DNA of 64,000 nucleotides from contig NZ_VTWS01000005.1 of assembly GCF_008727875.1 (NCBI RefSeq), positions 186,001 through 250,000 of the forward strand, in the 5' to 3' direction. The stretch comes from Larkinella humicola. Its GTDB lineage: Bacteria; Bacteroidota; Bacteroidia; Cytophagales; Spirosomataceae. Shown here one piece after another: positions 1 through 64,000 of this stretch. The position numbers and the translations under genes are program-made. The notes beneath the pieces are model-generated. The model had not been told where the DNA came from. It was given only the letters and a program-made list of their open reading frames with translations, and did no database searches. How positions within the stretch are numbered: position 1 is the first letter of the stretch; the number at the start of each line of letters is the position of its first letter.

Positions 1-2
1 GA

Positions 3-2042
3 AATTACACCTTTGAACAGGTCCGACGCAGCCGTTCGTTCCGGTACGATTCTTACTACAATCCCAACCGAAGTTCGCATGTTTACTGGATTCGCATGCG
101 GGTCAAAAACACGTTGCCCCACGATCTGAATCTCTATTACGGCGATTTCTACGCCAGCTACCTGGATCTGTACCGACTGGATGCCGGTCAGCGTTGGCAG
201 CACCAGCGAACCGGTGATCTGGTTCCGGAAAACCAGATTCCGGATCGAAACGGCAATAAAGAACGAAGCCGGTTGTTCATTCATCTGCGCCCCGGCGAGC
301 AAACAACGCTTTACCAACGCGCGGAAAGCGCCTACTGGCACCCTCCCCTGACCTACCTGGAGCCTCAGTTCGAGACCGAAGAGAACCGCATTCAATCGGT
401 TTACAAGTCGATCCGGGTTGATAACTTGTGGGAAAATTACTTTTTTGACGGGATCATGATCGGGGTTCTTTTTCTGGCCATTGCCTACAACCTGTTCATC
501 TTCATTTCGATCAAAGATGTCGTCTATCTCTATTTCGCTATTTGTCTCTTTTTCTTCACCTTAGACCGCAACGCCTACCACATTCAGCTTGCTTTTTTTG
601 AAAACCAGCCCCATCTGTTCAAACTGCTGGCCAATTTCTTTTTCATTATCTTCTTCAGCTTTTTCATTCAATCAATCCGAAAATTTATTCAACCGGTTCC
701 AGCGTTAAACCGGTTGAACCGCGCCATCTCTTATTCATTGGCTTTGACGGCCGCCGTCAATATACTTCAGTTCTTCATGTACCGGTTTTCGGGGATGCCG
801 ACCTCCGAAATCATGCTTCTCATCGAAATCCTGATCCGGGTCGTGTATGTTTTGCTGGGTATCGGAATGGTGAAAATGGTCCGGCGCGGGTCGCTCGACG
901 CCCGGTTTGCCCTGTTGGCAACGCTGCCTTTGTTTACGTATTGGCTCTTTACCCTTAGCACACAAATTGTAGGACGGTTTCTGAATTTGAAGCTCCCAAA
1001 AGGGTTTCGGGGTATGCTTGAGTACAGCGAAAGTTTCTGCTTTGCCTGGCTCATTATCTTCTTTTCGGGAGCCTTGCTCAACCGCTACAACCTGGCGCGC
1101 AAACGGGTGGCGCAGCAGGCGATTGAAAAGGAACAACTTGAGAAAGAACGCGAAATCGAACGAAACCGCATCATCGCCAGCCAGAACGAGTTGCTGGAAC
1201 AACAGGTAAAAGAGCGTACCGCCCAGCTACAGACCTCACTTGAGGAACTGAAAGCCACGCAGAATCAACTCATTCAGAAAGAAAAACTAGCCTCGCTGGG
1301 TGAGCTAACGGCTGGTATCGCCCATGAAATTCAGAACCCGCTCAACTTCGTCAATAACTTCTCGGAAGTAAGCACCGAACTGGTGACTGAACTCGAAGAG
1401 GAACAGCAAAAAACGGATCGCGACGCCGAACTGGAAAAAGAATTGTTGGGCGATTTGAAGCAGAACCTCCAGAAAATCAATCACCACGGCAGCCGGGCCA
1501 GTCAGATCGTCAAAAATATGCTGGCCCATTCGCGCACCACGACCGGCGACCGCCAGGCCACCAACCTCAACGCGCTCTGTGACGAATACCTGCGGCTGGC
1601 CTACCACGGCCTCCGGGCCAAAGACAACACGTTCAATTGTGAACTGGTAACCGATTTGGACCCGACGGCCGGTTCGGTCAACCTCGTCCCGCAGGAAATC
1701 GGGCGGGTATTGCTGAATCTGTTCAACAATGCATTTTACGTCGTCCAGAAAAAGCAGAAAACAACGCTGTCACCGTATAAGCCAACGGTTACAGTGTCGA
1801 CAAAAGCCGGTTTGAAGCAAATTGAAATCCGAATCATCGACAATGGGCTGGGGATGGACGATTCCGTCAAAGAAAAACTCTTTCAACCCTTCTTTACCAC
1901 CAAACCCACCGGCGAAGGCACCGGTTTGGGGCTTTCACTGAGTTACGACATCATTACCAAAGGCCACGGCGGAACGCTAACCGTCGAAAGCCAGCCAGGA
2001 ATCGGATCGGAATTTATCATCACCTTGCCGGTTGATCGATGA
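3..2042 (+). CDS. 7TM-DISM sensor histidine kinase, 5' end outside the window
   Basis: This is a membrane sensor kinase that should autophosphorylate on histidine and pass phosphate to a response regulator not seen nearby. The reading frame is open from base 3, before the first ATG at 96, and the residues before that ATG (VYWIRMRVKN) look like the end of a 7TMR-DISMED2 sensor domain, so the true start lies upstream. After the sensor part come about seven hydrophobic segments (bases 450-1100), a coiled coil, an H-box (GIAHEIQNPL, His codon at 1323), an N-box (NLFNNAFYVV), a G1 box (DNGLGM) and a G2 box (GEGTGLGL). No receiver domain is fused. It converges with the flippase gene downstream; an inverted repeat separates the two stop codons. 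The family call is secure, the signal it senses unknown. Confidence 0.9.
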   Translation, partial: NYTFEQVRRSRSFRYDSYYNPNRSSHVYWIRMRVKNTLPHDLNLYYGDFYASYLDLYRLDAGQRWQHQRTGDLVPENQIPDRNGNKERSRLFIHLRPGEQTTLYQRAESAYWHPPLTYLEPQFETEENRIQSVYKSIRVDNLWENYFFDGIMIGVLFLAIAYNLFIFISIKDVVYLYFAICLFFFTLDRNAYHIQLAFFENQPHLFKLLANFFFIIFFSFFIQSIRKFIQPVPALNRLNRAISYSLALTAAVNILQFFMYRFSGMPTSEIMLLIEILIRVVYVLLGIGMVKMVRRGSLDARFALLATLPLFTYWLFTLSTQIVGRFLNLKLPKGFRGMLEYSESFCFAWLIIFFSGALLNRYNLARKRVAQQAIEKEQLEKEREIERNRIIASQNELLEQQVKERTAQLQTSLEELKATQNQLIQKEKLASLGELTAGIAHEIQNPLNFVNNFSEVSTELVTELEEEQQKTDRDAELEKELLGDLKQNLQKINHHGSRASQIVKNMLAHSRTTTGDRQATNLNALCDEYLRLAYHGLRAKDNTFNCELVTDLDPTAGSVNLVPQEIGRVLLNLFNNAFYVVQKKQKTTLSPYKPTVTVSTKAGLKQIEIRIIDNGLGMDDSVKEKLFQPFFTTKPTGEGTGLGLSLSYDIITKGHGGTLTVESQPGIGSEFIITLPVDR

Positions 2043-2061
2043 TTTTGTCAAAAAAATAATC

Positions 2062-2140
2062 AATGTAGAATGATGAATGCCAAATGTAAAAGTGGTTTCT
2101 GGCCCCGCCCTTTTACATTTAACATTCATCATTCTACATT
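2062..2140. repeat. long inverted repeat between convergent genes
   Basis: Arms at 2062-2092 and 2110-2140 are complementary over 29 of 31 bases (one 2-base mismatch) around a 17-base spacer. It fills the gap between the kinase stop (2042) and the flippase stop (2143), so it can act as a two-way terminator. The arm contains AATGATGAATG, which recurs in the repeat before rsmG at 54.6-54.75 kb. Confidence 0.85.
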
Positions 2141-2142
2141 TA

Positions 2143-3678
2143 TTATTTATTATGAACAACCCGCCCCCGGTTTCGCACTTTCGCCAGCAGGGGCGCAAAG
2201 GTTCTCCGCTCGATCACCAGCATCGTGCCAACGTATAAAACGAAGAGTACGAGGTGGTACGGTACGGAAATCCAGAGGTTGGAAATTTCAATTTGGGAAG
2301 CCAGATAGATCAATAGTCCCCCGCTGAACAGATAAATCAACGCCGACGACACATCGTAGGGAACCGGATAATGCTTTTCGCCCAGCAGGTAGCAGGTAAC
2401 GCACATCACCACGCTCGATGCCAGATACGCTACGGCACAGCCCATGTAGCCCATCACCGGAATCAGCAACACATTGAGCAGCACCGTAATAGCCGCGCCC
2501 AGGGCGGTAATGAAGGTGCCATAGGCGGTTTTATCGCTCAGCTTAAACCAGAATGAAATGTTGTAATAGACGCCCAGAACCAGATTAGCCAGCAGCAAAA
2601 GGGGTACGACGCTCAGCCCCTGCCGGTAGGTTTTCCCGATAAACAGCCCAATCCAGTCCAGGTTCAAACTGATGCCAACCCAAATGATGACGCAGACAAT
2701 GACAAACCATTTGTTGACGTCGGCCAGCAAACCGGGGGCATTTTTATCTTCGGCGCGGGAGAAAAAGAACGGGTCAGCCGCAAACTTGAACGATTGAATG
2801 GCGAGCGCCATAAAAACGGAGAGTTTATAACAGTTCCCGTAAATACCGAGGGCATCTTCCGACGTCAGGCCCGGATAAAAACCGTCCGGCAAAAGCGGGC
2901 GCAAAAACCAGCGATCCGTTAGCATGTTCACGTTACCGGCCAGCGCGGTCAGCATCAATGGAAACGAATAGGCCAGTAAAAGCCGTACCTGCGGCCTGTC
3001 GAGCTGAAAACGAAACCCCGCAAACGTTTTCCACAGCAGCGGAAAATACACCAGATTGGCTATCAGATTCGCCAGAAAAATGTAACCGGGTCCAACGGAA
3101 GGGTCGTAGAACAGATCAACGACGGGTTGCAGAAAAAGCAAATACTCGCCGTTGTAAATCTGCGGGCAGATCACCAGAAAGAAGACATTCAGCACGACAT
3201 TGATCGCAATATTGATCAGTTTCGCTTTTACAAACTGCCGGGCCTGGTTTTCGATCCGCAACCGGGCAAACGGAATCGACACAATCGCGTCCGTCGCCAC
3301 AATCATCGCCACCCAGATAATAAATTTCTGCTGACCGGGATAATTCAGTGCAGTAGCAATTTGGGGAGAGAAAAGCGCAATCAGGGCCGTTGCCACCAGG
3401 CTGACGGCCAGCACAATGCTTAAGGTTTCGTTAAAGACCTTCTGCTTATCCTCTTTCTGGCGGGAAGCATACCGGAAAAAGGCGGTTTCGAGACTTAACG
3501 TATACACCAGCAGCAAGACCGGTACGTACGAAAACAATTCAACATTCGAAGACAGTTCGCCGGGGCGCGGAAACACCCGCGTATGCAATGGAACCATCAA
3601 CCAATACAGCATCCGCCCCAAGATGGTACTGACCCCATACAGAGCGGTATCGCTCGCCAATTTTTTAAATGCACTCAT
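2143..3678 (-). CDS. polysaccharide flippase (MATE/PST superfamily membrane protein)
   Basis: A multi-spanning membrane protein of about 511 residues with the pattern of Wzx-type lipid-linked sugar flippases: an amphipathic start (MSAFKKLASDTALYG) and some 12-14 hydrophobic segments through to the C-terminus. It would move a lipid-linked glycan precursor across the inner membrane. The upstream ATG at 3696 was not used, because a TATCTTTG -7 box at 3694-3701 would put transcription start near 3688, which fits the ATG at 3678. It stands alone, away from the main polysaccharide locus at 33-50 kb that has its own Wzx, so it may serve a different glycan. The family is clear and the substrate unknown. 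Confidence 0.85.
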   Translation of the reverse strand: MSAFKKLASDTALYGVSTILGRMLYWLMVPLHTRVFPRPGELSSNVELFSYVPVLLLVYTLSLETAFFRYASRQKEDKQKVFNETLSIVLAVSLVATALIALFSPQIATALNYPGQQKFIIWVAMIVATDAIVSIPFARLRIENQARQFVKAKLINIAINVVLNVFFLVICPQIYNGEYLLFLQPVVDLFYDPSVGPGYIFLANLIANLVYFPLLWKTFAGFRFQLDRPQVRLLLAYSFPLMLTALAGNVNMLTDRWFLRPLLPDGFYPGLTSEDALGIYGNCYKLSVFMALAIQSFKFAADPFFFSRAEDKNAPGLLADVNKWFVIVCVIIWVGISLNLDWIGLFIGKTYRQGLSVVPLLLLANLVLGVYYNISFWFKLSDKTAYGTFITALGAAITVLLNVLLIPVMGYMGCAVAYLASSVVMCVTCYLLGEKHYPVPYDVSSALIYLFSGGLLIYLASQIEISNLWISVPYHLVLFVLYVGTMLVIERRTFAPLLAKVRNRGRVVHNK

Positions 3679-3693
3679 ACGATTTCGTTCCCG

Positions 3694-3701
3694 CAAAGAT
3701 A
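3694..3701 (-). promoter_or_regulatory. Bacteroidota -7 box for the flippase gene
   Basis: On the minus strand this reads TATCTTTG, an exact match to TAnnTTTG, 15 bases before the chosen ATG. No clear -33 TTTG is seen at the usual spacing, so the assignment rests on the -7 box alone. Confidence 0.45.
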
Positions 3702-4115
3702 GGCGTTCCGGTAATACACTTTTGGTTTTTATACGAGGCTGGACCCAGGCGGTTTTTCTATCCCTAAATCCAGAACCAGCAGCCTTGCCTGAAAGGATTT
3801 TTGCAAAGAGAAATTCGGGTCAAACAGGCCTTTTTACAGAATTTAAGGCAGAAAATAAAACCTGAGCATTATTCTGAAAAATAATACATCAATTTTTCAT
3901 ACCATAAACTATTTGCCCGACTCCGCCGTTTACTATTCAATTGCGTCTTTCAACAAAATCCTGCTGGCCTCCGGCGGGATTTTTCATTTCCGCAAATCCC
4001 CCTTTTTCCACCCCGATTTTGCCCCAATAAATTCAACTTCTCTTCGTTAAAATGTATAGCCAAGTGATAAATCGTTAACTTGGCGGCAATCACAGCATAT
4101 CGTTACAGGATTTAT
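3702..4115. other. gene-free region between divergent genes
   Basis: About 410 bases between the flippase and the PorE-like lipoprotein genes. Apart from the flippase -7 box at its left edge I see no convincing gene, RNA or strong hairpin. The open frame crossing 3416-3865 is antisense to the flippase and has no family features. The promoter of the lipoprotein gene must lie here, but no clean TTTG/TAnnTTTG pair was found. Confidence 0.6.
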
Positions 4116-6107
4116 ATGAAAATCAGTACCTCCTATTCCCTGCTGGTGGCGCTGGGGTTGGCCATAGGGCTGGCTGGATGCAACTCTGCCATGCAGGTGT
4201 ATAAAAAAGGCGTTCGACAATTCGAACAAGGGGAATACAACCTGGCTATTGAGAATTTGCAGAAAGCCGCCAACGGCAAAGGCGTCACCGACGTCGCCTG
4301 GCTGAATTATCTACTGGCGGAATCCTACCGCCTGTCGAACCGTTTCCCGCAGGCGGCTCCGTTTTACCAGAAAGCCATCGAAGCCGGTATCCCGGAGATC
4401 AACGCCAAAATGTACTATGCCTACGCGCTCAAGGCGCAGGGCCGGTATCCGGAAGCGTTGGTGCAACTGGATCAGTATGTAGCCACCAAACCGTCCAGTA
4501 AAGTCAATCTGGAAAAAGCCCGGCGCGAAGCCGAAACCCTGCGGGCCATCGACCTCATCAGCCAGAAAAAGATCGCTTTCCAGCCTAAAAACATTGGTGC
4601 GCTGAACTCTCCGGGTTCCGAATATGCGCCGGTGGTTCGCGGAGATGAACTCATTTTTACCTCATCCCGGAAAGAGAAGATTTACAAAAACAACGGTCAG
4701 CCGATGACCGGGCTTTATAAAATCAAGCTGGCACAGAAACCGGACGAAACCGGAAACAACCCGCAACTGTTCAGTTCCAACATTTTCAAAGACGACGCCA
4801 ACGAAGGCACACCCGCGTTTTCGAAAGACGGAAAAATCATGATTTTTGCGCGGGGCAACAACGGAAAACGCAAAGGCGGTTTGGACGTCGACTTGTTTAT
4901 CAGTCGGTTATCAGCCGACAACGCCTGGAGCGAACCCCTGCGACTGCCCATCAGCGACTCAACCGCCTGGGACGGCAGCCCGGCGTTTTCGGCCGACGGC
5001 AAAACGCTCTATTTTGCTTCCAACCGCGCCGGAACCGTGGGCGGAATTGATCTGTATCGCACGAACATGGATGCGTCGGGCCGGTTCAGCCGCCCGGTCA
5101 ACATGGGCCGTGACATCAATACGCCGGGTGACGAAATGTTTCCATATGTGGCCGAAGATGGCAAATTGTATTTTGCGTCCGACGGTCATCCCGGTTTAGG
5201 CAAGCTTGATATTTTCGTTGCAACCCGCTCGCAGGGCATCATTTCGGTGGAGAACCTGGGCGTACCAATCAATTCACCGGCGGATGATTTCGGGCTGTTT
5301 CTGGTCGAAGCCGACAAAGGCTATTTTGCGTCGAACCGCGAGGGCGGAAAGGGCGACGATGACATTTATTATTTCGACGACTCCGAATCGACCACCGAAA
5401 AACCGCCATTGGCCTCTACCCCACCGACCGAAGCGCCGAAACGGGTGCGGTATTTCATTGCCGGTACGGTTTCGGAAAACGCGTCTCCTCAGGCCCCCCT
5501 GGATTCCGCGACGGTTCGAATCATTGAAGAAGGCGTTGAAACACCGATTGGCGAAGCGCTGACGGGCAACCCCGGTACGTATGGAAAATACCCGCTGAAG
5601 GAAGGAAAAGACTACACGATTCTGGTTGAACGGCCCGGCTACCTAACCAAGCGCGAACAGTTTACGATGCAGGGCCGGAGCATTCCGCCGATCTTCCTGA
5701 AAAAAGCCGAAACCGACACCACTTTTGAAGTACCGATTTTGCTGGATAAGGTAACGCTGGGCAAAACGTTTGTGCTCGAAAATATTTATTACGACCTGGA
5801 TAAATACGCCATCCGCCCCGACGCGGCCGAGGAACTCGACAAGCTGGTGACCATTCTGAAAGACAATCCGACGCTGAAAATCGAGCTGAGTTCGCACACC
5901 GACGTTCGGGCCGCCGATGCCTACAACATCCGCCTGTCGCAAAACCGGGCCAAAGCCGCCGTCGATTACATCGTTTCCAAAGGAATTGAGGCCGAACGGA
6001 TGATTGCCAAAGGCTACGGCGAAACGCAGCTCATTGTCAAAAACGCCAAAACGGAAGACGAACACCAGCGCAACCGCCGAACGGAGTTTAAGATCCTGAG
6101 TTTCTAA
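4116..6107 (+). CDS. PorE-like OmpA-family lipoprotein (TPR, propeller, CRD, OmpA)
   Basis: An outer-membrane lipoprotein of 663 residues predicted to bind peptidoglycan. From the ATG at 4116 there is a lipoprotein signal with Cys22 (IGLAGCNSA); the in-frame ATG at 4080 would spoil this signal and was rejected. Then come TPR repeats (about 25-130), a WD40-like PD40 propeller with repeated YFAS/IFTSS strands (about 155-430), a carboxypeptidase-regulatory-like domain (about 450-540), and an OmpA C-terminal domain (about 550-663; SSHTDVRAADAYN, LSQNRAKAAVDYI). This order and length match PorE (PG1058) of the type IX secretion system, but Bacteroidota carry many paralogues with the same architecture and no porP/sprF neighbour is present, so a T9SS role is only possible. 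Confidence 0.88.
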   Translation: MKISTSYSLLVALGLAIGLAGCNSAMQVYKKGVRQFEQGEYNLAIENLQKAANGKGVTDVAWLNYLLAESYRLSNRFPQAAPFYQKAIEAGIPEINAKMYYAYALKAQGRYPEALVQLDQYVATKPSSKVNLEKARREAETLRAIDLISQKKIAFQPKNIGALNSPGSEYAPVVRGDELIFTSSRKEKIYKNNGQPMTGLYKIKLAQKPDETGNNPQLFSSNIFKDDANEGTPAFSKDGKIMIFARGNNGKRKGGLDVDLFISRLSADNAWSEPLRLPISDSTAWDGSPAFSADGKTLYFASNRAGTVGGIDLYRTNMDASGRFSRPVNMGRDINTPGDEMFPYVAEDGKLYFASDGHPGLGKLDIFVATRSQGIISVENLGVPINSPADDFGLFLVEADKGYFASNREGGKGDDDIYYFDDSESTTEKPPLASTPPTEAPKRVRYFIAGTVSENASPQAPLDSATVRIIEEGVETPIGEALTGNPGTYGKYPLKEGKDYTILVERPGYLTKREQFTMQGRSIPPIFLKKAETDTTFEVPILLDKVTLGKTFVLENIYYDLDKYAIRPDAAEELDKLVTILKDNPTLKIELSSHTDVRAADAYNIRLSQNRAKAAVDYIVSKGIEAERMIAKGYGETQLIVKNAKTEDEHQRNRRTEFKILSF

Positions 6108-6141
6108 GTTTCAGGCCATTCCAAACAACGGGTTAAATTTC

Positions 6142-6233
6142 AAGTTTACGGTTTACGGTTTTTGGTTTACGGTGGCTGAGCAAAGTGTGAATGCGTCAGC
6201 CACCGTAAACCAAAAACCGTAAACCGTAAACTT
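6142..6233. repeat. 38-bp perfect inverted repeat before the TspO-like gene
   Basis: Arms at 6142-6179 and 6196-6233 are perfectly complementary with a 16-base loop. The arm is made of GTTTACGG units and ends in GGTGGCTGA. The repeat begins 34 bases after the PorE-like stop and ends 7 bases before the next ATG (6241), leaving almost no room for a separate ribosome site. The GTTTACGG/GGTGGCTG unit recurs at 15.54-15.63 kb and, in part, at 25.08-25.13 kb. Confidence 0.9.
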
Positions 6234-6240
6234 TTTTGCT

Positions 6241-7014
6241 ATGAAAAACGATAAGCTCCGGCAGTTCCTGGTTGTCTTCGTCATTATTTCGACCATCATC
6301 ATGAACTACCTGTCGAACGCGTTGCCGTTTGGCGGGCAGACCAACGCCCAGGTTTCCAATAAATACTTTACGGACTTCACACCCGCCGGTTTTGCCTTTG
6401 CCATCTGGGGGGTCATCTATCTGGGTTTACTGGGCTTTGCGGTTTATCAGGCTTTGCCGTCGCAGCGGACTAATCCACGTTTTCGAGCCATCGGCCCGCT
6501 GGTCATCCTGAATGGCGTGTTCAACAGTTTGTGGTTACCCATTTTCCAAAATGAGTGGCTTTTTGTTTCCGTTCTGTTCATTTCCGGTATTCTCTTTACG
6601 CTCTACGGCATCAACTTCGGTCTTCGGCTGAACGCAGCCGACGTACCGACTGCCGAAAAATGGCTGGCCCGGGTTCCGTTTGGCCTGTATTTTGGCTGGG
6701 TGACGGTGGCTACCATTGCCAACATCTGTGTCTGGCTGAAATCAACCGGCTGGGATGGTGGCGGTCTGGGCGGACCGGTCTGGGCGCAGATCCTGATTGC
6801 CGTTGGTCTGGCCATCGGGTTATTCGTCTTCAGCCGGTTGCGGAGTTTTTCGTACCTGCTGGTGTTCGTCTGGGCGTTTGCCGCCATTTCCGCCGGGCAA
6901 CAGGGCAACGGTTCCGTATCGCTGGTCGCCGGAATTGGGGCCGGAATTGCCGCTCTCGTGTGGCTGGTCAGCTTTTTCCAACGGCCCAAAACGCCCGCGC
7001 ACTCGTTCGGCTGA
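6241..7014 (+). CDS. TspO/MBR-like tryptophan-rich membrane protein
   Basis: A 257-residue integral membrane protein with about eight hydrophobic segments. The stretch FTPAGFAFAIWGVIYLGL and the tryptophans at helix ends (FNSLWLP, YFGWVTV) match the long TspO/MBR-like proteins of Bacteroidota, which are annotated as tryptophan-rich sensory proteins. It is longer than classical TspO (about 160 residues, five helices), so tetrapyrrole or sterol binding should not be assumed. The gene is sandwiched between two long perfect inverted repeats: one ends 7 bases before its ATG and another begins inside its last three codons. The family call is moderate. Confidence 0.7.
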   Translation: MKNDKLRQFLVVFVIISTIIMNYLSNALPFGGQTNAQVSNKYFTDFTPAGFAFAIWGVIYLGLLGFAVYQALPSQRTNPRFRAIGPLVILNGVFNSLWLPIFQNEWLFVSVLFISGILFTLYGINFGLRLNAADVPTAEKWLARVPFGLYFGWVTVATIANICVWLKSTGWDGGGLGGPVWAQILIAVGLAIGLFVFSRLRSFSYLLVFVWAFAAISAGQQGNGSVSLVAGIGAGIAALVWLVSFFQRPKTPAHSFG

Positions 7015-7094
7015 AACCTTCGAAACTTCGGACGGCACCCGTCAGGTTTCTAAAACCTGACGGGTGCCGTCCGAAGTTTCGAAGGTTTCAGCCG
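7008..7094. repeat. 42-bp perfect inverted repeat over the TspO-like stop codon
   Basis: Arms at 7008-7049 and 7053-7094 are perfectly complementary with a 3-base loop. The left arm includes the last codons and stop of the TspO-like gene, and the right arm is followed by a T-run, so it can act as a strong terminator. Its centre (GTCAGGTTT/AAACCTGAC) resembles the palindrome inside eutC at 26.2 kb. Confidence 0.92.
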
Positions 7095-7135
7095 GTTTTT
7101 TTGCACGTTTGCGGCTATTGAACGATTTTTACAGC

Positions 7136-8182
7136 ATGTCATGGAAACTACCCGCCGACCAGTTTAAATTTTCGCCCGACGACGACGATTTTCCCAACGT
7201 TTATTATTTCGTTCAGCAGTTTGGTATCTTCCCCAATCAGCTTATTTGCCGTCATCAGTTTGAAATAACCCTGCCTGATTTCCTGACCCAACAGCGATTC
7301 GTCAAGGTTCACGAACGCACGGATTTGTTTACCAAACAGGAGGAACATTCGTTCTGGTCACATCCCGAGGGGCTTTTGCTCCGGTTGCACTACCTGCCCG
7401 CCATGAAGGCCTACTCGATGCTGGGTGGCTACAGCAGCCGCGAAGTGCTCGACCGGGTTCTGACTGGCCTGGATGCCTACAAGATTCCGGACCCGGACAA
7501 TTCGCTGGGCAAGGTGGGGCTCATTACGCAACAGTACAACGAACTGATTGTGGAAGAAACCCAGTTGAAGCTGCTGCCGCTCGATCTGGAAAAACACTAC
7601 AACGACGACTTGCAGCCGGTTTACGACAAGTTGATTCAGCGGCTGAATACCAACAGCGAAAAAGGGCTGATCATCCTGCACGGCAAACCGGGAACGGGCA
7701 AAACCAACCTCATCCGCCACCTGACCACGCAGCTTTCCAAGCAGGTGCTGGTGTTGCCGCCCCAGTTGGTCGAAGTGATGACCCAACCCGGTTTTATTCC
7801 GTTTTTGCTCGAACAGCGCAACTCGATTCTGGTCATCGAAGAAGCGGAACAGGTGCTGATGGACCGCGAATCGGATGTTCGGAATGCCGCCGTTTCCAAC
7901 CTGCTCAACCTGACCGACGGCTTGCTGGCCGACTGCCTGGCCATCCAAATCATCTGTACGTTCAATACCGACATCAAACGACTCGATCCGGCGCTGCTTC
8001 GGAAAGGGCGGCTCATTGCCCGCTACGAATTTGGCGAACTGGCCGTCGACAAAGCCAACCGGCTGCTCGAAGAACGGGAACTGGCGTTCCGGACGGAGCA
8101 ACCCATGACCCTGGCCGATATTTATCACCTGGAAGAAGAAGTTCATTTCGCTAAAAAAACGAACCGGTCCATTGGTTTTTAA
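7136..8182 (+). CDS. AAA family ATPase, function unknown
   Basis: A 348-residue protein with an N-terminal region of unknown fold (1-150) and an AAA core. Walker A is GKPGTGKT at 183-190, Walker B is ILVIEE at 231-236, followed by a sensor-1-like TFN and a KGRLIARYEF segment typical of AAA proteins. The ATG at 7064 lies inside the 42-bp inverted repeat and adds 24 residues of unrelated character, so the start at 7136 (MSWKLP) was chosen. folK follows 3 bases after the stop and is probably co-transcribed. The substrate cannot be read from the sequence. Confidence 0.82.
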   Translation: MSWKLPADQFKFSPDDDDFPNVYYFVQQFGIFPNQLICRHQFEITLPDFLTQQRFVKVHERTDLFTKQEEHSFWSHPEGLLLRLHYLPAMKAYSMLGGYSSREVLDRVLTGLDAYKIPDPDNSLGKVGLITQQYNELIVEETQLKLLPLDLEKHYNDDLQPVYDKLIQRLNTNSEKGLIILHGKPGTGKTNLIRHLTTQLSKQVLVLPPQLVEVMTQPGFIPFLLEQRNSILVIEEAEQVLMDRESDVRNAAVSNLLNLTDGLLADCLAIQIICTFNTDIKRLDPALLRKGRLIARYEFGELAVDKANRLLEERELAFRTEQPMTLADIYHLEEEVHFAKKTNRSIGF

Positions 8183-8185
8183 CCC

Positions 8186-8677
8186 ATGACGACGCACACG
8201 GTTTTTCTGCTGCTGGGCGCCAACCTGGGCGACCGGGCCGCCACCCTGCAACGGGCGCAGGAAGCGATTCAGATCGATCTGGGGCCGGTTCTAAAGCAAT
8301 CAGCCCTCTACGAAACCGCAGCCTGGGGTGTTACAGACCAACCGGCTTTTCTGAATCAGGTGCTGAAAGTTCTGAGCGTTTTTACGCCCGAAGAAATCCT
8401 GGCAAAAACCCAGGCCATCGAAACCCGTTTGGGCCGGGTTCGGCGCGAAAAGTGGGGCAGTCGCATCATCGACATCGATCTGTTATATGTGGATGATGTG
8501 GTAATGACCACTGAAAAGCTGACCCTTCCTCACCCCTTCCTGTACGAAAGGCGGTTTACGCTGGTTCCGCTAGCGGAAATTGAACCCGAGTTTGTTCACC
8601 CGGTTTTTCAAAAAACCAATCGGCAGTTGCTGACGGAATGTCAGGACGAAGGCGAAGTTAAAGAATGGAAGTCCTAG
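8186..8677 (+). CDS. folK: 2-amino-4-hydroxy-6-hydroxymethyldihydropteridine diphosphokinase
   Basis: FolK transfers pyrophosphate from ATP to 6-hydroxymethyl-7,8-dihydropterin in cytosolic folate synthesis. The 163-residue protein has the family opening (LLLGANLGDRAATL), the segment SALYETAAWGVTDQPAFLNQV, and the signature around SRIIDIDLLYVDD followed by LPHPFLYERRFTLVPLAEI. Length is normal. It starts 3 bases after the AAA ATPase stop, which suggests an operon. Other folate genes are not nearby. Confidence 0.95.
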   Translation: MTTHTVFLLLGANLGDRAATLQRAQEAIQIDLGPVLKQSALYETAAWGVTDQPAFLNQVLKVLSVFTPEEILAKTQAIETRLGRVRREKWGSRIIDIDLLYVDDVVMTTEKLTLPHPFLYERRFTLVPLAEIEPEFVHPVFQKTNRQLLTECQDEGEVKEWKS

Positions 8678-8713
8678 CTTGTACCAATCCGGCAGTTACA
8701 AAAACCGCTTCTT

Positions 8714-9001
8714 TTACTCAATTACTTTAGGAACCTGAAAGTACGTATCGGTCTTGTCGGGAGCGTTTTCCAGTGCCTGTTGGCGCGGAAGCTGATGACC
8801 GACGATGTCTTCGCGCAGAACGTTGATTTCGGCCGAAATGTGGGTCAATGGCTCAACCCCGGTCGTATCGATTTCATTGAGTTGCTCCATCCAGGTCAGC
8901 ACCTCATTCAGGCTGTCAATCAGGGGCTGCTCTTCTTCGGGCCGCACGTCAAGCCGGGCGAGGTGAGCGATTTTGTGCAGGGTTTCGTGATCAACTTTCA
9001 T
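8714..9001 (-). CDS. gatC: Asp-tRNA(Asn)/Glu-tRNA(Gln) amidotransferase subunit C
   Basis: GatC is the small subunit of the GatCAB complex, which converts Glu-tRNA(Gln) or Asp-tRNA(Asn) to the amidated forms. The 95-residue protein has the usual length and motifs: KIAHLARLDVRPEE near the start, a central amphipathic LNEVLTWMEQLNEIDT, then GVEPLTHI and a LREDIV segment ending in QVPKVIE. gatA and gatB are not in the window, which is common because gatC often sits apart in this phylum. It lies 11 bases downstream of plsC on the same strand and is likely co-transcribed with it. Confidence 0.93.
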   Translation of the reverse strand: MKVDHETLHKIAHLARLDVRPEEEQPLIDSLNEVLTWMEQLNEIDTTGVEPLTHISAEINVLREDIVGHQLPRQQALENAPDKTDTYFQVPKVIE

Positions 9002-9012
9002 AGGCTATTCGT

Positions 9013-9747
9013 TTAATTCATCGCAACCCGGGCCGACTGGTTCATCAACGATTCGTCGATCACCCGGAAGGTTTCTTCTTTCAACCGTTCTACGTCGGTC
9101 TGGGTCAGTCCTTTTGTTTCGATGGGCGGATGAACCACCGCCCGGATGGGCCGCCAGTACATCCGCAGTTTTTTCTTTTCGGGGAACACTTCGTGGTTAT
9201 TCAGCAACGAAATCGGCACGATCGGCACCTGTTGCTGAACAGCCATCGTAAATGCACCATCCTTGAACGGATGGTGCATTTTAGGGGGTTGTTTGGACTT
9301 GATGCCGCCTTCCGGAAAAATCATGATGCTGCGGCCGCTTTTCAGCGTTCGGATGCCTTTCGACAGCGAATAGGCGCGGCTGTTGGCCTGACTCCGGTCA
9401 ACCTGAATGTGCAGTTTGGCGAACATGTAGCCGAACAGCGGCACGCGTTTTACCTCGCTTTTCCCGATGAACGCGTAGAAATTCCGGATGATGACGCCCA
9501 TCACCGCGATGTCCAGGTACGAGAAATGGTTGGCGCAAAACACGTACGTCTGTTTCGGGTCGGGGCGAAACCGGTAGTCGACCTGAATGGGCATGCCAAT
9601 GATCCAGAAAAATAACCGCCCCCAGACGTAGTTAACTTTATGGGCGTACGGTTTCCATTCTTCCCGTTGCAGGAAGAGGAACATAAACGGAAACAGAACC
9701 AGAAACAGGGTCAGAAACCAGAAACCGCACCAGATCGTGTACAACAT
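9013..9747 (-). CDS. plsC: 1-acyl-sn-glycerol-3-phosphate acyltransferase (PlsC family)
   Basis: A 244-residue inner-membrane acyltransferase that should make phosphatidic acid from lysophosphatidic acid. It has an N-terminal membrane segment (WFLTLFLVLFPFMFLFL), the catalytic HX4D motif as NHFSYLD, a substrate-binding FPEGG (MIFPEGGIKSK), and a PIVPISL block. The start at 9747 directly precedes the first membrane helix. purH ends 3 bases before this start, so purH, plsC and gatC probably form one minus-strand operon. PlsC-family members can use other acceptors, so the exact substrate is inferred. Confidence 0.85.
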   Translation of the reverse strand: MLYTIWCGFWFLTLFLVLFPFMFLFLQREEWKPYAHKVNYVWGRLFFWIIGMPIQVDYRFRPDPKQTYVFCANHFSYLDIAVMGVIIRNFYAFIGKSEVKRVPLFGYMFAKLHIQVDRSQANSRAYSLSKGIRTLKSGRSIMIFPEGGIKSKQPPKMHHPFKDGAFTMAVQQQVPIVPISLLNNHEVFPEKKKLRMYWRPIRAVVHPPIETKGLTQTDVERLKEETFRVIDESLMNQSARVAMN

Positions 9748-9750
9748 AGA

Positions 9751-11265
9751 TCAATGCTTGAAATGCCGGACGCCCGTGGTCACCATCGCCATCCCGCGCT
9801 GGTTGCAGGCATCGATACTATCCTTGTCGCGGATCGAGCCGCCGGGCTGAACCACCGCCGAAATACCGGCTTCACCGGCAATCTCAACGCAGTCGGAGAA
9901 CGGAAAAAACGCGTCTGACGCCATCACGGCCCCTTTCAGTTCGAAACCGAACGTCCGGGCTTTTTCAATCGCTTGCCGAAGTGCATCGACGCGACTGGTT
10001 TGGCCGACACCGCTCGCCAGCAACTGACCGTCGTTCGCCAGGACAATCGTGTTAGATTTGGTGTGTTTGCAGATTTTCAGCGCGAATTCCAGTGCCCGTT
10101 CTTCCGCTTCAGTCGGCGCTTTTTCCGTAACGGTTTTGAACTGGCTGGCGGTTTCGGTTTGATTGTCTTTGTCCTGTTCCAATACGCCGTTTAACAGGGT
10201 CTTGAACATTTTTGGGCTGAATTCCACCGGTTTGCGTTTCAGCAGAATCCGGTTTTTCTTCGAACCGAGCAGTTTCAAGGCATCGTCATCGAATTCCGGT
10301 GCAATCAGGATTTCCATGAACAGTTTATTCAGTTCTTCCGCCGTTTCCAAGTCTACTTTGGCGTTGGTAATAATCACTCCACCAAACGCCGAAACCGGGT
10401 CGCAGGCCAGTGCGTTCAGATACGCTTCCTTCGCCGTGGGGGCCGTTGCAACACCGCAGGCGTTGGTGTGTTTGATGATCGCAAACGTGGTATCCGTAAA
10501 TTCATCGATCAGGCTGACACAGGCATCGACGTCCACCAGGTTATTGTACGATAATTCTTTGCCATTTAACTGGTCGAACAGGGCGTTGAGATCGCCGTAA
10601 AAAGTAGCTTGCTGGTGCGGATTTTCACCGTAGCGCAGCGACTGCGCGGGAAGCTGGCGGAAATCATCGCTAGCCGTCGAACCCGCAAAATAGTGGTGAA
10701 TGGCCGTGTCATACGACGACGTCATGGCAAAAGCTTCTTTGGCAAACCGTCGTCGGTCTTCCAGCTCCGTCGTGCCTTCCTTCTCCGTCAGCAGACTGAC
10801 CACATCGGCGTACTGCCCGCGCGACGAGACGATCAGCACATCTTCGTAATTTTTGGCCGCAGCCCGAATCAGCGAAATACCGCCAATGTCGATCTTCTCG
10901 ATGATGTCTTCGTCCGAAGCACCCGACGCAACGGTTTCTTCAAAGGGATAGAGATCAACCACCACCAGATCGATCGGGTTGATGTCATGGCGGCTGGCCT
11001 GGGCCACATCCTCGGCCAGATTCCGGCGGTAGAGAATGCCGCCGAATACGACCGGATGGAGGGTTTTAACGCGACCACCGAAAATCGACGGATAGCCCGT
11101 AATGTCTTCCACGGCGGTTACGGGAATGCCCAGTTGTTCGATAAACGTCTGGGTTCCCCCCGTTGAATAGAGCAGCACGCCGTTCTGGTGCAGCAACCGA
11201 ACCAGTGGCTCCAGCCCGTCTTTGTAATAAACTGAAATAAGCGCAGATTGAATGGTCTTCGACAT
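9751..11265 (-). CDS. purH: bifunctional AICAR formyltransferase/IMP cyclohydrolase
   Basis: PurH carries out the last two steps of IMP synthesis in the cytosol. The 504-residue protein has the N-terminal cyclohydrolase domain (about 1-190; ALISVYYKDGL, LLYSTGGTQTFIEQLG, GRVKTLHPVVFGGIL) and the C-terminal formyltransferase domain (LRYGENPHQQA, KHTNACGVA, SDAFFPFSD, QPGGSIRD). The RYGENPHQ and KHTNACG motifs carry the transformylase active site. A 37-bp perfect inverted repeat begins 15 bases before its start codon, and a -7 box lies beyond that, so the mRNA leader would contain the whole hairpin. Confidence 0.97.
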   Translation of the reverse strand: MSKTIQSALISVYYKDGLEPLVRLLHQNGVLLYSTGGTQTFIEQLGIPVTAVEDITGYPSIFGGRVKTLHPVVFGGILYRRNLAEDVAQASRHDINPIDLVVVDLYPFEETVASGASDEDIIEKIDIGGISLIRAAAKNYEDVLIVSSRGQYADVVSLLTEKEGTTELEDRRRFAKEAFAMTSSYDTAIHHYFAGSTASDDFRQLPAQSLRYGENPHQQATFYGDLNALFDQLNGKELSYNNLVDVDACVSLIDEFTDTTFAIIKHTNACGVATAPTAKEAYLNALACDPVSAFGGVIITNAKVDLETAEELNKLFMEILIAPEFDDDALKLLGSKKNRILLKRKPVEFSPKMFKTLLNGVLEQDKDNQTETASQFKTVTEKAPTEAEERALEFALKICKHTKSNTIVLANDGQLLASGVGQTSRVDALRQAIEKARTFGFELKGAVMASDAFFPFSDCVEIAGEAGISAVVQPGGSIRDKDSIDACNQRGMAMVTTGVRHFKH

Positions 11266-11279
11266 AAAAAGAACTGTTT

Positions 11280-11374
11280 CTCTGATTACCTCTGGTGTTC
11301 TCTGATCAACTCTGTGGAACAGTTATCGAAGTTATTTCACAGAGTTGATCAGAGAACACCAGAGGTAATCAGAG
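11280..11374. repeat. 37-bp perfect inverted repeat in the purH/P450 divergent region
   Basis: Arms at 11280-11316 and 11338-11374 are perfectly complementary with a 21-base loop. The genes on both sides point away from it, so it is not a 3'-end terminator. It starts 15 bases upstream of the purH ATG and lies between that ATG and a candidate purH -7 box. Confidence 0.92.
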
Positions 11375-11387
11375 TGTTAAATGTCCG

Positions 11388-11395
11388 CAAAGATA
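11388..11395 (-). promoter_or_regulatory. candidate -7 box for purH
   Basis: Reads TATCTTTG on the minus strand, an exact TAnnTTTG match. Initiation near 11381 would give purH a leader of about 115 bases that includes the complete 37-bp hairpin. No good -33 element is visible. Confidence 0.4.
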
Positions 11396-11471
11396 ACCGA
11401 AAGGTTCGGAACGGAGACTTTTGATTGGAAAGGAGTTTGTAACTTTATAAAATTCTTTACCGAAATCAGGT

Positions 11472-12869
11472 ATGGTTACCGATGAAAAACCGCCGAAACC
11501 CATTCCGAAACTGAAAGGCGTTCCTTTCGTGGGAAGCACCTTTGATTTCGCCCGTGATCCGCTGGGATTTTTGACGGGTTTGCAACGGCAATACGACCGG
11601 CTGGTGCAATTCAAGGCCGTCGGCCGACTGATTACCCTCACCCTGACGCCCGAAGACGCCAAACACATTTTACAGGAAAATAATAAAAACTACGTCAAAA
11701 GCGCAGCTTACGACGTGCTGAAGATGTTTCTGGGCAACGGTTTGCTGAACAGCGAAGGGGATTTCTGGCGACGCCAACGGCGGCTGGCCCAACCGGCTTT
11801 TCATAAACAGCGGCTGGCGTTGCTGGTAGACGGTATGAACCACGAAACCACCGGGCTAATTTCGCAGTGGAAAAACCGGGATCTGACCGGGCCGCTGCTG
11901 GTTTCGGAAGAAATGATGCACCTGGCACTGGCTGTTGTGACGCGTTCGCTGTTTAGTTCGGACGTCAAAAACCACCTGGAAAACGTCTCGGAATCCATCA
12001 CGATCATCATTCAAACCGCCTACAAGGAGCTTTTCAATTTCTTCCCGTTTACACGAAACTGGCCCACGCCCCGCACGGTCCGCTACCGCCGGGCGGTTCG
12101 AAAAACGGAGGCCATTATCTATGAAATCATCGAAAGCCGCCGACGCCAACCGGCCGAAATCCGGCACGACGACCTGCTGGGCATGTTGATGGAAACCCGC
12201 GACGAAGAAACGGGGGAACAGATGACCAACCAGCAACTGCGCGATGAAGTGACGACCATTTTTATGGCGGGTCACGAAACCACCGCCAACGCCCTGTCCT
12301 GGACGTTTTACCTGCTGGCCACTCATCCGGATATTACCGAAAAACTACGCGAGGAAATAAACCGGGTGTTAGGCCCCAGCAATCTGCCGACCATCGAAAC
12401 CCTGCGCGAACTGACCTACACCACGCAGGTGATTCAGGAAACGATGCGGCTGTATCCACCGGCCTGGATTTTCGGCCGGCAACCGCTGCATTCCGACCAG
12501 TTTGGCGACTACCGGGTCGAGGTTCCGGGCGCCGATGGGATGCTGATTTGCCCGTATCTTCTCCATCGCGATCCACGTTACTGGGAAAAACCGGAAGCAT
12601 TTCACCCCGAACACTTTCTTCCTGAGCAGGTTAAGCTCCGGCCCACTTATGCCTATCTGCCGTTTGGCGGAGGGCCCAGACTCTGCATTGGGAATAATTT
12701 TGCGATGATGGAGATGCAGATTGTACTGACGTTGCTGATCCGTGACTTTGATTTTCAGCCGGTCGATCAGAAAATCGTGGAGCCGGAACCGGGCATAACG
12801 CTGCGTCCCAAAGGCGGTTTGCAGCTTCGGGTTCAGCCCCGCCCGAACGCCGGGTTGCGCGTGTCGTGA
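11472..12869 (+). CDS. cytochrome P450
   Basis: A 465-residue soluble-type P450 monooxygenase. The I-helix oxygen-binding motif AGHETTA lies near residues 266-272, the ExxR motif is ETMR, and the heme-ligand loop is FGGGPRLCIGN with Cys405. The N-terminus (PPKPIPKLKGVPFVGS) is the proline-rich hinge without a membrane anchor. No ferredoxin or reductase gene is adjacent, so it must borrow redox partners. It is followed by the pyruvate dehydrogenase gene 77 bases later. The best general resemblance is to bacterial fatty-acid/terpenoid-type P450s, but the substrate cannot be told. Confidence 0.95.
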   Translation: MVTDEKPPKPIPKLKGVPFVGSTFDFARDPLGFLTGLQRQYDRLVQFKAVGRLITLTLTPEDAKHILQENNKNYVKSAAYDVLKMFLGNGLLNSEGDFWRRQRRLAQPAFHKQRLALLVDGMNHETTGLISQWKNRDLTGPLLVSEEMMHLALAVVTRSLFSSDVKNHLENVSESITIIIQTAYKELFNFFPFTRNWPTPRTVRYRRAVRKTEAIIYEIIESRRRQPAEIRHDDLLGMLMETRDEETGEQMTNQQLRDEVTTIFMAGHETTANALSWTFYLLATHPDITEKLREEINRVLGPSNLPTIETLRELTYTTQVIQETMRLYPPAWIFGRQPLHSDQFGDYRVEVPGADGMLICPYLLHRDPRYWEKPEAFHPEHFLPEQVKLRPTYAYLPFGGGPRLCIGNNFAMMEMQIVLTLLIRDFDFQPVDQKIVEPEPGITLRPKGGLQLRVQPRPNAGLRVS

Positions 12870-12946
12870 GATCGAATTGTACTTTTAGCCTGTTTTCCCT
12901 ATTTTTGACCGTTTATTAGAAGCTGACAATAATTAACTCACACACG

Positions 12947-13927
12947 ATGAGAGAAATACAATTCCGCGAAGCCCTTCGCGAAGCCATGGTAGAAGAAATG
13001 CGCCGGGACGAGAAGGTGTTTCTAATGGGTGAAGAAGTGGCTGAATACAATGGTGCTTACAAAGTCAGTCAGGGCATGCTCGACGAGTTTGGCCCGGCGC
13101 GGGTCATCGATACGCCCATTGCCGAATTGGGTTTTGGCGGTATTGGCGTCGGTGCGGCCATGAACGGCTTACGGCCCATCATCGAGTTCATGACGTTTAA
13201 CTTCTCGCTTGTTGCCATCGACCAGATCATCAACGGCTCGGCCAAAATCATGTCGATGTCGGGTGGTCAGTATTCCAACCCCATCGTGTTCCGCGGACCG
13301 ACGGGAAATGCCGGGATGCTGTCGTCGCAACACTCGCAAAATTTCGAAAACTGGTTTGCCAACACTTCCGGTTTGAAAGTGGTGGTTCCCTCGAATCCTT
13401 ACGATGCCAAAGGACTGCTGAAAACGGCGATCCGCGACAACGATCCGGTTATTTTCATGGAGTCGGAACTGATGTACGGCGACAAAGGCCAGGTTCCGGA
13501 AGAAGAATACCTGATTCCGATTGGCAAAGCCGATATCAAGCGGGAAGGCAACGATGTGACCATCGTGTCGTTTGGTAAATTCATGAAAGTGGCACTGCAA
13601 GCTGCCGATGAGCTGGCCGACAAAGGCATTTCGGCGGAAGTGATCGATCTGCGCTCCGTTCGCCCGATCGATTACGCCACGATCATTAACTCCGTCAAGA
13701 AAACGAACCGGTGTGTGGTGGTGGAAGAAGCCTGGCCACTGGCGGCTATTTCATCAGAACTGACCTACAACATTCAGCGGAACGCGTTCGATTACCTGGA
13801 TGCACCGGTGATTCGGGTCAACAGCCTGGATTTGCCGCTGCCGTATGCGCCCACGCTGATCGAAGTGATTCTGCCCAACGTGAAACGGACGTTACAGGCC
13901 GTCGATGCGGTGATGTACAAGAAGTAA
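12947..13927 (+). CDS. pdhB: pyruvate dehydrogenase E1 component, beta subunit
   Basis: The 326-residue beta chain of the alpha2-beta2 type E1 that decarboxylates pyruvate with thiamine diphosphate. It has the family start (REIQFREALREAMVEEM), FLMGEEVAEYNGAYKVSQG, the cation-binding core (NFSLVAIDQIINGSAK), FRGPTGNAGMLSSQHSQ, and the C-terminal transketolase domain (DLRSVRPID, VVVEEAWPL). No alpha-subunit gene is nearby, so E1 alpha must be encoded elsewhere. A clear hairpin terminator follows 20 bases after the stop. A branched-chain 2-oxoacid dehydrogenase role is less likely but cannot be ruled out. Confidence 0.92.
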   Translation: MREIQFREALREAMVEEMRRDEKVFLMGEEVAEYNGAYKVSQGMLDEFGPARVIDTPIAELGFGGIGVGAAMNGLRPIIEFMTFNFSLVAIDQIINGSAKIMSMSGGQYSNPIVFRGPTGNAGMLSSQHSQNFENWFANTSGLKVVVPSNPYDAKGLLKTAIRDNDPVIFMESELMYGDKGQVPEEEYLIPIGKADIKREGNDVTIVSFGKFMKVALQAADELADKGISAEVIDLRSVRPIDYATIINSVKKTNRCVVVEEAWPLAAISSELTYNIQRNAFDYLDAPVIRVNSLDLPLPYAPTLIEVILPNVKRTLQAVDAVMYKK

Positions 13928-13946
13928 TTACGATTCGTTTAGGCAT

Positions 13947-13978
13947 AAAAAAACCGGAAGTTTCCTTCCGGTTTTTTT
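13947..13978. terminator. bidirectional terminator between pdhB and susD
   Basis: An A-run, a stem of ACCGGAAG/CTTCCGGT with a 4-base loop, and a T-run. The genes converge here, and the A- and T-runs on either side let it work in both directions. Confidence 0.9.
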
Positions 13979-13993
13979 ATTGAATGGATAGTT

Positions 13994-15526
13994 CTACTGT
14001 TTATCCCACCAGACGCGGCTATCCTGGTTATCAGGACCCTGACGGGAAAGTGCCTCAGCCTGGTTCGCTTTATTCACCGACAATTCGGAATCCGGATACG
14101 TGATGCGGTTGATAAAGTTTCCTTTGATTTCCTTGCCGGGATACGGATTGGGCGTCAGCTTCGGAAAACCGCTCCGCCGGAAATTAGCGAATACTTCCGG
14201 GCCGTTCAGAAACGACGCCACCCAGTATTGCGTGTTGATCAATTCCAGACCATTCGCAGCCACATACGGGTTTTTCTGAAGATAAGCCGTAATGGCAGCC
14301 GCCGGTACCGCCGAATTCGCATCGGCATCGCCTAACTGTTGCATGTGGGCCGTTACGCCAGCCGCGTAGTAATCAGCCGCGCTGCCGGTGATCCAGCCGC
14401 GTTGAGCCGCTTCGGCCAGTAGCAAATTTGTCTGAGCGGCCGTCACCATAAAAGTTGGGGCGTCCAGCTTACCCAAGCGTGTCCGGTCCAACTGCGAGTA
14501 ATCGTAGAAGCTCGCCAGTTTGTCGGCGATAGCCTGAGCCGGGATGGTCCCGTTGTCAAATCCCATCGGCATCCCGATCTGAACACTCGGGTCGCGGTTG
14601 GCCCTGGCGGCCGTGTGTTCTGCCCCGCTTTTAGCACCCACATACCGCACGGCAATCGACGCCAGCCGGGGGTCGGCATTGGCATTGAGGTAGTTTACAA
14701 AATAGCGGGTAAGGTAGAAGTTGGCCGCTTCCGTCGAATTCAGCATCGTTCCGACCGGGTTTTGGTAATTGGCATTGTTCCGAATGAGTCCGTTATCGGC
14801 ATTGGTCAGAATCACACCACCCGCCACGGCTTTTACCGCCGTGGCCTGCGCCAGCGTCGGATTCACTTTGGTCAGGCGCATGCCCGCCCGCAGGAGGGTC
14901 GAATAGCCGAATTTTTTCCATTTTGCAATGTTTCCACCGTAAACGATATCCCCGGCTTCGGTCGGTTTGGCAGCATCCAGCGCGGCTGTGGCTTCCGTCA
15001 ATTCCTTGATGATATCGTCATAGATGCTTTGCTGAGTATCGTACTTCGGCGTTACGTTGGTACCCAGGAACCCCAGTCCCGCTTCTTTGTACGGAATATC
15101 ACCGTACGTGTCGGTCAGCACCATAAAAGCATAGGCTTTCCAGATCCGGGCCATATGGTACAGATTCGTCCGGTTGGCGTCGTCTTTCGTCTTGGCGACC
15201 ACATCCACCAGATACCGGATCACATCCCGGTAATACCGCTGCCAAATCGCCGTGTTGGGTCCCGTGGGCCCGCGGTTGTCGACGTTAAAGTTTCCGCCCG
15301 CCAATACTCCGGAATTGGGCGAAAACATCTGCTGCACGATGGGATGCTCAAATACCATCGTCCCTCCCGGAAACGTGGTATTGATCATGGCGTTGTTGAA
15401 CGTAAAAAGCGGATTGAGGGCCGTCGCTGCGGTCGGATTGACATTCAATTCGTCGAATCCCTCCTCACACCCACTTGTGGTAAGTAGCAGGGCAATCAAC
15501 GGGATGTATAAAGCTATCTTTTTCAT
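13994..15526 (-). CDS. SusD/RagB-family nutrient-binding outer-membrane lipoprotein
   Basis: A 510-residue surface lipoprotein that should cap the SusC-type transporter encoded just upstream. It has a lipoprotein signal (LLLTTSGCEEGFDELN, Cys20), the SusD-like N-terminal NVNPTAATAL segment, TPR-like helices (RIWKAYAFMVLTDTYGDIPY), and a C-terminal block (ANFRRSGFPKLTPNPYP, NRITYPDSEL). It resembles the SusD-like_2 (PF12771) branch. The partner SusC ends 112 bases upstream, with an imperfect long inverted repeat in the gap. No glycoside hydrolase or peptidase gene is adjacent, so the substrate is unknown. Confidence 0.93.
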   Translation of the reverse strand: MKKIALYIPLIALLLTTSGCEEGFDELNVNPTAATALNPLFTFNNAMINTTFPGGTMVFEHPIVQQMFSPNSGVLAGGNFNVDNRGPTGPNTAIWQRYYRDVIRYLVDVVAKTKDDANRTNLYHMARIWKAYAFMVLTDTYGDIPYKEAGLGFLGTNVTPKYDTQQSIYDDIIKELTEATAALDAAKPTEAGDIVYGGNIAKWKKFGYSTLLRAGMRLTKVNPTLAQATAVKAVAGGVILTNADNGLIRNNANYQNPVGTMLNSTEAANFYLTRYFVNYLNANADPRLASIAVRYVGAKSGAEHTAARANRDPSVQIGMPMGFDNGTIPAQAIADKLASFYDYSQLDRTRLGKLDAPTFMVTAAQTNLLLAEAAQRGWITGSAADYYAAGVTAHMQQLGDADANSAVPAAAITAYLQKNPYVAANGLELINTQYWVASFLNGPEVFANFRRSGFPKLTPNPYPGKEIKGNFINRITYPDSELSVNKANQAEALSRQGPDNQDSRVWWDKQ

Positions 15527-15543
15527 AATTTTCTGTCTGGGGT

Positions 15544-15635
15544 ATTCGGTTTACGGTTTTCAGTTTACGGTGGCTGGCGCACGCAAAGATCGCTTGCGCC
15601 AGCCACCGTAAACTGGAAACCGAATCCCGTAAACC
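15544..15635. repeat. imperfect long inverted repeat between susC and susD
   Basis: The inner arms (about 15561-15580 and the complement near 15596-15617) pair well through CAGTTTACGGTGGCTGGCGC; the outer parts, also built of TTTACGG units, pair imperfectly. It shares the GTTTACGGTGGCTG unit with the repeat at 6.14-6.23 kb. Its place inside the susC-susD transcript means it could set the ratio of the two messages. Confidence 0.8.
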
Positions 15636-15638
15636 AAT

Positions 15639-18600
15639 TTAGAATCTAACATTTAGGTTAAAACCAATGCTCCGGGTCGTGGGCAAGCCTGTTGATTCCA
15701 GACCAACCAGGTTATCCGAACTGAATCCGAACTGTTCGGGATCGATGTTGGGCACCCATTTCTTCAGCAGTGCGACGTTGTTGGCCACCGCACTCAGCCG
15801 AACGCCTTTGATGAACAGTTTGCTGGGTAACATTTTCGTAAAATCGTAGCCCAGCGTGATCTGACGCAGCTTCCAGAAACCGGCATCGTAGACCACCTGT
15901 TCGCCCAGGCTCTTCGAACGGCCGACCGAGTAGTAGTCCTGTACAAAAGCCCGAACCGTGTTGACCTCGCCCCGTTCGTTGACGCCGGCGCCAACCATCT
16001 TGTTATCGGCTTCGCCCCGGCCCACCAGCGATTCTTTCTGCAAACCGTGCCGGTAGGTGTTGAGGTTAGTCCCCGAAATCATTTTCCCGCCCAGTTTGAA
16101 ATCGATCAGGAACGACAGATTGATGCCCTTATAGGTAAACGAGTTGTTAATCCCGCCGATGTATTTAGGCAAGGCCGAACCGAAGGAAATCGGGGCCGGC
16201 GTCCGAACCGGCAAGCCATCGCCCCCGTGCACAATCCGCCCCTGCGCATCGCGCACATACCCAAAGGTGTACAATTGACCCAGCGGCTGACCGACAACAT
16301 GGCGCAGGTCGCCCACGTAAATCCCGTTGCCCACCACAATTTGCTCCCCTGCAACATCGGTCAGCAACCGGAGCAGTTTGGTCTGGTTATACGAACCGTT
16401 CAGCGTAATGTCCCAGGAAAAATCTTTCGTCCGGAATGGCGATACGTTGAGCAGTACTTCAAAACCCTGGTTGCGGCTTTGGCCGCTGTTGATCAGCGTA
16501 TTGGTATAGCCGGACGCATCGGACGACTGAGCCGCCACGATCTGGTCGCTGGTGATTTTGTTGTAAAACGCCACATCCAGTCCCACGCGGTTATTGAACA
16601 TTTTCAGTTCAAGACCCACTTCGGTTTCTGCCGTCCGGCTGGGTCGCAGCGTCGCACTCGGAACGGTGTTCGAGGTGATGTTGCCCACCGGCTGGCCTAA
16701 ACCCGAAGGGTTTGGGAACAGGTTGGCACCCACACTGTAGAACAGGTTGTTGGAATACGGAGCCACGTCGCCATCGCTGCCCACTTCGGCATAAGCAGCC
16801 CGAATTTTCCCAAAATTGAGCCAGTTTGGCATATTGCTGAAGGCCTGGGAAAACACGAAACTACCCGTAATGGATGGGTATAGAACACTGCGGTTGGCCG
16901 GTGCGAGCGTCGAAAACCAGTCGTTCCGTGCCGTTACATTCAGATACAGGAAGTCGTTGAACGAAAATTCGGCCGCTCCGTAGAGTGAATTCACTTTCCG
17001 CTCGCTCAAACCGTACGTCGGATCTTTTACCCGGCCATTTTGCGGAATATACAGCCCCCGAACGATAAAATCGGTAACCAGCACGCTGTTCACATCGCTC
17101 CGGCGGTACAACTGGTTTCCGCCCACGGTAAGATCGACGCCAAACTTGCCAAAGGTTTTATTCGCTCCAATCAGGAAGTCGGCATTGATTTCGCGAAACC
17201 GGCGGGCTTCCTGCACATAGGCCCCGTTCACAAAACCGGCGGGCGCGGCTGCCAGCGAAGCCTGTCCCGTCGGGAAGTTGTAGTCCTGATCCCGCGACCA
17301 GAAATCCTGCCCAACCCGTCCCTGCAGATACAGCCAGTCCGTAAAATTGTAGCGGGCCGTCAGGTTACCCAGCAGCCGGTCACGCCGGATGTTTTCAAAC
17401 TTCTGACTCAGGACAAAATACGGGTTGGTTCGGTTCTGAAACCGTGACCAGATGAATTCGTTGCCCGTTGCCGGATTGATTTGGTTGGCCTCCAGCAAAT
17501 CGAGGGGCATCGAGTTCGACATGGTGTAAATCACCGTTGGCGTACTGTTATCCTGCTGGGCAATCTGGGGCGGGTTTTTGTTATACTCGTTCGAATAGTT
17601 GAGCGTTCCCGTTACCGTCAGCTTTGGCGACAGATTGTAGCTGAATCCGAGGTTGATGGTTTTGCGGTTGAACGAATTGTTCGGGGTAATTCCTTTGTTA
17701 TCCGTATTGGAAACCGACAGGTTGAAACCGCCCCGGTCGCTGCCCGACGAAACGGAAACGGAGTTGGTCCAGGTGGAGCCGGTACGGTAGAATTTCTTGA
17801 TCCGGTCGCGGACGGGTACGTAGGGAACCGTAACACCGCCGAAAAGAACCTGCGTCTGTCCGTTGAATTTCTCGCCAAAGCTCCACACCCCGGAAGTTGG
17901 GTTGGCCGCCGTGGGCCGGACCCCGTATTCACCCTGCCCGTATTCATACTGAAAATCCGTAAAATCCAGGGGCGTGTCAGTCGTAAAGTTGGTGTTATAC
18001 ACGACACCGATGCCCTGGCCGCTGCCTTTGGTTTTGGTCGTGATCATGATAACGCCGTCTTTGGCCCGGGAGCCATAGAGGGCTGCCGCTGTTCCCCCTT
18101 TCAGAACGGTCATCCCCTCGATGTCGTCCGGGTTGATGGACGAAAGTCCGTCGCCCCCGTCAGAGTAGTTCCGGTCGCGTCCGGCGATGGAACCGTCGCT
18201 GCCCGTGTTGCCGTTGTTCTGGCCGAAGTTCGTGTTGTCGATGGGCACCCCATTGACAACGATCAGGGGCGAGTTTTGTCCGGAGAACGACGACTGCCCG
18301 CGAATCCGGATTTTGCTGGTACCAGCGGCTCCCGTACCTAAATTCGAGATGTTGACCCCGGCGACTTTGCCTTGCAGGGCGTTCATGAAATTAACGGTTC
18401 GGTTGGTCGTGATCTGTTCCGAATTCACATTGGCCGTGGCATACCCCAGCCGTTTGGCTTCTTTTTTGATCCCGAGGGCCGTCACGACTACTTCGTTGAG
18501 GCTTTGTGAACCTTCTTCGAGAATCACACTGAGCACCGTCTGATTACCAACGGCCACCTCGCGGCCCTGAAAACCGATGGAACTGAAGACCAGAACCGCG

Positions 18601-18815
18601 TTGGCCGGTACATTCAGGGCAAATTTACCCGCGGCATCGGTCGTGGTTCCGAGGGTAGAGTTTTTGATCAGGACTGAGACACCCGCAACGGGCTGCTGGT
18701 CTTTCCCGGAAAGAACCGTTCCGGTCACCCGCTGGTCTTGTGCCTGAGCGCCTGCCACCAACAAGACACCCAGCCACAGGGTTAGCAAACTTCTTAGGAA
18801 GGTAGAGTACTGCAT
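15639..18815 (-). CDS. SusC/RagA-family TonB-dependent outer-membrane transporter
   Basis: A 1058-residue TonB-dependent porin-like transporter. It has a signal peptide (about 1-25, ending GAQAQDQ), a carboxypeptidase-regulatory-like domain (about 27-110; VTGTVLSGKDQQPVAGVSV), a TonB-box-like LNEVVVTALG followed by KKEAKRLGYA, a plug domain (NFMNALQGKVAGVNIS, IRIRGQSSFSGQN, VLKGGTAAALYGSRAKDG), and a beta barrel to the C-terminus ending NLNVRF. It forms a pair with the SusD gene that follows on the same strand. Its substrate is probably an oligosaccharide or peptide, but no degradative enzyme gene is present to specify it. It is divergent from an NtrC-type regulator. Confidence 0.95.
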   Translation of the reverse strand: MQYSTFLRSLLTLWLGVLLVAGAQAQDQRVTGTVLSGKDQQPVAGVSVLIKNSTLGTTTDAAGKFALNVPANAVLVFSSIGFQGREVAVGNQTVLSVILEEGSQSLNEVVVTALGIKKEAKRLGYATANVNSEQITTNRTVNFMNALQGKVAGVNISNLGTGAAGTSKIRIRGQSSFSGQNSPLIVVNGVPIDNTNFGQNNGNTGSDGSIAGRDRNYSDGGDGLSSINPDDIEGMTVLKGGTAAALYGSRAKDGVIMITTKTKGSGQGIGVVYNTNFTTDTPLDFTDFQYEYGQGEYGVRPTAANPTSGVWSFGEKFNGQTQVLFGGVTVPYVPVRDRIKKFYRTGSTWTNSVSVSSGSDRGGFNLSVSNTDNKGITPNNSFNRKTINLGFSYNLSPKLTVTGTLNYSNEYNKNPPQIAQQDNSTPTVIYTMSNSMPLDLLEANQINPATGNEFIWSRFQNRTNPYFVLSQKFENIRRDRLLGNLTARYNFTDWLYLQGRVGQDFWSRDQDYNFPTGQASLAAAPAGFVNGAYVQEARRFREINADFLIGANKTFGKFGVDLTVGGNQLYRRSDVNSVLVTDFIVRGLYIPQNGRVKDPTYGLSERKVNSLYGAAEFSFNDFLYLNVTARNDWFSTLAPANRSVLYPSITGSFVFSQAFSNMPNWLNFGKIRAAYAEVGSDGDVAPYSNNLFYSVGANLFPNPSGLGQPVGNITSNTVPSATLRPSRTAETEVGLELKMFNNRVGLDVAFYNKITSDQIVAAQSSDASGYTNTLINSGQSRNQGFEVLLNVSPFRTKDFSWDITLNGSYNQTKLLRLLTDVAGEQIVVGNGIYVGDLRHVVGQPLGQLYTFGYVRDAQGRIVHGGDGLPVRTPAPISFGSALPKYIGGINNSFTYKGINLSFLIDFKLGGKMISGTNLNTYRHGLQKESLVGRGEADNKMVGAGVNERGEVNTVRAFVQDYYSVGRSKSLGEQVVYDAGFWKLRQITLGYDFTKMLPSKLFIKGVRLSAVANNVALLKKWVPNIDPEQFGFSSDNLVGLESTGLPTTRSIGFNLNVRF

Positions 18816-19217
18816 AGGAAATGGGTTTAAAAAATAAAGATGGTAAATGCGTAAAATGGTAAAAGAGCAAGATTATATTGAATTTACCCGCAATTCAGCC
18901 CCGATCATCGGTTTTTCTAAATTTCAGTAACTTTTAGGATATTACAAGGCATTTTTTAGATATTTTTCACGGAACGATCAAATTTTTGTGGACAGAATCC
19001 CTATTTATCCTCTGAATTTGTCCGGTAATTGCATCGACCGATACGCCTTGAGTGGGTCAAAAATCCTTTTATATGAATGTTTGTTCAATTCCTCTAAAAA
19101 AAAAGACATAACCTTGTTTATTGAAATCTCTTTCTATTACTTTCCACCAGAATTCAGTTTCGGGAATGTTAGTTTCCAGACAAGTTACCAGGTTATTTTA
19201 TTAAGTAACATTGATTT
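18816..19217. other. gene-free divergent region between susC and the NtrC-type regulator
   Basis: About 400 AT-rich bases. Next to susC, on the minus strand, there is a near -7 box (TAATCTTG, one mismatch) and two copies of TTTACCAT about 16 bases apart. No sigma-54 (-24/-12) promoter was recognised. The small open frame starting at 18988 overlaps the regulator start and has no family features, so it was not called. Confidence 0.55.
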
Positions 19218-20369
19218 ATGGCGAGATTAATCATCATTGATGATGAAAAAAGTATCCGGGATGCACTTCGTGACATTCTGGAATATGAGGGCTATGAAGT
19301 TGACGAAGCCAAAGATGGTGAAGAGGGACTGGAACTGATTAAACAGAATAGCTATGATGTAGCTCTGTGCGACATCAAGATGCCTAAAATGGACGGTCTT
19401 GAGCTGTTGCTGAAAGCCGCCGACGTTGGCAAAGGAACCCAGTTTATCATGATTTCAGCCTACGGCAACGTTGAAAACGCCGTTGAAGCCACCAAACGGG
19501 GCGCTTTCGACTTCATCATCAAACCCCCCGATTTAAATCGCCTGCTGGTCACGGTTCGCAATGCCATTGAGAAAGCGAAACTGGTGATGGAGACCAAAAC
19601 CCTGAAACGGCGAATTTATAAACTCAACGAGATTGTGGGCGATTCGGACCCCATTCGCCGGGTTAAAGACACCATCGACCGCGTTGCTCCCACCGAAGCC
19701 CGGGTTTTGATTACCGGTGCCAACGGCTCCGGCAAGGAAATGGTTGCCAAGCAAATCCACGAAAAAGGAAGCCGTTCGGCCATGCCGCTGATCGAAGTCA
19801 ATTGCGCAGCAATTCCGAGCGAACTCATTGAAAGTGAATTGTTTGGTCACGAAAAAGGCGCTTTCACCGGTGCCTCGGCCCGGCGTACCGGCAAATTTGA
19901 GCAGGCCGATGGTGGCACCCTGTTTCTGGACGAAATCGGTGATATGAGCCTCTCCGCCCAGGCCAAAGTGCTGCGGGCTCTGCAGGAAAGTAAAATCACC
20001 CGCGTGGGCGGTGATAAAGAAATAAAAATCAATGTTCGGGTGATTGCGGCCACGAACAAAGACCTCCGCAAAGAAATTCAGGAAGGAATGTTCCGTGAAG
20101 ACCTTTTCCACCGGCTGAGCGTCATTCGCATCCACGTTCCTCCGCTGGCCGACCGGCGGGAAGACATTCCGCTGCTGGCTGATAAATTTCTGCACGACAT
20201 TGCGGAAGAATACGGCGCGCAAACCAAAGAAATTACACCGGACGCCATGGCCTATCTCCAGTCTCTGGCCTGGACCGGAAATGTCCGGGAATTACGCAAT
20301 GTGGTTGAACGACTGGTCATTCTCTGCGGTGACGAAATCAGCCGGAATGATGTCGAAATGTATGCCTGA
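19218..20369 (+). CDS. NtrC-type sigma-54 activator response regulator without HTH domain
   Basis: A 383-residue response regulator with a receiver domain (1-120; phospho-acceptor Asp52 in LCDIKMPKMDG) and a sigma-54 AAA domain (about 140-370). The AAA part has Walker A GANGSGKE (167-174), the sigma-54-contacting GAFTGA loop (214-219), Walker B TLFLDEIGDM, and an R-finger region (FREDLFHRLSV). The chain stops at VEMYA, right after the AAA lid, without the Fis-type HTH seen in classical NtrC. Only 51 bases separate the stop from the next gene on the opposite strand, so no lost HTH is hidden downstream. It may work from solution on sigma-54 holoenzyme. No partner kinase gene is adjacent. Confidence 0.92.
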   Translation: MARLIIIDDEKSIRDALRDILEYEGYEVDEAKDGEEGLELIKQNSYDVALCDIKMPKMDGLELLLKAADVGKGTQFIMISAYGNVENAVEATKRGAFDFIIKPPDLNRLLVTVRNAIEKAKLVMETKTLKRRIYKLNEIVGDSDPIRRVKDTIDRVAPTEARVLITGANGSGKEMVAKQIHEKGSRSAMPLIEVNCAAIPSELIESELFGHEKGAFTGASARRTGKFEQADGGTLFLDEIGDMSLSAQAKVLRALQESKITRVGGDKEIKINVRVIAATNKDLRKEIQEGMFREDLFHRLSVIRIHVPPLADRREDIPLLADKFLHDIAEEYGAQTKEITPDAMAYLQSLAWTGNVRELRNVVERLVILCGDEISRNDVEMYA

Positions 20370-20420
20370 GGCTGGTTGGGATTTGCAATCGCCGCCCCCC
20401 CCCGCCTGATCGGCTTCTCC

Positions 20421-21533
20421 TCAAATCACCATCAGATTACAGCCCCGAATATCCGAATTATCGAACCGGCCGATGACCCGAAAAGCATCCGGCGCGTCTT
20501 TTTCATACTGCCCCAAATCCTGCGTTTCGATAAAACTGCAGGAATCCAGATTCGCGAGGTCGATCACGTTGATTCCCCCCGTCAAACGCGCCGATGAAGC
20601 CGACTTATTGTCCGGTAAAGAATGAATGAAAAACGGATCGTTCACGTCCCGGAGCAGAATGCGCAGGGTGGACGACATGTGGAAAACCCCGGCCCCGGTC
20701 GAATAAGCCTGCGACAGTAATTCGGTCATGCCGTATTCCGAATGAACCGCCGATATGCCCAGCCTGGCCATCAGCAGATCGTGGACTTCTTCGCGGAGCA
20801 ACTCCTGCCGCCGGCCTTTCATCCCACCGGTTTCCATGACTACCAACTGGGGCAAGGCCTGCAGGAACGAAAAGTCCGTGTCGGACTCGGCCCAGTCGAG
20901 TAGTGCAAACGTAACGCCAATGAGCAGGATGTTGCGATCCGGATCCGGATGGGCGGCCAGTTCCTGCAATGCAGCGGTCAGATCGGCGGTATTGTGCAGA
21001 AAAAAACCCGAAAACGCCGAGTCCGATTTCTGAATAAACCGCTGAACCATATACACTAACGACGAGTTATTTCGTTCAAGATAAGACGGTAACAGGGCCA
21101 GAATGTGAAAGCGATCGAGCGGCCCGTAGCGGTTTTCAAAGATTTGCTGGCTAACGGTATCGTACAACGCCGGATCAGGAACAAAATGGCGGCTGGTCAC
21201 CACGCCGGTCGTACCGCTGCTTTCAAAGGTCAACAAGTCTTCCAGAGACGGTTTTGCTTCGCCAGACGAAATCGTCAGAATCGGGTGCTGTTTGAAAAAA
21301 CCGATGGGGAGAAACGGAATTTGAGCGATGGTTCGTATCTTTTCAGGCTGAATATTCAGATGCCTTAAATATGACCCGTAAAGGGGATTGAAAGCGGCCT
21401 GATAACGAAAAACCGCGAGTGCGAGCGAATCGAACCCGGTACGGTCGGTTGCAGCAAGCCGGATAATGCGGTTTCGGAGTTCGTGACGAATGCTTGAAGG
21501 CGACAAAGTAAGAGTAGAAAGGGGCTTATTCAT
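20421..21533 (-). CDS. LuxE/PaaK-like acyl-protein synthetase family protein
   Basis: A 370-residue member of the adenylate-forming LuxE-like family. Visible features are the opening with YGSYLRHLN, PFLPIGFFK, and the phosphate-binding ESSGTTG (in TFESSGTTGVVTSRHF), then VMETGGMKGRR and a GMTELLSQAY segment like the A5 motif of AMP-forming ligases. It should activate a carboxylic acid with ATP. In Bacteroidota such genes can belong to surface-polymer or flexirubin-like loci, but neither is present here. It converges with the NtrC-type gene; a nine-C run lies in the short gap near 20395. Confidence 0.82.
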   Translation of the reverse strand: MNKPLSTLTLSPSSIRHELRNRIIRLAATDRTGFDSLALAVFRYQAAFNPLYGSYLRHLNIQPEKIRTIAQIPFLPIGFFKQHPILTISSGEAKPSLEDLLTFESSGTTGVVTSRHFVPDPALYDTVSQQIFENRYGPLDRFHILALLPSYLERNNSSLVYMVQRFIQKSDSAFSGFFLHNTADLTAALQELAAHPDPDRNILLIGVTFALLDWAESDTDFSFLQALPQLVVMETGGMKGRRQELLREEVHDLLMARLGISAVHSEYGMTELLSQAYSTGAGVFHMSSTLRILLRDVNDPFFIHSLPDNKSASSARLTGGINVIDLANLDSCSFIETQDLGQYEKDAPDAFRVIGRFDNSDIRGCNLMVI

Positions 21534-21583
21534 GGCGGTAAGCCTGGTAAAGACAAACTGGTAACGATTAGTTTATAAACACG

Positions 21584-22108
21584 ATGTCTACGCGATTTAT
21601 TCGGCAAGGCCTGTTTTTTTTAGGATTTTCGGCCCTTTTGATCGGCTGTCTGGAACCGCCTGATTTTGATAACACACCCAAAATAAGCTCTCCGTCGGTT
21701 ACATCGTATCCGGCCTTCGACGATTTTTCCCAGATTCCCAAAGATTCATTGGTGATTACGGTTCAGTTTCAGGACGGTGACGGCGATCTGGGCCTAACGG
21801 TGGATGAACGCACCAAAGATTCCCTGAATTACCTGAGTTGGGGAAATTATGAACTGAAGACCTACAAGTTTGTCAATGGCAAGTTCGAATACGTTGATCT
21901 ACCGGTTCTCAACAAACTGTTTTTTCCCCGTTTGAAACCGGATAACAAGGACAGTCCACTGGAAGGCAAACTGGATTTCTCCCAAAGCTTTCTGCGCTCG
22001 CGCAATACCCGCATGACGCCGGTCAAATTTGCCATCCGCATTCGGGACCGCAAGTTGCGCGTCAGTAACGTCGTGGAAACCGATACCATTTCCGTTCCCC
22101 TGAATTAA
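21584..22108 (+). CDS. conserved lipoprotein of unknown function
   Basis: A 174-residue predicted lipoprotein with Cys22 in LLIGCLEPP. The mature part has an acidic FQDGDGDLGLTVDE segment, which resembles short calcium-binding or cadherin-like edges, and ends in a beta-rich IRIRDRKLRVSNVVETDTI stretch. I do not recognise a named domain; similar small lipoproteins occur in Cytophagales. It is divergent from the LuxE-like gene 50 bases upstream and converges with the histidine kinase gene downstream, with a hairpin at the junction. Confidence 0.75.
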   Translation: MSTRFIRQGLFFLGFSALLIGCLEPPDFDNTPKISSPSVTSYPAFDDFSQIPKDSLVITVQFQDGDGDLGLTVDERTKDSLNYLSWGNYELKTYKFVNGKFEYVDLPVLNKLFFPRLKPDNKDSPLEGKLDFSQSFLRSRNTRMTPVKFAIRIRDRKLRVSNVVETDTISVPLN

Positions 22109-22115
22109 AACTATG

Positions 22116-22158
22116 CGATTCGCAGTGCGTAAAAACCGGTTCTACGCACTGCGAATCG
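22116..22158. terminator. 16-bp perfect hairpin between convergent genes
   Basis: Arms at 22116-22131 and 22143-22158 are perfectly complementary with an 11-base loop. It starts 8 bases after the lipoprotein stop and covers the last codons of the kinase gene on the other strand. It probably ends both transcripts and is a short member of the inverted-repeat family. Confidence 0.75.
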
Positions 22159-23380
22159 TTTTGTGGCTTTCCAGGGCTGGTTCTTCGCCCACCACGGTTT
22201 CCCGCAGCAAAATCCGGAAGGTAGTTCCCTTGCCCACTTCGGAGCTTTTGACATACAGCCTGCCGTTGTGGTATTCTTCAATAATCCGTTTCGCCAGCGT
22301 CAGGCCCAGGCCCCACCCCCGTTTTTTGGTGCTGTAACCGGGATTAAACACTTTTTGCATATTCGCTTTACTGATTCCTTTTCCCGTATCAGTAATGTCG
22401 ATGGCAATTTCGTTGCGGGGCAGCGGTAACAACCGAATCGTCAGGCTACCGATCCCACCCATTGCATCGACGGCATTCTTGCAGATGTTTTCAATGACCC
22501 ACTCAAACAGCAACTTGTTGATTTTCACCTCCCGGCCATCGACCAGATAGTTTTCTACGTGCATTTTGACCTTCGTTGAAATACGCTTCTCAAGGTAGGT
22601 GATAAATTGGTGGACGGTTTCGTATAGATCCTCCCGCTTTAGCGTCGGAATGGAGCCAATGCTGGAAAACCGGGTCGCAATTGTCTCCAGCCGGTTGACA
22701 TCTTTCTCGATTTCATCCGCAATCGACTGATCCATCGCCGGATCGGTGCGAAAGTATTCGACCCAGGCCATCAGCGACGACAACGGAGTTCCCAACTGGT
22801 GGGCGGTTTCTTTCGCGAGCCCCACCCAAACGCGGTTTTGCTCCGCCCTCCGGGCCGAACTGAACGCCAGATACGCCAGAAAACCGAGGGTGATCATCAC
22901 CGCCAGTTGGACGTACGGAAAAAACCGGAGTTGGGTCAGTAATGAAGAATTGTGGTAATAAATGTAGCCGCGCTTTTTGTTACCGGTCTCAACTACAATG
23001 GGTTGATGCTCTTCTTTCATTTCCGCCAGATTTTCTTCCAATTCAAGGTCGATTTCTTCGTCGGGTGTGCCCGGCGGGAAAGTGAAATTGTGAACGATTA
23101 TTTTATCGTTCTCATCTACATAAATCGTCGGGACCTGGTTTTTTTCGTTAACAAAAATAATCTCCTGGGTAATGAACGTCATATCCTCATTCGAATTCTC
23201 ATCAGACACCTGAACCAGGGCTTTGGCATACAGCCTGACGTAATTCTCCTCCCGTTCTTCCAGCCGTTCCACCAACCGGTTGGTGTAGAGCAGGGAAGCC
23301 GTACCGACTAAAAGCAGATTCAGCGCAACGACAATCTTCAGCGTGTTTCGCTGACCATATATATCCAATGACTTCAACAT
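22142..23380 (-). CDS. two-helix membrane sensor histidine kinase
   Basis: A 412-residue sensor kinase with a membrane helix near 15-33, a periplasmic sensor region (about 35-155, rich in acidic residues), a second helix near 157-174, then kinase domains without an obvious HAMP. The H-box is ETAHQLGTPLSSLMAW with His194, a Bacteroidota-type variant of HExRTP. N-box (ENICKNAVDA), G1 (DTGKGI), and G2 (KRGWGLGLTLAKRII) are intact, so it should be active. No response regulator gene is adjacent. The call is firm for the family, but the signal is unknown. Confidence 0.92.
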   Translation of the reverse strand: MLKSLDIYGQRNTLKIVVALNLLLVGTASLLYTNRLVERLEEREENYVRLYAKALVQVSDENSNEDMTFITQEIIFVNEKNQVPTIYVDENDKIIVHNFTFPPGTPDEEIDLELEENLAEMKEEHQPIVVETGNKKRGYIYYHNSSLLTQLRFFPYVQLAVMITLGFLAYLAFSSARRAEQNRVWVGLAKETAHQLGTPLSSLMAWVEYFRTDPAMDQSIADEIEKDVNRLETIATRFSSIGSIPTLKREDLYETVHQFITYLEKRISTKVKMHVENYLVDGREVKINKLLFEWVIENICKNAVDAMGGIGSLTIRLLPLPRNEIAIDITDTGKGISKANMQKVFNPGYSTKKRGWGLGLTLAKRIIEEYHNGRLYVKSSEVGKGTTFRILLRETVVGEEPALESHKTIRSA

Positions 23381-23675
23381 AGATTTCGGTTTGAAGCAAC
23401 CTAACTCCGGTTTTCGGCGTATCGGGTGAAAATTATCATTTTATGAGCTGATTCTCATCATCAAATCACACCCGCTTCAGGTGGTAACTTCGCAACAGAC
23501 TTACGTCATAACGCTCATTTTCAGCAATTCAATGTCCTTATTTCCCGTCTCACCAGAATAATATTGCAAATAGGATATAAAGAAGAGAACTTTGCAATAG
23601 TTTATAGAGGTTCTAAATAAGTAACTAGTAAACTGAATCTGTACCAACAGTGTTTTCTGTAAGAGAATTGTATCG
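23381..23675. other. gene-free divergent region between a kinase gene and hemA
   Basis: About 300 AT-rich bases. The open frame on the minus strand at 23501-23722 covers the likely hemA promoter and shows no family features. I see no RNA gene or strong hairpin in it. Confidence 0.55.
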
Positions 23676-23683
23676 TAATTTTG
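23676..23683 (+). promoter_or_regulatory. candidate -7 box for hemA
   Basis: Reads TAATTTTG, matching TAnnTTTG, 21 bases before the hemA ATG. This would leave a leader of about 15 bases. No clear -33 TTTG is present. Confidence 0.4.
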
Positions 23684-23704
23684 GGCATATTTTGAAAAGT
23701 AGCA

Positions 23705-25012
23705 ATGCACGATTTCTTTCAATCAATTAGCCTTTCACATAAAACCGCCCCCCTGGCTGTCCGGGAGCTAATTGCATTAAATGAAGACGAGTCCAAACAA
23801 TTTCTGATCAAGCTTCGGGAGTTTTTTGGGGCCTCGGAATCGCTGGTTATTTCTACCTGCAACCGCACGGAGGTTTATTACACTTCCCCGCAAAATCTGA
23901 ACCGGGAAATAGCCCGGTTGCTACTCACTGAAAAAGGGATAACCTCGACGGAAGATTACCTTCCCTATTTTCATTTTTTTGATACGCAGGCCGAATCCGT
24001 TCGGCATCTGTTCGAAGTTTGCACCGGTTTACACTCGCAGGTCGTGGGCGATATGCAGATTCCGAATCAGGTCAAGCAAGCCTATCAATGGTCGGCCGAC
24101 CTCGATATGGCGGGTCCTTTCCTGCACCGGCTGATGCACACCATCTTCTTTACCAACAAACGGGTGGCCCAGGAAACCAGTTTCCGCGACGGAGCCGCTT
24201 CGGTTTCGTATGCCGCCGTTGAATTGATTGAAGAACTGGTGGGAACCAGCGGCTGTCCGGCGGGTCACGGCCCGGCGACACCCTCGGTGTTGGTGGTTGG
24301 TCTGGGTGAAATCGGCGCGGACATCTGCGAAAACCTGGCCGCCCGCAAATTAAACCGCATTACACTCTGCAACCGCACCCGTTCCAAAGCCGATGCCCTG
24401 GCGGAGAAACACGCGTTTCGGGTGGCGGATATGGCCGATCTAACGGAGGAAATTGCCAAAGCGGACGTGATCATTGCGTCGGTTCTGGTTGAAAAACCGC
24501 TCATTACCACCGACTTGCTGGCCGGCTTAAACTCCCTGACGTTCAAATATTTCATTGACTTATCCGTTCCCCGGAGCATCGATACCAACATCGAGCAGAT
24601 TCCGGGTGTGCTTTTGTATAACATCGACCACATCCGCAACCGGGCCGACGAAGCCCTGAGCCGCCGGATGGCGTCGATTCCGCAGGTTGAAGCCATCATC
24701 GATCAGTCAATTGCCGATTTCAACGACTGGTCGCGGGAAATGGTGGTGTCACCCACGATCAATAAATTCAAAAATGCGCTGGAGCAGATTCGAAAAGAGG
24801 AAATTGCCCGCCATTTGAAAAACATGACTGCCGAAGAATCCGAAAAAGTGGATAAGATTACGCGCAGCATCATGCAAAAAATCATGAAGTCACCGGTATT
24901 GCAACTCAAAGCCGCCTGCAAACGGGGCGAAGCCGATACCCTGATCGATGTGTTGACGGATCTGTTCGATCTGGAAAAACAACCCGCCGATGCATCGCAG
25001 AATTTTCACTAA
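23705..25012 (+). CDS. hemA: glutamyl-tRNA reductase
   Basis: This enzyme reduces glutamyl-tRNA(Glu) with NADPH to glutamate-1-semialdehyde, the first step of C5 heme synthesis. The 435-residue protein has the catalytic Cys52 in ISTCNRTEVYY, the signature segment GLHSQVVGDMQIPNQVK, an NADPH-binding VVGLGEIGADI, LCNRTRSKADALA, and the C-terminal dimerisation helices (KIMKSPVLQLKAA). Length is normal. The start at 23705 agrees with a -7 box 21 bases upstream. No other heme gene is nearby. A hairpin terminator follows. Confidence 0.96.
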   Translation: MHDFFQSISLSHKTAPLAVRELIALNEDESKQFLIKLREFFGASESLVISTCNRTEVYYTSPQNLNREIARLLLTEKGITSTEDYLPYFHFFDTQAESVRHLFEVCTGLHSQVVGDMQIPNQVKQAYQWSADLDMAGPFLHRLMHTIFFTNKRVAQETSFRDGAASVSYAAVELIEELVGTSGCPAGHGPATPSVLVVGLGEIGADICENLAARKLNRITLCNRTRSKADALAEKHAFRVADMADLTEEIAKADVIIASVLVEKPLITTDLLAGLNSLTFKYFIDLSVPRSIDTNIEQIPGVLLYNIDHIRNRADEALSRRMASIPQVEAIIDQSIADFNDWSREMVVSPTINKFKNALEQIRKEEIARHLKNMTAEESEKVDKITRSIMQKIMKSPVLQLKAACKRGEADTLIDVLTDLFDLEKQPADASQNFH

Positions 25013-25034
25013 CCTATGATGAGCGTTCCTTAAG

Positions 25035-25066
25035 ATCCCAAACGAAGCAATTGGTTTGGGATTTTT
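25035..25066 (+). terminator. rho-independent terminator after hemA
   Basis: Stem ATCCCAAAC/GTTTGGGAT with a 10-base loop and a T-run, starting 22 bases after the hemA stop. Confidence 0.8.
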
Positions 25067-25079
25067 CGTTCACAGTATT

Positions 25080-25134
25080 CGGTTTACGGTTTTCAGTTTA
25101 CGCCGGGCCGTCGTAAACTGAAAACCGTAAACCG
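25080..25134. repeat. 23-bp perfect inverted repeat before the DUF4230 gene
   Basis: Arms at 25080-25102 and 25112-25134 are perfectly complementary with a 9-base loop. It ends 7 bases before the ATG at 25142, exactly the spacing seen before the TspO-like gene at 6241, and shares the GGTTTACGGTTTTCAGTTTACG-type arm with the susC-susD repeat. Confidence 0.88.
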
Positions 25135-25141
25135 ACCAACT

Positions 25142-25759
25142 ATGTCCCGCTTTCTCAATACGATTCTCCGCCTGTTTCTGATCGTCCTGCTGGTCGTTGG
25201 CCTGGTGGTGCTGTGGGAACAACTGCGGGGCTGGTCGGTTTTCAGCGGGTTGACGAAGAAAGAAGCGACCGTCCAGACGGTGGTTTTGCAGGAGGTAACT
25301 GAGTTAGGAAAACTCGAACTGGTTCAATACCGCTTCAAAGACATTGTCGAACACCAGTTTGTCCGGGAGTGGCTGCCCAACCCAAAAGCCGTGCTGATTG
25401 TGGAAGGCGAAGCGATCGGTTGCCTGGATCTGACCAAAATAACCGCCGACGATATTACCGCTCAGGGCGACAGTTTGATCGTTCATCTACCCGACCCAGA
25501 AATCTGTTCCTACAAGATCAACCACAACCGCTCGCGGGTTTTCAATACGGAATACGCGTTTTTTGAAGAAGCCCAGTTGGTCAACGAAGCCTACCAGCGG
25601 GCCGAAACCCAAATCCGGCAGTCGGCACTGAACAGCGGAATTCTGGAACAAACCCGGCAGAACGCCGACAAAATTCTCAAACCGATGCTGGAGCGGATTT
25701 CAGGCAAAAAAGTGTTTCTGACGACCCGCATGAAAGCCACATTGAAGCCTCTTCGTTAA
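25142..25759 (+). CDS. DUF4230 domain-containing membrane-anchored protein
   Basis: A 205-residue protein with one N-terminal membrane segment (LFLIVLLVVGLVVLWEQL) and a DUF4230 domain (about 45-200) including TVVLQEVTELGKLELVQY, a GEAIGCLDL strand and a long C-terminal helix (QIRQSALNSGILEQTRQNA). The function of the family is not known. It lies between the hemA terminator plus inverted repeat and the end of eutC; its stop overlaps the eutC stop by 4 bases tail to tail with no terminator between them. Confidence 0.85.
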   Translation: MSRFLNTILRLFLIVLLVVGLVVLWEQLRGWSVFSGLTKKEATVQTVVLQEVTELGKLELVQYRFKDIVEHQFVREWLPNPKAVLIVEGEAIGCLDLTKITADDITAQGDSLIVHLPDPEICSYKINHNRSRVFNTEYAFFEEAQLVNEAYQRAETQIRQSALNSGILEQTRQNADKILKPMLERISGKKVFLTTRMKATLKPLR

Positions 25760-26520
25760 GGCGTCAACAAATTGTCGTCAAATTCGTCTTTCAACAGCAC
25801 CCCCGATAACCGCCGGGTTTTCATTTCGGTGAGCAGGTAAAGCAACTTTTGTACGGCGGCTTCGTACGGAAAGCCCTCGGGCCGGATGTTGGAGATGCAA
25901 TTGCGCGATTCGTCGGTCAAACCGGGTTGCGGATGGAACGTCAGGTAGGCTCCCATGCTGTCGGGCGAGGTCAGGCCAGGCCGTTCGCCAATCAGCACCA
26001 CAACGGTTTCGGCCTGGAGCGCGTGGGCAATTTCGTCGCCAATCGCCACCCGCCCCTGTTCCACCAGACACAAAGGCGCCAGTGACCAGCCTAACGCCCG
26101 AACTTCTTCCGCTAATCGCGAAACGACGGTTCCTGCGTGCCGATTGATCGCCGTGGCGGATAAGCCATCGACGATTACAATACTGAGATCGACACCTGTC
26201 AGGTCTTCAAGACCTGACAGGTGTAAAAGGCTCTGCTCATTCAGTTTCCGACCCAAATCCGGGCGTTGCAGGTATTGTTGACGGTCAGCCGCCCGGCTAT
26301 GAAGCGGCAAAACCGGCAGTTGAACGGTTTGTAATTGAGCCAGCAAGGCATCCCGCTCCAGTTCTGAATACACCGCATCCCGGGCGCGGGCGTGGTCGAG
26401 CTGAAAATCCAGCAGGGCGCGCGTGGGCAGGCTGTGGCCCGTACGTCCGCGGGCGATGCGGGCGGAGGTGTGGCTTTGCAGAAACGCCCACGGATCGGGT
26501 TGGTCGGGCAGATGGCTCAT
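25756..26520 (-). CDS. eutC: ethanolamine ammonia-lyase small subunit
   Basis: EutC forms, with EutB, the adenosylcobalamin-dependent lyase that splits ethanolamine into acetaldehyde and ammonia. The 254-residue protein has HTSARIARGRTGHSLPT near the start, DGLSATAINRHA, a CLVEQGRVAIGDEIAHAL block, LIGERPGL, and RNCISNIRPEGFPY. A 33-base palindrome lies in frame within the coding sequence and encodes the linker LHLSGLEDLTGV before the conserved IVIVDGLSA. Its ATG overlaps the eutB stop by 4 bases, so the two are co-translated. No microcompartment shell or aldehyde dehydrogenase gene is adjacent. Confidence 0.95.
   Translation of the reverse strand: MSHLPDQPDPWAFLQSHTSARIARGRTGHSLPTRALLDFQLDHARARDAVYSELERDALLAQLQTVQLPVLPLHSRAADRQQYLQRPDLGRKLNEQSLLHLSGLEDLTGVDLSIVIVDGLSATAINRHAGTVVSRLAEEVRALGWSLAPLCLVEQGRVAIGDEIAHALQAETVVVLIGERPGLTSPDSMGAYLTFHPQPGLTDESRNCISNIRPEGFPYEAAVQKLLYLLTEMKTRRLSGVLLKDEFDDNLLTP
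26192..26224. repeat. perfect palindrome inside the eutC coding sequence
   Basis: Two 16-base arms (26192-26207 and 26209-26224) flank a single central base. The core ACCTGTCAGGT/ACCTGACAGGT resembles the centre of the 42-bp repeat at 7008-7094. It is translated in frame, adding a short linker between two conserved blocks of EutC. Confidence 0.9.
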
Positions 26521-27896
26521 AAACCGGCAGCTTGGAGTAAACGGTGGGTATTTTTAACCGGCATCAACTTTCCGTCGGCGTTCATCAATTCCATGCGCAA
26601 AAGCCAGGCTTCAAATTCCGGCGCGGGACGCAGGCGGCACAAATCCCGCAGATACAGCGCATCGTGAAACGACGTACTCTGGTAATGCAGCATCACGTCA
26701 TCGGCACCGGGAATGCCCATGATAAAGGTAACGCCCGCGGTTCCGAGCAGGGTTAACAGGGTGTCCATATCGTCCTGATCGGCCTCGGCGTGGTTCGTAT
26801 AACAAATGTCGACGCCCATCGGCAACCCCAGCAGTTTTCCGCAGCAATGGTCTTCCAGACCGGCCCGAATAATTTGTTTTCCATTGTATAGATACTCCGG
26901 TCCGATAAAACCGACTACGGTATTGACCAGCAAAGGTTCAAAAAGCCGGGCCACGGCATACGCCCGGACCTCGCAGGTCTGCTGATCGACGCCATGGTGG
27001 GCATTGGCCGACAGCGCACTCCCCTGCCCCGTTTCAAAATACATAACATTTTGGCCCACGGTACCGCGTTTCAGGGCGCGGGTAGCTTCAAACCCCTCCC
27101 GGAGCAGAGCCGTGTTGATCCCGAAGGAACTGTTAACGGCTTCCGTTCCGCCGATGGATTGAAACATCAGATCGACCGGCGCGCCCTGTTCGATGGCCTG
27201 GAGCGTGGTGGTAATGTGGCTCAGCACACACGTCTGCGTCGGAATTTCAAACCGCTGCCGGATCTGGTCCATCATATCGACCAGCCGAACCACCGTCCGA
27301 ACGTGATCGGTGGCCGGATTGATGCCAATCACCGCGTCTCCGCTGCCGTAGAACAAACCGTCTACGATACTGGCCGCAACGCCCCGGAAATCGTCGGTCG
27401 GGTGGTTGGGTTGCAGCCGGGTCGAAAACCGCCCTTTCAATCCGATGGTGTCCCGAAACCGGGTAATGACTTCGCACTTCGCCGAAACCGTAATCAAATC
27501 CTGATTCCGCATCAGCTTACTCACAGCCGCCACCATTTCCGGCGTCAGGCCCGGTTGCAGCCTGGTCAGCGTTTGCGCATCGACCTCGTCCGCCAGCAGG
27601 TAGTTCCGCAGCTCGCCCACCGTCAGGCTTTTGATCGGGGCAAACGCATCGGCATCGTGCGTGTCCAGAATCAGCCGGGTAATTTCATCGGTTTCGTACG
27701 GGATCACGGCTTCGTTCAGGAACGTCGTCAGCGGCAGATCGGCCAGGGCCATTTGGGCCGCCACCCGCTCCTCGGCGGTTTGGGCCGCCACTCCCGCCAG
27801 TTGGTCGCCCGACCGGAGCGGGGTCGCTTTGGCCAGCAACGTTTTCAGGTCGTCGAAGTGATAGGTAAAGTTCCGAACGGTGCAGCGGTAGGCCAT
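26517..27896 (-). CDS. eutB: ethanolamine ammonia-lyase large subunit
   Basis: The 459-residue catalytic subunit of ethanolamine ammonia-lyase, a TIM-barrel enzyme. Family blocks include FLNEAVIPYETDEITRLI, DAVIGINPATDHV, PTQTCVLSHITT, YFETGQGSALSANAHHGVDQQT, and the C-terminal VGFIGPEYLYNGKQIIRAGLEDH plus MGIPGADDVMLHYQ. Length is normal. It overlaps eutC by 4 bases and is divergent from the phosphonatase-like/FAD oxidoreductase pair. Activity needs adenosylcobalamin, but no cobalamin gene or EutA reactivase gene is in the window. Confidence 0.96.
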   Translation of the reverse strand: MAYRCTVRNFTYHFDDLKTLLAKATPLRSGDQLAGVAAQTAEERVAAQMALADLPLTTFLNEAVIPYETDEITRLILDTHDADAFAPIKSLTVGELRNYLLADEVDAQTLTRLQPGLTPEMVAAVSKLMRNQDLITVSAKCEVITRFRDTIGLKGRFSTRLQPNHPTDDFRGVAASIVDGLFYGSGDAVIGINPATDHVRTVVRLVDMMDQIRQRFEIPTQTCVLSHITTTLQAIEQGAPVDLMFQSIGGTEAVNSSFGINTALLREGFEATRALKRGTVGQNVMYFETGQGSALSANAHHGVDQQTCEVRAYAVARLFEPLLVNTVVGFIGPEYLYNGKQIIRAGLEDHCCGKLLGLPMGVDICYTNHAEADQDDMDTLLTLLGTAGVTFIMGIPGADDVMLHYQSTSFHDALYLRDLCRLRPAPEFEAWLLRMELMNADGKLMPVKNTHRLLQAAGL

Positions 27897-28043
27897 AGTG
27901 GTAACAATTCCGAAAAGAGTTGTACGAAAACCGGGCTCACGGAATCCCGGTGGTTCAAAAATGGAATCTACTAACTAGCCCGGATAAGCCCAAGAAATCC
28001 AGGAATTTAATACACCGATAACCGTATATAGACCGGTCTTTTG

Positions 28044-28051
28044 TATGTTTG
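28044..28051 (+). promoter_or_regulatory. candidate -7 box for the phosphonatase-like gene
   Basis: Reads TATGTTTG, matching TAnnTTTG, and would start transcription near 28058, leaving a leader of about 22 bases before the ATG at 28081. No -33 TTTG is visible. Confidence 0.4.
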
Positions 28052-28080
28052 GCGATTGGTATTTTATCCGTTTTTGAAAA

Positions 28081-28836
28081 ATGAAAGCATTTCAATTGGT
28101 GGTATTTGATATGGCTGGCACGACGGTTCGGGACCAGCACGAGGTGGAGCACTGTTTCGCCCGGGCGGCTTCCCAGACCGATCTGATCGTCAGCGACGAA
28201 CGCATTCTGGCCATGCAGGGCCTTTCCAAGCGGTTTGTTTTTGAAACCCTCTGGAAAGAACAGTTGGGCCAGCCTTCGCCTTCGGAACTGACGGCTAAAG
28301 TGGATCATTCCTACCAGCTTTTTACCGAAATCCTGGAAAATCATTACCGAACCCAACCCATTGTGCCAACGGAAGGCTGTCTCGAAACCTTCGATTTCCT
28401 GCGTAAACATGGCATCCGCATTGCGCTGACCACCGGTTTTTACCGCAAGGTGACTGATATTATTCTGGAAAAATTAGGCTGGCTGACCGGTCTGGACGAG
28501 CAGTATGTGGGCAATAGTCAAACCGTTATTCAGGCGTCGATTGCCAGCGATGAGGTGGAACACGGTCGTCCACAGCCGCTGATGATTCAGAAAGCGATGC
28601 GGTTACTGGGCGTTTCTGACCCAAAGTCGGTCGTCAACGTTGGCGATACGCCTTCGGATCTGCAATCGGGAAGAGCCGCCGGGGTTGCCCTCAATCTGGG
28701 GGTCGTCAACGGCACCCACACCCGCGCCCAGCTCGAAGCCTACCCTCACGACCAGTTACTGGGATCGCTCGGTGATTTGCCGACCCTGCTTTCTGCCACG
28801 TCCTTTCAAAAACGGGCCAACGGTCTTAGTTTGTAA
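28081..28836 (+). CDS. phosphonatase-like HAD-superfamily hydrolase (PhnX-like)
   Basis: A 251-residue HAD hydrolase of the phosphonatase-like clade (TIGR03351). The nucleophile motif is VFDMAGTTVRD (Asp10, with Ala12 as in PhnX), motif II is ALTTGF, and motif IV is VGDTPSDLQSG. By eye, the cap segment QGLSKR aligns with the PhnX loop carrying its Schiff-base lysine, so Lys50 may be that residue; this alignment was not computed. It would cleave a C-P or C-O-P bond. A FAD oxidoreductase gene follows 19 bases later, the pairing known in phosphonate-use clusters. The true substrate is uncertain. Confidence 0.87.
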   Translation: MKAFQLVVFDMAGTTVRDQHEVEHCFARAASQTDLIVSDERILAMQGLSKRFVFETLWKEQLGQPSPSELTAKVDHSYQLFTEILENHYRTQPIVPTEGCLETFDFLRKHGIRIALTTGFYRKVTDIILEKLGWLTGLDEQYVGNSQTVIQASIASDEVEHGRPQPLMIQKAMRLLGVSDPKSVVNVGDTPSDLQSGRAAGVALNLGVVNGTHTRAQLEAYPHDQLLGSLGDLPTLLSATSFQKRANGLSL

Positions 28837-28855
28837 TTCGTAATCCCTTTTTCTC

Positions 28856-30001
28856 TTGGCTTTTTTCGATTTCATCATCATCGGCTCCGGTATTCTGGGG
28901 ACGTTTCATGCGCTCCATGCCGCCCGTGCCGGCAAGCGGGTTCTGGTTCTTGAAAAAGACAACCGCCCCGTCAGTGCCACCGTTCGGAATTTTGGGCAGG
29001 TCGTTCCGTCGGGTTTGAGTGGGCGTTGGTATCAGTACGGGCGTCGCAGTCTGGAACTCTACCACGAAATTCAGCAGGAACACGACATTTCGGTCCGGAA
29101 AAACGGCTCGGTTTACGTGGCGTCGGATGCCGACGAGTGGCAACTGGCCAACGAATTATACGACCAGCGCCGGGCCGACGGCTACCCCTGCGAATTGTGG
29201 TCGCAGGCCCAGACGTTGGTAAAATACCCGGTTTTGCGGCCCGAATATGTCAAAGGGGCCGTGGTTTTTCCGGAAGAAATCAGCGTCGAGCCGGATCTGA
29301 TGATCTACAAGCTCATCGACTACGTGACGACGAAATACGCCAACGTAACGTATCGGAACAATGCCGCCGTGGTTGGCTGCGAATCGACGGCCAGCGGAGC
29401 AACGGTTCAACTGGCGAATGGTGAACGGTTTCAGGCTCAGAAGGTTTTGATCTGCAACGGCAGCGAATTTCGGTTGTTGTACCCCGACTTGTTTGCCGAA
29501 AGTGGGCTGGTGGTAAGCAAACTTCAGATGATGCAGACGGTTCCGATGCCGGAAATTGCCCTCCCCGGAAACATTCTGACGGGTCTGACCATCCGGCGGT
29601 ATGAGTCGTTTGCCGATTGTCCGTCGTACGCCAGTCTCAAGACGCCGGAACACCTGGACGAGCTAAAAAAATGGGGCATTCACGTCTTGTTCAAACAGGC
29701 GCTCGACGGTTCCATCATCATCGGGGATTCGCACGAATACGCAACGGCGCTCCAGACCGACGACCTGGGGTTCGACACCAAAGACTATGTCAATCAATTG
29801 ATTCTGGAGGAAGCCAGCCGCATTGTCAACTTCCCGGTGAATCGGATTCAACGGACCTGGGCCGGTTTTTACGCCCAGACTACGCAGGAAATTTTCGAAG
29901 CCGATCTGGAAAACATTCACATCGTCACCGGGATTGGCGGCAAAGGCATGACCTCCAGCGCCGGTTTTTCGGAAGAAACCATCAGGCGATTGTTTCTGTA
30001 A
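28856..30001 (+). CDS. TIGR03364-type FAD-dependent oxidoreductase
   Basis: A 381-residue DAAO-fold flavoprotein with an N-terminal dinucleotide-binding motif (IIIGSGILG, about 7-15), LEKDNRPVSATVRNFGQV typical of the TIGR03364 family, and a C-terminal VTGIGGKGMTSSAGFSEE. It probably oxidises an amine or amino acid-like compound such as an aminoethylphosphonate derivative, judged from family reports and from its PhnX-like partner. No ATG exists between the upstream in-frame stop at 28841 and the protein's first conserved strand; the only fitting start is TTG at 28856, giving MAFFDFIIIG. The stop codon touches a long inverted repeat. Confidence 0.88.
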   Translation: MAFFDFIIIGSGILGTFHALHAARAGKRVLVLEKDNRPVSATVRNFGQVVPSGLSGRWYQYGRRSLELYHEIQQEHDISVRKNGSVYVASDADEWQLANELYDQRRADGYPCELWSQAQTLVKYPVLRPEYVKGAVVFPEEISVEPDLMIYKLIDYVTTKYANVTYRNNAAVVGCESTASGATVQLANGERFQAQKVLICNGSEFRLLYPDLFAESGLVVSKLQMMQTVPMPEIALPGNILTGLTIRRYESFADCPSYASLKTPEHLDELKKWGIHVLFKQALDGSIIIGDSHEYATALQTDDLGFDTKDYVNQLILEEASRIVNFPVNRIQRTWAGFYAQTTQEIFEADLENIHIVTGIGGKGMTSSAGFSEETIRRLFL

Positions 30002-30080
30002 GAAGAAAGAGGAGAGACAAGAGAGGAAAGATGATTCGCATGCAAAGGGTCTTTTCTCTCTTGTCTCTCCTCTTTCTTCT
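30001..30080. repeat. 30-bp inverted repeat after the FAD oxidoreductase
   Basis: Arms at 30001-30030 and 30051-30080 pair with one mismatch around a 20-base loop. The arm is a purine-only GAAGAAAGAGGAGAGA-type run. A separate ordinary terminator follows at once, so termination does not explain why the repeat is here. Confidence 0.88.
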
Positions 30081-30085
30081 CCAAA

Positions 30086-30123
30086 AAAAAAGCAGGAAAG
30101 CCAAAGGCCCATTCCTGCTTTTT
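30086..30123. terminator. bidirectional terminator between convergent genes
   Basis: An A-run, the stem AAAAGCAGGAA/TTCCTGCTTTT with a 13-base loop, and a T-run. It serves the FAD oxidoreductase gene on the plus strand and the DUF5606 gene on the minus strand. Confidence 0.85.
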
Positions 30124-30150
30124 CAATTAATTACTGAAAATGGAAATTCG

Positions 30151-30648
30151 TTATGCTTTTTGCTCCTCCGTTTCGGCGGTGGCAGAGGGCATTTCGCCCG
30201 GAGTGGCTTCGGCGGTTGCTTCAACGTCCGTCGTCTCTTCCGCTTTTTTCTCAAAGACTTCCGGCAGGTTTTTCCGCAGAATGGTATACCAGCCAATCAT
30301 TTTCTTGACGTCCGACATGTGTACCCGGTCGCGGTCGTATTCCGGCACCACTTCGCCGATGAATTCGGCCAGTTCAGCATTTGACGCCGATTTGGGTGTG
30401 ATCGGCAAGCTGTCTTCGTATTTTTCGTAGATGGCCAGAAACACATCCGCCAGGGGCTTCGATTGTTCCTCGTCGTCGGTATAAATCGAGATGTCTTTCA
30501 GCACCGATACGCGCGCCGTCGGCCCGATCATGGTTTTTTCTTTCTTTTCGTCGAGCGACTCCACAATCACGCCAGTCCGGCTGGGTTTCATGATTCGGTA
30601 TAAGCCGCTTTTGCCGGCAATATTTGCAATTTCTTTCAGCGCTTCCAT
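30151..30648 (-). CDS. DUF5606 domain-containing protein
   Basis: A 165-residue protein conserved in Bacteroidota. It opens MEALKEIANIAGKSGLYRIM, followed by a small beta domain with LDEKKEKTMIGPTARVSVL, a KDISIYTDD segment, a helical middle (FLAIYEKYEDSLPI) and MSDVKKMIGWYTILRKNLP. The C-terminal 30 residues are low-complexity, rich in Glu, Ala and Thr. No reaction is known for the family. A -7 box (TATCTTTG) lies 68 bases before the start. It stands alone between engB, on the same strand, and a two-way terminator. Confidence 0.88.
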   Translation of the reverse strand: MEALKEIANIAGKSGLYRIMKPSRTGVIVESLDEKKEKTMIGPTARVSVLKDISIYTDDEEQSKPLADVFLAIYEKYEDSLPITPKSASNAELAEFIGEVVPEYDRDRVHMSDVKKMIGWYTILRKNLPEVFEKKAEETTDVEATAEATPGEMPSATAETEEQKA

Positions 30649-30715
30649 GCTGCTTGTTTAATGGGTAACGGTCGATTTGATTTGGTTATTGCCAATTTTA
30701 TGAAAAACTGAGGGG

Positions 30716-30723
30716 CAAAGATA
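30716..30723 (-). promoter_or_regulatory. candidate -7 box for the DUF5606 gene
   Basis: Reads TATCTTTG on the minus strand, an exact TAnnTTTG match, in the gap between engB and the DUF5606 gene. A TTG lies 24 bases further upstream, slightly too far for a typical -33. Confidence 0.42.
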
Positions 30724-30813
30724 GGGCTAATCGCCTGCACATAACAGCAACAGAGTGGATTTAGGCGATTTTAATTCCCTTCGATACGCCTGGGGTGTTG
30801 AGCCCATTTATTG

Positions 30814-31434
30814 TCATTTCTTTGCCTTCATCTCCTCATAAAATTCTTTATTCAGTTGGTCGATATAGTCCAAAATTTCCTCTTTACCCCGGCTACTGAC
30901 GGCTGATGAGACGAACATCGGCGGCAGTTCGTCCCACGTTTGTTTTAAGGTCTGACTGTATTTTTTTACCATCTGAGAAATGGCGTTCGTGCTGCTTTTT
31001 TCGTTTTTCGTGAAAATAATTACGAAGGGTAGTCCGCGTTCGCCCATTTTCGCCATAAACTCCAAATCGATCCGCTGCGGGTCAATGCGGCCATCGACCA
31101 GCACGAACGTACAGATCAGATTCGGGCGTTCGGTCAGGTAGGCATCGATCATTTTCTCCCACTTTTCCCGCTCCCGCTGGGGTGCTTTCGCAAAACCGTA
31201 GCCCGGCAAATCGACCAGATACCAATCCGTATTGATGAGAAAATGGTTGATCAATTGCGTTTTTCCGGGCGTCTGCGAGGTTTTAGCCAGCTTGTGCCGG
31301 GTGGTCAGCATGTTGATGAGCGACGACTTTCCGACGTTCGAGCGACCGATGAAAGCGTATTCCGGTTTGTCGGGTTTCGGGCAGCGGGTCGGATCGGAAT
31401 TACTAATTATAAATTCAGCTTGTTTTACTTCCAT
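30814..31434 (-). CDS. engB: ribosome biogenesis GTP-binding protein YihA/YsxC (EngB)
   Basis: A 206-residue TRAFAC-class GTPase needed for assembly of the large ribosomal subunit. G1 is GRSNVGKSS (30-38), G2/switch I lies around KTSQTPGKTQLIN, G3 is DLPGYGFA, G4 is FTKNEKS with TKxE in place of the usual TKxD, and G5 is VSSAVSS. The length is normal. It stands alone on the minus strand, divergent from the thioredoxin lipoprotein gene. The final residues are lysine-rich. Confidence 0.96.
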   Translation of the reverse strand: MEVKQAEFIISNSDPTRCPKPDKPEYAFIGRSNVGKSSLINMLTTRHKLAKTSQTPGKTQLINHFLINTDWYLVDLPGYGFAKAPQREREKWEKMIDAYLTERPNLICTFVLVDGRIDPQRIDLEFMAKMGERGLPFVIIFTKNEKSSTNAISQMVKKYSQTLKQTWDELPPMFVSSAVSSRGKEEILDYIDQLNKEFYEEMKAKK

Positions 31435-31656
31435 AATGGTTCAGAGAACAAGTTTAAAAACCGTCTTCCAGCCGCAAAGTTCGTAAAGAATTGAGAAGAG
31501 TACTATTCTATCCCCATATTGCATCAATCACAACGACTTATAATCGATATTTTTGCTTAAAATTGTACTACGAATGGGAGCATTTCCGGGAATTGGGAAA
31601 CCAATTGGAAACCATTCGTCGTTATTCTTCCATCTGAACGAACCGCATACCGAATT

Positions 31657-32187
31657 ATGAAAAATACAAGTTTGCTATCCGTCCTTGTTGCTCTGGCCTT
31701 GGTTTTGAATGCCTGCAACACCACCAGCACAAAATCGGAAGGAGAAAAAACGGCCGTTAGTGAAAGCGCAACTCCGGCTGCGAGCGAAGCCGAAACCCCT
31801 CCAGCGGAGGCTACGGCCAGTGCAGAACCGGGTATTCAATTTACGGATGCCGCCTGGAAAACGCACCTGGCCAAGGCGAAAGCCGAAAACAAACTGGTCT
31901 TTCTGGATGCCTACACTAGCTGGTGTGGTCCCTGCAAAATGTTGCAGAAAAATGTCTTTACGCAGCCAACTGTCGGCGACTTTTTCAACAAAGAATTTAT
32001 CAATGTAAAGGTTGATATGGAAAAAGGCGAAGGCCCGGATTTAGCGCTGCAATACCCATTGGAAGGCTATCCGACCCTGTTTTTCATCGACGGTGACGGC
32101 AAAGTTGTCAAGAAAGTGCTGGGGTATATTTCCCCGGAAGAGTTACTGGCGATTGGCAAGGGCGTGAAAGGCGGAAACGCGCTTTAA
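31657..32187 (+). CDS. thioredoxin-fold lipoprotein
   Basis: A 176-residue envelope thioredoxin-like protein with a lipoprotein signal (VLNACNTTS, Cys20), a low-complexity Ala/Glu/Thr/Pro linker (about 22-58), and a thioredoxin domain with the WCGPC active site (Cys90 and Cys93) and the cis-proline segment YPTLFFIDGDG. It should reduce or isomerise disulfides on the periplasmic side. It resembles DsbD-gamma-like thioredoxins of Bacteroidota. A TATTTTTG -7-like sequence lies at 31548-31555, about 100 bases upstream. A hairpin terminator follows. Confidence 0.92.
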   Translation: MKNTSLLSVLVALALVLNACNTTSTKSEGEKTAVSESATPAASEAETPPAEATASAEPGIQFTDAAWKTHLAKAKAENKLVFLDAYTSWCGPCKMLQKNVFTQPTVGDFFNKEFINVKVDMEKGEGPDLALQYPLEGYPTLFFIDGDGKVVKKVLGYISPEELLAIGKGVKGGNAL

Positions 32188-32210
32188 TTGCACGAACTGG
32201 TTGAACCCGA

Positions 32211-32242
32211 AAAAGCCGCAACGGATTTCGTTTGCGGCTTTT
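32211..32242. terminator. bidirectional terminator
   Basis: Stem AAAAGCCGCAA/TTGCGGCTTTT with a 10-base loop, followed by a T-rich run. It ends the thioredoxin gene and, on the other strand, the response regulator and probably the whole polysaccharide locus. Confidence 0.85.
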
Positions 32243-32272
32243 ATTTTACCCGTCAGGTCGACCCAAACGGCG

Positions 32273-32902
32273 TCAGATCAGCCGGTAATGCATGGCCAGA
32301 TCCTTCATAACGACCACGTTATCTACTTTCAGCTTATCAAAAATCCGGGCTTTGTGCGTGCCTACGGTCGAGGTGTGAATGTTCAGCGTGTCGGCAATGT
32401 GGCTCACGGATTTTCCCTTCACTAGGTGATAGGCGATTTCCAGTTCCCGGTTCGATAACCGCCCAAACGGGTCTGGTTCCTGGCTAAAGTGGCTGTCCTC
32501 CACCATCTGATCCATCAGTTCGGAACAAACGTAAAGTTTTCCGACTAAAATGCGGTGAACCGCTTGCAGAATTTCCGAATCTTCAGCCTGCTTGCTGACG
32601 TATCCCTTCACACCCAGTTGCAAATACCGTTTGGCAAAAGCATATTCGGTCATGATCGTGAAAACCATGATGGGCAAATCCGGTGCCGTGCTTCGGATGT
32701 TCCGGAGCAGGCTGAATGTATCGGTATTGGGCATGTTGATATCCGTCACCATCAGGTGATAGGCATTTTCCATGATTTTCCCGAATGCCACACTGCCGTT
32801 TTTGGCCTCGTCTACCTCAATTGCGCCGTACTGTTCCTTCAAAAGGAGACGAATGCCCGAACGCACGATGGAATGATCGTCTACTAACAGAATCCTGTAC
32901 AT
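32273..32902 (-). CDS. NarL/FixJ-type response regulator with LuxR HTH
   Basis: A 209-residue response regulator with a receiver domain (1-120; acidic pocket VDDH, phospho-acceptor Asp54 in MVTDINMPN) and a C-terminal LuxR-type HTH (about 145-205; LSNRELEIAYHLVKGKSVSHIA, NIHTSTVGTHKARIFDKL). It begins 12 bases after the stop of the aminotransferase gene on the same strand and the first terminator lies after it. It is therefore probably the last gene of the polysaccharide operon. No kinase gene is linked. Confidence 0.93.
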   Translation of the reverse strand: MYRILLVDDHSIVRSGIRLLLKEQYGAIEVDEAKNGSVAFGKIMENAYHLMVTDINMPNTDTFSLLRNIRSTAPDLPIMVFTIMTEYAFAKRYLQLGVKGYVSKQAEDSEILQAVHRILVGKLYVCSELMDQMVEDSHFSQEPDPFGRLSNRELEIAYHLVKGKSVSHIADTLNIHTSTVGTHKARIFDKLKVDNVVVMKDLAMHYRLI

Positions 32903-32914
32903 GGTTTTTCTGAT

Positions 32915-34072
32915 CTAGTTCTTACCATCCGCCAGATAAGCTACCTCTACGGTTTCTTCTATGCATGATACCACCTTGATGATTTGTTCACGGGTCAAAT
33001 TAGAACCGGACGGCAAACATAAACCAGTCTTAAAGAGTCGATCAGATACACCGGATCCGTAAAAGGGCAACCCGGCAAAAACGGGTTGCTGGTGCATTGG
33101 TTTCCACAAAGGCCGCGCTTCAATCCGTCTTTCGGCCAATGCCAGTCGAATATCCTCACAGGTAATCCCCCCTGACAGATCCGGATCAAGCGTGATGCAG
33201 GTTAACCAGCGGTTTGAAAAACAGGGGTTGGGTTCGGGCTGGAAAGCAAAGCCTGGCAGCTTGCTTAAATGCTCGAAATAATACGCGTAGTTGGCGCGTC
33301 GCTGCGCTACCCGGTCAGCAAGAATCCTCAGTTGCCCCCGCCCGATTCCGGCACAGACGTTGCTGATTCGGTAGTTGTAGCCAATGGACGAATGCTGGTA
33401 GTAAGGGGCCGGATCACGTGCTTGCGTAGCCAGAAACCGTGCCCTTTTAATCAGAGCCTCATCATCGGACAGCAACGCTCCTCCCCCCGATGTCGTAATG
33501 ATTTTATTCCCGTTAAATGACAAAACCGCTAGCTTTCCAAAGCTACCACAAGGCTTATTTTTGTATGTTGAACCAAACGATTCGGCCGCATCTTCAACCA
33601 ACGGTACTTCATAGTGATGGCATATTTTGAGCAGCGCATCGAGTTTGGCCGGCATACCGTACAGGTGAACCGCGATGACGGCTTTGGGGCGTTTTCCCCG
33701 CGCCAGGCGGTCTTTCAGCGCCATTTCGAGTGCATCCGGGCACATGTTCCAGGTATCGGCTTCGCTATCAATGAACACGGGGGTCGCTCCCTGATAGACA
33801 ATCGGATTCGCACTGGCCGCAAAGGTAAACGACTGGCAGATCACTTCATCGCCGGGCCCTACCCCCAACAATACCAGCGACAAATGCAAAGCTGATGTTC
33901 CGGACGACAACGCGGCCGCATGGGCGGCTCCGGTTTCGATGCACAGCTCCCGCTCGAACGCATCGATGTGTGGGCCAACGGGTGCGATCCAGTTAGCGGC
34001 AAAAGCTTCCTGAACATACTGCAGTTCGAGGTCACCGAGGTGGGGAGATGAAAGATAGATTTCTGGGATCAT
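32915..34072 (-). CDS. DegT/DnrJ/EryC1/StrS aminotransferase (PglE-like)
   Basis: A 385-residue PLP-dependent sugar aminotransferase. It has the family start (IYLSSPHLGDLELQYVQEAF), SSGTSALHLSLVLLGVGPGDEVI, the PLP-phosphate segment VEDAAESFGSTY, and the Schiff-base Lys in LSFNGNKIITTSGGGAL. With the following acetyltransferase and sugar transferase it matches the PglE, PglD and PglC order of bacillosamine-type sugar synthesis. It would aminate a UDP-4-keto-6-deoxyhexose. The dehydratase (PglF) that makes this keto sugar is not in the locus. Confidence 0.92.
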   Translation of the reverse strand: MIPEIYLSSPHLGDLELQYVQEAFAANWIAPVGPHIDAFERELCIETGAAHAAALSSGTSALHLSLVLLGVGPGDEVICQSFTFAASANPIVYQGATPVFIDSEADTWNMCPDALEMALKDRLARGKRPKAVIAVHLYGMPAKLDALLKICHHYEVPLVEDAAESFGSTYKNKPCGSFGKLAVLSFNGNKIITTSGGGALLSDDEALIKRARFLATQARDPAPYYQHSSIGYNYRISNVCAGIGRGQLRILADRVAQRRANYAYYFEHLSKLPGFAFQPEPNPCFSNRWLTCITLDPDLSGGITCEDIRLALAERRIEARPLWKPMHQQPVFAGLPFYGSGVSDRLFKTGLCLPSGSNLTREQIIKVVSCIEETVEVAYLADGKN

Positions 34073-34081
34073 ATTACAACA

Positions 34082-34732
34082 TTAGTGAAATTTTATGGGC
34101 TTGGCAGGTGCACCAACGGCTGTGCAGTTGGCTGGGAGTGATTTTACAATGACAGCGCCTGCTCCTACCGTTGTATTCTGTCCGATAATAACCTGGTTAA
34201 TAACAGTTGCACCCGTTCCTATGTAAACCCCTTCTTCCACTAACACTTCACCAGAAAGATTAACCGCAGGCATAAACGAACAATAGTTCTCAATTCTAGT
34301 GTCGTGTCCCACCGTGCAATTCAAATTCAATATCACATGTTGCCCAACCCTGATATTAACCGTTAAAATAGTCCCTGTGCAAATAATAGTGCCTTCACCA
34401 ATTTTTATTTGTTGATCATCATTAACACTGACAGAAGGGTGTATTAGTATGGGGTAATAAACGTTGGCCGTTTGAAGTCCAACTACAATTTTCTTTTTAG
34501 TGGTCGGATTGCCTATGGCGATGACAATACCGATAGGTTGATTGAGCTGATTCAAATCCGCTATTCCACCTAACACCGGATAGCCGTTGACAAGCGTACC
34601 AGTCTCGATACCATCATCATAAAAACCCACAAAATCCCACTGATCACTGGTAAACTGGTTAATTTGCCGAATCAGCATGAGTACTTCTCTACCAAAGCCC
34701 CCTGCTCCATAAATAGCGATTTTCTTCTGCAT
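34082..34732 (-). CDS. NeuD/PglD-family sugar O/N-acetyltransferase
   Basis: A 216-residue left-handed beta-helix acetyltransferase. The N-terminal part is a Rossmann-like domain with IYGAGGFGREVLMLI; the rest is hexapeptide repeats (IGEGTIICTGTILTVNI, GHDTRIENYCSFMPAVNL, GEVLVEEGVYIGTGATV). The His in the NCTVGHDTRI segment sits where the PglD catalytic base lies. It probably N-acetylates the product of the neighbouring aminotransferase to give a diacetamido sugar. It lies 9 bases before the aminotransferase start and 4 bases after the sugar transferase stop. Confidence 0.9.
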   Translation of the reverse strand: MQKKIAIYGAGGFGREVLMLIRQINQFTSDQWDFVGFYDDGIETGTLVNGYPVLGGIADLNQLNQPIGIVIAIGNPTTKKKIVVGLQTANVYYPILIHPSVSVNDDQQIKIGEGTIICTGTILTVNIRVGQHVILNLNCTVGHDTRIENYCSFMPAVNLSGEVLVEEGVYIGTGATVINQVIIGQNTTVGAGAVIVKSLPANCTAVGAPAKPIKFH

Positions 34733-34736
34733 AAGC

Positions 34737-35345
34737 TTATTGAGTATTTCCGGTAAAACGGGACATCATGACCTGCTGTGACTCATTGATATCCTTTGCT
34801 TGTAAAACTTTTTGTATGGTAAGCCACACTATTCTACAATCTAGTCCAAAAGATACATTCTCCACATACCATACATCGTATTCAAATTTCTTTTCCCACG
34901 ATAGGGTGTTTCGGCCATTCACCTGCGCCCAACCCGTTATACCGGGCCGAACGGTATGCCGCCTGCGCTGATGATCGGTATACAGAGGCAGGTATTCGAC
35001 CAGCAACGGGCGGGGTCCTATCAGGCTCATTTCACCCTTCAGAACATTCCAGAGCTGTGGCAATTCATCCAGGGATGTTTTTCGAACCAATCGGCCAATC
35101 GGCGTCAGGCGGTCAGCATCGGGCAACAAGCGACCATCCGGAGCACGCCGGTCGTTCATCGTTTTGAATTTAACCAACCAAAAAATTCGCTCATTTCGGC
35201 CCGGCCGGGCCTGAATAAAAAATGGATTTCCACCAGTAGCCAGTGTCAGTGCAGGTAACAGCAAACACAGCGCAGGCAGCAGGGCCAGCAGAGCGATCGC
35301 TGATACGCTGATATCAATGAGACGTTTCCCGGCTTTCTGATACAT
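34737..35345 (-). CDS. initiating sugar phosphate transferase (PglC/WcaJ type)
   Basis: A 202-residue monotopic phosphoglycosyl transferase that moves a sugar phosphate from UDP-sugar to undecaprenyl phosphate, starting repeat-unit assembly. It has one N-terminal hydrophobic segment after GKRLIDI, VKFKTMNDRR, then the catalytic region TSLDELPQLWNVLKGEMSLI and GPRPLLVEYLPLY, and a late RHTVRPGITGWAQVNGRN. Its size matches the small PglC class rather than the long WcaJ class. Being next to PglE/PglD-like genes, it may start with a diacetamido sugar. Confidence 0.93.
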   Translation of the reverse strand: MYQKAGKRLIDISVSAIALLALLPALCLLLPALTLATGGNPFFIQARPGRNERIFWLVKFKTMNDRRAPDGRLLPDADRLTPIGRLVRKTSLDELPQLWNVLKGEMSLIGPRPLLVEYLPLYTDHQRRRHTVRPGITGWAQVNGRNTLSWEKKFEYDVWYVENVSFGLDCRIVWLTIQKVLQAKDINESQQVMMSRFTGNTQ

Positions 35346-35500
35346 TTTCAGTGCGTTGTGAGTAGTAAGCCTTTATTTTTTTCTATTCAAATGTCGTTTC
35401 CGTACGAATAGCCGTTCACCGGGAACCGGCCAGCCACACCTCACGGTTCAGCGGATGCCCCTGACTTGGTGAAGTTGTTGCAAAAGCAGTTTTTTCATAG

Positions 35501-36667
35501 CTAGATAAGACGTTTTTCGACCATCAATCGCTTGTATTCGATCAGCCATTGTTGCCATATCCATTGCTGGTCAAACCGTTCGACCATCAATTCGCGCGAC
35601 TTCCGGCTGAATTTCTGACGCAGGTCGGTATCTTCATACAACCGCTTCATGGCCAGATAAAGAGACTCTTCATCCTTGGGTGGAACAATCAGTCCATTCA
35701 CCTCCCGGGTCACGATCTCGTTGCATCCGTTGATATCCGTTACAATCATGGGTAATTCCATACAGGCGGCCTGCATTGGGACATTCGGAAACCCTTCCCG
35801 GTAACTCGGAAAAACCAGCGCATCGGCCATAGCCAAATAAGGACGTACGTCCGCCTGAAAACCGGTTATGATGATATCCCCGCGGTTTTTCAGGAGTTGT
35901 TCCGAATCGGGCGAAATCGGGTCCAGATCCGACTCAAATGGCCCGACCAACACCAACCGGATGTCCGGACAGGTATTTGCTAACCGCACGTAGGCCTGTA
36001 TCAGCTCGTCAACTCCTTTTTGCCTAACAATGCGCCCTATGTAGATCCAGACAAACGTTTTTAACTGTATATTCCATTGATTCCGCACCGTTTGACCTTG
36101 CACACTCATCTCAACCGTTCGGTGAAAATGTCGGCTGTCGATACCGTTGCTGCTCCCGTGTCCGATTACTTTTAGTTTTTGAGGATTAGCATAGAGAACC
36201 TTTTCTACGTAGTTTCGTAACGCAATCGAATTGGGATAGATGCCTGTTGAACAAGCATACGTGAGTTGTTCTATCCTGATCAATACCTGTTTTAAAACTC
36301 CTTCGCGCTCCATGAGAGGCAAACCGGCAACGGTATGAAGCCGGATGGGAATTCCCGCGAGCCAGCCAGCCAGCATTCCGATCAAACCGGCTTTAGGGGT
36401 GTGCGTGTGAATAATGTCCGGACGCAGCCGCCGAAGGAGTCGGTATGCCACCCACAACGCTTTCAGGTCCTGTAGGGGAGTCAATTTTCGTGTCATCGGC
36501 ACAATGTAGTGTGGGCAACCTTCCTGTTGCTCAAGTTCCCGCAGCATTGTGCCATCGGCGCTGCTCATCCAGACGGTAAACCCTTGCAATTTCATGTACC
36601 GCATCTGTCCCCGGATTAGACTCTGAAGTGAAACCGGGACGGTTGTCATCCGCATCAGCTTAGTCAT
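35501..36667 (-). CDS. GT4-family glycosyltransferase
   Basis: A 388-residue GT-B-fold glycosyltransferase. The N-terminal domain has the acceptor-side DIIHTHTPKAGLIGMLAG, and the C-terminal domain has IYIGRIVRQKGVDELIQAY, VLVGPFESDL, and the nucleotide-binding PSYREGFPNVPMQAACMELP. It should add one sugar to the lipid-linked repeat unit on the cytosolic face. Its ATG overlaps the asparagine synthase stop by 8 bases. A 155-base gap without a gene separates it from the sugar transferase. Donor and acceptor are unknown. Confidence 0.92.
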   Translation of the reverse strand: MTKLMRMTTVPVSLQSLIRGQMRYMKLQGFTVWMSSADGTMLRELEQQEGCPHYIVPMTRKLTPLQDLKALWVAYRLLRRLRPDIIHTHTPKAGLIGMLAGWLAGIPIRLHTVAGLPLMEREGVLKQVLIRIEQLTYACSTGIYPNSIALRNYVEKVLYANPQKLKVIGHGSSNGIDSRHFHRTVEMSVQGQTVRNQWNIQLKTFVWIYIGRIVRQKGVDELIQAYVRLANTCPDIRLVLVGPFESDLDPISPDSEQLLKNRGDIIITGFQADVRPYLAMADALVFPSYREGFPNVPMQAACMELPMIVTDINGCNEIVTREVNGLIVPPKDEESLYLAMKRLYEDTDLRQKFSRKSRELMVERFDQQWIWQQWLIEYKRLMVEKRLI

Positions 36668-38501
36668 TTCTCACGGCTTTTCGATACCATACTTCCATTG
36701 CAAACAGAGAATACAGCATTTTAGCCCGTTTTTCAGCCGGAAATTTATCAGGCTGGTTGATCAGTTTACTGATAAATTCCCTTCGGATATACCGCTGTGC
36801 CAATTGTGGTTCCGCCAGATAGTCACAGACCACCGTTTTTAATTGTTTATCCATCCATTGTTTAAGTGGGACTTCAAATCCTCTTTTTGGTTGGTCAATC
36901 AATTTTTGAGGCAAATATTTTTTGGCCAGTTGACGCAGTAGATACTTTGTTGTGGTACTGTGAATCTTTAATGAATCCGGCAAGGTGGGTGCTAACTCTA
37001 ATAAATCTTTAGCCAGAAAAGGACTTCGACCTTCGAGCGAGTGTGCCATTGTGGCGATATCCATTTTTACCAATAAATTGCCGGGCAAAATAGTCTGAAA
37101 ATCTGCAACTTGCATTTGCTGCAATGAACTCAGTCCTGACATTCGTAGTCGATCTAGTGCTCCGGCCAGATCAGCCAGTGGCACAGGTTGGTAAAACGCT
37201 TCTGTATAGTTTTCAAAAACATCGGTCGTAGCTGACAAATAACGTTCAAGACCTGATTTTCGAGCCATATCCAGCATCCGATACGCAAAATTATACCGGC
37301 TTTTTTTGTTAGTTGGGTAAGGCAACGATCTGTAGAGCACATCGGCACTCCGCTGCACGACGCTGGGGAAATTGTTAAAGTCAAATCGAGCGGCTGGCAC
37401 ATAGCGCCGGTAACCGCCAAAGAGTTCATCAGCACCGTCACCGTTTAGAATGACCGTCAGGTGTTTCCTGGCTGCCTGCGCAACATAGTAGCTTGGAATG
37501 GCCGAACTATCCATGAACGGTTCACCATAGCCGGCAATAATCCGTTCGATGTCATCCTGAAGCCGTTCGAATGATAGTCGCACTTCTTTATGCTTTGTCT
37601 GGTAGCGATCGGCAACCAGCCGGGCCAACGGAGCTTCATCGTACTCTCCATTGGCGAACGATACAGTGAACGACCGAATGCCTGGTTTGAATTGAGCTGC
37701 CATTGCGGTGATTAATCCACTGTCAATTCCTCCACTCAGGAATACACCTACCTCCAAATCGGAGCTATCGATCCGCTGATTAACTGCTTTTCGCAAACAG
37801 GTGTCTACCTGTTCAAGGGCCTCTGTCTCCAAAATAGGACGTACCTGTTGGGCAAAAGCAGTGATGTCCCACCACGATGAAATCGCCAAAGTCCCCGTTC
37901 TACAGTCAATCTCGGCATAATGACCAGCTGGTAATTCCATAACATTGCAGTACGGCGTCTGTTGACCATATAGAAAACCGACCCGCAGATAACGGGCCAA
38001 CGCTTGGTCGTCAACTGATAAGGGCAGATAAGCCGCCAGGGCGTTCAATTCAGAGCTGAATGCCAATTGATTGTTGTGCTGATAAACATACAGCGGTTTT
38101 TTACCCGCCCGATCACGAACCAACAATATCGTTTGGGCCTTGGTGTCATAGAGCGCAAACGCAAACATTCCATCCAGTTGATCCAGCATCTTCAACCCTA
38201 ATAGTACAAAGAGATGAAGCAGCGTTTCAGTATCCGATGACGACTGACAGCTCAGGTTATACCGCTGACGTAACTGTTTATGGTTGTAAATTTCTCCATT
38301 AAAAATGATGGTGTAAATACCGTAAGTCATTGGCTGGCGTCCACCCGGTGACAAATCCTGAATTGCCAGTCGGGCATGAAACAGATAGACATTATCCTGT
38401 CGCCAATCCCGTTGCTCGTTCGGCCCCCGATGCAATAAGCTGCCCCTCAGGTACGCTGGTGAATCATGGGGCCAGTTAACGGTTCCAAATATGCCGCACA
38501 T
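36660..38501 (-). CDS. asnB: asparagine synthase (glutamine-hydrolysing)
   Basis: A 613-residue AsnB-family enzyme. The N-terminal glutaminase domain starts with Met-Cys2-Gly (MCGIFGTVNW) and has LLHRGPNEQRDW and FNGEIYNHKQLR; the synthetase domain has the pyrophosphatase loop LSGGIDSGLI and LNGDGADELFGGYRRY. It would amidate aspartate or, in this polysaccharide setting, a sugar uronic acid, as AsnB-like proteins in O-antigen loci (e.g. WbpS) are thought to do. A UDP-sugar dehydrogenase that can make uronic acids is encoded in the same locus, which favours the second role. Confidence 0.92.
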   Translation of the reverse strand: MCGIFGTVNWPHDSPAYLRGSLLHRGPNEQRDWRQDNVYLFHARLAIQDLSPGGRQPMTYGIYTIIFNGEIYNHKQLRQRYNLSCQSSSDTETLLHLFVLLGLKMLDQLDGMFAFALYDTKAQTILLVRDRAGKKPLYVYQHNNQLAFSSELNALAAYLPLSVDDQALARYLRVGFLYGQQTPYCNVMELPAGHYAEIDCRTGTLAISSWWDITAFAQQVRPILETEALEQVDTCLRKAVNQRIDSSDLEVGVFLSGGIDSGLITAMAAQFKPGIRSFTVSFANGEYDEAPLARLVADRYQTKHKEVRLSFERLQDDIERIIAGYGEPFMDSSAIPSYYVAQAARKHLTVILNGDGADELFGGYRRYVPAARFDFNNFPSVVQRSADVLYRSLPYPTNKKSRYNFAYRMLDMARKSGLERYLSATTDVFENYTEAFYQPVPLADLAGALDRLRMSGLSSLQQMQVADFQTILPGNLLVKMDIATMAHSLEGRSPFLAKDLLELAPTLPDSLKIHSTTTKYLLRQLAKKYLPQKLIDQPKRGFEVPLKQWMDKQLKTVVCDYLAEPQLAQRYIRREFISKLINQPDKFPAEKRAKMLYSLFAMEVWYRKAVRND

Positions 38502-38675
38502 AGAAACGAAGTAGTTTTAAACGAGACGATAGCGTCTGTCTACTTTTTAAAAAATACCCAGACAATCATAAAGCAAGGCACGCATAATTGCTTCTATAGA
38601 ATAGGCATAGACCGACGAGAACAGTATATCAACCTCATTTCTTCCGGGCAAATTATAGTGTTACCCTCTTATGCC

Positions 38676-39665
38676 TCATTCAACCCCGTTCAAAAACCAA
38701 TTATAAGTTTTTAACAGTCCTTCTTTCAGTGAGATTTCAGTTTGATATGAAAGTATTTTTCGACTTTTACATAAATCGGCAAGGCTATCTCGAACATCGC
38801 CTTTGCGTGGTTCTAAATACAATGGACTCAATTTTTTCTGGCCGATGGTACAGATTTCATCCCAAAGCTGATTCAATGAAATCCGTTCACCGACTGCGAC
38901 GTTGAAAATTTCGTTGTAGGTCATCGCATTTTTGACCAACATGGCAAGCACATTTGCCTGTACTGCATTTTCTACAAAAGTAAAATCTCGGGTCTGTTCG
39001 CCATCGCCATGAATGACAGGAGCAGTATTGCCCTTGATGGCATGCATGAATAATGGAATTACGGCGGCATAGGGGCCATTTGGACTTTGCCGGGGTCCAA
39101 ATATGTTAAAATACCGCAGGCCAATGGTTTCCATTTCATAGATCTTACCGAATACCCGCGCATATTGCTCATTAGCTGCTTTTGTAACTGCATAAGGTGA
39201 AAGCGGCCAGCCGATTTGATGTTCTGCTTTTGGAAGTGCCGGGCTATCGCCATATACAGAACTTGATGAAGCATAAACAAATCGTCGAATTCCGGCGTCT
39301 CTCGCTGCAATCAGCATATTCAAAAACCCAGTTACATTGACTTGATGCGTGCGCATGGGGTCATTAATGGAACGTGGGACAGAGCCAAGTGCAGCCTGAT
39401 GCGAAATATGAGTAATGCCTTCACAGGCTAGCCGACAGGCGTCGGCATCGGCAATGTCACCTTCCAATAACTCAAAAGCCGGATGAGTTCTAAACTCTTC
39501 CAGATTATTCTTACACCCTGTACTGAAATTATCGAATACGCGGACCTTTCCGGCATTATGCTTCAGCAGATACTCAACCAAATTTGATCCAATGAAACCG
39601 GCTCCTCCAGTTATTAAAAATGCGTATTCGCTCAATGAGCTCTCGTAATAGGCGGTTTTATACAT
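38676..39665 (-). CDS. UDP-N-acetylglucosamine 4-epimerase-like SDR protein
   Basis: A 329-residue extended short-chain dehydrogenase. It has the NAD-binding TGGAGFIGSNLVEYLL, DNFSTGCKNNLEEF, YASSSSVYGDSPALPK, catalytic YxxxK in YAVTKAANEQYA, and RYFNIFGPRQSPNGPYAAV typical of WbpP/Gne-type epimerases. It would interconvert UDP-GlcNAc and UDP-GalNAc, or the matching uronic acids. It is flanked by gene-free gaps of 174 and 157 bases in which I see nothing. Its base composition is AT-richer than the core genes. Confidence 0.9.
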   Translation of the reverse strand: MYKTAYYESSLSEYAFLITGGAGFIGSNLVEYLLKHNAGKVRVFDNFSTGCKNNLEEFRTHPAFELLEGDIADADACRLACEGITHISHQAALGSVPRSINDPMRTHQVNVTGFLNMLIAARDAGIRRFVYASSSSVYGDSPALPKAEHQIGWPLSPYAVTKAANEQYARVFGKIYEMETIGLRYFNIFGPRQSPNGPYAAVIPLFMHAIKGNTAPVIHGDGEQTRDFTFVENAVQANVLAMLVKNAMTYNEIFNVAVGERISLNQLWDEICTIGQKKLSPLYLEPRKGDVRDSLADLCKSRKILSYQTEISLKEGLLKTYNWFLNGVE

Positions 39666-39822
39666 TCTCTATAGTCGTTCGTCGGCGATACCGGTTTTAA
39701 ACATCTTTTTGAAGTAAATATATGTATGCTCAAGCAATTTAAATCAATAAAATAAACTGCACTCCGATAAAAAGTTAAGGAAACCGGTACACTAATCGTT
39801 TGAACAAGGGCATGATTCCGGT

Positions 39823-40695
39823 TCATAGCCTGTGTGTCAGATTGCGTTGAATCGATTGGGTCAGCATTTCTTGAGCATGCTGCTGCTCCAATGTAGTCAA
39901 TACTTTACTCCTACGATGCAACAACCAATCTTCATTATTAAAAAGATGAAAGAGTATATAAAGGCCGTCTTTTACATAAGTCATAAGGAAAGCAAGTAGT
40001 GTATTTCGGTGACCAATTTTTTTACTGTATTTTTTGAGAAGTGTACGTACGGCCTGCGATGTTTGTAAGTATTTTTTAGTATAGGGAAGCCCTATTTCTC
40101 TGTAAAACAGAAGCGAATCTGTAATTACGTGAAACTTTGCTGTTTCAATAATTGATAACCACAATTCAATGTCTTGTCCCCTAAAATTCGTGGGATTATA
40201 AGGGTGTTCCAAGAACCAGTTCTTTCTAGCCATAACAGTGGGATGTGCAATAGGGACTCCACATATGGCCCCTTTAAGGGTATTTGGCAAGCTTGTACTA
40301 CCCCTTATTCCAAACACCTTATTATGCTTATCAATAGTGTAAATGAATGAACTCACGACATCGACTTCTGGATGTTTGCCAAAATAGTCGATTTGAACTT
40401 GTAGACGCTTATCCACCATAATGTCGTCTGCATCCATCCGAGCAATCAGCAAGCCTTGTGCTAATTGAGAAATTTGGTTCAGACGGATTGGTAAGCCAAG
40501 ATTAAGTCCATCAGCAATAACTTTTATTCGGGGATCGCTAAACGAACGGGCAATACCAACCGAGTTATCCGTCGACCCATCATCAACAATAAGCAATTCC
40601 CAATCCTGGAACGTTTGGTTCAAGACCGAGTGAATGGTATCGGCCAGGTAGGGAGCAGCGTTATAAACCGGTAAGCCAACGGTAACCACAGGCAT
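39823..40695 (-). CDS. GT2-family glycosyltransferase
   Basis: A 290-residue GT-A-fold glycosyltransferase with the family start VVTVGLPVYNAAPYLADTI, the nucleotide-binding LLIVDDGSTDNS, and the metal-binding RMDADDIM. A late GQDIELWLSI block takes the place of the ED motif. It has no strong membrane helix. It should extend the repeat unit. It starts 18 bases after the fucosyltransferase stop on the same strand and is part of the operon. Donor and acceptor cannot be told from the sequence. Confidence 0.92.
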   Translation of the reverse strand: MPVVTVGLPVYNAAPYLADTIHSVLNQTFQDWELLIVDDGSTDNSVGIARSFSDPRIKVIADGLNLGLPIRLNQISQLAQGLLIARMDADDIMVDKRLQVQIDYFGKHPEVDVVSSFIYTIDKHNKVFGIRGSTSLPNTLKGAICGVPIAHPTVMARKNWFLEHPYNPTNFRGQDIELWLSIIETAKFHVITDSLLFYREIGLPYTKKYLQTSQAVRTLLKKYSKKIGHRNTLLAFLMTYVKDGLYILFHLFNNEDWLLHRRSKVLTTLEQQHAQEMLTQSIQRNLTHRL

Positions 40696-40713
40696 ACAAT
40701 TACCTCTTTTTGT

Positions 40714-41610
40714 TTAAAGTTGAATCCAGCCGGGATAAACCAGTTCATCCGACTTGATAAAAGTACCACGGTCATACACCCAATTCTTCGGAACAATGAC
40801 CACTTTATCGGCATGTTTGCTCAACCACGCAGCCCACCAGCTAAAGGTGCTGTTGGGTATGATAAAATGGTGGCAGAGTGTCATCAGGTGCAAATAGGTT
40901 CCGGCCTGTTCACCTGCATACTCGTCGCCTACGAATACAGTAGGACCATCAAACCGAAGATGAGTTCGGCACCAATCAATATCGTCGGAAAACACATAGA
41001 AGGCAGGCTCGGTGACATGCGTCCGAATCATCCGTTCCGCTTGCTGGTAATATACTGTCTCAATAATGTTATGACGCAAATTTGTCACAAAGTCACTCCG
41101 TCGTACATGAACACAAACCGATTGTTGCTGCTGGATGTCTTCAGCCAATCCGTTTGCAAACGAAGGAATAGGCTTTTTAAAACATAAATCTGATTTTAAT
41201 TCTTTTATAACCGATTGAAAATAGCGTACAGACTGCCAATAACCGCTTAGATAAGTATTATCATCTACCTGACCTATTCGGCTATCATACTGAAACGGAA
41301 TTCGTTCATACACATAGGTCAAAGTTCCCGTTTTGATCCAATGGTTTAACAATCGCTTTCCATACCGGTTGAGAAAAGAAGAACTAGTTCCATATCTTCG
41401 TGAAATATCTAATGTAACAAGAGTAGGGTTGATGTTAAAAACATCAAGATCATAGTTTCGAAAAACAACGCGCTGACCAGTCACATTTCGACTTGTCAAA
41501 AATCTGGTATCTATGAACAGGTCCGTTTTCTTTTTAAAAGCTAAACTTCGTCCAATAGCGTATTGAAATAATTGATTACCAAGTCCACCCATTAACTCAA
41601 CGACGATCAT
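40714..41610 (-). CDS. GT11-family alpha-1,2-fucosyltransferase
   Basis: A 298-residue glycosyltransferase of family GT11, which transfers L-fucose from GDP-fucose in alpha-1,2 linkage. It has the start VVELMGGLGNQLFQYAIG, the GDP-fucose-binding motif HVRRSDF, and the C-terminal IPNSTFSWWAAWLSKHADK with YPGW near the end. No gmd or fcl genes for GDP-fucose are in the window, so the donor must be made elsewhere. A related substrate such as a GDP-rhamnose-like sugar is possible. Confidence 0.94.
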   Translation of the reverse strand: MIVVELMGGLGNQLFQYAIGRSLAFKKKTDLFIDTRFLTSRNVTGQRVVFRNYDLDVFNINPTLVTLDISRRYGTSSSFLNRYGKRLLNHWIKTGTLTYVYERIPFQYDSRIGQVDDNTYLSGYWQSVRYFQSVIKELKSDLCFKKPIPSFANGLAEDIQQQQSVCVHVRRSDFVTNLRHNIIETVYYQQAERMIRTHVTEPAFYVFSDDIDWCRTHLRFDGPTVFVGDEYAGEQAGTYLHLMTLCHHFIIPNSTFSWWAAWLSKHADKVVIVPKNWVYDRGTFIKSDELVYPGWIQL

Positions 41611-41652
41611 GCCAAGAACACTTTAGTTATTCAACTTTATCTATTGTTAAAC

Positions 41653-42768
41653 TTAAAAGCTTTCGTACAATGTTGTATATTTTTCAATTATTTGTTCTTG
41701 ATCATGTTTAAGACGTACGTGTTTTTTTCCCCTTTCGGCTAAATCATTGGAAAAATCCGGATCATTTTTTAGCCTCCTGATTGCATCTACCATAGCCTGT
41801 TTTGAGTTAACAATGATGCCCCCTTCATGATCACGCACATTACCAACATCAAAAGCTATCCACGGCAAACCGGCAGCCATTGCCTCTAAAATCACTACAG
41901 GTGAAGCTTCACGCGTGGAAGGAAGAACGAATACATTTGCATGCTTGTAAGCCGACACAGTTATATCCCGATTACATTGCCTGGTTTGAAAATTTGAGAT
42001 TAAATATTCTTTGACACGACAAACATAATAGCATCCAGAATAAATACCCATTCGATCAAGATTAAAACGACGTGTCTGAATTGGTCTCCCAATATTAACA
42101 ACTGATGTATCCGGTAAATTTTCAGCTAAATAATGCAAGGTATTATGACCTTTTAAGCCAACGTGATTAGAAACATTCAGTATCCAATATCGCTCATTAA
42201 TTCCCCATTCATTGCGTAAATTGCAGGTAAATATGCTTTCAAATTCCTGAATATTAACACCATTTGGAATAATAGAATAATGGCGATACCCTATTTTTTG
42301 CAGATACGGAACTTCCTCGAAAGCGGAGGACAGACAGGTAACAGCGTCAATATGATTCAAAACTTCCCTAAATCGATCAAAATAGCTCTTCCATCCAGAA
42401 TTATTTAAAGATGAAAATCCATGTGGTGTAACAATAACAGGACGCTTTCTAACCGGATACCAATTTATAAGCGCATCGAAAGTCCAGTTCTGGCAGGCAT
42501 GATGATGTTGAATGTCCCAATCACCTTTATCAATAAAGTCTATGAACTGACTGACCTCGCCTGACATTCCTGAAATCCAATTACCGGCAACTTTAAATTG
42601 GCGAATATGTACTCCATTGTGTTCATTGACTGTACGATCAACGTGATATGTAGTTACAACGGTTACCTTATATCCTTTACGTACCAAACCTTCGGCGAGC
42701 ATGGTCATTATCGAAGAAATACCGTTTCTTAAAGGAAAATACGACTCCCCTATTAATACAATTTTCAT
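41653..42768 (-). CDS. GT4-family glycosyltransferase
   Basis: A 371-residue GT-B glycosyltransferase. It opens with IVLIGESYFPLRNGISS, and has VVTTYHVDRTVNEHNGVHI, TPHGFSSLNN, SIIPNGVNIQEFESIF, and the nucleotide-binding VLPSTREASPVVILEAMAAG. Its ATG overlaps the Wzy stop by 4 bases, so the two are probably translated together. The gene is clearly AT-rich compared with the core genes, as are the neighbouring Wzy and Wzx genes. Substrates are unknown. Confidence 0.92.
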   Translation of the reverse strand: MKIVLIGESYFPLRNGISSIMTMLAEGLVRKGYKVTVVTTYHVDRTVNEHNGVHIRQFKVAGNWISGMSGEVSQFIDFIDKGDWDIQHHHACQNWTFDALINWYPVRKRPVIVTPHGFSSLNNSGWKSYFDRFREVLNHIDAVTCLSSAFEEVPYLQKIGYRHYSIIPNGVNIQEFESIFTCNLRNEWGINERYWILNVSNHVGLKGHNTLHYLAENLPDTSVVNIGRPIQTRRFNLDRMGIYSGCYYVCRVKEYLISNFQTRQCNRDITVSAYKHANVFVLPSTREASPVVILEAMAAGLPWIAFDVGNVRDHEGGIIVNSKQAMVDAIRRLKNDPDFSNDLAERGKKHVRLKHDQEQIIEKYTTLYESF

Positions 42769-44183
42769 GACTCAAATTCTAATTTCATTTCTTCAACTTG
42801 ATATTTACAAATAATGAGCAGGATGATTGCTGGCAAACAAGAATACACTAAAAACTGAATTAGGACAGAAATGCTTAGAAAAATGGCTGCATTATAGTGA
42901 ATAGCTATATAAAACCAAGCGACTGCAATAGCTTTTGAGTAAAGTAGACTTTGTTTGAATAATTTGTCTATTTTGCAATAGAAATAACCAATTAACAAAT
43001 GAGAAAGTACAACACCTACCAATCCAAAATTATAGTAAAATTCTCCAGCAACAGGTATGACCTGATCTGAGCTAATTGATGAACTGTAAATAGCTTGATT
43101 ATACATAGAAACACCACTTGTTAGGCGAAAGTTTTTTCCGACCAGTGGTATAGAGAACAATATCGACGAAAGTAAAGTATTACCTTGTAGTTGATAATCC
43201 GTATAAATTAAAGGTGTTATCTGATAAGGCGTTCCGAAATAAATCTGATGAGCCGATGGCACATATCCAAAATTATCAGCAAAAAGTTTTAACAGTTTGG
43301 GTATTTCATCTAAACTGAACTCACGTAATGATCGAACCAATCCAAAAAAAAACAGCAAAACAATAGCCGGAATACCCATTACGATAACAGGTACTTTATT
43401 GTAAACTTTAAAATAGCTAAACATTATACTTAAAAGAGACAATAAAGGGTAAATAATGTTAGCCCGGTTACTACTAAGCGAACAAAGCACACAGAGTACA
43501 ATAAAAAGAATATTTTGTCTCCAATATGGTCCCCCTATCTTGTCGCGTTTTTGATCAGCTAAGATCCAAAACAGGATTGACGAAAATGGTAAAAATCGGG
43601 ACGTCATGCTCCCTATAAGTCCTATTATACTTCCTGCATTATTTTCATTGAATTGAGCTATTGTTTCTTTTAAAAAGGAACCAGTTAAATAGCCTTGAAT
43701 AGATCCGTAACGAACTAAAATAGAGAAAATACCAATTAACAGAAAAATGTAGGCAAGCCAACGAATAGGTTCATAATTTTCAGTTTTCATGGATCGGTTG
43801 TATTTATTCAAACCGTTTAATTTCCAGCCAACTGTGAAAGCCAGGAAGGCAAATGTAGTTACAGCAACTTCCTCAATTAAATTTGTTCTTTTCCATTCAA
43901 ACTTCTGCACCTGATTTCCCCATATTAATAGCTCTAATGGGATTAATACTAATTTGTTTAGAAAAACAAATAACATCAGATTTTTTGGTGTCAATAAAGT
44001 ATCATCACTCCTAAACACTGGAAACCATGACTGGACTAGAAAAAACAGAACAATGAGGGAAAAAAGCAACCAATCTACAACATGAAATGACACACTACTA
44101 TACGTAATTACTACTCCCATTAACAGGCCTAACCAAATAAGCAATAATCCCCATTTAAGAAAGTAAGAAAACAATAGTTTCAT
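42765..44183 (-). CDS. Wzy-like oligosaccharide repeat-unit polymerase
   Basis: A 472-residue integral membrane protein with about 12 hydrophobic segments and a large non-membrane loop in the second half (about 330-390: FADNFGYVPSAHQIYFGTP and the following segment). Such low-conservation proteins inside Wzx/Wzy loci are the polymerases that join repeat units on the periplasmic face. The gene order (Wzx directly upstream, GT4 overlapping downstream) supports this. Sequence alone does not separate it from other O-antigen polymerase or ligase families. It is AT-rich. Confidence 0.78.
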   Translation of the reverse strand: MKLLFSYFLKWGLLLIWLGLLMGVVITYSSVSFHVVDWLLFSLIVLFFLVQSWFPVFRSDDTLLTPKNLMLFVFLNKLVLIPLELLIWGNQVQKFEWKRTNLIEEVAVTTFAFLAFTVGWKLNGLNKYNRSMKTENYEPIRWLAYIFLLIGIFSILVRYGSIQGYLTGSFLKETIAQFNENNAGSIIGLIGSMTSRFLPFSSILFWILADQKRDKIGGPYWRQNILFIVLCVLCSLSSNRANIIYPLLSLLSIMFSYFKVYNKVPVIVMGIPAIVLLFFFGLVRSLREFSLDEIPKLLKLFADNFGYVPSAHQIYFGTPYQITPLIYTDYQLQGNTLLSSILFSIPLVGKNFRLTSGVSMYNQAIYSSSISSDQVIPVAGEFYYNFGLVGVVLSHLLIGYFYCKIDKLFKQSLLYSKAIAVAWFYIAIHYNAAIFLSISVLIQFLVYSCLPAIILLIICKYQVEEMKLEFES

Positions 44184-44221
44184 GATTTATTCTTAGAAAT
44201 AGTATGCGTATTTACTCGAAA

Positions 44222-45526
44222 TTAGATTAAAAATGAGTGTTTTCGTCGTTTATAAGCTACCCATACCCAAAGCCCTCCGATAGAAATAGAGAAAAAATTA
44301 GCGACAAATGGACTGGCATCCGGCCATCGATTAACTGTCAAATAACAAATCATAAACAGCATAAATGCCAGCGCTGTATCAGCCCAAAGACGCTCTTGCT
44401 GCCGATCTGTAATAACCAATAAATTACCAAAATACTGATTTAGAAAAGCAACTATACTTGAGGATATAGTTAAGCAATACCAAAATATAGCTAGTGGTGT
44501 AGCCTGCCACTTATACCATGAAAAAATAAATATTGGCCCTATTATTGATAAAAAAAATGCTCCTGTACCCACTACAACCAAACCAAGTATCAAACCACGT
44601 TGAGCTAATCTCTCAAATCCTTTGACGTCATTAGCATGAAATTGATGGTTCAATATAGGAAATAACGATTGGCAAAACTGACTAACTACCATACTATTCA
44701 TATTAGCATATTGCTTACAAATTGTATATACCCCTAAAGCAGCCAATCCAGCAGAGTTTTCAGACACAATCCGATTCATAAAAAACAAACTAGGACTAAC
44801 TAATAAAGATGCAAATAAATATGTCCAAGAATCAGCCAGTATTTTTTTTATAATTGAATAGGAAAAGAGGTTACGATGAGAAGTATTTTTAAAAAGAGGA
44901 TACAAAGAGATGGTGCACAATAGAATAACAATACTTGATCCCAAGCACATTAGTTGCCATAGCTGTATTAAATCCATTCTGTGTTCATACAAAAAACAAC
45001 CAATAATTATTAATCTTATAGTGGCTATAATTGCCAGTATTTTATACCATTTATTTGCAACAAGCGAAGCAACAAGAATTGTTTCAACTGTATGCAAAAC
45101 TAAATATAAATTGGCTTGTTGGATTAAATTTTTTAATACGAAATTGGGAAACAATAATCGTGTAAAATAATCAGGCAAGTAAGGGTAAATAAAATAGATT
45201 AAAATGGCTATTAAAAAGCTAAGAAGCAAAGCATTTAGTATGTATAGACTTGCTAGTTTCTGGTCATACTCCAGGGAAGAAATATATTTAATTATTGCTG
45301 TCGAAGACCCTAATATTGTAACGACAAGCAATGTTGAAACGTAAGATAATAACAGGTAATGTAAGCCCACTGCTTTAGAACCCATTGTTGAGGCAATCCG
45401 TTGACTTATAAAGAATTGCAATCCTTGATTTGCCAGAACAAATGATAGGTAATACAGTATTAGTTTACCAGGCAAGTCAGCAAGTAAATTCTGTGCTACT
45501 GATCTTAAACGATAGAACATCCTCAC
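44222..45526 (-). CDS. Wzx-type repeat-unit flippase
   Basis: A 434-residue membrane protein with about 12 hydrophobic segments, opening with [20 protein letters not shown]. It has the pattern of PST-family flippases, which move undecaprenyl-linked repeat units to the periplasm. Its ATG overlaps the stop of the UDP-sugar dehydrogenase gene by 4 bases and it is followed by the Wzy-like gene after 38 bases. It is AT-rich and shows little similarity in composition to the other flippase gene at 2.1-3.7 kb. Confidence 0.85.
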
Positions 45527-46779
45527 AACCGGCTATCCACTTTATCCTTCTCTAACAACCCCTTCAGATCATAAATGACGGTTTTCTCATTTTGCAAAGC
45601 CGGGTAATCCAGTTCCCGGAAGGGTTCATGTGCCACCGCCATGACAATGCCGTCGTAACGACCATCGGGCTGGCTAATCAGCCGAAAACCGTACTCCTTT
45701 TCAACCTCGTCGGCATTGGCCCACGGATCATGTACTTCGACCTGAATGCCATACTCGACCAACTCCCGGTAAATATCGATGACCCGTGAATTGCGGATGT
45801 CGGGACAGTTTTCTTTAAAGGTAATGCCCAATAACAAAACGCGCGAACCATTGATCGTGTGCCCTTTCCGAATCATAAGTTTTACCAGTTTGCTGGCGAC
45901 AAACACGCCCATGTTGTCATTGATGCGTCGTCCGGACAAAATTACCTGCGGGTAGTACCCCAGGCTTTCGGCCTTATGAGCCAGGTAATACGGGTCCACT
46001 CCAATGCAGTGCCCTCCTACCAGACCCGGTTTGAATTTCAGAAAGTTCCATTTCGTTCCGGCGGCCTCCAGAACTTCCAGGGTGTCGATTCCCATTCGAT
46101 CGAACATCAGTGCCAGTTCATTAACAAACGAAATGTTGACATCGCGCTGGGCATTTTCAATGGCTTTGCTGGCTTCGGCCACTTTGATCGACGTGGCCCT
46201 ATGGGTTCCCGCCTGAATAATCGATGCGTATAATTGATCCACCACAAGGGCGATTGCCGGCGTCGATCCGGAGGTGACTTTCCGAATGGTGGTTAGCGTA
46301 TGAACCTTGTCGCCCGGATTAATCCGTTCCGGTGAATACCCGCAATAAAAATCGACGTTGTAGGTCAGTCCGGAGCCTTTTTCAAGAACCGGCACGCATT
46401 CTTCCTCCGTACAGCCCGGATAAACCGTCGATTCATAAATAACCAGATCCCCTTTTTTCAGGACCTTTCCAAGGTCGCGTGTTGCCCCCAGCAAAGGTCG
46501 TAAATCCGGTTTTTTATAGGCATCGACGGGAGTTGGAACCGTAACAATATAGACCGTACAACCGGCAATGTCGTCCAGATGAGACGAAAACCGCAGGCGG
46601 TTTGTTTGCCGAAGGGTTGTCTCATCCGTTTCCCGGGTTCGGTCGTAACCGCCATGCAATTCGTCGATCCTGCGCTCATCGATGTCATACCCGACGACGT
46701 CGTATTGCTTTCCAAACTCCAGTGCCAGTGGTAAACCCACGTACCCTAAACCAACAATTGCAATGCGTACCGAATCCAT
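45523..46779 (-). CDS. nucleotide-sugar dehydrogenase (WbpA/TviB type)
   Basis: A 418-residue UDP-N-acetylhexosamine 6-dehydrogenase. It has the NAD-binding [42 protein letters not shown], the [18 protein letters not shown] helix, the catalytic Cys in [19 protein letters not shown], and the C-terminal [15 protein letters not shown]. It oxidises the C6 of a UDP-HexNAc to the uronic acid. Together with the epimerase and the asparagine synthase it suggests an amidated or free amino-sugar uronic acid in the polymer. The GC-rich coding style returns at this gene. Confidence 0.93.
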
Positions 46780-46795
46780 GATTTTATAGTCTCGC

Positions 46796-47875
46796 TTATC
46801 TTTCTATTGACAGAGGTTGCCAATCTATATGTCGTACCAGTGCAATCCCTATACCAAAAAGCCCGCCCATCAAAACCGCCACCAACACCATGATGGTCCG
46901 ACGCGGTTCGCTCCGTTTGGTAGGAACCTGGGCAGGCTCCAGCATTTTCAAAATAGGGGTCTCTTCCTGTATTTTGATTCGGGTTTGTTCATATTGCTGG
47001 GTAATGGTACTGTATAAACCCTGCGCTAATTCAAATTCTGCCTGCAAACGGCGCTCTTCAATCGTTCCAATCTCCGTAACCATATACCGGTGCTGGTCCT
47101 TGTAAGCCGACAGATTGACCATCGCCCGATCATACCGTTGTTTGGCTTCCCGAAACCGCTCCGAAAGAAATTTCAGATCGGAACGGGTTTTCTCAGTCCG
47201 GTAATGAATCACATAGCGGGTCAAATAATCGATTGCCCGTTGACTAACCTGAGCCGCAACTTCGGCATCCGGCATTTTTACCCGAATGATAATAACCCCG
47301 GATTGTTTATCTAAATCGGATAAAATGCGCTCTTTCGTATCCTTGATCAATTGCTCCTGATCCCGCGTCAGACGCAGCGCCTGCCGGTCGTCAATCAATT
47401 GAGGAACCGGAAACGACTTCCGGTCCAAAAACCGATCGGTCCACGAAAAAGACTCCTGAGTCAGGAAAGCCGCCAGGGTAGTATATTTGCTTTTTTTAAC
47501 CGTCGTGACGGACTGATTCAGCAAATATAAAATGAAAGGAGTGCTTTTCAGCACATCCGGATAGAGGTCCGGCCGGATGGCTTCCGTGTTACTAACCCCT
47601 TCCAGGTTGATTCCCGCCAATTCGGCTAATGCCCCAAACCGCTTTAAATTCAAGGCCGACCGCGCCTGCAATTCCGGCATCACCCGCACCTCCGATGTGT
47701 ATTCAAAAGGACTCAATAGGGCCATGATAACGCCAATGCCCCCGAACAAAAAAGCGATGAGCAGGACAGAGGCTTTCTGATGCCATACCGCAACCAAAGC
47801 CCACTCGGGATCCAGGTGTGAAGGTTGCCGGATATTCCGAGCCTCGATCGGCAGCAAAGTTATATACTTTTTCAT
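46796..47875 (-). CDS. Wzz-type chain-length regulator
   Basis: A 359-residue inner-membrane protein with two membrane helices (near 35-52, [15 protein letters not shown], and near 330-350, [19 protein letters not shown]) and a large periplasmic, partly coiled-coil domain between them. The first helix is followed by the Wzz-typical [14 protein letters not shown] and the second is preceded by [14 protein letters not shown] with its Pro-rich motif. No tyrosine kinase domain is fused and no separate kinase gene is present. Its ATG overlaps the stop of the export gene by 1 base (TAATG). Confidence 0.92.
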
Positions 47876-50262
47876 TAAAATAGCCGGATAATGGTTAGCA
47901 CCACCGCTGCCAGTGATGTAATGCCCGTCATCACAGCCACCCGCTCGGGAGCCGACAGTTTGCTCTCCGACCGGGGCGGTCGAACCGGCACCATGATGTC
48001 CATTCCAGGCTCTGGATCCGGGTAAAACCGCAAGCCCAGAAACTCTTTGGTTCGTTTCACTTTTCCATTCGCATAAACGACGTACACCTTTTTGCGGAAC
48101 GCTTTGGACGTAAATCCTCCTGAGCCGCTGATGTAGGATTTTATCGACTTGGACTGGTTGAAATCAATAACGGCCGGATTAAGCACTTCGCCCCGAATTC
48201 GCACCAATTCTGTTTTTCTGGGAATGTGAATAGAATCTCCTTTTAGCAACAGGAGGTTTCCCGTGTCAGAGGGCTTTTTAATAATCTCCTGAATATCAAC
48301 TGATAGAAGTTCTCCGTTGCGAACAAACCGGGTTGCTTTCAGATACGCTTCCGGACGAAGCCCCCCGGCACGGGCAATCAATTCCGTAATGCGTTCGGAT
48401 TTGTCCCGAATCGGATACTGACCCGGATAAGGAACTTCGCCGGTAATGACGACGGATTTCTGTGATTCATACCGGGAAAATGTTCGTACAAACACCTCAT
48501 CGAACGGAAAAAGAACAAACCGGGCGTCCGCTTCGGTAAGTTTGAGTTGATCGTTCAGTTCAAACTGAAAAAGCCGGATACTTTGGTTGCCGGGCAGGTC
48601 GGTAGTGTCTTTCCGGACCCGTCGGGCAATTTCGATTCGGGTGGCGGTTGCTCCATCGGAAAAACCACCCGCCAGAATAATCAGGTTGGCGACGCTCATG
48701 CTGTCGGCATAATCGAACACGTCGGGTTTATTGACAGCGCCATGAATACGCACGGTTCGGCGTTCCCTTAATTCGCCGTAAGAGGCCACCGAAACAACGT
48801 CTTCCCGCTGCAGGCTGATGTCATTGGTTTCTCCGCGCATCAGTTTACCCAGATCAACCGCGATGAGTTCAGGGTCCAGATTATTCCGCAGCCGCCGGAT
48901 CGTTGCCCGGTTCAGAAACGCATCTTCCCGCAATCCTTCGGCAGTGGCAATCAATTGCCGCACGGTAGAACTGCTCTGTAACGCGTAAACCCCGGGCCGA
49001 AATACGGCCCCGCTGATCGTCACCCGGTTTTCGTAGCGATTGATAATAGCCCCCACGGAATAGACATCACCGCGCTGCGGCACAAAAGACGGTATGTCAG
49101 CGGAGGAAATCGTCACGATTTGCCGTTCTTTGGCCGTATTCCGGTGCAACGTTAATGACGCCGTGTACGCTTTATCCGTCAAACCGCCCGCGAAAGCCAG
49201 CACATTCTTCAGTAATTCTCCGCTCCGAACTTCGTAAATAGCCGGTTGTTTCACTTCACCCGTCAGCTCGATCCGCGTATCGTAGTGGTTTACGAAAACG
49301 ATGTCCTGGTCCTGCAGCCTGATGTTATCTTTCTGATCGGCGCGAAGTAAAAAGTCGTATACATCCAGCGTGCGAATCAGCCGGTTTCCCCGATACACGC
49401 GAATGTCACGAAACGAACCCCGATCAGGATCGGGACCTCCGGCTACGTAAAGCGCGTTGAATACCGTCGCCAGCGAAGACAAGGTATACGTTCCGGGTTG
49501 CACAACCTGTCCGAGCAGCGTGACTTTAATGCTTCGAATACTTCCCAGGCTGATGGTCGCAAAAACGCCACTTCCTTTGGCATTCAAACCGGCATACACC
49601 TGACGCAGCCGTCCGACAATCCGTTGTTCAGCTTGCTCAATGGTCAATCCGTTGACATAAACCGGACTTAAATTTTCTAACTTGATGGCCCCCTCCGGAC
49701 TGACTTTGAGCCGGTAATTTTGCTGTGCGTTCCCATATACGTCGATAATCAGCTCATCTTCCGGGCCAATTTGGTAGTTCCTCGGCGTAGGAATCCGCAG
49801 ATTGGGTTCAAAAGTCAAATTAGCGGACGAAAACAGGCTGGTTCCGAAAACCGGTGGGTTGTGCCTGCCGGTGTCTTCACGCGAAACAGAAGCCGTGCTA
49901 AGAGACGTTTTATCGAGTTGTTCGCGCCCAACCTGAGCAGGCGTTAATTGAGTCGGTGCCGGTGTTCGCTCCAGTGCATTGATGCGCTCCCGCATTTTTC
50001 TTACATCCGTCGGTGTGTAGCCACGTGACGCGGCTAATTGCTCAATCTGGGTTTCAGATAAACCGCTGCTCTTCGCTTGCCCGACAAACTGGCGAACCTG
50101 CTCATCCGTCAATTCGCTTACCTTTTGCGCAAAGGCTGGCGTTGTACTGGTGAATAACTGAAATAAAATGAACAGGCCCATCGTCTGGCCCAATACGCTA
50201 CGTTTCTTCGTACCGATTAAATGCACGTTGTGAATAATTGAATGACTGAAATACTGCACCAA
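47875..50262 (-). CDS. SLBB-domain polysaccharide export protein (Wza-like)
   Basis: A 795-residue outer-membrane polysaccharide export protein. A signal peptide ends near TPAFAQ (residue 45), followed by a helical region (LTDEQVRQFVGQAKSSGLSE), the Poly_export domain (YQIGPEDELIIDVYGNAQQ and KVSPEGAIKLENLSPVYVNG, from about 165), and several SLBB beta-grasp repeats (LLGQVVQPGTYTL, ITGEVPYPGQYPI, IRGEVLNPAVIDF). A short C-terminal membrane segment ends the chain. It is the first gene of the polysaccharide locus. The size is double that of Wza and is normal for Bacteroidota. Confidence 0.92.
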   Translation of the reverse strand: MVQYFSHSIIHNVHLIGTKKRSVLGQTMGLFILFQLFTSTTPAFAQKVSELTDEQVRQFVGQAKSSGLSETQIEQLAASRGYTPTDVRKMRERINALERTPAPTQLTPAQVGREQLDKTSLSTASVSREDTGRHNPPVFGTSLFSSANLTFEPNLRIPTPRNYQIGPEDELIIDVYGNAQQNYRLKVSPEGAIKLENLSPVYVNGLTIEQAEQRIVGRLRQVYAGLNAKGSGVFATISLGSIRSIKVTLLGQVVQPGTYTLSSLATVFNALYVAGGPDPDRGSFRDIRVYRGNRLIRTLDVYDFLLRADQKDNIRLQDQDIVFVNHYDTRIELTGEVKQPAIYEVRSGELLKNVLAFAGGLTDKAYTASLTLHRNTAKERQIVTISSADIPSFVPQRGDVYSVGAIINRYENRVTISGAVFRPGVYALQSSSTVRQLIATAEGLREDAFLNRATIRRLRNNLDPELIAVDLGKLMRGETNDISLQREDVVSVASYGELRERRTVRIHGAVNKPDVFDYADSMSVANLIILAGGFSDGATATRIEIARRVRKDTTDLPGNQSIRLFQFELNDQLKLTEADARFVLFPFDEVFVRTFSRYESQKSVVITGEVPYPGQYPIRDKSERITELIARAGGLRPEAYLKATRFVRNGELLSVDIQEIIKKPSDTGNLLLLKGDSIHIPRKTELVRIRGEVLNPAVIDFNQSKSIKSYISGSGGFTSKAFRKKVYVVYANGKVKRTKEFLGLRFYPDPEPGMDIMVPVRPPRSESKLSAPERVAVMTGITSLAAVVLTIIRLF

Positions 50263-50403
50263 AGAAAAAAGGCGAAGATTAAATTCGGCAGGTAGAAACT
50301 AAATACCTCATTATAAATAAGATACTGACGGAAAGACAGCCGGTCTTTCTCCGGATCCGTTCTCGCCCAGGCCTACCTTTGATAACCGACACTATTGAGA
50401 CGC

Positions 50404-50439
50404 AAAAAGCCCCGAAAGGATACACCTTCGGGGCTTTTT
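50404..50439 (-). terminator. terminator after the OmpA-family gene
   Basis: Stem AAAAAGCCCCGAA/TTCGGGGCTTTTT with a 10-base loop. On the minus strand it follows the OmpA-family gene, so the polysaccharide locus beginning at 50262 needs its own promoter in the 140 bases between. Confidence 0.88.
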
Positions 50440-50465
50440 TTATTCTTTTATTTTTGAACGAATCC

Positions 50466-51926
50466 TTACGGAACCAGGCGCAATTCAACCCGGCGGTTTT
50501 TCGTCAAACCAGCGCGGGAGTTGTCACCGATGGGTTTGAACGATCCGAAGTAGTCGATGATAATGCGGTTGGCATCATTCAGACCTTGTTTCACCAGGTA
50601 GTTCTTAACGGCTTCAACACGACGGCGCGACAGCGCGATGTTGTACCGGTCAGAAGCACGGCGGTCAGCATGACCCGACAGTTGCAGACGGCATTGCGTT
50701 TTGTTCAGCAATTCAACCACCTTGTTCAGCATGTCGTAGTACTGCGGCTTGATGATGTTTTTGTCAGTATCGAAAGCCACATTGGTCAGGATTTCGGCAC
50801 AGGCAATACCCGGCAGAGCAGCACTTACGTACTTATCGAAGTCGATGGCTTCACCCGCACCGGAAACAATGCTACCAGCCGGTGTGTTGGGTTGACGGTC
50901 GAAGTAATCCGAAACACCGTCGTTATCCGTATCCATCAACAAACGGGGGTCGATGTCCTTAGGCCGATTGGCTTTGGCGACCGAGTCGATTTGTTCCAGC
51001 GTCAGGATGACCGGCGGTTTGATCAGGTTACGAGGATCGGTCCAGCGAAGGTGGTACGTCCCTTTGGTCGTATCGTATTCGTACTTGCCGTTCACTTTCT
51101 GAACCTTGATCGCGTTCTTGCCTAGCTTGTAGGTAACCGATACAGCTGCGTAGCCCCACTTGTCCAGGTTAGACTCTCCTTTGCGTTCGAAAGCGTTGTC
51201 AAATTGTCCGCGGGTGCCGAATCCGTCGAAATAACTTGAACTGTTTCCACCGACGGTGGCATCGATCCGGTCGGTGTTGACGTTTGAAAACCGGAAGTCC
51301 AGACCCACATCGAACCGGGAGCTCACTTCGTAGTTAACGGCCAGACCAACGGGGATCACCCAGTCTTTTTCGTATTTGGCCTCACGCAGAATACCATCGC
51401 CATTGTTGGTTTTGGTCCAGCGACGGACGCGGCCGGTTCCTAATTCGTAGGCGGTTGATTTGAAGAACATCACACCCAAACCCGTGTAAGCATCAACCTT
51501 CCAACGCTTCATTTTATTAATACCAAACAGCAGACTTTTCAGGTTAACACTTCCCGTCAAGTCGGTTTGGATGAAGTTTGATCGAAAATAAGAATAATAC
51601 AGCCGGCGCTTCATACCGACCAGATTACCGAACTGCCCATCGAGCTGGAGGCCAAACAGATGAGATAATTGCTTCCCGACGGCTACCCCAAAAAACGCCG
51701 ACTTGCGTTCGTTGTAGCTGTCAAATCCGGTTTTCGAAACCGGATAGAAGTCATATTCCCTCAGGTCTCCAAAGAATTGAGTGGGTCCGCCCATGACAGA
51801 AACTGACCAGGTGTTCAGTTTTGCAGGACCTTCATACGAGGCTTTCGGGTTATACTGGGCACTGGCACCTGTCGCTGCCAGAAGAGCCAGTCCCATTGCC
51901 CTTACGAACAGGGATACTTTTTTCAT
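50466..51926 (-). CDS. OmpA-family outer-membrane protein
   Basis: A 486-residue protein with a signal peptide (about 1-23, ATGASAQ), an N-terminal beta-barrel-like part (VSVMGGPTQFFGDLREY, aromatic-ended strands to about 270), a thrombospondin type-3-like acidic DTDNDGVSDYFD, and a C-terminal OmpA peptidoglycan-binding domain (VAFDTDKNIIKPQYYD, LSGHADRRASDRYN, LSRRRVEAVKNYL, ending TKNRRVELRLVP). It should tether the outer membrane to the cell wall. A strong promoter match with both elements lies about 107 bases upstream and a clear terminator follows. Confidence 0.93.
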   Translation of the reverse strand: MKKVSLFVRAMGLALLAATGASAQYNPKASYEGPAKLNTWSVSVMGGPTQFFGDLREYDFYPVSKTGFDSYNERKSAFFGVAVGKQLSHLFGLQLDGQFGNLVGMKRRLYYSYFRSNFIQTDLTGSVNLKSLLFGINKMKRWKVDAYTGLGVMFFKSTAYELGTGRVRRWTKTNNGDGILREAKYEKDWVIPVGLAVNYEVSSRFDVGLDFRFSNVNTDRIDATVGGNSSSYFDGFGTRGQFDNAFERKGESNLDKWGYAAVSVTYKLGKNAIKVQKVNGKYEYDTTKGTYHLRWTDPRNLIKPPVILTLEQIDSVAKANRPKDIDPRLLMDTDNDGVSDYFDRQPNTPAGSIVSGAGEAIDFDKYVSAALPGIACAEILTNVAFDTDKNIIKPQYYDMLNKVVELLNKTQCRLQLSGHADRRASDRYNIALSRRRVEAVKNYLVKQGLNDANRIIIDYFGSFKPIGDNSRAGLTKNRRVELRLVP

Positions 51927-52032
51927 ACTTATCAGGTTATTGTTTGACAGTTAATAAACCATTGAGTGTGGTGAAACAACTTGTGTCGGTTACTTTAGCC
52001 GGTCGTTTTATGCAACTTTCAACGCTTTGCCG
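51927..52032. other. long leader of the OmpA-family mRNA
   Basis: About 100 bases between the predicted transcription start near 52026 and the ATG at 51926. I see no strong hairpin. The open frame on the plus strand here has no family features. Confidence 0.4.
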
Positions 52033-52063
52033 CAAAACTATAGATTTTCGCTTAGTTTACAAA
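52033..52063 (-). promoter_or_regulatory. Bacteroidota promoter (-33 and -7) for the OmpA-family gene
   Basis: On the minus strand, TTTG at 52063-52060, then 19 bases, then TAGTTTTG at 52040-52033: an exact match to TTTG-N19-TAnnTTTG. It is one of the two best promoters in the window. Confidence 0.75.
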
Positions 52064-52159
52064 CAAGACACTGGTAGTTTACAAACAAGTTACCGTCCGC
52101 TTTGTTCAATTCATAGGGTTTCGTTTTACCGGCACAAGAAAAACAGGATTTGGCTACCA

Positions 52160-53290
52160 TCAAAGGCGTTGCATCAGTTTTTTTGTCATACTGGCCTTCC
52201 ATTTAACGAAATTTCCGGTATTGATCTCCCGCCGGGCCTCTTTCACTAACCATAAATAAAAGGTAAGGTTTTGAAGACTCGCAATTTGTGCCCCTAAAAT
52301 TTCTTCGGACTTGATTAAGTGCCTTAAATACGCCTTAGAGTAACATGTTCCGGCATAACCGCCCAGTTCGGCGTCGATCGGACTAAAATCATCTTTCCAC
52401 CGTTCATTCTTAATAGTAATGATCCCCTGGGTGGTATACAGAACCCCGTGCCGGGCATTGCGTGTGGGCATCACGCAGTCGAACATATCGATGCCCAGGG
52501 CGATGGCTTCGAGGATGTTTTCGGGCGTTCCGACCCCCATCAGATACCGGGGTTTATCAGACGGCAGAATGGCATTGACCTGCTCGATGGTCGTATACAT
52601 TTCCTCCGCCGGTTCGCCCACTGCCAGCCCGCCGATGGCGTTTCCGTCCCGCTGCTGTTCGGCCACAAATTCGGCCGACTGCTGCCGGAGGTCCTTGTAC
52701 GTACTGCCCTGAACGATAGGAAATAAGGTTTGCCGATAGCCGTATTTCCCTTCCGTGGCGTCAAACCGGTCGATGCAGCGGGTCAGCCAGCGGTGCGTCA
52801 TTTCCATCGACGCCCGGGCGTAGCCATACTCACACGGATACGGTGTGCATTCGTCGAACGCCATGATGATGTCGGCCCCGATGATTCGTTGAATATCCAT
52901 GACACCCTCCGGCGTAAACACATGTTTGGAGCCGTCAATGTGCGACTTAAACGTGACCCCCTCTTCTTTTATTTTCCGGGTATTGGACAACGAATACACC
53001 TGATACCCTCCGCTGTCGGTCAGAATCGGGCGCTCCCAGCCGTTGAACCGGTGTAGTCCACCGGCTTTCTCCAGAATGTCGAGGCCGGGGCGCAAATACA
53101 AATGGTAGGTGTTTCCCAGAATAATTTCTGCTTTGACGTCCGCTACCAATTCGCGCTGGTGAACCGCTTTCACCGTTCCAGCCGTTCCAACGGGCATAAA
53201 AATGGGCGTCTCGATCAACCCGTGGTCGGTGGTGATGAGTCCCGTTCGCGCCTTTGAGTGGGGGTCGGTTGCCTGTAAGGTAAATTGCAT
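52160..53290 (-). CDS. tgt: queuine tRNA-ribosyltransferase
   Basis: Tgt exchanges the guanine at position 34 of Asp, Asn, His and Tyr tRNAs for the queuine precursor. From the ATG at 53290 (MQFTLQATD) the 376-residue protein has TPIFMPVGTAGTVKAV, LGNTYHLYLRPG, the nucleophile region LTDSGGYQVYSL, MAFDECTPYP, GGLAVGEPAEEM, MGVGTPENILEAI, and DCVMPTRNARHG. A zinc-site CYSKAYLRHL follows near the end. An upstream in-frame ATG at 53377 adds 29 residues unlike the family and was rejected. It is divergent from a glycosyltransferase gene. Confidence 0.97.
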   Translation of the reverse strand: MQFTLQATDPHSKARTGLITTDHGLIETPIFMPVGTAGTVKAVHQRELVADVKAEIILGNTYHLYLRPGLDILEKAGGLHRFNGWERPILTDSGGYQVYSLSNTRKIKEEGVTFKSHIDGSKHVFTPEGVMDIQRIIGADIIMAFDECTPYPCEYGYARASMEMTHRWLTRCIDRFDATEGKYGYRQTLFPIVQGSTYKDLRQQSAEFVAEQQRDGNAIGGLAVGEPAEEMYTTIEQVNAILPSDKPRYLMGVGTPENILEAIALGIDMFDCVMPTRNARHGVLYTTQGIITIKNERWKDDFSPIDAELGGYAGTCYSKAYLRHLIKSEEILGAQIASLQNLTFYLWLVKEARREINTGNFVKWKASMTKKLMQRL

Positions 53291-53355
53291 GATGGGTCGC
53301 TTTACGATCTTTTGCCTGCAAAGGTGGAAAGTCCGGCGACCAAAATCAAAATATG

Positions 53356-53363
53356 TATATTTG
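53356..53363 (+). promoter_or_regulatory. candidate -7 box for the GT2 gene
   Basis: Reads TATATTTG, matching TAnnTTTG. Transcription would start near 53370, which excludes the ATG at 53285 as the start of the glycosyltransferase and favours the GTG at 53411. Confidence 0.4.
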
Positions 53364-53410
53364 CCACCGTATTCCAATTTGGCCTTGCAGCCCTTTATTT
53401 CCGTCGTTTC

Positions 53411-54637
53411 GTGGTCTTTATCGTGCTGGTTGTGTGTTTATTATCCGTAGGCATACAACTTCTGTATATTCTTGGCATTTTTTCCCGACTGGCTTTCTAT
53501 TCCGACCCGGACGAAAGCGGGTCGCCGGACGGTGCGGCTTCGCTCAGACTGCTGGCCAGCTCCCCCGCCGTCGATCCGCCGGTGAGCATCATCGTGTGTG
53601 CCTGGAATGAACTGGAAAACCTGCGGACGTTGCTGCCCCTGCTCGACGACCAGATCTATCCGGATTTTGAAGTGCTGGTGATGGACGACCGGTCGAGTGA
53701 CGGCACGAAAGAGTTTCTGGAAAAATCCGCCGACCGCTTCGAACACGTCCGCGTTATCCGGATCGACCGGGAACACGATCACGTGACGCCCAAAAAATAC
53801 GCCCTGACCACCGGCATTCGCAGTGCCGCCCACGACCTCATTCTGCTGACCGACGCCGACTGTCAACCCGCGGGCGACTATTGGCTGGCGGGCATGGTGA
53901 CGCAACTGGACCGGCCGAACAAAGAAATTGTGCTGGGTTTTGGTCCCTACAAACGCCGGAAAAAGCACGGCTGGATCAACCGGCTGATCCGCTACGAAAC
54001 CCTGTTTACGGCGGTTCAGTACCTGTCGATGGCGCTGGCGGGTCTGCCGTATATGGGCGTGGGTCGAAATCTGATGTACCGGCGGCAATTATTTCTGGAA
54101 AACAAGGGTTTTTATTCCCACATCCGGGTGTTGGGGGGCGACGACGATTTGTTTATCAACGAAGTAGCCACCGCCCGAAACGTTGCAATTAGTGTGCATC
54201 CGGCTACCTTTACGTATTCGAAGCCGAAGGAAACCTTTGCCGAGTGGTGGCACCAGAAACAGCGGCATTTGTCGGTGGGCAAGCATTACAAAACCCGCAA
54301 CAAATTCCTGCTGGGGCTTTTGTCCCTCTCCCACGTGCTGACCTGGCTCACGGGCCCCATCATTGGTTTGATCACCTTGATGACGGTTTTGAATACCGGT
54401 TTGTCCGGTATGCTGAGCCAACCCGACGGCCAACTGTTGCTGATCGCCAGCGGGTTGTTTGGGTTCCGGCTGCTGGCCTTCTGGGCCATTGTCGGGCGGA
54501 TCAGCTACCGGCTGGGCCACACCGTCGACTGGATGGCCATACCGGTTCTGGATCTGACGATGGGAATTTATTACGGCATCATGGGCGTTGTCACCCTGCG
54601 ACCACGGCGTAAAAACCGCATTATGAAGTGGAAATAG
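53411..54637 (+). CDS. membrane GT2-family glycosyltransferase
   Basis: A glycosyltransferase of about 408 residues, with an N-terminal membrane helix (VVFIVLVVCLLSVGIQLLYIL), a GT-A domain (SIIVCAWNELENLRTLLPLL, LVMDDRSSDGTKEF, LTDADCQPAG, GVGRNLMYRR, GGDDDLFINE, WWHQKQRHLSVG), and three C-terminal membrane helices. The QKQRH resembles the QxxRW motif of processive synthases. The ATG at 53285 lies within the tgt start on the other strand and its first 42 residues are unlike the family; GTG at 53411 fits the -7 box. The start is uncertain by a few codons (GTG at 53423 is also possible). Confidence 0.88.
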   Translation: MVFIVLVVCLLSVGIQLLYILGIFSRLAFYSDPDESGSPDGAASLRLLASSPAVDPPVSIIVCAWNELENLRTLLPLLDDQIYPDFEVLVMDDRSSDGTKEFLEKSADRFEHVRVIRIDREHDHVTPKKYALTTGIRSAAHDLILLTDADCQPAGDYWLAGMVTQLDRPNKEIVLGFGPYKRRKKHGWINRLIRYETLFTAVQYLSMALAGLPYMGVGRNLMYRRQLFLENKGFYSHIRVLGGDDDLFINEVATARNVAISVHPATFTYSKPKETFAEWWHQKQRHLSVGKHYKTRNKFLLGLLSLSHVLTWLTGPIIGLITLMTVLNTGLSGMLSQPDGQLLLIASGLFGFRLLAFWAIVGRISYRLGHTVDWMAIPVLDLTMGIYYGIMGVVTLRPRRKNRIMKWK

Positions 54638-54745
54638 AATGATGAATGATGAACGATGGATGATGAACGGTGGACGACTAAAATCAGTTGTGCCAGCCAT
54701 TCATCATTCATCATTCATCGTTCATCGTTCATAATTCATACCTAC
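54636..54745. repeat. imperfect inverted repeat of TGATGAA units before rsmG
   Basis: The left half repeats GATGAA/GATGAACG units and the right half repeats their complement (CATTCATCATTCATC). It begins at the glycosyltransferase stop and ends just before the rsmG start. It shares AATGATGAATG with the repeat at 2062-2140. Confidence 0.82.
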
Positions 54746-54747
54746 TT

Positions 54748-55368
54748 TTGGACCTGATTAAAAAATACTTTCCCGACTTAACCGCGCGGCAACTGGAGCA
54801 GTTTGCGGCTTTGGATGACTTGTACCGGCACTGGAACGCTCAGATCAACGTCATCTCGCGGCAGGACATCGACTCGCTGTACGAGAAACACGTGCTGCAT
54901 TCGCTCGGCATTGCCAAAGTCATTCAGTTTGTGCCCGGCACCGAAATTCTGGACGTTGGCACCGGGGGCGGTTTTCCGGGGATTCCGCTGGCGATTCTGT
55001 TTCCGCTCGTCGATTTCCATCTGGTCGACAGCATTGGCAAAAAAATCAAGGTGGTGACGGAAATCAGTTCGGCGCTGGGGCTGACCAACGTGAAGGCGGA
55101 GCAGGCCCGGGTGGAGCATCTGGAATCCACCTACGATTTTGTGGTCAGCCGGGCGGTAACGCGCCTGCAACCGTTTCTGGGCTGGGTGCGCTACAAGATT
55201 CTGAAAACCGGCAACAATAAACTTCGGAATGGGGTTTTGTACCTGAAAGGCGGGGACGTCAGCGAAGAGCTGGCGGAAGTAAAGGAGAAACACCGGATTT
55301 ACGAATTATCCACGTATTTTGACGAACCGTTTTTCGAAACCAAGAAGGTCATTTATCTACCCAAATAA
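54748..55368 (+). CDS. rsmG: 16S rRNA (guanine(527)-N7)-methyltransferase RsmG
   Basis: A 206-residue SAM-dependent methyltransferase acting on G527 of 16S rRNA. The SAM-binding motif is ILDVGTGGGFPGIPLAI, preceded by NVISRQDIDSLYEKHVLHSL and followed by HLVDSIGKKIKVV and VVSRAVTRL, all family hallmarks. No ATG gives a sensible protein. An upstream TTG at 54688 would translate the inverted repeat, so the TTG at 54748, giving (M)DLIKKYFPDLT, was chosen because family members begin with this helix. The next gene starts 36 bases later on the same strand. Confidence 0.92.
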   Translation: MDLIKKYFPDLTARQLEQFAALDDLYRHWNAQINVISRQDIDSLYEKHVLHSLGIAKVIQFVPGTEILDVGTGGGFPGIPLAILFPLVDFHLVDSIGKKIKVVTEISSALGLTNVKAEQARVEHLESTYDFVVSRAVTRLQPFLGWVRYKILKTGNNKLRNGVLYLKGGDVSEELAEVKEKHRIYELSTYFDEPFFETKKVIYLPK

Positions 55369-55404
55369 TCGTTCAACAGTTGGGGCGTTCCCGACGCAAA
55401 GGCT

Positions 55405-55704
55405 ATGGCAGAAGTTTTCAAATCCAGCGGTTTCAAAGATCCCATCAACCGCGACGTTGTTGAATTCAACGACAAGGGGGTGACATTCCGCGTCAACAAG
55501 TTGATTGGCGGCACCGACAGTTTTGTTTTTTACGGCGACATTTCGGGCGTAGAGATCGACAACGGGCTGTTTTTTTCCACGATCCGGATCATTCCGCGGG
55601 CTCGGCCCGAAATTATCATCAAGAATTTCACGCGGGGTGACGCCCGCCAGATCAAGGAGTTAATTCTGACGCGGGTGCCTACGTTGGGCTCTTCGGCGGT
55701 CTAA
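55405..55704 (+). CDS. small conserved protein of unknown function
   Basis: A 99-residue protein that I do not recognise by name. It is beta-rich (VVEFNDKGVTFRVNKL, SFVFYGDISGVEID, STIRIIPRARPEIIIK) and ends in a helix (DARQIKELILTRV), a layout like a single PH-like (bPH) domain. No signal peptide or membrane helix is present. It follows rsmG by 36 bases and precedes tRNA-Asn, which has its own promoter. Confidence 0.7.
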   Translation: MAEVFKSSGFKDPINRDVVEFNDKGVTFRVNKLIGGTDSFVFYGDISGVEIDNGLFFSTIRIIPRARPEIIIKNFTRGDARQIKELILTRVPTLGSSAV

Positions 55705-55737
55705 AGCGAAAGTTCTTGTGGATTTTTGCAGAAAATG

Positions 55738-55769
55738 TTTGCAAGAGTTCTTCCGGACACTTACTTTTG
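55738..55769 (+). promoter_or_regulatory. Bacteroidota promoter (-33 and -7) for tRNA-Asn
   Basis: TTTG at 55738-55741, 20 bases, then TACTTTTG at 55762-55769: an exact match to the -33/-7 consensus. It lies 14 bases before the tRNA. Confidence 0.78.
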
Positions 55770-55783
55770 CACCCACAAAACAC

Positions 55784-55857
55784 TCCCGAATAGCTCAGTC
55801 GGTTAGAGCATCTGACTGTTAATCAGAGGGTCGCTGGTTCGAGCCCAGCTTCGGGAG
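55784..55857 (+). tRNA. tRNA-Asn (anticodon GTT)
   Basis: A 74-base cloverleaf. The acceptor stem TCCCGAA pairs with TTCGGGA (55850-55856), the discriminator is G55857, the D-arm contains TAGCTCAGTCGGTTAGAGCA, the anticodon stem is TCTGA/TCAGA with GTT at 55818-55820, and the T-arm has GGTTCGAGCC. CCA is not encoded. A promoter lies directly upstream and a terminator directly downstream. It marks the left border of the AT-rich island, so its 3' end is the probable integration site. Confidence 0.96.
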
Positions 55858-55860
55858 CAA
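55820..55860. other. candidate attachment site at the 3' end of tRNA-Asn
   Basis: Base composition changes sharply from GC-rich to AT-rich just after the tRNA, and a tyrosine recombinase gene lies 5 kb inside the AT-rich region. The 3' half of a tRNA is a usual attB for such enzymes. The matching direct repeat at the far end must lie beyond the window; I did not find it inside. Confidence 0.35.
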
Positions 55861-55894
55861 AAAGCCTCAAATCGCGAGATTTGGGGCTTTTTTT
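55859..55894 (+). terminator. terminator of tRNA-Asn
   Basis: A stem of AAAGCCTCAAATC with GATTTGGGGCTTT, one G-T pair, a 4-base loop, and a long T-run. Confidence 0.82.
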
Positions 55895-55975
55895 ATTATC
55901 CATGTATATTATTTTGTCTCTATTCTTGTAATTGATTATATGATTCCCTCTATTTGAGTATAATCCTCCTAAACC

Positions 55976-57979
55976 ATGAGCAACTTTATCCAAGTAGATT
56001 TAGAAAACTGGATTCGATCCATCAAACTAAAGGAAAGCCAGTTTCTATTTCCATTATATGAGGTTGTAATAAATGCAATCCAAGCAATACATGAAAGAAA
56101 TACTAATGAAGGTCGCATTGACATTTTTATCAGGCGCAAATTAATTAATCAGTTGACTATTATTGGCAGCGATGATTCTTTAGGTGAAATTATTGGATTT
56201 GAGGTTATAGATAATGGTGTTGGCTTCAATGAAGAAAATCGAAATTCATTTGGTATTGCCTATACTGGACATAAAGCAAAACTTGGTTGTAAAGGAATTG
56301 GCAGGTTCCTTTCTTTAGCAATGTTTAACAGAATTGAAGTTGATAGCACATATTTAGGGCCCAACATACTGCATTTCCAACGAAGAAGCTTTCATTTCGA
56401 TGCGATAAATAAAATTCATAAAGAAAATGTTATTGATACAAAAGATCGTGAATATAAAACATTAGTTAAGTTGATAGGTATAAGAGATCAATTTAAGAAA
56501 ACCACCCATGCAAGTACTATTGCAAATAATTTATTACATCATTGTTTAATTTATTTTATTAGTGGAAACCAACCATTTATTAGCATAATAGATGAATCTG
56601 TTAATGAGCTTATTGAATTAAATTCATTGTTTTATGATTCCTTCAAAATTGAAGACAATGAAGAAAATGTAAAAATTAAGAATGAAACATTTAGGATAAA
56701 TTATGTAAAAAACTATATTAAGGTTGGAAGCGCACATAAAATTCATTATTGTGGAGATAGTAGGGAGGTAGATACCGAAGGTTTATCTAGGTATATACCT
56801 GTTCTTGAGAAGAAAATATCAGATCAAAACGGGAATTATTTTATTTCTGTTTATGTAAACAGTCCATATTTAGATCGAAACTTAACTCCATTAAGAGATG
56901 AGTTTATAATCCCAAAATCTGAAAAAGATAAAGATGCATTTAATTTAGTTTCATTTCCTGAAATTGGAGAAGAAATAAGTAAAAAAGTAAAGCAACAGTT
57001 TAGTGATGAAATTGATGATTTAACCAATATTCATAGAGAAAAGTATAGAAACTATATTTTTGAACAGGGCTTAGAATATAGGCATTTATTACAAGATGAA
57101 TCCATTTTAGATACTCTTAGACCAGGAAACACCGACAAAGAGAAAGACCTTGAGCTTCATAAGCTGAATTTTGACTTAGAACATAAACAACGAATTAAAG
57201 TAGATCAATTTCTCAATATCAAGGATATAAAAAACTCAGAAGAATATAAAGAGTTACTAAAGGATATAATAAAAGATGAAAATAAAATAGGAGAATCGAA
57301 GTTAATAAACTATATGCTTCATAGAAAAACAGTTCTAAAAGTACTTGGTAAATTCATTGAAATACAAGAGGATGGGGAATTTAAATTTGAAGCTGAAATT
57401 CATGATATTATTTTTTTAAGAGATAAAACTAATGATCAAATTGCCTTCAACAAGCATAATTTATGGATTCTAGATGAAAGAGTCGCTTATACTAAATATA
57501 TAGCGTCAGACAAACGTTTAAAAGAAACAGATTTTCTCTATTCTGAAAGTGATAAAAAACCAGATCTACTTATTTATGATAATAAATTTGTCTACGGTGA
57601 AGGGAACTCATCTATCGTCATATTTGAATTTAAAAGACCAATGCGATCTTATTACACACAAGAAGAAAAAAATGTAGGTAATCAAATAAAAAAGTATATT
57701 AAAGATTTAATGCTAGGAAAAGCACTTGATTATAGAGGGAGAATTGCAAATATAAATAAAGACACTCCAAAATTTGGATATATCATTTGTGACTATAACA
57801 ATGATATTTATAATGAATTAGATTTGGAGGGATATAAAAGAACGCCAAAGGGCACATTATTTAAATATGAAGAAGGATTAAATCTATTCATTGAAGTGAT
57901 GAACTATGAACAACTACTTGAAGATGCCAATATGAGACATAGAGCTTTCTTTTCAATGCTAGGGATTACTGGAATTTAG
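55976..57979 (+). CDS. GHKL ATPase fused to a PD-(D/E)XK nuclease-like domain
   Basis: A 667-residue protein with an N-terminal Hsp90/MutL-type ATPase: N-box EVVINAIQAI (Glu29, Asn33), G1 IDNGVGF (79-84), and G2 GCKGIGRFL (104-112). A transducer-like middle (PYLDRNLTPLRDEFI) and a helical region (about 310-450) follow. The C-terminal part contains LDERVAYTKYIAS, KPDLLIYD (Asp530), and VIFEFKRP (Glu551, Lys553), the spacing of a PD-(D/E)XK nuclease core. This suggests ATP-gated DNA cleavage. The gene is AT-rich, the first in the island after tRNA-Asn, and overlaps the next gene tail to tail by 4 bases. A defence role is inferred from architecture and place only. Confidence 0.8.
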   Translation: MSNFIQVDLENWIRSIKLKESQFLFPLYEVVINAIQAIHERNTNEGRIDIFIRRKLINQLTIIGSDDSLGEIIGFEVIDNGVGFNEENRNSFGIAYTGHKAKLGCKGIGRFLSLAMFNRIEVDSTYLGPNILHFQRRSFHFDAINKIHKENVIDTKDREYKTLVKLIGIRDQFKKTTHASTIANNLLHHCLIYFISGNQPFISIIDESVNELIELNSLFYDSFKIEDNEENVKIKNETFRINYVKNYIKVGSAHKIHYCGDSREVDTEGLSRYIPVLEKKISDQNGNYFISVYVNSPYLDRNLTPLRDEFIIPKSEKDKDAFNLVSFPEIGEEISKKVKQQFSDEIDDLTNIHREKYRNYIFEQGLEYRHLLQDESILDTLRPGNTDKEKDLELHKLNFDLEHKQRIKVDQFLNIKDIKNSEEYKELLKDIIKDENKIGESKLINYMLHRKTVLKVLGKFIEIQEDGEFKFEAEIHDIIFLRDKTNDQIAFNKHNLWILDERVAYTKYIASDKRLKETDFLYSESDKKPDLLIYDNKFVYGEGNSSIVIFEFKRPMRSYYTQEEKNVGNQIKKYIKDLMLGKALDYRGRIANINKDTPKFGYIICDYNNDIYNELDLEGYKRTPKGTLFKYEEGLNLFIEVMNYEQLLEDANMRHRAFFSMLGITGI

Positions 57980-58242
57980 ATATTAGTATTATTAATTAAT
58001 CGTTTTCTATTTCTTAAATGTGCCTTCTGGCAACCTTGGCAACAAAAAGACGTATCAACTCGCCTTGCTTCAAAATCTCTTTCGCAGTAAAGGCATTTTT
58101 TTCTATAGAACATCCCCTTAATGGTATAAGAGCTTGTTCCATAATCCGGGTCGTAGTTATGGATTCGTTTATTCTTCTGGACTTTTTTGAATCCATAATT
58201 TCGTAAACCATTTTTGTCTTGGATGATGTTCTCTTTTTTCAT
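57976..58242 (-). CDS. small zinc-finger protein of the island
   Basis: An 88-residue basic protein. The C-terminal half has CLYCERDFEARRVDTSFC followed by CQGCQKAH, a CxxC-x(n)-CCxxC pattern like FCS/MYM-type zinc fingers. The N-terminal half is rich in Lys, Asn and Tyr. It lies downstream of the primase gene on the same strand, after an iteron-like region. It could bind DNA at the origin or be a regulator. I do not know a named family for it. Confidence 0.65.
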   Translation of the reverse strand: MKKENIIQDKNGLRNYGFKKVQKNKRIHNYDPDYGTSSYTIKGMFYRKKCLYCERDFEARRVDTSFCCQGCQKAHLRNRKRLINNTNI

Positions 58243-58263
58243 TTTAGTACGCGTTATAAACTT

Positions 58264-58374
58264 GTTAATGGTTCGTTAATGGTTTCTAAGTGATGTGTTG
58301 CAACCTTCAAATACACTTGAAAAGTGCTTGTAAAGCGGTCTAAAAGCGCCTGAAAAGCGGTCTAAAAGTGCTTT
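58264..58374. repeat. iteron-like repeat cluster next to the primase gene
   Basis: Two copies of GTTAATGGTT (58264-58273, 58275-58284), then five degenerate copies of a 10-13-base unit from 58318 to 58374: TGAAAAGTGCTTG, TAAAGCGGTC, TAAAAGCGCC, TGAAAAGCGGTC, TAAAAGTGCTTT. The last copy overlaps the primase stop codon. The arrangement resembles iterons of a replication origin. Confidence 0.65.
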
Positions 58375-59248
58375 AATTGTGATTCTGTACGTAGTATTCA
58401 TTATAATCCTTGAATGAAGCATACTGAGATGAACAATCATTAACCTGCAAATCTTCAGCTCTAAGCTTTTCATTTGCCCTCTTTCCCGCCTTGTCATTAT
58501 CAAAGAAAGTATTTACTAATTGGTATTGCCTGAGAATGGGTAATGTACCTTGAAGCAAGGAAAGTGTATTCAGTACAATGGTAGGATTTTTTAAGTGGAT
58601 GGTATTATGATGTTGACAACAAGTGAGAAAATCAAAGAATCCTTCAAACACGTTTATAGCTCCGTTCGGTTTACCCGAAATGGTTGTAAAATATTTCGGT
58701 GATGTTCCTCCTTTGAAGTATAGGCTACGTAATTCAAATCCTCCTTTGTCATTTGGAAATCCAATCGCGTAAAAATGCTTTTTATTCACTCTGTAGTGGA
58801 TTTCCTTTAAATATTGGCTAGCCACTTCATTTGAAATCTTCCGGCTCTTTATATATGCCATTAAAGCCCTGTTTTGTATCGACAGGACGCTTATTATCTC
58901 AAGACTTGAATTGCTACTAACTTGATTTAGATTTTGGCCGCTAAAAGAAAAAGGAATGGCATTACTTGATCCTGCAAATTCTTTTAGGATTTGAACAGCT
59001 TTACCAAATGAGCAGTTTTGAAGGTATTGTACTAAACGGATTATATCGCCTTTTTCTCCCATTCCGCTAAAATCGTGGAAAACGTTTTTAACCGGTTCAA
59101 CCATGAAGGATGGAGAATTTTCCTGATAACGGGGCGAATAATAAACTAACTCCTTACCCTGCTTTCTTACAGGCTGACAACCAATTTGATTTAGGTAATC
59201 AGTGATTGGGATATTTTTCAATTCTTCGATAATGCTTTTATCAATCAT
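58373..59248 (-). CDS. CHC2/Toprim-type DNA primase of a mobile element
   Basis: A 291-residue primase-like protein. The N-terminal CHC2-like domain (about 15-90) has IPITDYLNQIGCQPV, KELVYYSPRYQENSPSF and NVFHDFSGMGEKGDIIRLV but lacks the zinc-binding Cys/His set, as is usual in Bacteroidota mobile elements. A Toprim domain follows (INVFEGFFDFL with the Glu, and TFFDNDKAGKRANEKL with the DxD). It should make primers for replication of the excised element. It lies between two repeat clusters and downstream of the VapE-type helicase gene. Confidence 0.88.
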   Translation of the reverse strand: MIDKSIIEELKNIPITDYLNQIGCQPVRKQGKELVYYSPRYQENSPSFMVEPVKNVFHDFSGMGEKGDIIRLVQYLQNCSFGKAVQILKEFAGSSNAIPFSFSGQNLNQVSSNSSLEIISVLSIQNRALMAYIKSRKISNEVASQYLKEIHYRVNKKHFYAIGFPNDKGGFELRSLYFKGGTSPKYFTTISGKPNGAINVFEGFFDFLTCCQHHNTIHLKNPTIVLNTLSLLQGTLPILRQYQLVNTFFDNDKAGKRANEKLRAEDLQVNDCSSQYASFKDYNEYYVQNHN

Positions 59249-59279
59249 TTTTTTTTCTTTTAGCGGCTTAAATTTTACT

Positions 59280-59481
59280 TACTCGACTACTCACCTCATT
59301 ACTGCCTTCATTATTAGCTCATTAATGCTGAAATATCGAGTAATCCTATTTTCTTCATTACTCGTAATTATGCTTTTTTACGAGTATTGAGTAATAGCGA
59401 GTGGAGTATTACTTACTCTTTAATAATAGATATTATTGGTTGATAATAAGTACTTTAGCTACTATCGAGTAATCGAGTAGG
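59280..59481. repeat. cluster of GAGTA/TACTC repeats between helicase and primase
   Basis: I count ten copies of GAGTA or its complement in 200 bases, several extended to ATCGAGTAAT (near 59336, 59465, 59473). The region is very AT-rich and gene-free apart from the end of the VapE-type gene at its right side. It is a second candidate origin or operator of the island. Confidence 0.6.
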
Positions 59482-60682
59482 TATTATTTTGTTTTTGAAG
59501 AATGTAATACCCTTTTTCTGTGTACTTCTTATGGGTATTGTAACTTGAAACCTGCGGAAATCCCATTATTTGAAGTGCTTTACCAATTTGATTCCGGTAA
59601 AGCTTGAGACTTACTTTTGTCCGTAGATATTGCTCAATGTCTGCTGCTGTATAGAATTCCGCCCCCTGATCACCTTTTTCTGCTGGCTCGAAATACTTAC
59701 TGATAATTTCCATTTCGGTTGTTGTCCGTAAGAATTTCCGGTTATACAGTTCCAAGGTTTTAATTTCTTCATTGGTCATGTCCGGCCCAAAAGAAGGATC
59801 GTTTAATAAGGCATAGGCTTGCGACCATACTTTATTCATATCGACCTGAGCCTTATATCCATTTGAGCCACCATTGTCATGCAGTATCTCTTTGACAATG
59901 AACGGTAACCAACGTACGTTACCGGTTTCATCCGTTAGAAATTCAAACTGGTTTGTACTAGCTACGAAACTTGCTTTTCGAGGATAGGCTATTTCTACAT
60001 TTTGGAATAAGGGACGGTATTTAACTATCCCTTCAGATAGAATCGTCTTAAACTCATTATTTAATTCTTTTTTGTCGAATGAAGCTAGTTCATCGAGATT
60101 GATCATAAAATTTTGCACCAACGAAATCTTGCCATCTTTCGAACCAAAATCGAATCCTTTCTTGGCATTATTTTTTAAAGGAAAAGGAATTAGAAAGTCT
60201 AAAAAAGTAGTCTTTCCATCATTCTGCTTACCAACCAGGGTTAAACATTGCTTGTTAAATGAACCTGCGCCAATTGCTTGTCCCACACATCGAACCATCC
60301 ACTTTTTGAACATTGCTTTCCACCACACGCTATCTTCTGTTTTTACGAAATTTGCTAAGTGGTCAATATAATCCGGCTGGCTAGCGTCCCATTTGGGTAA
60401 GTTTTGAAAATAGGCTGTGAAGGGGTCATATCTTGGAATCGTTTTTGAACAGAAAAGGGCTTTAAGCGCATCTTTGAACCCTTTCAGGCCATAATCATAA
60501 AGCTCTAATTCAACATCATATATATTCACTAACTCCCACTCAGTTGATTTTTTTGCCTTTCGTTCTAATTGATTCGAAACTACATCTACGCGGTAATCAA
60601 AGTCTGCAAATAAGTAATGTCGAATTCTGTAACTTATAGGCTGACTTTCAGCCTTTTGCTTGCTGTTTGAATTTGTTTCCAT
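59462..60682 (-). CDS. VapE-family P-loop ATPase/helicase-like protein
   Basis: A 406-residue protein of the virulence-associated E family, related to superfamily-3 replicative helicases of satellites and phages. Walker A is LVGKQNDGKTTFLDFL, followed by Walker B-like NFMINLDELASFDK, a sensor-1 FVASTNQFEFL and GNVRWLPFIV. An N-terminal region (YDPFTAYFQNLPKWDASQPDYI) matches the family. It should unwind DNA at the element's origin together with the primase encoded next. It follows a terminator after the integrase, so it has its own promoter. Confidence 0.9.
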   Translation of the reverse strand: METNSNSKQKAESQPISYRIRHYLFADFDYRVDVVSNQLERKAKKSTEWELVNIYDVELELYDYGLKGFKDALKALFCSKTIPRYDPFTAYFQNLPKWDASQPDYIDHLANFVKTEDSVWWKAMFKKWMVRCVGQAIGAGSFNKQCLTLVGKQNDGKTTFLDFLIPFPLKNNAKKGFDFGSKDGKISLVQNFMINLDELASFDKKELNNEFKTILSEGIVKYRPLFQNVEIAYPRKASFVASTNQFEFLTDETGNVRWLPFIVKEILHDNGGSNGYKAQVDMNKVWSQAYALLNDPSFGPDMTNEEIKTLELYNRKFLRTTTEMEIISKYFEPAEKGDQGAEFYTAADIEQYLRTKVSLKLYRNQIGKALQIMGFPQVSSYNTHKKYTEKGYYILQKQNNTYSITR

Positions 60683-60710
60683 ACATTTGTTCTATTGAAA
60701 AAATATTCTG

Positions 60711-60742
60711 AAAAGCCACTTCCTTTTAGGAGGTGGCTTTTT
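60711..60742 (-). terminator. terminator after the integrase gene
   Basis: Stem AAAAGCCACTTCCT with AGGAGGTGGCTTTT (one G-T pair) and a short loop, immediately after the integrase stop. Confidence 0.8.
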
Positions 60743-60744
60743 TG

Positions 60745-62001
60745 TTATACCGCTTGTTGATTCGGAGCTTCATTATCCTTGCGTATCTGATATTCCCGAA
60801 TGTGCCGAATAACTGCTTCTTCACTCCGTTCAGTGTAGTATAGCTCGGTCGTACTGGTTTTTTTGTGGCCTAACATGGTGGCTACGCTGGTTAGCGGAAC
60901 ACCGTTCGCGATATAGTAAGAAGCGCAAGTTTTACGGGCTACATGGGTAGTTAATCGAACGGTAATATTACAAGCAGCTTGTATCTCCTTTAGAATACGA
61001 TTCATTACCTGATTTGCATAAACGGGTAATAATCTTTTACGAAGGATACATTCTTGATTATCAGTGTATTTATCCAAAATCTGTAGGGCTTGCGGCACTA
61101 CCGGAATAATACAGTCATTGTCATTTTTCCCCCGTTTAATCTTGATTAGTTGTTCGCCGTTTTGTAAAGAGAGTAGGTGCGAGGAATTAAGTCTACTCAC
61201 ATCCACATAAGCCAATCCGGTATAGCAACAGAATAGAAAAACATCCCGTACATAGTTGTATTCCCGGCTATGGAAAACCGTTTCCTGTAAAAGGTGAATA
61301 TCCTTTTCCTTTAAGGCAATTACGGCTTTCCGTTCTCTTTTCGGACGAAAAAAGGCAAACGGGTTTTTCTCTAGCCATTCATTTGCAATAGCATAATTGA
61401 GCGTTCTTTTCAAAAACTCGGCGTGTAAAACAGCGTGATTGTGGCCGTGACCGTACGTCTTTTTGCAGAATGTTACTACTTGCTGTGCATCAATCGCCTT
61501 TAGATCAGAAAGCTTCAAATACGGGTTTTGCCGGTAGGTTAGAATATACTGCTTGATTCGTTCAACCAAATACCGCTTCTTTTCTACGGTTTTACGCTCA
61601 AAATCAATACCTGACAGAGATTCAAATTCATCTTTGTAGAATTTGTCCAGGCATTCGATAAGTGTTGGTTTATCTGGCTCAATACCTGATTTGTCAATAA
61701 CTAGCTTCTTTATTTCCCGTAAATCGGGAGTTCGTTTAGTTAGAAGATAATCAGTGAAAGCGCGTTGAAAATCAGATCTTAAGCCCTGTAAATAGGCTGT
61801 GGCCGATTCGTCGTTAATCACAGTAAATGACTTAACATCGAGTTGTCGGGGGCTACATTTTAGACCGGAGCTAAAAGACTGACTTCGGCTATTGTAATGT
61901 AACTTTACATAAATAGCAGTACCCCTTTGGTACAGTTGAACCGTCAGACGCTTTATTCGGACGTTTTGATTAGAATCAGGTAAATGTTTTACCTTTGCCA
62001 T
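60745..62001 (-). CDS. tyrosine recombinase (integrase) of the island
   Basis: A 418-residue site-specific recombinase with an N-terminal arm-type domain (RIKRLTVQLYQRGTAIYVKL), a core-binding SAM-like domain (about 110-210), and the catalytic domain. The residues seen are Lys in IKRGKNDNDCIIPV, HVARKTCA (HxxR), LGHKKTSTTE (His) and the nucleophile in LYYTE. The first catalytic arginine (TGLR in most integrases) is replaced: TGLAYVDVSRL. This replacement is also known in IntDOT-type enzymes of Bacteroides. It should insert and excise the element at tRNA-Asn. It is on the minus strand and 5 kb from the presumed attachment site. Confidence 0.93.
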   Translation of the reverse strand: MAKVKHLPDSNQNVRIKRLTVQLYQRGTAIYVKLHYNSRSQSFSSGLKCSPRQLDVKSFTVINDESATAYLQGLRSDFQRAFTDYLLTKRTPDLREIKKLVIDKSGIEPDKPTLIECLDKFYKDEFESLSGIDFERKTVEKKRYLVERIKQYILTYRQNPYLKLSDLKAIDAQQVVTFCKKTYGHGHNHAVLHAEFLKRTLNYAIANEWLEKNPFAFFRPKRERKAVIALKEKDIHLLQETVFHSREYNYVRDVFLFCCYTGLAYVDVSRLNSSHLLSLQNGEQLIKIKRGKNDNDCIIPVVPQALQILDKYTDNQECILRKRLLPVYANQVMNRILKEIQAACNITVRLTTHVARKTCASYYIANGVPLTSVATMLGHKKTSTTELYYTERSEEAVIRHIREYQIRKDNEAPNQQAV

Positions 62002-62037
62002 AGTAGATTAATGTTGAAGACGTTAATTGAAAAGTGA

Positions 62038-62069
62038 AGCCCGATACCGTTGGCAGACGGTATCGGGCT
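62038..62069 (-). terminator. hairpin between the small HTH gene and the integrase gene
   Basis: A 13-base perfect stem (AGCCCGATACCGT and its complement) with a 6-base loop. It follows the HTH gene on the minus strand. The T-run is weak, so it could also be an attenuator ahead of the integrase. Confidence 0.65.
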
Positions 62070-62075
62070 ATTTAT

Positions 62076-62279
62076 TTACAGAAGTTTGCTTACAGGGATA
62101 TTAAAATGACAAGCAATTGCCTGTAATTCATTACGTTGTGGCTCTAAATCACCTTTAAGAATTTTAGAAAAACGATGTTTATTGATACCCACGCTCTTGT
62201 AAAATTCCCTAGTCGGCTTAAATTGCAAGTTCGCTGGGAGAGCATCATTGATTAGTTCTTTAATTGGTGTTAATGCCAT
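62076..62279 (-). CDS. small XRE-like HTH regulator
   Basis: A 67-residue protein (MALTPIKELI start) with an XRE-type helix-turn-helix: FYKSVGINKHRFSKILKGDLEPQRNELQAIACHFNIPVSKLL. The ATG at 62315 lies upstream of the expected transcription start from the -7 box at 62313-62320, so the ATG at 62279 is preferred. It is divergent from a second HTH gene and precedes the integrase, so it may control excision or the lysis-lysogeny-like switch of the element. Confidence 0.78.
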   Translation of the reverse strand: MALTPIKELINDALPANLQFKPTREFYKSVGINKHRFSKILKGDLEPQRNELQAIACHFNIPVSKLL

Positions 62280-62312
62280 TGCTTTAATCTGTTTAAGTGT
62301 AAGTATCTGCCA

Positions 62313-62320
62313 CAAACATA
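62313..62320 (-). promoter_or_regulatory. -7 box for the small HTH gene
   Basis: Reads TATGTTTG on the minus strand, matching TAnnTTTG; initiation near 62306 leaves a leader of about 27 bases before the ATG at 62279. Confidence 0.5.
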
Positions 62321-62335
62321 GACCTATTTTTGATA

Positions 62336-62377
62336 TATATAAATATTGTCTAAAATATTTTAGACAATATTTATATA
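62336..62377. promoter_or_regulatory. 42-bp perfect palindrome, probable operator
   Basis: Perfectly symmetric around 62356/62357 with no spacer. The core is TTGTCTAAAATATTTTAGAC followed by AA. It lies between two divergent HTH genes, and a further half-site (TAGACAA) lies at 62392-62398, 3 bases before the ATG of the plus-strand regulator. This is the layout of a switch operator. Confidence 0.8.
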
Positions 62378-62401
62378 ATTTAGAACCATTATAGACAAAT
62401 T

Positions 62402-62923
62402 ATGAATAAGATATATGAGAATATTAAAGCCATTAGAACAGCTAAAGGGCTAACACAAGACGATATTTCCAAGAAATTGGGGATGAAACAGAGCAACTAT
62501 GCAAGAGTAGAAAAGGGACTAACCCAAATTACAATAGAACGACTTGACCAACTGGCAGAAGTGTTTGAAATGTCAGCCACCGCAATATTGAGCTATGAAG
62601 GAGGGACACAACCGACAAGTGAAGATGTTGAATATTATATAGCTCACTCAAGAAAGCTTGAAAAGCAGGTTGAATCGCTAAAGAAAAGAGTTACAGAACT
62701 AGAAGAAGAGGGTGTGGAAGATTGGGGAAGAAAAAACAATGAATTGAAAGGACAGAAAGCGAAAATTAAAGATTTGACTGAAAAGATAAAGGAAAAAGAT
62801 AGCTTATTAAAAAGTAAAGAAAAAGATATTGAAAAATTAGACCGTCATATACAAACGCTTGAGAAAGTGATTGATACGCTGAGATTTAGTATAGAAGTAG
62901 CCAATGTAAAAGGTAGTAACTAA
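62402..62923 (+). CDS. XRE-type repressor with a C-terminal coiled coil
   Basis: A 173-residue regulator with an N-terminal XRE HTH (IKAIRTAKGLTQDDISKKLG, MKQSNYARVEKGLTQITIERL, about 8-62) and a long coiled-coil region (about 75-165; LEKQVESLKKRVTELEEE, KAKIKDLTEKIKEKDSLL) in place of a protease or ligand domain. It is divergent from the small HTH gene and next to the 42-bp palindrome, which it probably binds. The coiled coil suggests dimers or higher forms. A terminator follows 26 bases after the stop. Confidence 0.88.
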   Translation: MNKIYENIKAIRTAKGLTQDDISKKLGMKQSNYARVEKGLTQITIERLDQLAEVFEMSATAILSYEGGTQPTSEDVEYYIAHSRKLEKQVESLKKRVTELEEEGVEDWGRKNNELKGQKAKIKDLTEKIKEKDSLLKSKEKDIEKLDRHIQTLEKVIDTLRFSIEVANVKGSN

Positions 62924-62948
62924 ATAAATTGGTAAGAACTCCCATAAA

Positions 62949-62970
62949 AAAAGCCCCAACAGGGGCTTTT
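62949..62970. terminator. bidirectional terminator
   Basis: Stem AAAAGCCCC/GGGGCTTTT with a 4-base loop, between the convergent repressor and 48-residue-protein genes. Confidence 0.82.
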
Positions 62971-62988
62971 CAGAAGAAATAATCAATA

Positions 62989-63135
62989 CTAAACTTTTTG
63001 AGAGGCACTTGCTTTCTTAACTAAAGATTGCCTTCTACTTTCTTCTGCTTGTTTCGCATAGTGATCTAATCTTACTCGAGAAGCACTTAGCGAGCTTTGA
63101 GAAGTTGTTCTAGTTGATGGATTTTTAGTGTTCAT
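62989..63135 (-). CDS. 48-residue basic protein coupled to the SDH protease gene
   Basis: A short open frame (MNTKNPSTRTTSQSS start, KKASASQKV end) rich in Ser, Lys and Arg, with a likely helix LDHYAKQAEESRRQSL. Its ATG lies 8 bases before the end of the upstream protease gene, so the two frames overlap by 11 bases and are probably translation-coupled. I do not know a family for it. It could be a partner or target of the protease. Confidence 0.55.
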   Translation of the reverse strand: MNTKNPSTRTTSQSSLSASRVRLDHYAKQAEESRRQSLVKKASASQKV

Positions 63136-64000
63136 TGTCATGATGATTAGACGATATGTTACTTAACACTTGTACATTACCATGGTTAAGCTGTCCTTCT
63201 GAGCCATTTTCATGGGGAGGACTGTCCTGTGCAGCCGTATTTACTTGAAAATCTACAAAGCCGGTATAACGAATATCTTTTTCAAGAGACATAAGAAAGC
63301 CTGATAAATTAGATAATGCTTTCTTAAAATCAAGGCCAAATTTAGAAGATAATTTAACAACAGAAGGCATGTAAGTAGATATATCGTAATAATCAATTAC
63401 ATAGCCATGATCTGGACAACCATTTACCAGGAAATCAGTGAGGTATACTCTTTCTTTCAAGGCAACATCTTTTTGATAAAGTTCCAGTATTTTAGCCGCA
63501 TACTGTTCGCCAATTTCAAGCTTTCTCTTTTTGTCCCCTAACTTATACGGATTTATCTGGCTCAAAAGGGGATCATAAAATTTAGCAAGATATTCAAAGA
63601 CCTGACTTGATAAGTCATTTTTGTTGACAGGGATACGCTGGTTCTGATAAAAATTTGTAAACATCTTCTCAAATAGCAATTGAGAATGGTCTTCAATAAG
63701 CTTAAGTGAATATTCGTCATTTAGTGCACTTTCTCGCTCAAAAAAAGGACTGTCATCCCTCTCCTTGACCAATTGTACATCAATCGGGCCAAATTCTGCA
63801 AATTCATCCATTATTATACATGACCCTCCGAGAGCTAAAAGAGTTGCAGCACTTTTCGCCCAAAATGGAACAATCACATTGACCGTCTCAAAATTGTTCC
63901 TCAAAGTTCTCACCATTTTATATGCTTCATCAGGGCCTCCACCAGGAGAATTGATAATAAAATCAATCTCAGATATGTCAGAATGGTGCTCTTTGAAATC
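63125..64000 (-). CDS. SDH-family Clp-fold serine protease, 5' end outside the window
   Basis: A protein of the serine dehydrogenase proteinase (PF01972) branch of the ClpP/crotonase fold. The open frame continues to the window edge: the residues before the first visible ATG (63916) read FIINSPGGGPDEAYK, the oxyanion-hole-like NSPGG motif of this fold. Then come VPFWAKSAATLLALGG, with the likely nucleophile Ser, and FGPIDVQL. A C-terminal helical region (about 70-220) and an Asn/Gly/His-rich tail follow. No membrane segment is seen. It is in the AT-rich island, coupled to a 48-residue protein. Substrate unknown; a role in phage exclusion is only possible. Confidence 0.85.
   Translation of the reverse strand, partial: DFKEHHSDISEIDFIINSPGGGPDEAYKMVRTLRNNFETVNVIVPFWAKSAATLLALGGSCIIMDEFAEFGPIDVQLVKERDDSPFFERESALNDEYSLKLIEDHSQLLFEKMFTNFYQNQRIPVNKNDLSSQVFEYLAKFYDPLLSQINPYKLGDKKRKLEIGEQYAAKILELYQKDVALKERVYLTDFLVNGCPDHGYVIDYYDISTYMPSVVKLSSKFGLDFKKALSNLSGFLMSLEKDIRYTGFVDFQVNTAAQDSPPHENGSEGQLNHGNVQVLSNISSNHHDNEH

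Follow-up and report, generated by a model that had tools for sequence, protein, structure and literature searches.

A GHKL ATPase/PD-(D/E)XK nuclease gene at the tRNA end of a Larkinella humicola integrative element as a probable GHKL-Shedu anti-phage gene

Can one protein that joins a GHKL ATPase to a nuclease defend its bacterium without partners? The question is raised by a gene of Larkinella humicola that an earlier note, made from the sequence alone, had proposed as a possible one-gene defence against phages or plasmids. The gene lies in the window analysed here, a stretch of 64,000 nucleotides (contig NZ_VTWS01000005.1, positions 186,001 to 250,000), and its product is called P0001.

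55976..57979, + strand: GHKL ATPase / PD-(D/E)XK nuclease gene, P0001, 667 aa; Shedu type I-D-like, paraMORC3-type

The reading frame begins with ATG and stays open over its 667 codons. The ORF listing held no frame of at least 60 aa inside 55976-57979 on either strand, and the one reverse frame that was translated is full of stops. Four bases are shared with the ORF at 57976-58242 (- strand). The start of the gene is 117 bp past a tRNA-Asn(gtt), and its supposed placement at the tRNA border of an integrative element was borne out by two perfect 49-bp repeats standing 33,027 bp apart, which delimit an element of 33.0 kb. Features beyond the window are given in window-equivalent coordinates.

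55784..55858, + strand: tRNA-Asn(gtt), the integration target, from a tRNA scan
55811..55859, + strand: left att repeat, 49 bp, the tRNA 3' end, with its perfect copy at window-equivalent 88838-88886, beyond the window
60745..62001, - strand: tyrosine integrase inside the element, from a Phage_integrase match
Window-equivalent 87396-88766, - strand: second tyrosine integrase, adjoining the right repeat, from a Phage_integrase match

The P0001 gene is the first inside the tRNA-Asn end of this element. The GC content between the repeats is 39.4 %, and 2-kb windows fall from 0.51-0.54 to 0.28 at the start of the gene. The element looks composite, since it holds two tyrosine integrases and two VapE/primase modules. 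In the congener G003, the tRNA end runs on into 96 bp that match (87 %) the right repeat of L. humicola and the sequence that follows it, and this junction is consistent with an empty site, on a support as short as 96 bp. The longer sequence past the right repeat is located elsewhere in six of eight congeners and was not found in two of the eight.

Further cargo was observed in the same element. Just past the window, DUF6527, DUF6791-ThiF (E1-like) and multiubiquitin genes stand in a row (window-equivalent 65680-67958, L108:9981-12259, - strand) and form a ubiquitin-like operon. An HTH-M78 gene (window-equivalent 68265-69850, L108:12566-14151, - strand) matches RmrA of PADLOC at 5.1e-41; its 155-aa neighbour had no Pfam or PADLOC match, and the two are perhaps a toxin-antitoxin or defence pair. 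A MrcB_N and HNH gene (window-equivalent 75600-76538, L109:3600-4538, + strand), whose match to type IV restriction is weak, is a probable type IV restriction gene. Judged by such matches, the P0001 gene shares its element with other defence-like genes. Elsewhere, the L. humicola genome also has a Shedu gene with a PF14082 match, in a 349-aa frame (G000:C11:1374032-1374469, L132).

The motifs of P0001 were compared by aligning it with the homologues of 78 of 84 loci, which made 79 full-length proteins in all (L006, L035, L059, L066, L073 and L076 were dropped as split or short). The counts in the following list refer to this alignment; all features are on the + strand.

55976..57004, + strand: GHKL (Bergerat) and S5 domain, residues 1-343, predicted from motifs and modelled fold
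56060..56074, + strand: N-box, E29 to N33, both in 79/79; E29 would be the general base by analogy
56210..56224, + strand: G1 box D79-N-G81-V-G83; D79, G81 and G83 in 79/79
56285..56305, + strand: G2 box G104-CK-G107-I-G109-R110; glycines in 79/79, R110 in 78/79
56894..56896, + strand: R307, likely the S5 arginine finger, 79/79
57005..57328, + strand: long-helix middle, residues 344-451, putative clamp or stalk
57329..57976, + strand: predicted PD-(D/E)XK nuclease domain, SduA_C-like, residues 452-667, from model, structural matches and profiles
57389..57391, + strand: E472, glutamate of the E-D-ExK motif, 79/79
57563..57565, + strand: D530 (PD), 79/79
57626..57634, + strand: E551-x-K553, 79/79

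Thus, the intact N-box, G1 and G2 motifs and the C-terminal D-x(20)-ExK core that had been read from P0001 by itself (D530-x20-E551-x-K553) recur throughout the family. Thirteen positions are invariant (E29, N33, D79, G81, G83, G104, G107, G109, R307, E472, D530, E551 and K553), and Q570 is kept in 72 of the 79 proteins. Because they are invariant or nearly so, the motifs are not due to chance. The role of R307 is one that we take over from Hsp90/MutL.

The folds of both halves are predicted. AlphaFold2 gave pLDDT 88.5 and pTM 0.73 for the whole protein, and 89.2 and 0.87 for residues 452-667 alone. With N-box, G1, G2 and a modelled Bergerat fold followed by S5, P0001 is placed among the GHKL ATPases with S5; with a modelled core fold and D and ExK at the predicted active site, it is also placed in the PD-(D/E)XK superfamily. 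Between the two halves, the model has helices at 343-363, 366-380, 387-413 and 421-461. Structural matches of the nuclease domain, which includes the residues 520-560 singled out earlier for structure prediction, were mostly PD-(D/E)XK enzymes (Shedu, EndoMS, N.BspD6I, FokI, McrC and others), Shedu being best and tied with others of this kind. Foldseek with the whole model was dominated by the GHKL half; against viral proteins it returned topoisomerases and RIIA-like proteins, which we judged to reflect the GHKL half again.

The Pfam scan of P0001 gave HATPase_c alone, below threshold (19.8 bits vs a cut-off of 26.4); a Pfam PDDEXK_9 match at residues 34-53 was rejected as a false lead, its position falling within the GHKL domain. 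Among NCBIfam models one matched, at 11.5 of 300 bits and far under its cut-off, so that none passed, and no PADLOC model matched. PF14082, the curated SduA_C model of Pfam, had no match to P0001 at E ≤ 1, a matter of detection threshold and not in itself of biology. Nor was it among the 25 of 28 Pfam families listed for the 73 members of alignment A1, which were picked for spread from 120 listed P0001 homologues; PADLOC matches to these 73 were scattered and weak (AbiEi 3, TmtA 2, three others 1 each). Sequence searches of the PDB found nothing at E ≤ 1 with P0001, nothing at E ≤ 10 with alignment A2, and four weak matches (E 0.28-0.85) with A1.

For a Shedu profile, 47 SduA_C domains were collected from L110-L159, 50 loci matched by PF14082, which came from the genome of L010, from the phylum of the window and from the class to which an Acinetobacter genome belongs. 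In hhalign, their profile matched the C-terminal profile of the P0001 family at 96.5 % (P 9.4e-10, 146 columns), D530 and E551-x-K553 falling on the D and ExK of Shedu. Thirty column-shuffled versions reached 0.6 % at most, the GHKL half scored 0.2 % against the Shedu profile, and Mrr, a PD-(D/E)XK control, scored 0.2 % against the C-terminal profile of the family. HSDR_N came close, at 95.0 % (P 3.7e-8), over 94 columns, fewer than the 146 of Shedu. When nine GHKL-Shedu domains were added to the SduA_C profile, the match rose to 98.0 % (P 1.4e-13, 149 columns); HSDR and Mrr reached 81.9 % and 20.1 %. The nine are distinct, L222 and L223 having been left out as duplicates of L137 and L138, which the set already contained. 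An earlier Shedu profile from one narrow family (35 of 121 sequences) was weak, at 8 % and 4 %. In direct searches, the Shedu profile matched 16 of 240 family proteins at E < 0.001, all 16 among the 120 from the search with P0001 and none among the 120 from the search with its Vibrio fluvialis homologue, and P0001 itself at E 0.033; the HSDR and Mrr profiles matched 0 of 240 at that threshold. Reversed sequences gave a best E of 0.19, vs 1.8e-6 forward. By profile, Shedu (SduA_C) is the closest match of the P0001 nuclease, HSDR coming near it by one measure, and these comparisons indicate a domain homologous to SduA_C, as expected of a Shedu protein.

Three of the proteins found through PF14082 (L137, L138 and L156) bear an N-terminal GHKL domain of their own, and the profiles of the P0001 family found no match in them. 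A search with L137 gave more such proteins; L222-L247, together with L156, add other GHKL lineages from genomes of the phylum to which the window belongs. Twelve of 22 GHKL proteins from that search match the Shedu profile at E ≤ 1.7e-4, and these 12 are referred to as GHKL-Shedu proteins. Residues 5-666 of P0001 aligned with them at 99.4 % (P 6.3e-22) over 551 columns, a score that comes partly from the shared GHKL half, although the alignment continues through the nuclease and sets ExK on ExK. Subsets of 8 and 3 proteins gave 98.5 % (557 columns) and 97.4 % (403 columns), a subset of 2 gave 91.8 % at the nuclease end alone (144 columns), and the nuclease end by itself scored 97.0 % against GHKL-Shedu. 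Given this end-to-end alignment and the match of the nuclease end, P0001 groups with GHKL-Shedu, in a clade that the Pfam model misses. Its sequence, with GHKL and SduA_C in one chain co-linear with GHKL-SduA_C proteins, fits what is expected of Shedu type I-D.

Such an architecture has been named before. In the sections of Iyer, Abhiman and Aravind (2008; PMC2292703) used here, paraMORC3 is a GHKL-S5 protein with a C-terminal restriction-fold nuclease carrying E-D-ExK, sporadic, prevalent in proteobacteria and Bacteroidetes, and in a subset stand-alone. Compared by description, P0001 has the same GHKL, S5 and C-terminal nuclease with E-D-ExK, and it falls under this definition with E472, D530 and E551-x-K553 in 79/79, an S5 fold and no constant partner; none of the features compared sets it apart from paraMORC3. 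VcSduA of the Vibrio cholerae WASA lineage, according to passages of a 2025 paper (Nat Microbiol, PMC12137116), is a GHKL-Shedu protein that blocks phages, assigned to Shedu type I-D and tied to paraMORC3. There, E27A and K557A each abolish the block, so that ATPase and nuclease are both needed, and growth curves suggest that the cells survive, apparently without host killing. Like P0001, it is described in those passages as a single protein with an N-terminal GHKL domain, a middle clamp (modelled for VcSduA, putative in P0001) and a C-terminal PD-(D/E)XK domain; VcSduA has GHKL motifs I-IV and is carried on a genomic island, and P0001 is element-borne. The ATPase glutamate is residue 27 in VcSduA as published there and 29 in P0001, and the nuclease lysine 557 and 553. 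By residue numbers alone, the published E27/K557 compares with E27/K556 in the V. fluvialis homologue and E27/K557 in P0091. Those excerpts call the nuclease domain of VcSduA DUF4263, whereas Pfam does not detect DUF4263 in P0001. Thus, the architecture was already known, as paraMORC3 in 2008 and as anti-phage VcSduA in 2025, and P0001 is not of an unnamed kind; here the earlier note, which recognised no named defence system, has to be corrected.

In other GHKL-Shedu proteins, the ATPase glutamate and the nuclease lysine stand at 35/552, 30/506 and 29/507. Classic SduA is represented by the Bacillus cereus (8ti8/8ti9) and Escherichia coli (8ps4/8ps5) proteins; to our knowledge, its N-terminal part differs from that of P0001 and has no GHKL domain. 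We likewise know of no nuclease domain in MORC and Hsp90 ATPases, whose functions are others. Our search of the literature on GHKL with phage defence, Shedu, SduA and paraMORC found no paper on P0001 itself.

The distribution of the family bears on what the protein may do. With P0001 as query, 230 of 7994 scored candidates matched at E ≤ 1e-3, the best 120 of them covering at least 90 % of the query; the V. fluvialis homologue (31.2 % identity to P0001, with homologues of at least 95 % identity to it in other Vibrio) matched 2528 of 7997 at E ≤ 1e-10. A pattern scan with one genome per species confirmed at least 240 relatives, and the 80 loci fetched from it presumably represent, to go by record names, Bacteroidota, Proteobacteria, Cyanobacteria, Acidobacteria, Actinobacteria, Firmicutes, Nitrospira, Planctomycetes and Chloroflexi, one (L036) being presumably an archaeon. 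Among 72,556 plasmid records, 55 carry a relative (28 conjugative, 6 mobilizable and 21 non-mobilizable by database typing), as does one of 50,697 phage records, vB_RanS_PJN03 (L084:2485-4509), where the homologue adjoins an integrase and was deposited as N-acetylmuramoyl-L-alanine amidase, a label that looks wrong. Closer to home, the family is present in one of nine genomes of the genus, that of L. humicola alone, and in 12 of 200 genomes of the Spirosomataceae at E ≤ 1e-20, its own included (one partial, two distant). Around an Acinetobacter genome chosen because it bears a relative, that genome and one of the 368 others in a sample of 369 matched. A repair enzyme of the chromosome, akin to MutL or EndoMS, would share the logic of GHKL-S5 plus nuclease, which is general knowledge for MutL, and EndoMS/NucS is among the structural matches of the nuclease domain; however, this patchy distribution, the low-GC location and the plasmid-borne relatives make such a role highly improbable. 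Homologues thus stand in mobile and patchy contexts, not in core ones only, and neither of the two findings that the earlier note had named as speaking against its proposal, a missing PD-(D/E)XK fold at 520-560 or homologues confined to core contexts, came up.

The neighbourhoods show what company the gene keeps. When neighbours were clustered by BLAST, no family was shared by more than 7 of the 84 loci. Profile searches of the flanks of the 80 genome loci found HsdM-like proteins in 11, HsdR-like in 10, HsdS-like in 6 and a tyrosine integrase in 8 (one, at L018, doubtful, its ORF overlapping the gene itself), counts which show merely that no partner is constant, since the flanks, of up to 8 kb and often shorter, differ in length and have no random-locus control. 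A tRNA was present in 5 of the 60 loci scanned (60 of 84), within about 600 bp of the homologue in L013, L023 and L067. P0001 could be a restriction-modification (R-M) accessory, a paraMORC unable to work by itself, whose task is to reshape DNA for an R-M system of type I or another type. The Hsd-like flanks would fit, as would the general linkage of paraMORCs to R-M in the parts of PMC2292703 used here; in Salinivibrio and V. fluvialis, moreover, the homologue is the last gene of a type I R-M operon, and on V. fluvialis pIDH5335-1 (L083:4619-8013) it comes right behind a classic Shedu gene, with a 4-bp overlap. But no R-M gene adjoins the P0001 gene in the window, no neighbour is constant, and VcSduA protects E. 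coli when expressed without its neighbours (PMC12137116, in the sections cited above), so that we regard an accessory role as rather improbable. Slightly less improbable, and still unlikely, is a service to the element itself (superinfection exclusion, competition at the same tRNA, or plasmid exclusion) in place of phage defence. It would suit the position of the gene, first inside the tRNA-side repeat, and the homologues that adjoin integrases in vB_RanS_PJN03 and, after the integrase gene, on Spirosoma linguale pSLIN02; in four of the eight congeners (G001, G002, G004 and G006), 45-50 bp of the tRNA end or its terminator occur twice, so that there may be competition for this site. Against it stand the few flanks with an integrase and the action of VcSduA on phage in the same sections of PMC12137116.

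As no neighbour is constant, the gene usually stands alone and is accompanied by restriction genes only now and then, and the cargo and single-gene status proposed for it hold. The gene is intact, its ATPase and nuclease residues are invariant, its context is mobile and its nuclease is Shedu-like by profile. By analogy with VcSduA, we consider it likely (a probability of about 0.8) that P0001 acts alone against phages, as an ATP-gated nuclease of the GHKL-Shedu kind (Shedu type I-D-like; paraMORC3).

Proteins with GHKL and S5 domains are generally known to form dimers when they bind ATP and to use a basic residue of S5. Two copies of P0001 would probably dimerise through their ATP-bound GHKL domains, R307 of S5 completing the ATP site, and the S5 domains and long helices may together encircle DNA as a clamp. 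The C-terminal PD-(D/E)XK domains would then be positioned by the binding and hydrolysis of ATP, and cleavage would be confined to cases in which something foreign lies in the clamp, such as an end, a junction or a topology of phage DNA that is out of the ordinary. The gene itself is carried as cargo at the tRNA end of the 33-kb element, together with the other defence-like genes.

E. coli SduA binds DNA ends, as a review states in the part consulted (PMC12904381). More tentatively, and as a possibility to which we give limited credence, the P0001 clade, which occurs in many phyla and escapes the models of Pfam, NCBIfam and PADLOC, may be a separate Shedu subtype. In it, a diverged Shedu nuclease would cut once an ATP clamp resembling that of Hsp90 and MORC had read the topology or the ends of phage DNA, and this trigger would differ from that of E. 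coli SduA, whose clamp binds ends. Although this clade of GHKL-Shedu proteins is widespread, the domain and defence libraries used miss P0001, and database records label its relatives 'ATP-binding protein' or 'hypothetical protein'. P0001 offers a clean one-gene case, outside Vibrio, of how an Hsp90/MORC-type ATPase may gate a Shedu nuclease.
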